Source: Fusobacterium sp.
GTDB lineage: Bacteria > Fusobacteriota > Fusobacteriia > Fusobacteriales > Fusobacteriaceae
Direction: 5' to 3'
DNA length: 6,057 nt
Assembly (NCBI GenBank): GCA_018457305.1
Contig: JAGYHM010000071.1
Location: 1 to 6,057, forward strand
This document shows positions 1 through 6,057 of this stretch, one piece after another (the first letter of the stretch is position 1; every line of letters starts with the position of its first letter). The notes under the pieces are model-generated. The model did no database searches, was not told the DNA's origin, and saw nothing but the letters and a program-made list of their open reading frames with translations. A program made the position numbers and the translations under genes.

Positions 1-6
1 ATTTTT

Positions 7-11
7 GGAGG
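7..11 (+). promoter_or_regulatory. RBS that sets the start of the Asp23-family gene
   Basis: GGAGG lies 8 bases before the ATG at position 20. This makes that ATG the start rather than the in-frame TTG at position 5, which overlaps the Shine-Dalgarno itself and has no site of its own. Confidence 0.8.
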
Positions 12-19
12 TGTTTATA

Positions 20-394
20 ATGTCAGAATTAGGAAATATAAGAATAGCAGAGGATGTTGTAAAAAGTATTGCAGCAAGAGCTTGCTTGGAAGTTGAAGGA
101 GTTTATAAATTATCAGGTGGAGTCGTAGGAGAAGTTAGCAAAATTTTAGGAAAGAAAAAATCTGCTAACGGAGTTAAGGTTGAAGTTGGAGAAAAAGAAT
201 GCAGTGTTGAAGTTTTTGTAATTATTGAATATGGTTATAAAATTCCAGAAGTTGCAGTTCAAGTTCAAAAAGCAGTTTTAGAAAATATTTCAACTTACAC
301 AGGATTAAAAGTTGTTGAAGTTAATGTGTATATTCAAAATATAAAAATGGAAGAAGAAAAACACGAAGTGGCGGAAGTAGAAGAAGAATTCTAG
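20..394 (+). CDS. Asp23/Gls24 family envelope stress protein
   Basis: Small acidic cytoplasmic protein of 124 residues in the Asp23/Gls24 (YqhY-like) family. It opens with the family pattern IRIAEDVVKSIAARACLEVE (residues 7-26), followed by a GVYKLSGG turn. A beta-rich core with VEVFVIIEYG and a C-terminal VVEVNVYIQNI strand come next, and a Glu-rich tail ends it. There is no signal peptide or membrane helix. Family members act in cell-envelope or alkaline stress and in some Firmicutes affect fatty-acid synthesis. Asp23 of Staphylococcus is held at the membrane by AmaP, and an AmaP-like gene follows here after 11 bases, with its RBS overlapping this stop codon. Family assignment is confident from the motifs and the operon. 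The exact physiological role in this organism is inferred. Confidence 0.9.
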   Translation: MSELGNIRIAEDVVKSIAARACLEVEGVYKLSGGVVGEVSKILGKKKSANGVKVEVGEKECSVEVFVIIEYGYKIPEVAVQVQKAVLENISTYTGLKVVEVNVYIQNIKMEEEKHEVAEVEEEF

Positions 395-405
395 GAGGGA
401 TTTTA

Positions 406-948
406 ATGGTAAATAAAATAGTATTTTTCTTTGCTTGGCTAGGAATATTTATTCTTTCAGTTTTAGGAATAAATTTTATTTTACTTCCCGGTGAATTTGC
501 TTTTTCTTCAAATGCAATAAGTTTGGAAAGATTTTCATTGTTTGATTTAAAAATGGTTGTTGTAGCAATTTGTGTAGTTTATATATTGCTATGTATTTAT
601 AGAGTTATTTCTCTATTTGAAAGAAAAAAAGAATATGTTAAAAAAACTGAAAATGGAGTAATAAAAATTTCTAATGCAACTATAAATTCTTATGTAGTTG
701 AATTTTTAAAGAAAGATTCTGATATAGGAAAAGTTAAGGTTACTTCTGGTGGAAGTAGCAAGAATTTTTGTGTTCGTGTGAAGATGCAAATTCTTCATCA
801 ACTTAATATTGCAGAAAAAATAAGTGAAGTTCAAAATAAAGTTAAAGAAAATTTGAATGAAAGTTTGGGAATAGAAGTTAAAGATGTGTTGATAAGTATA
901 TCTAATATTTCTACAAAAGAAAAAGTAAATAAAGCAGAGGCGAATTAG
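406..948 (+). CDS. amaP: AmaP-like alkaline shock response membrane anchor protein
   Basis: Membrane protein of 180 residues with two predicted helices, about residues 5-27 (FFFAWLGIFILSVLGINFIL) and 49-70 (KMVVVAICVVYILLCIYRVI). A Lys/Arg-rich stretch follows (ERKKEYVKK), then a soluble C-terminal domain of about 105 residues with alternating strands (VKVTSGGSSKNFCVRVKMQI). This hairpin-plus-cytoplasmic-domain layout, and the position between an Asp23 gene and a DUF2273 gene, match AmaP, which anchors Asp23 to the membrane. The start is the ATG 6 bases after AGGAGGG (393-399), a site that overlaps the upstream stop codon, so translation may be coupled. Sequence similarity within AmaP is weak, so the call leans on topology and context. 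Confidence 0.75.
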   Translation: MVNKIVFFFAWLGIFILSVLGINFILLPGEFAFSSNAISLERFSLFDLKMVVVAICVVYILLCIYRVISLFERKKEYVKKTENGVIKISNATINSYVVEFLKKDSDIGKVKVTSGGSSKNFCVRVKMQILHQLNIAEKISEVQNKVKENLNESLGIEVKDVLISISNISTKEKVNKAEAN

Positions 949-950
949 TT

Positions 951-1175
951 ATGTCTGAAAATTTGATAGAAAATTTAATAGAAAGTATTGTAAATAATTG
1001 GAAAAAATATTTTGGTTGTGTATTAGGATTTATAGTTGGGATTACTATAATGAAATATGGAATAGTAAGAGCTTTAATAATATTTTTGTTTGCCTTCATA
1101 GGTTATAAATTAGGAGATAAGGCTTTTACAAGAAAAATCAAAAAAAATATAATGAATAGACTAAAGGAAGATTAA
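951..1175 (+). CDS. DUF2273 family small membrane protein
   Basis: A 74-residue protein with a short charged N-terminus, two closely spaced hydrophobic segments (about 20-37 and 38-54, joined around KYGIVRA) and a basic tail (FTRKIKKNIMNRLKED). The Gly pattern GCVLGFIVGITI and FIGYKLGDK is typical of DUF2273, a small protein that accompanies Asp23 and AmaP in Gram-positive alkaline-shock operons. It starts 2 bases after the amaP stop, with AGAGG (936-940) inside the end of amaP as its RBS. Its biochemical function is not known. It probably sits with AmaP in the membrane as part of the same complex, which is inference from operon structure. Confidence 0.8.
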   Translation: MSENLIENLIESIVNNWKKYFGCVLGFIVGITIMKYGIVRALIIFLFAFIGYKLGDKAFTRKIKKNIMNRLKED

Positions 1176-1181
1176 ACTTAT

Positions 1182-1622
1182 ATGGAAAATAATTTTATAG
1201 AACAAGAAAAATCAAACAAAACTGGTAGAAGATTAGCAAGAGAAGAACTTTTTAAGTTGGTATTTCAATCTGAACTTTTAAAAGAAGATATGAAACAAAT
1301 TTTTGAAAATTATTCAAGAGAAGAAGAAATTATCAAAAATAAGAAAGACTTGGAGTTTATAAAAAAATATGCTGAGGGAATAGCTTTATCTTATGAAGAA
1401 ATAAAAAAAGTTATCAGTGAGAAAATGGAGAACTGGAATTTTGAAAGAATAGGTACAGTGGAAAGAGCATTGCTTATTATGTCTGTGTACGAACTTTTAA
1501 AAGAAGATACTCCACATGAAATTGTTGTTAATGAAGCTGTTGAGCTTGGAAAAGAATATGGGGATACTAAAACATATGAGTTTATAAATGGTGTCTTGGC
1601 AAAAATAATAATAACAAAATAA
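1182..1622 (+). CDS. nusB: Transcription antitermination factor NusB
   Basis: All-helical protein of 146 residues, the normal NusB length. The N-terminal RNA- and NusE-binding region shows the family signature RRLAREELFKLVFQ (residues 16-29). The C-terminal half carries NWNFERIGTVERALLIMSVYEL (84-105 overall), then IVVNEAVELGKEYG (114-127) and the closing FINGVLAKI (134-142). NusB binds boxA RNA together with ribosomal protein S10 and promotes antitermination and correct folding of rRNA transcripts in the cytoplasm. It starts 6 bases after the DUF2273 stop with a modest AAAGGAAG site (1163-1170). It is the last gene of the operon and is followed at once by an intrinsic terminator. Linkage of nusB to an Asp23/YqhY gene is also seen in Firmicutes. 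Confidence 0.95.
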   Translation: MENNFIEQEKSNKTGRRLAREELFKLVFQSELLKEDMKQIFENYSREEEIIKNKKDLEFIKKYAEGIALSYEEIKKVISEKMENWNFERIGTVERALLIMSVYELLKEDTPHEIVVNEAVELGKEYGDTKTYEFINGVLAKIIITK

Positions 1623-1626
1623 ATTT

Positions 1627-1660
1627 AAAAGGAACTATTTATATGGTTCCTTTTATTTTT
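1627..1660 (+). terminator. Intrinsic terminator after nusB
   Basis: Inverted repeat AAAAGGAAC (1627-1635) and GTTCCTTTT (1646-1654). The stem extends inward by a U-G, an A-U and a U-A pair to a 4-base loop, giving 12 bp in all. The T-rich tail TTATTTTT follows. It lies 4 bases after the nusB stop and closes the operon. Confidence 0.9.
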
Positions 1661-1675
1661 AAAAAAATCTTTAAG

Positions 1676-1804
1676 TGTGGGCTTGGGGCGTACTCTACCA
1701 CTTCATTAAGCATCTAAGATTTTCTAAAAGAGCAAAGCTCTTTAAGAAAAACTAAGATAGCCTCTATAAGAAAGGTGAGCAGACCGTTAGGTCGTGGCGA
1801 GCAA
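1676..1804. other. Structured non-coding element upstream of comM
   Basis: About 130 bases between the nusB terminator and comM are clearly richer in G and C than their surroundings and hold no plausible gene. The centre is a long hairpin (1712-1758). To its right is a small perfect hairpin, GACC-GTTA-GGTC (1783-1794). CTCTACCAC (1693-1701) on the left can pair imperfectly with GTGGCGAG (1794-1801) on the right, so the whole may fold as one branched palindrome. A-tracts ending in T flank it on both sides (1661-1668 and 1804-1811), a possible but low-complexity target duplication. Its left end shares GTGGGCTTGGG with the insert inside the downstream helicase gene. It could be a MITE-like repeat or a leader RNA of comM. 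I cannot decide from one copy, and I see no convincing sigma-70 promoter here. Confidence 0.45.
1712..1758. repeat. Long imperfect inverted repeat (22-bp arms)
   Basis: Arms 1712-1733 and 1737-1758 are complementary at 19 of 22 positions around an AAA loop. All three mismatches are A opposite A. The inner part pairs AAAGAGC with GCTCTTT. There is no T-tract on either side, so it is not a normal terminator. Confidence 0.75.
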
Positions 1805-1823
1805 AAAAAATGAAAATTTATTT

Positions 1824-1830
1824 AAGGAGA
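1824..1830 (+). promoter_or_regulatory. RBS that sets the comM start
   Basis: AAGGAGA is followed after 8 bases by the ATG at 1839. The longer in-frame reading from GTG 1794 has no RBS and begins inside the structured element, so ATG 1839 is preferred. Confidence 0.85.
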
Positions 1831-1838
1831 GAATAGAT

Positions 1839-3332
1839 ATGAAAGATAAAATTTTTACATCTAGTTATATTGGAGTTGAACCTTATTTAATAGAAGTTGA
1901 AGTTGATATTTCAAGAGGACTGCCTATGTTTTCTATTATAGGACTTGGAGATACAGCAGTAAATGAAAGTAAATTTAGAGTAAAGGCTGCACTTAAAAAT
2001 TCTGGTTTTGAAGTGAAGCCACAAAAAATTGTTATAAATTTATTTCCAGCAGGAATAAAAAAAGAGGGAGCACAATTTGATTTACCTATTGCACTTGGAA
2101 TTTTAAATGCCCTAGGATTTATAATAGATGAAAGAAAAATTTTAGATAAATATTTATTTGTAGGAGAATTATCATTAGATGGTGGAGTTAGAAAAGTAAA
2201 CGGAGTGATAAACTCTGTTATCTTAGCAAAGGAAAAAGGTTTCAAAGGAATTGTTGTGCCTTGGGATAATAAAGATGAAAGCTCTTTGATTGAGGGAATA
2301 GAAATTATTGCAGTGAAAAATATAAAAGAGGTAATTGATTTTATTGTAGAGAATAAAAAAGAAAAGTTTGAAATTTTTAAACCGATACAAGAAGAAAATA
2401 ATTTAGATTTTTCAGATGTAAAGGCACAGTATTTAGCAAAAAGAGCAATGGAAATTTCAGCAGCAGGTGGGCATAATATTTTACTTATTGGTAGCCCCGG
2501 CTCTGGGAAATCTATGCTTGCAAAAAGAATGCTAGGCATACTGCCAGATATGTCTGAAAAAGAAATTATTGAATGTACAAAAATTCATAGTATCTCTGGG
2601 CAACTAACAGAAAAAAATCCTATCGTTTCAAAAAGGCCAGTTAGAAGTCCACATCATAGTACGACACTTGCTGCCATGGTTGGTGGAGGGAAGAGAGTTA
2701 TTCCCGGAGAAATAAGTTTGGCTAGTGGTGGAATTTTAATTTTAGATGAGATGAGTGAGTTCTCACATTCTGTGTTGGAATCTTTAAGACAACCTTTAGA
2801 GGACGGAAAAGTTTCTATAACTCGTGCAATGTATAGAGTGGAATTCAAATCTAATTTTATTTTGGTTGCTTCAAGTAATCCTTGTCCTTGTGGAATGCTT
2901 TATGAAGATACTTGTAAATGTAGCAGATACGAAATAGAAAGATACACAAAAAAATTATCTGGACCTATCTTAGATAGAATTGATTTGATAATAGAAATGA
3001 AAAGATTAAACGAAGATGAACTCGTAAATGAAAAAAAAGAAGAAACATCAGCGGAAATTAAAAAAAGAGTTGTTGGTGCAAGAGAGATACAGAAAAAAAG
3101 ATTTGGGGAAGATAGGACAAATTCTTCGATGAACCAAAAAGAATTGAAAAAATTTTGTGTGATAACAGAGGAAGATAAAATATTTTTAATTTCAGTTTTA
3201 GAAAATTTAAAAATTTCTGCAAGAGTTTATGACAAAATTTTAAAACTTGCAAGAACGATAGCAGATTTAGATAATTCTGAAAATATTGAAAGAAAACATT
3301 TGCTTGAGGCAATTTCTTTTAGGAGAAAATAA
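1839..3332 (+). CDS. comM: ComM/YifB family Mg-chelatase-like AAA+ ATPase
   Basis: Full-length protein of 497 residues, near the usual 500 or so of the family. The N-terminal ChlI-like domain opens with the hallmark GLPMFSIIGLGDTAVNESKFR and continues through INLFPAGIKKEGAQFDLPIA. The AAA+ core has Walker A GSPGSGKS (residues 218-225), the SPHHST segment, and Walker B GILILDEMSEF (298-308). A Cys cluster SSNPCPCG (345-352) plus C359 and C361 follows, as in other family members, and then SGPILDRIDL. A Mg-chelatase-type C-terminal domain ends at FRRK. In Haemophilus and Vibrio, ComM is a hexameric helicase that promotes branch migration during natural transformation. Homologues occur in many bacteria not known to be competent. 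The gene lies between the nusB terminator and its own terminator at 3435, so it is probably monocistronic. Its promoter is not obvious. Confidence 0.95.
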   Translation: MKDKIFTSSYIGVEPYLIEVEVDISRGLPMFSIIGLGDTAVNESKFRVKAALKNSGFEVKPQKIVINLFPAGIKKEGAQFDLPIALGILNALGFIIDERKILDKYLFVGELSLDGGVRKVNGVINSVILAKEKGFKGIVVPWDNKDESSLIEGIEIIAVKNIKEVIDFIVENKKEKFEIFKPIQEENNLDFSDVKAQYLAKRAMEISAAGGHNILLIGSPGSGKSMLAKRMLGILPDMSEKEIIECTKIHSISGQLTEKNPIVSKRPVRSPHHSTTLAAMVGGGKRVIPGEISLASGGILILDEMSEFSHSVLESLRQPLEDGKVSITRAMYRVEFKSNFILVASSNPCPCGMLYEDTCKCSRYEIERYTKKLSGPILDRIDLIIEMKRLNEDELVNEKKEETSAEIKKRVVGAREIQKKRFGEDRTNSSMNQKELKKFCVITEEDKIFLISVLENLKISARVYDKILKLARTIADLDNSENIERKHLLEAISFRRK

Positions 3333-3336
3333 ATTA

Positions 3337-3392
3337 GGGGCGACCCGCGTCCTTCGTACTGGTCGCCTCTCTTGTGGGGGCTTCGCCCCCAA
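3337..3392. repeat. GC-rich double-hairpin repeat, intergenic copy
   Basis: Two hairpins in tandem just after the comM stop: GGCGACC (3339-3345) with GGTCGCC (3361-3367), then GGGGGC (3376-3381) with GCCCCC (3385-3390) around a TTC loop. The spacing between hairpins is 8 bases. The GC content is far above the local background. Neither hairpin is followed by a T-tract, so this looks like a mobile or extragenic palindromic repeat rather than a terminator. An inverted, related copy lies inside the helicase gene at 5921-5976. Confidence 0.8.
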
Positions 3393-3434
3393 CCCCCCCA
3401 AAATTATTTTTTATAAAATTTAATATTTTTTAAT

Positions 3435-3455
3435 AAGGAGGCTTAGCCTCCTTTT
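3435..3455 (+). terminator. Intrinsic terminator downstream of comM
   Basis: Perfect 8-bp stem AAGGAGGC (3435-3442) and GCCTCCTT (3446-3453) around a TTA loop, running into a T-tract. It is the most likely terminator for comM, about 100 bases past its stop. Confidence 0.85.
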
Positions 3456-3459
3456 TGTT

Positions 3460-3490
3460 TTGAAAAAAATATTTAGTTTTGTGTTATAAT
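3460..3490 (+). promoter_or_regulatory. Promoter, copy 1
   Basis: Perfect -10 TATAAT (3485-3490), extended by an upstream TG (TGTTATAAT). A TTGAAA at 3460-3465 lies 19 bases upstream, a long spacer that the extended -10 may offset. It duplicates the helicase promoter and here would transcribe the decayed gene and the membrane-protein gene at 3740. Confidence 0.7.
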
Positions 3491-3531
3491 AAAAATAAAA
3501 ATATTAGGTGAAACGATATGGGAAAAAATAT

Positions 3532-3749
3532 GAGAAATTAGAAAATTTAGAAACTTTAATTGATAAATGTACAACAGGAGATTTGCAAGAAAAATTGATA
3601 GATGTTCTCAAAAATAATTTTGTACCTAAATATATTTTTATGAATTATCGGGTTTAAATATGATAGAAGTTATATCAAGAGAAGTTTAGACTATTTATGA
3701 ATACTTAGAGAAATATTATAGAAGAGGAGGAAGAAATAGTTGGAGATAA
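3532..3749 (+). pseudogene. Decayed small gene of unknown function
   Basis: A coding-like frame enters from the repeat junction as YEKLENLETLIDKC and runs through QEKLIDVLKNNFVPKYIF, then meets stop 3655-3657. Restoring one T in the T-run at about 3635-3639 shifts it into a frame reading YELSGLNMIEVISREV, a TAG at 3687-3689, then TIYEYLEKYYRRGGRNSWR and stop 3747-3749. One frameshift and one nonsense codon therefore explain the loss of a protein of at least 70 residues. Its real 5' end seems to be cut off at the boundary of the direct repeat. The old stop overlaps the start of the next gene, as in a coupled operon pair. I recognise no family. The alternative is chance open frames in AT-rich DNA. 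Confidence 0.55.
3724..3730 (+). promoter_or_regulatory. Strong RBS for a TTG start
   Basis: GAGGAGG ends 9 bases before TTG 3740. The next in-frame ATG is about 65 codons further in and past both membrane helices, so TTG is the probable start. Confidence 0.75.
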
Positions 3750-4261
3750 AAATTTTTGAAACAGAAAAAAACCTTAGAATAGAAAAAAAATGTAAAAAAG
3801 AACAAAACTTTTGTAGAATAATCTTATTTATAGTTTATACTTATTATGTTTATTCTAATATAAATAATGAAAAATGGTTTATAATTTTCTCACTAATTTT
3901 TATATATATAGCTTATAGAATAATTACATTAAAATATATGTATGAAATTATTTATATTGATAAAGAAAATATTTGTTTTAATACAGGATATAACCAAAAA
4001 ATTTTAAATAGAAAAGATTACCAAAGAAAGTATCCGCTAGAAAGTTTAAAGTTTGTTTATTATTGGATATTTTTAGAACCACGTTATATAACGAGTAAAA
4101 CAGAACGAAAAAATTATTTATCTCGTATACATTTTGACTTTGATGGTGAAAAGAAATATGATAGTTGGGGAGCTTGTATTTCTGTAGAAGAAGCAGGAAA
4201 AATTGTGGAAAGAATAAATAATTTTTTAGAAAAACAAAAAGAAAAAAGTTTTGTGAAATAA
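3740..4261 (+). CDS. Hypothetical two-helix membrane protein
   Basis: A 173-residue protein I do not recognise. A short basic N-terminal part (to about residue 22) is followed by two helices, roughly residues 24-39 (FCRIILFIVYTYYVYS) and 46-64 (WFIIFSLIFIYIAYRIITL). A soluble C-terminal domain of about 105 residues follows, with beta-type stretches (YEIIYIDKENICFNTGY and RIHFDFDGEKKYDSWGACI) and a final amphipathic helix (EEAGKIVERINNFLEKQ). This two-helix plus beta-rich-domain plan resembles bacterial PH-like or YcxB-like membrane proteins, but that is only a structural guess. It starts at TTG, overlaps the tail of a decayed gene, lies between two copies of a 107-bp repeat and converges on a toxin-antitoxin operon. 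All of this suggests accessory cargo. Transcription probably starts at the promoter at 3485. Confidence 0.75.
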   Translation: MEIKIFETEKNLRIEKKCKKEQNFCRIILFIVYTYYVYSNINNEKWFIIFSLIFIYIAYRIITLKYMYEIIYIDKENICFNTGYNQKILNRKDYQRKYPLESLKFVYYWIFLEPRYITSKTERKNYLSRIHFDFDGEKKYDSWGACISVEEAGKIVERINNFLEKQKEKSFVK

Positions 4262-4283
4262 AAAAGAACCAAAAAAGGTTCTT
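4262..4283. terminator. Shared terminator between convergent genes
   Basis: AAGAACC (4264-4270) pairs with GGTTCTT (4277-4283) around a six-base A loop (T on the minus strand). On the minus strand the stem runs into TTTTTATTT, a good terminator for the toxin-antitoxin operon. On the plus strand the tail (AATCTAT) is poor, so termination of the membrane-protein gene would be weaker. The hairpin overlaps the last two bases of the toxin stop codon. Confidence 0.75.
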
Positions 4284-4551
4284 AATCTATATAAATTTCT
4301 TTTCTATGTCCTATATCAATCATAAAGATAAAAAGTTTTTCTTCTCTTATTTCTGCAACTAATCTATAATCTCCAACTCTATATCTCCATAGTCCTTTTA
4401 AATTTCCACTGAGTGCTTTACCATGTATTCTTGGGTCATCTGTGTTGTGAAGATTTTTGATAAGCCAATTTGTTATTAGTCTTGCAACACTTTTATCCAT
4501 TTTTTGTAAAGATTTTTCTGCTTTTTTAGACAAAACTACTTTATATTTCAT
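4282..4551 (-). CDS. RelE/ParE superfamily toxin (RelE-type mRNA interferase)
   Basis: An 89-residue basic protein with the RelE fold signature. It opens with a MKYKVVLSKKAEKSLQKMDK strand and helix, then DPRIHGKALSGNLKGLWRYR (39-58), VGDYRLVAEI (59-68), a LFIFMIDIG strand and the C-terminal HRKEIY (82-87). Positively charged residues corresponding to the RelE active-site set are present (K45, R56, R58, R63, R83), and Y87 sits where the catalytic C-terminal Tyr of RelE is expected. RelE toxins cut mRNA in the ribosomal A site. The start codon shares one base with the antitoxin stop (TAATG), with AGGA about 10 bases upstream inside the antitoxin gene, so translation is coupled. It appears intact. 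ParE-like gyrase action is less likely given the conserved basic residues and the Tyr. Confidence 0.9.
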   Translation of the reverse strand: MKYKVVLSKKAEKSLQKMDKSVARLITNWLIKNLHNTDDPRIHGKALSGNLKGLWRYRVGDYRLVAEIREEKLFIFMIDIGHRKEIYID

Positions 4552-4775
4552 TATAAACCTAATCCTTCAACAACTTTTTCTAATGGTATTCCCTCTTCGT
4601 TTTTTGCTTCTTCCCAAGAACTTAAAATTCTTTTTTCGTTTAATGCTAAATCATCTTCTATCTTATCTAAAATAGTATTTCTTACAAATTCAGATAAACT
4701 TAAATTATTCATTTTCACATAATTTTTTAGTAAATTTATATCTTCTGGGTTCATTCTCAATGAAATAGTAGACAT
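4551..4775 (-). CDS. RelB/DUF6290-type ribbon-helix-helix antitoxin
   Basis: A 74-residue protein. The N-terminal STISLRMNPED strand and the NLSLSEFVRNTILDKIEDD helices (24-42) form a ribbon-helix-helix DNA-binding domain as in RelB-type antitoxins. The C-terminal half has SSWEEAKNEEGIPLEKVVEG, ending GLGL, the usual toxin-wrapping tail of this family. ATG 4775 is chosen as the start because AGGAG lies 8 bases upstream. The in-frame GTG at 4784 would overlap that site. It is the first gene of the operon and overlaps the toxin by one base. Such antitoxins neutralise the toxin and repress their own promoter, and a palindrome sits immediately upstream. Whether it is best named RelB or DUF6290 cannot be settled here. 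Confidence 0.88.
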   Translation of the reverse strand: MSTISLRMNPEDINLLKNYVKMNNLSLSEFVRNTILDKIEDDLALNEKRILSSWEEAKNEEGIPLEKVVEGLGL

Positions 4776-4795
4776 TTTTATCACTCCTTTTACTT

Positions 4796-4811
4796 GTATT
4801 ACTTTTAATAC
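4796..4811. promoter_or_regulatory. Candidate operator of the toxin-antitoxin operon
   Basis: Perfect palindrome GTATTA-CTTT-TAATAC with 6-bp arms and a 4-base spacer. It lies just after the -10 box of the minus-strand promoter and covers the expected transcription start. The position and symmetry suit binding by ribbon-helix-helix antitoxin dimers, which is inferred. Confidence 0.6.
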
Positions 4812-4840
4812 ATTTTATATTTATAGAATAAAAAAGTCAA
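4812..4840 (-). promoter_or_regulatory. Toxin-antitoxin promoter
   Basis: On the minus strand, TTGACT (4840-4835) and TAAAAT (4817-4812) are separated by exactly 17 bases, near-consensus sigma-70 spacing. The antitoxin start follows 36 bases past the -10 box. Confidence 0.8.
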
Positions 4841-4881
4841 GTTTTTTTATATTTAGGGAAGTTAGAAATTGATTTTTTAGT

Positions 4882-4904
4882 AAGGAGGCTTAGCCTTCTT
4901 TTTG
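4882..4904 (+). terminator. Orphan forward terminator (duplicate of the comM terminator)
   Basis: AAGGAGGC and GCCTTCTT around TTA, followed by TTTG. The single change from copy 1 turns a G-C pair into a G-U wobble, so the stem is kept. No forward gene precedes it, because the adjacent operon runs the other way. Confidence 0.75.
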
Positions 4905-4906
4905 TT

Positions 4907-4937
4907 TTGAAAAAAATATTTAGTTTTGTGTTATAAT
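4907..4937 (+). promoter_or_regulatory. Helicase gene promoter
   Basis: Extended -10 TGTTATAAT (TATAAT at 4932-4937) with TTGAAA at 4907-4912, spacer 19. The RBS AGGTGA (4953-4958) and the helicase ATG at 4965 follow. The box is identical to copy 1. Confidence 0.75.
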
Positions 4938-4964
4938 AAAAATAAAAATGTTAGGTGAAACGAT

Positions 4965-6057
4965 ATGGGAAAAAATATTTTAAACGAAAGACAATTAGAG
5001 GCAAGCCAAACACTTGAAAATCCACTTTTAATTATTGCAGGGCCAGGGACAGGAAAAACAAAAACTTTGGTTGAGAGAGTGGTTAATATTTTATTGAACA
5101 AAGTTTCCCCTAAGAAAATAATTTTGACAACTTTTACCAATAAGGCTGGCAACGAATTAAAAATTAGAATAAACGAAAGATTAGAAGAACTTAATCAAAG
5201 CGTAGATATAAGTGAGATGTATCTTGGTACTATGCACTCAATTTGGATTAGATTTATTCAAGAAAATATAAAATATTCCAGATTTTTTGATAATTTTTCT
5301 GTGATGTCGGGAGATTATGAGCAACACTTTTTTATTTATTCTCGTTTGAAAGAATATAAAAAAATTGAAGGCTTTGATGAGATTTTTAAAAATTTATCTC
5401 TCTATGAAAGTTGGGGGATAAGTGGTTTCATACGAAAAAAAATAAATGATTTGAATGAGAATGCTATTGACATAAAAAATTTGAGGACGACAGATAAATA
5501 TATTTTATTTTTGAAACAAGCCTATGAACTTTATGAAAAGCAACTCATTGAAGAAAATATTTTAGATTATTCTTTTTTGCAAGTTGAAATTTTATCTATG
5601 TTGAAGAACGAAGAATTTTTAGAAAAAATAAACGAAAAGATAGATTATATTATGGTTGATGAGTATCAAGATTCAAATAAAATTCAAGAAAAAATTTTAT
5701 TGTTGCTTTCAAAAAATAAAAAAAATATCTGTGTCGTTGGGGACGAAGACCAATCAATTTATAGATTCCGTGGGGCAAGCTCTGAAAATATTTTAAATTT
5801 TCCGAAGCATTTTAAATCAGAAAGAAAAAATAATTTTTTATCAGAAGCAAATTTTAAAAATAAAAATAATAGTGGGCTTGGGCACGAAGTTAAGTACAAA
5901 ACAGAAGAAAATAAATTAAGGGGTGTTGGGGGCGAAGCCCCCAACATAAAGGCGTCCAGCGAAGCGTGGGACGCCCAAGAAAAAAATATAGAATGTAAAA
6001 CCATTATTTTAAATAAAAATTATCGTTCGGTAGATGATATCGTAAAATTTTGTGATG
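4965..6057 (+). CDS. UvrD/PcrA/Rep-type superfamily 1 DNA helicase (5' part, runs off window)
   Basis: Open for 364 codons to the window end. An N-terminal Q motif (LNERQLEAS, 6-14) precedes motif I AGPGTGKT (25-32) and motif Ia TTFTNKAGNELK (55-66). GTMHS (88-92), motif II VDEYQDS (231-237), motif III GDEDQSIYRFRGAS (259-272) and motif IV LNKNYRS (349-355) follow. These are the ATP-binding and DNA-contact motifs of 3'-5' SF1A helicases acting in repair and replication. The rest of domain 2A with motifs V and VI lies beyond the window. Between motifs III and IV there are about 58 more residues than usual, encoded by repeat-like DNA. AGGTGA sits 6 bases before the ATG. Whether it is the UvrD, PcrA or another paralogue cannot be told from this part, and the insert could affect activity. 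Confidence 0.93.
   Translation, partial: MGKNILNERQLEASQTLENPLLIIAGPGTGKTKTLVERVVNILLNKVSPKKIILTTFTNKAGNELKIRINERLEELNQSVDISEMYLGTMHSIWIRFIQENIKYSRFFDNFSVMSGDYEQHFFIYSRLKEYKKIEGFDEIFKNLSLYESWGISGFIRKKINDLNENAIDIKNLRTTDKYILFLKQAYELYEKQLIEENILDYSFLQVEILSMLKNEEFLEKINEKIDYIMVDEYQDSNKIQEKILLLLSKNKKNICVVGDEDQSIYRFRGASSENILNFPKHFKSERKNNFLSEANFKNKNNSGLGHEVKYKTEENKLRGVGGEAPNIKASSEAWDAQEKNIECKTIILNKNYRSVDDIVKFCD
5817..5990 (+). other. In-frame insertion in the helicase gene between motifs III and IV
   Basis: From residue 259 (motif III G) to the N of NYRS (352) is 93 residues, whereas PcrA/UvrD proteins have about 35 as I recall the family. The extra stretch starts soon after FPKHF and ends before KTIILNKNYRS, so its limits are approximate. 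Its first part is Lys/Asn rich; the rest is encoded by GC-rich palindromic DNA. There is no stop codon and the frame is kept, so the helicase may still be made. Confidence 0.8.
5921..5976. repeat. GC-rich double-hairpin repeat, intragenic inverted copy
   Basis: GTTGGGGGC (5925-5933) pairs with GCCCCCAAC (5937-5945) around GAA. After it, GGCGTCC (5951-5957) pairs with GGACGCC (5969-5975). About 38 of 56 bases are G or C, against an AT-rich background. Read on the opposite strand, 3337-3392 has the same order of hairpins, the same 8-base spacing between stems and the same CGAAG loop motifs. The second stem differs by one compensated base pair. The stretch is translated here as RGVGGEAPNIKASSEAWDAQ. 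Confidence 0.85.

Follow-up and report, generated by a model that had tools for sequence, protein, structure and literature searches.

Rickettsia palindromic elements (RPE) are said to go back to reports by Ogata from 2000 and 2002. In the sections of the literature drawn on here, RPE are in-frame palindromic inserts in housekeeping proteins, where they occupy non-structured segments (PMC2996958, PMC3733652). The same sections present Wolbachia palindromic repeats and Coxiella QMITE insertions as small repeats turned protein sequence (PMC2996958, PMC5896051), and PARCEL repeats as tandem amphipathic palindromic coding repeats, largely of surface proteins (PMC2996958). The GTAG- and CGTC-tagged REPs are defined by a GTAG or CGTC at one stem-loop end; they are described, in the parts of the paper used here, as often paired and mostly near ORF ends, with some intragenic cases (Di Nocera, De Gregorio and Rocco 2013, PMC3733652). 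UvrD/REP helicase and recBCD genes are listed there among the repair genes interrupted by REPs, in other phyla. The main text of PMC3733652 has no word starting with "fusobacter", and no report of this kind for fusobacteria is among the matches listed in literature searches on palindromic, intragenic and MITE repeats.

Here we describe an in-frame insert with a palindromic element in a UvrD-type helicase gene of a Fusobacterium sp. contig. We call the whole stretch of DNA that was analysed, 6,057 nucleotides in length, the window. The features that matter for the comparison are these:

1839..3332, + strand: yifB (Mg chelatase-like), complete; TIGR00368, E 3.8e-177; adjoins the second copy of the element
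3336..3402, - strand: second two-hairpin copy, inverted, a few bases past the yifB stop codon (3330-3332)
4965..6057, + strand: UvrD-type helicase gene, its 3' half beyond the contig end; PF00580, E 1.9e-66
5814..5993, + strand: 60-codon loop, from KHF to CK; relatives without the insert have about 3-5 residues and the homologue P0010 has 39
5814..5891, + strand: left part of the insert (KSERKNNFLSEANFKNKNNSGLGHEV), akin to the corresponding part in P0010
5908..5976, + strand: palindromic element proper, homologous to the intergenic copy
5923..5947, + strand: hairpin 1, an 11-bp stem with a GAA loop
5951..5975, + strand: hairpin 2, a 7-bp stem plus an inner 3 bp, with one compensatory change relative to the second copy

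Results

The insert in the helicase gene

The sequence-only reading of this DNA had placed about 58 extra residues between motifs III and IV of the helicase, at 5817..5990, with the reading frame passing through without a stop. Comparison with homologues bears this out. The window has 81 residues between motif III and NYRS, where all 30 homologous loci of the host's family have 24-25; the proposed boundaries fit, with a net gain of about 56-57 codons, and the helicase frame (4965-6056 in the ORF list) stays open across the insert up to the contig end. We place the site between motif III and motif IV, presumably in the turn that joins helicase domain 1A to domain 2A. Full-length homologues of the window helicase are mostly 900-980 amino acids long. 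The alignment with orthologues that had been proposed finds that the long loop is not general. Besides the 30 family loci, we used the best 120 of 1625 proteins, of which 117 are informative after setting aside the window's own and two without the region; the loop is short in 116 of them, and the exception is P0010. An alignment to PcrA stops inside the window insert. When 5823-5990 is shuffled with its dinucleotides preserved, 304 of 20,000 shuffles are open in the frame used, before a further one in three for length.

The two strong hairpins noted earlier in the insert DNA are confirmed by folding, both as single-stranded DNA (5871-5982, z -5.38) and as RNA (5817-5990, z -4.28); none of 200 shuffles is equally stable in either case. 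The folding of the hairpin region is strong on both strands. High GC content had been claimed for the whole of 5817..5990, but just the right half of this interval is GC-rich, since GC is 0.65 at 5921-5980 and 0.13 at 5817-5870, against 0.27 in the gene upstream of the insert. We also observe by eye that 5871-5898 (GTGGGCTTGGGCACGAAGTTAAGTAC) resembles hairpin 1 in decayed form, which would fit a tandem doubling of the element, and gives a weak blastn match.

A second copy behind yifB

Positions 3410-3338, read in reverse, match 5908-5976 with a blastn E of 2.5e-12, so that the two copies lie in opposite orientation. A cmsearch of the window with a model built from these same two copies finds both and no others. 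The hairpin 1 core GTTGGGGGCGAAGCCCCCA is identical between the helicase copy and the intergenic copy. The second copy lacks four outer pairs of hairpin 1, and in hairpin 2 one pair is changed on both sides between the copies. The pair counts are without statistical force because there are only two sequences: they are equalled in 230 of 500 shuffles, and sliding by -2 leaves the covariation score the same. The folding stability of the second copy by itself is not unusual (z -1.77), and its two ends match each other as well in 56 of 2000 shuffles. No transposase is found among the window genes examined. In three relatives (L092, L093 and L094) there is no GC-rich hairpin behind yifB, and the helicase loop is short. 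The match to yifB of F. gastrosuis at L094 (G001:C1:1067002-1068491) falls into two overlapping frames, as would follow from a frameshift close to the 3' end of the gene.

The marks of a MITE would be terminal inverted repeats and a target-site duplication. Both copies have a AGRAGAAAATAAATTA-like flank on their left, a similarity that none of 2000 shuffles reaches. The same score is found at two other places in the window, and the flank at yifB is partly native coding sequence, so a AGRAGAAAATAAATTA-like target preference of the element is only suggested.

The contig has other repeated and structured stretches. A direct repeat of 107 bp (97%) is found at 3425-3531 and 4872-4978; it contains a terminator-like hairpin, the helicase upstream region and the first codons, and the approximately 1.3 kb between its copies hold an ORF of 173 aa and a toxin-antitoxin pair of the RelE/RelB type (4282-4551 and 4551-4784, - strand). 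A duplication or insertion seems to have taken place here, leaving a false helicase start upstream. The structured intergenic stretch 1672-1812, between nusB and yifB, has GTGGGCTTGGG in common with 5872-5882, and a search for it elsewhere gives weak partial matches in 26 of the 61 genomes of the host's family and no convincing copies.

Searches for further copies

The known copies of the element are two, both within one 6-kb contig. A blastn search with 5865-5985 has no match in 61 genomes of the host's family (with no positive genome as control) and none in the one F. gastrosuis genome searched, and the exact 15-base hairpin core is absent from all 61 family genomes. Looser searches reach a few genomes: a 24-base pattern with 3 mismatches occurs in 1 of the 61, the two-copy model at E up to 10 matches 3 of the 61, and the same model at E up to 0.1 under the stricter filters of Infernal matches 2 of 96 genomes of the order, neither convincingly. 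The candidates, which do not convince as copies of the element, include L043 (F. gastrosuis, E 0.03), a hairpin between genes that has one more long copy close by; L044 (E 0.05), which by eye resembles GC-rich coding DNA; and L045 (E 9.3), which recurs partly once on its own contig and is absent from F. gastrosuis. The L043 genome has 13 model matches at E up to 1, 11 of them short. At about 1500-1700 of L043, a TTGAGGGCTTCGCCCTCAAAACCCC-like hairpin repeat stands in two neighbouring copies (87%).

No other protein with the insert peptide is found by a search that needs shared short words and restricts the length of candidates; the query alone is returned, among 1 and 10 candidates. Viral contigs have no relatives of the helicase, and the hairpin patterns occur in 0, 3 and 1 of them, which by eye have only a hairpin in common with the element. 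The insert has no match in phages, and the two copies have none in plasmids. The BLASTN and covariance-model search that had been suggested for this DNA comes out divided: it yields the second copy at 3336-3402 in the contig, but no convincing copy in the 96 genomes of the order. From these searches we reject an element family spread over known fusobacteria, and in the sequences searched the element appears so far confined to this contig.

A related insert in P0010

P0010, in which a domain search finds UvrD_C and a PD-(D/E)XK nuclease, is 87% identical to the window protein outside the insert (306 columns). The next in the tree after it, P0036, is 84% identical and has no insert. In a tree of 25 proteins, P0010 and the window group together with support 91/64, which is moderate and below the program's 95/80 mark, and in 90% of 200 bootstrap trees. 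P0010 is the probable sister lineage of the window, and since the two group together, one gain suffices to explain both inserts, with the moderate support just given.

In their left parts the two inserts are related, none of 5000 shuffles reaching the score, and in their right parts they match weakly (34 of 5000 shuffles are as good). The left and right parts align in the same order in both inserts (GEAPNIKASSEAWDAQ with GEVSNINEASEVLESQ). If the 21-codon core 5916-5978 is removed from the window, 13 codons remain after GHEV, as compared with 13 after GEV in P0010, a tally made by eye with core ends of our own choice. The frame of P0010 is kept across the whole 981-residue protein. We also note by eye about 8 extra residues relative to the window at approximately residues 45-60 of P0010, a second small insertion. 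Because P0010 has a related 39-residue insert in the same place, the 58 residues of the window probably did not arise in a single recent insertion. The insertion at the helicase site probably began before the split between window and P0010, and the intact palindrome was probably added, or kept, only in the window's lineage.

In AlphaFold models, built with 59 sequences for the window and 58 for P0010, both inserts are predicted as disordered loops where domain 1A meets domain 2A. The pLDDT is below 50 at 286-334 and 336-339 in the window insert, which helix 279-282 precedes and strand 345-349 follows, and at 294-328 in the P0010 insert, between a helix and the following strand. The P0010 model has confident structure on either side of the insert. 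In the window model the strand after the insert is confident (block mean 89), whereas confidence is low over the final 14 residues, at the cut end (67, 59). P0010 is open to its end, so an insert at this helicase site is compatible with a complete protein.

Discussion

We consider it likely that a small REP/RPE-like palindromic element has survived in frame as a tolerated linker. Two adjacent GC-rich hairpins of about 60-70 bp would form a small palindromic repeat present at least 2 times in the host genome. One copy would lie just behind yifB and outside the protein, and the other inside the UvrD-type helicase, a helicase-nuclease in its relatives, at the presumed turn from domain 1A to 2A. 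Because its length preserves the frame and there is no stop in the frame used, the insert would be translated as a disordered linker, and the enzyme would tolerate it. The site would probably have held an older in-frame insertion in common with the P0010 lineage, with the intact palindrome added, or kept, in the window's lineage alone. We infer that the element arrived by copying or movement, that the palindrome came after the older loop, and that the insert peptide is made and the helicase works.

In another order of events, the whole palindromic insert would already have been present in the ancestor of window and P0010, its hairpins being kept here and decayed and shrunk in P0010. The common order of left and right parts, at 34 of 5000 shuffles, and the grouping of the two lineages are in keeping with such a single old insertion, and the weak right-side match may mean that the palindrome is old in P0010 and decayed there. 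However, the core of hairpin 1 is identical in both window copies despite the 13% residue difference to P0010 outside the insert, and given this divergence a palindrome that old should have eroded, unless gene conversion or selection maintains it. We hold one old insertion to be rather unlikely, and an older loop followed later by the palindrome is favoured over it, because the core is intact and equal to the intergenic copy and because its removal leaves the same 13 codons as in P0010. The hairpins could also be kept for a function in RNA or DNA, such as pausing or a protein-binding site, and not be passengers. Folding on both strands would suit such a function, as would the second copy's position behind a stop codon, where REPs usually lie in the parts of PMC3733652 used here. 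We regard it as improbable, given that the hairpins are seen in one lineage only, that no Rfam family reaches its gathering score, and that neither hairpin is terminator-like in a consensus scan. That scan covers 3200-6057 and reports three sites, none of them an element hairpin, and on this basis we also rejected a terminator copied into the helicase gene.

Inteins and introns are far larger than the window insert; on its size and the missing Rfam match at gathering score we rejected both. Ribosomes are known to hop over the hop elements of some yeast mitochondria and over a stretch of phage T4 gene 60, and GC-rich hairpins within a gene at a domain boundary might recall these cases. An untranslated insert is nevertheless scarcely credible here, as bypass requires neither the frame nor the absence of stops and both hold (few shuffles being open, as given above), and the P0010 insert is also in frame in its 981-residue protein. 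It is very unlikely that the insert is an assembly chimera near the contig end. The loop does end 64 bases before the end of the 6057-base contig, and the protein is counted from a single contig, but orthologous sequence picks up in frame after the insert, P0010 has its insert in the same place on another contig (14,412 bases), and the protein cluster counts 3 member sequences, whose loops may be alike.

Going beyond the tolerated linker, one can imagine that an uncultured Fusobacterium-like lineage has an unnamed mobile family of two-hairpin palindromes, which inserts next to AGRAGAAAATAAATTA-like sites on their far side, either behind genes or in frame within them, and has repeatedly lengthened the 1A-2A hinge. 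This is a tentative idea that we find doubtful; if it were true, the linker could alter the stepping or processivity of a recombination helicase-nuclease. The window and P0010, with different inserts, and P0036, with none, form a small natural series on how an insert enters, survives and erodes in an enzyme.

Comparison with known systems

An independent RPE-like case in a Fusobacterium-like genome had been proposed for this DNA. The in-frame palindromic insert and the second copy agree with that proposal, and no dispersed family with copies in several protein genes emerges from the searches described above. As in RPE, in the sections consulted, the window insert is palindromic and in frame in a conserved protein, and falls in a non-structured segment, the last trait being known here by prediction; the element is also found elsewhere in the genome, with one further copy (3336-3402). 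Unlike RPE, to which we liken it by description, the window case concerns so far one gene, in another phylum. The Wolbachia repeats and Coxiella QMITE insertions, as described in the parts of the papers used, are likewise comparable by description, and the window element differs from them in both host and element. It shares palindromic coding sequence with the PARCEL repeats of those same parts, but it is a single unit in an enzyme.

Like the GTAG/CGTC REPs in the sections of PMC3733652 drawn on, the element is short and palindromic, with one copy behind an ORF and one intragenic in a UvrD-type helicase. Unlike GTAG REPs, it lacks GTAG on both strands of 5908-5985 and 3333-3410, and unlike CGTC REPs its CGTC occurs inside hairpin 2 only (in the stem at 5953 and 5970, in the loop at 3348) and is never terminal. 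The kind of protein-coding palindrome is already known, and the Fusobacterium-like case appears to be new. Intracellular alphaproteobacteria are the hosts from which such palindromes are best known; a Fusobacterium-like organism would now be added to them, and the gene concerned is again a DNA-repair helicase, a bias already remarked by Di Nocera et al. in the parts of their paper used here (PMC3733652).
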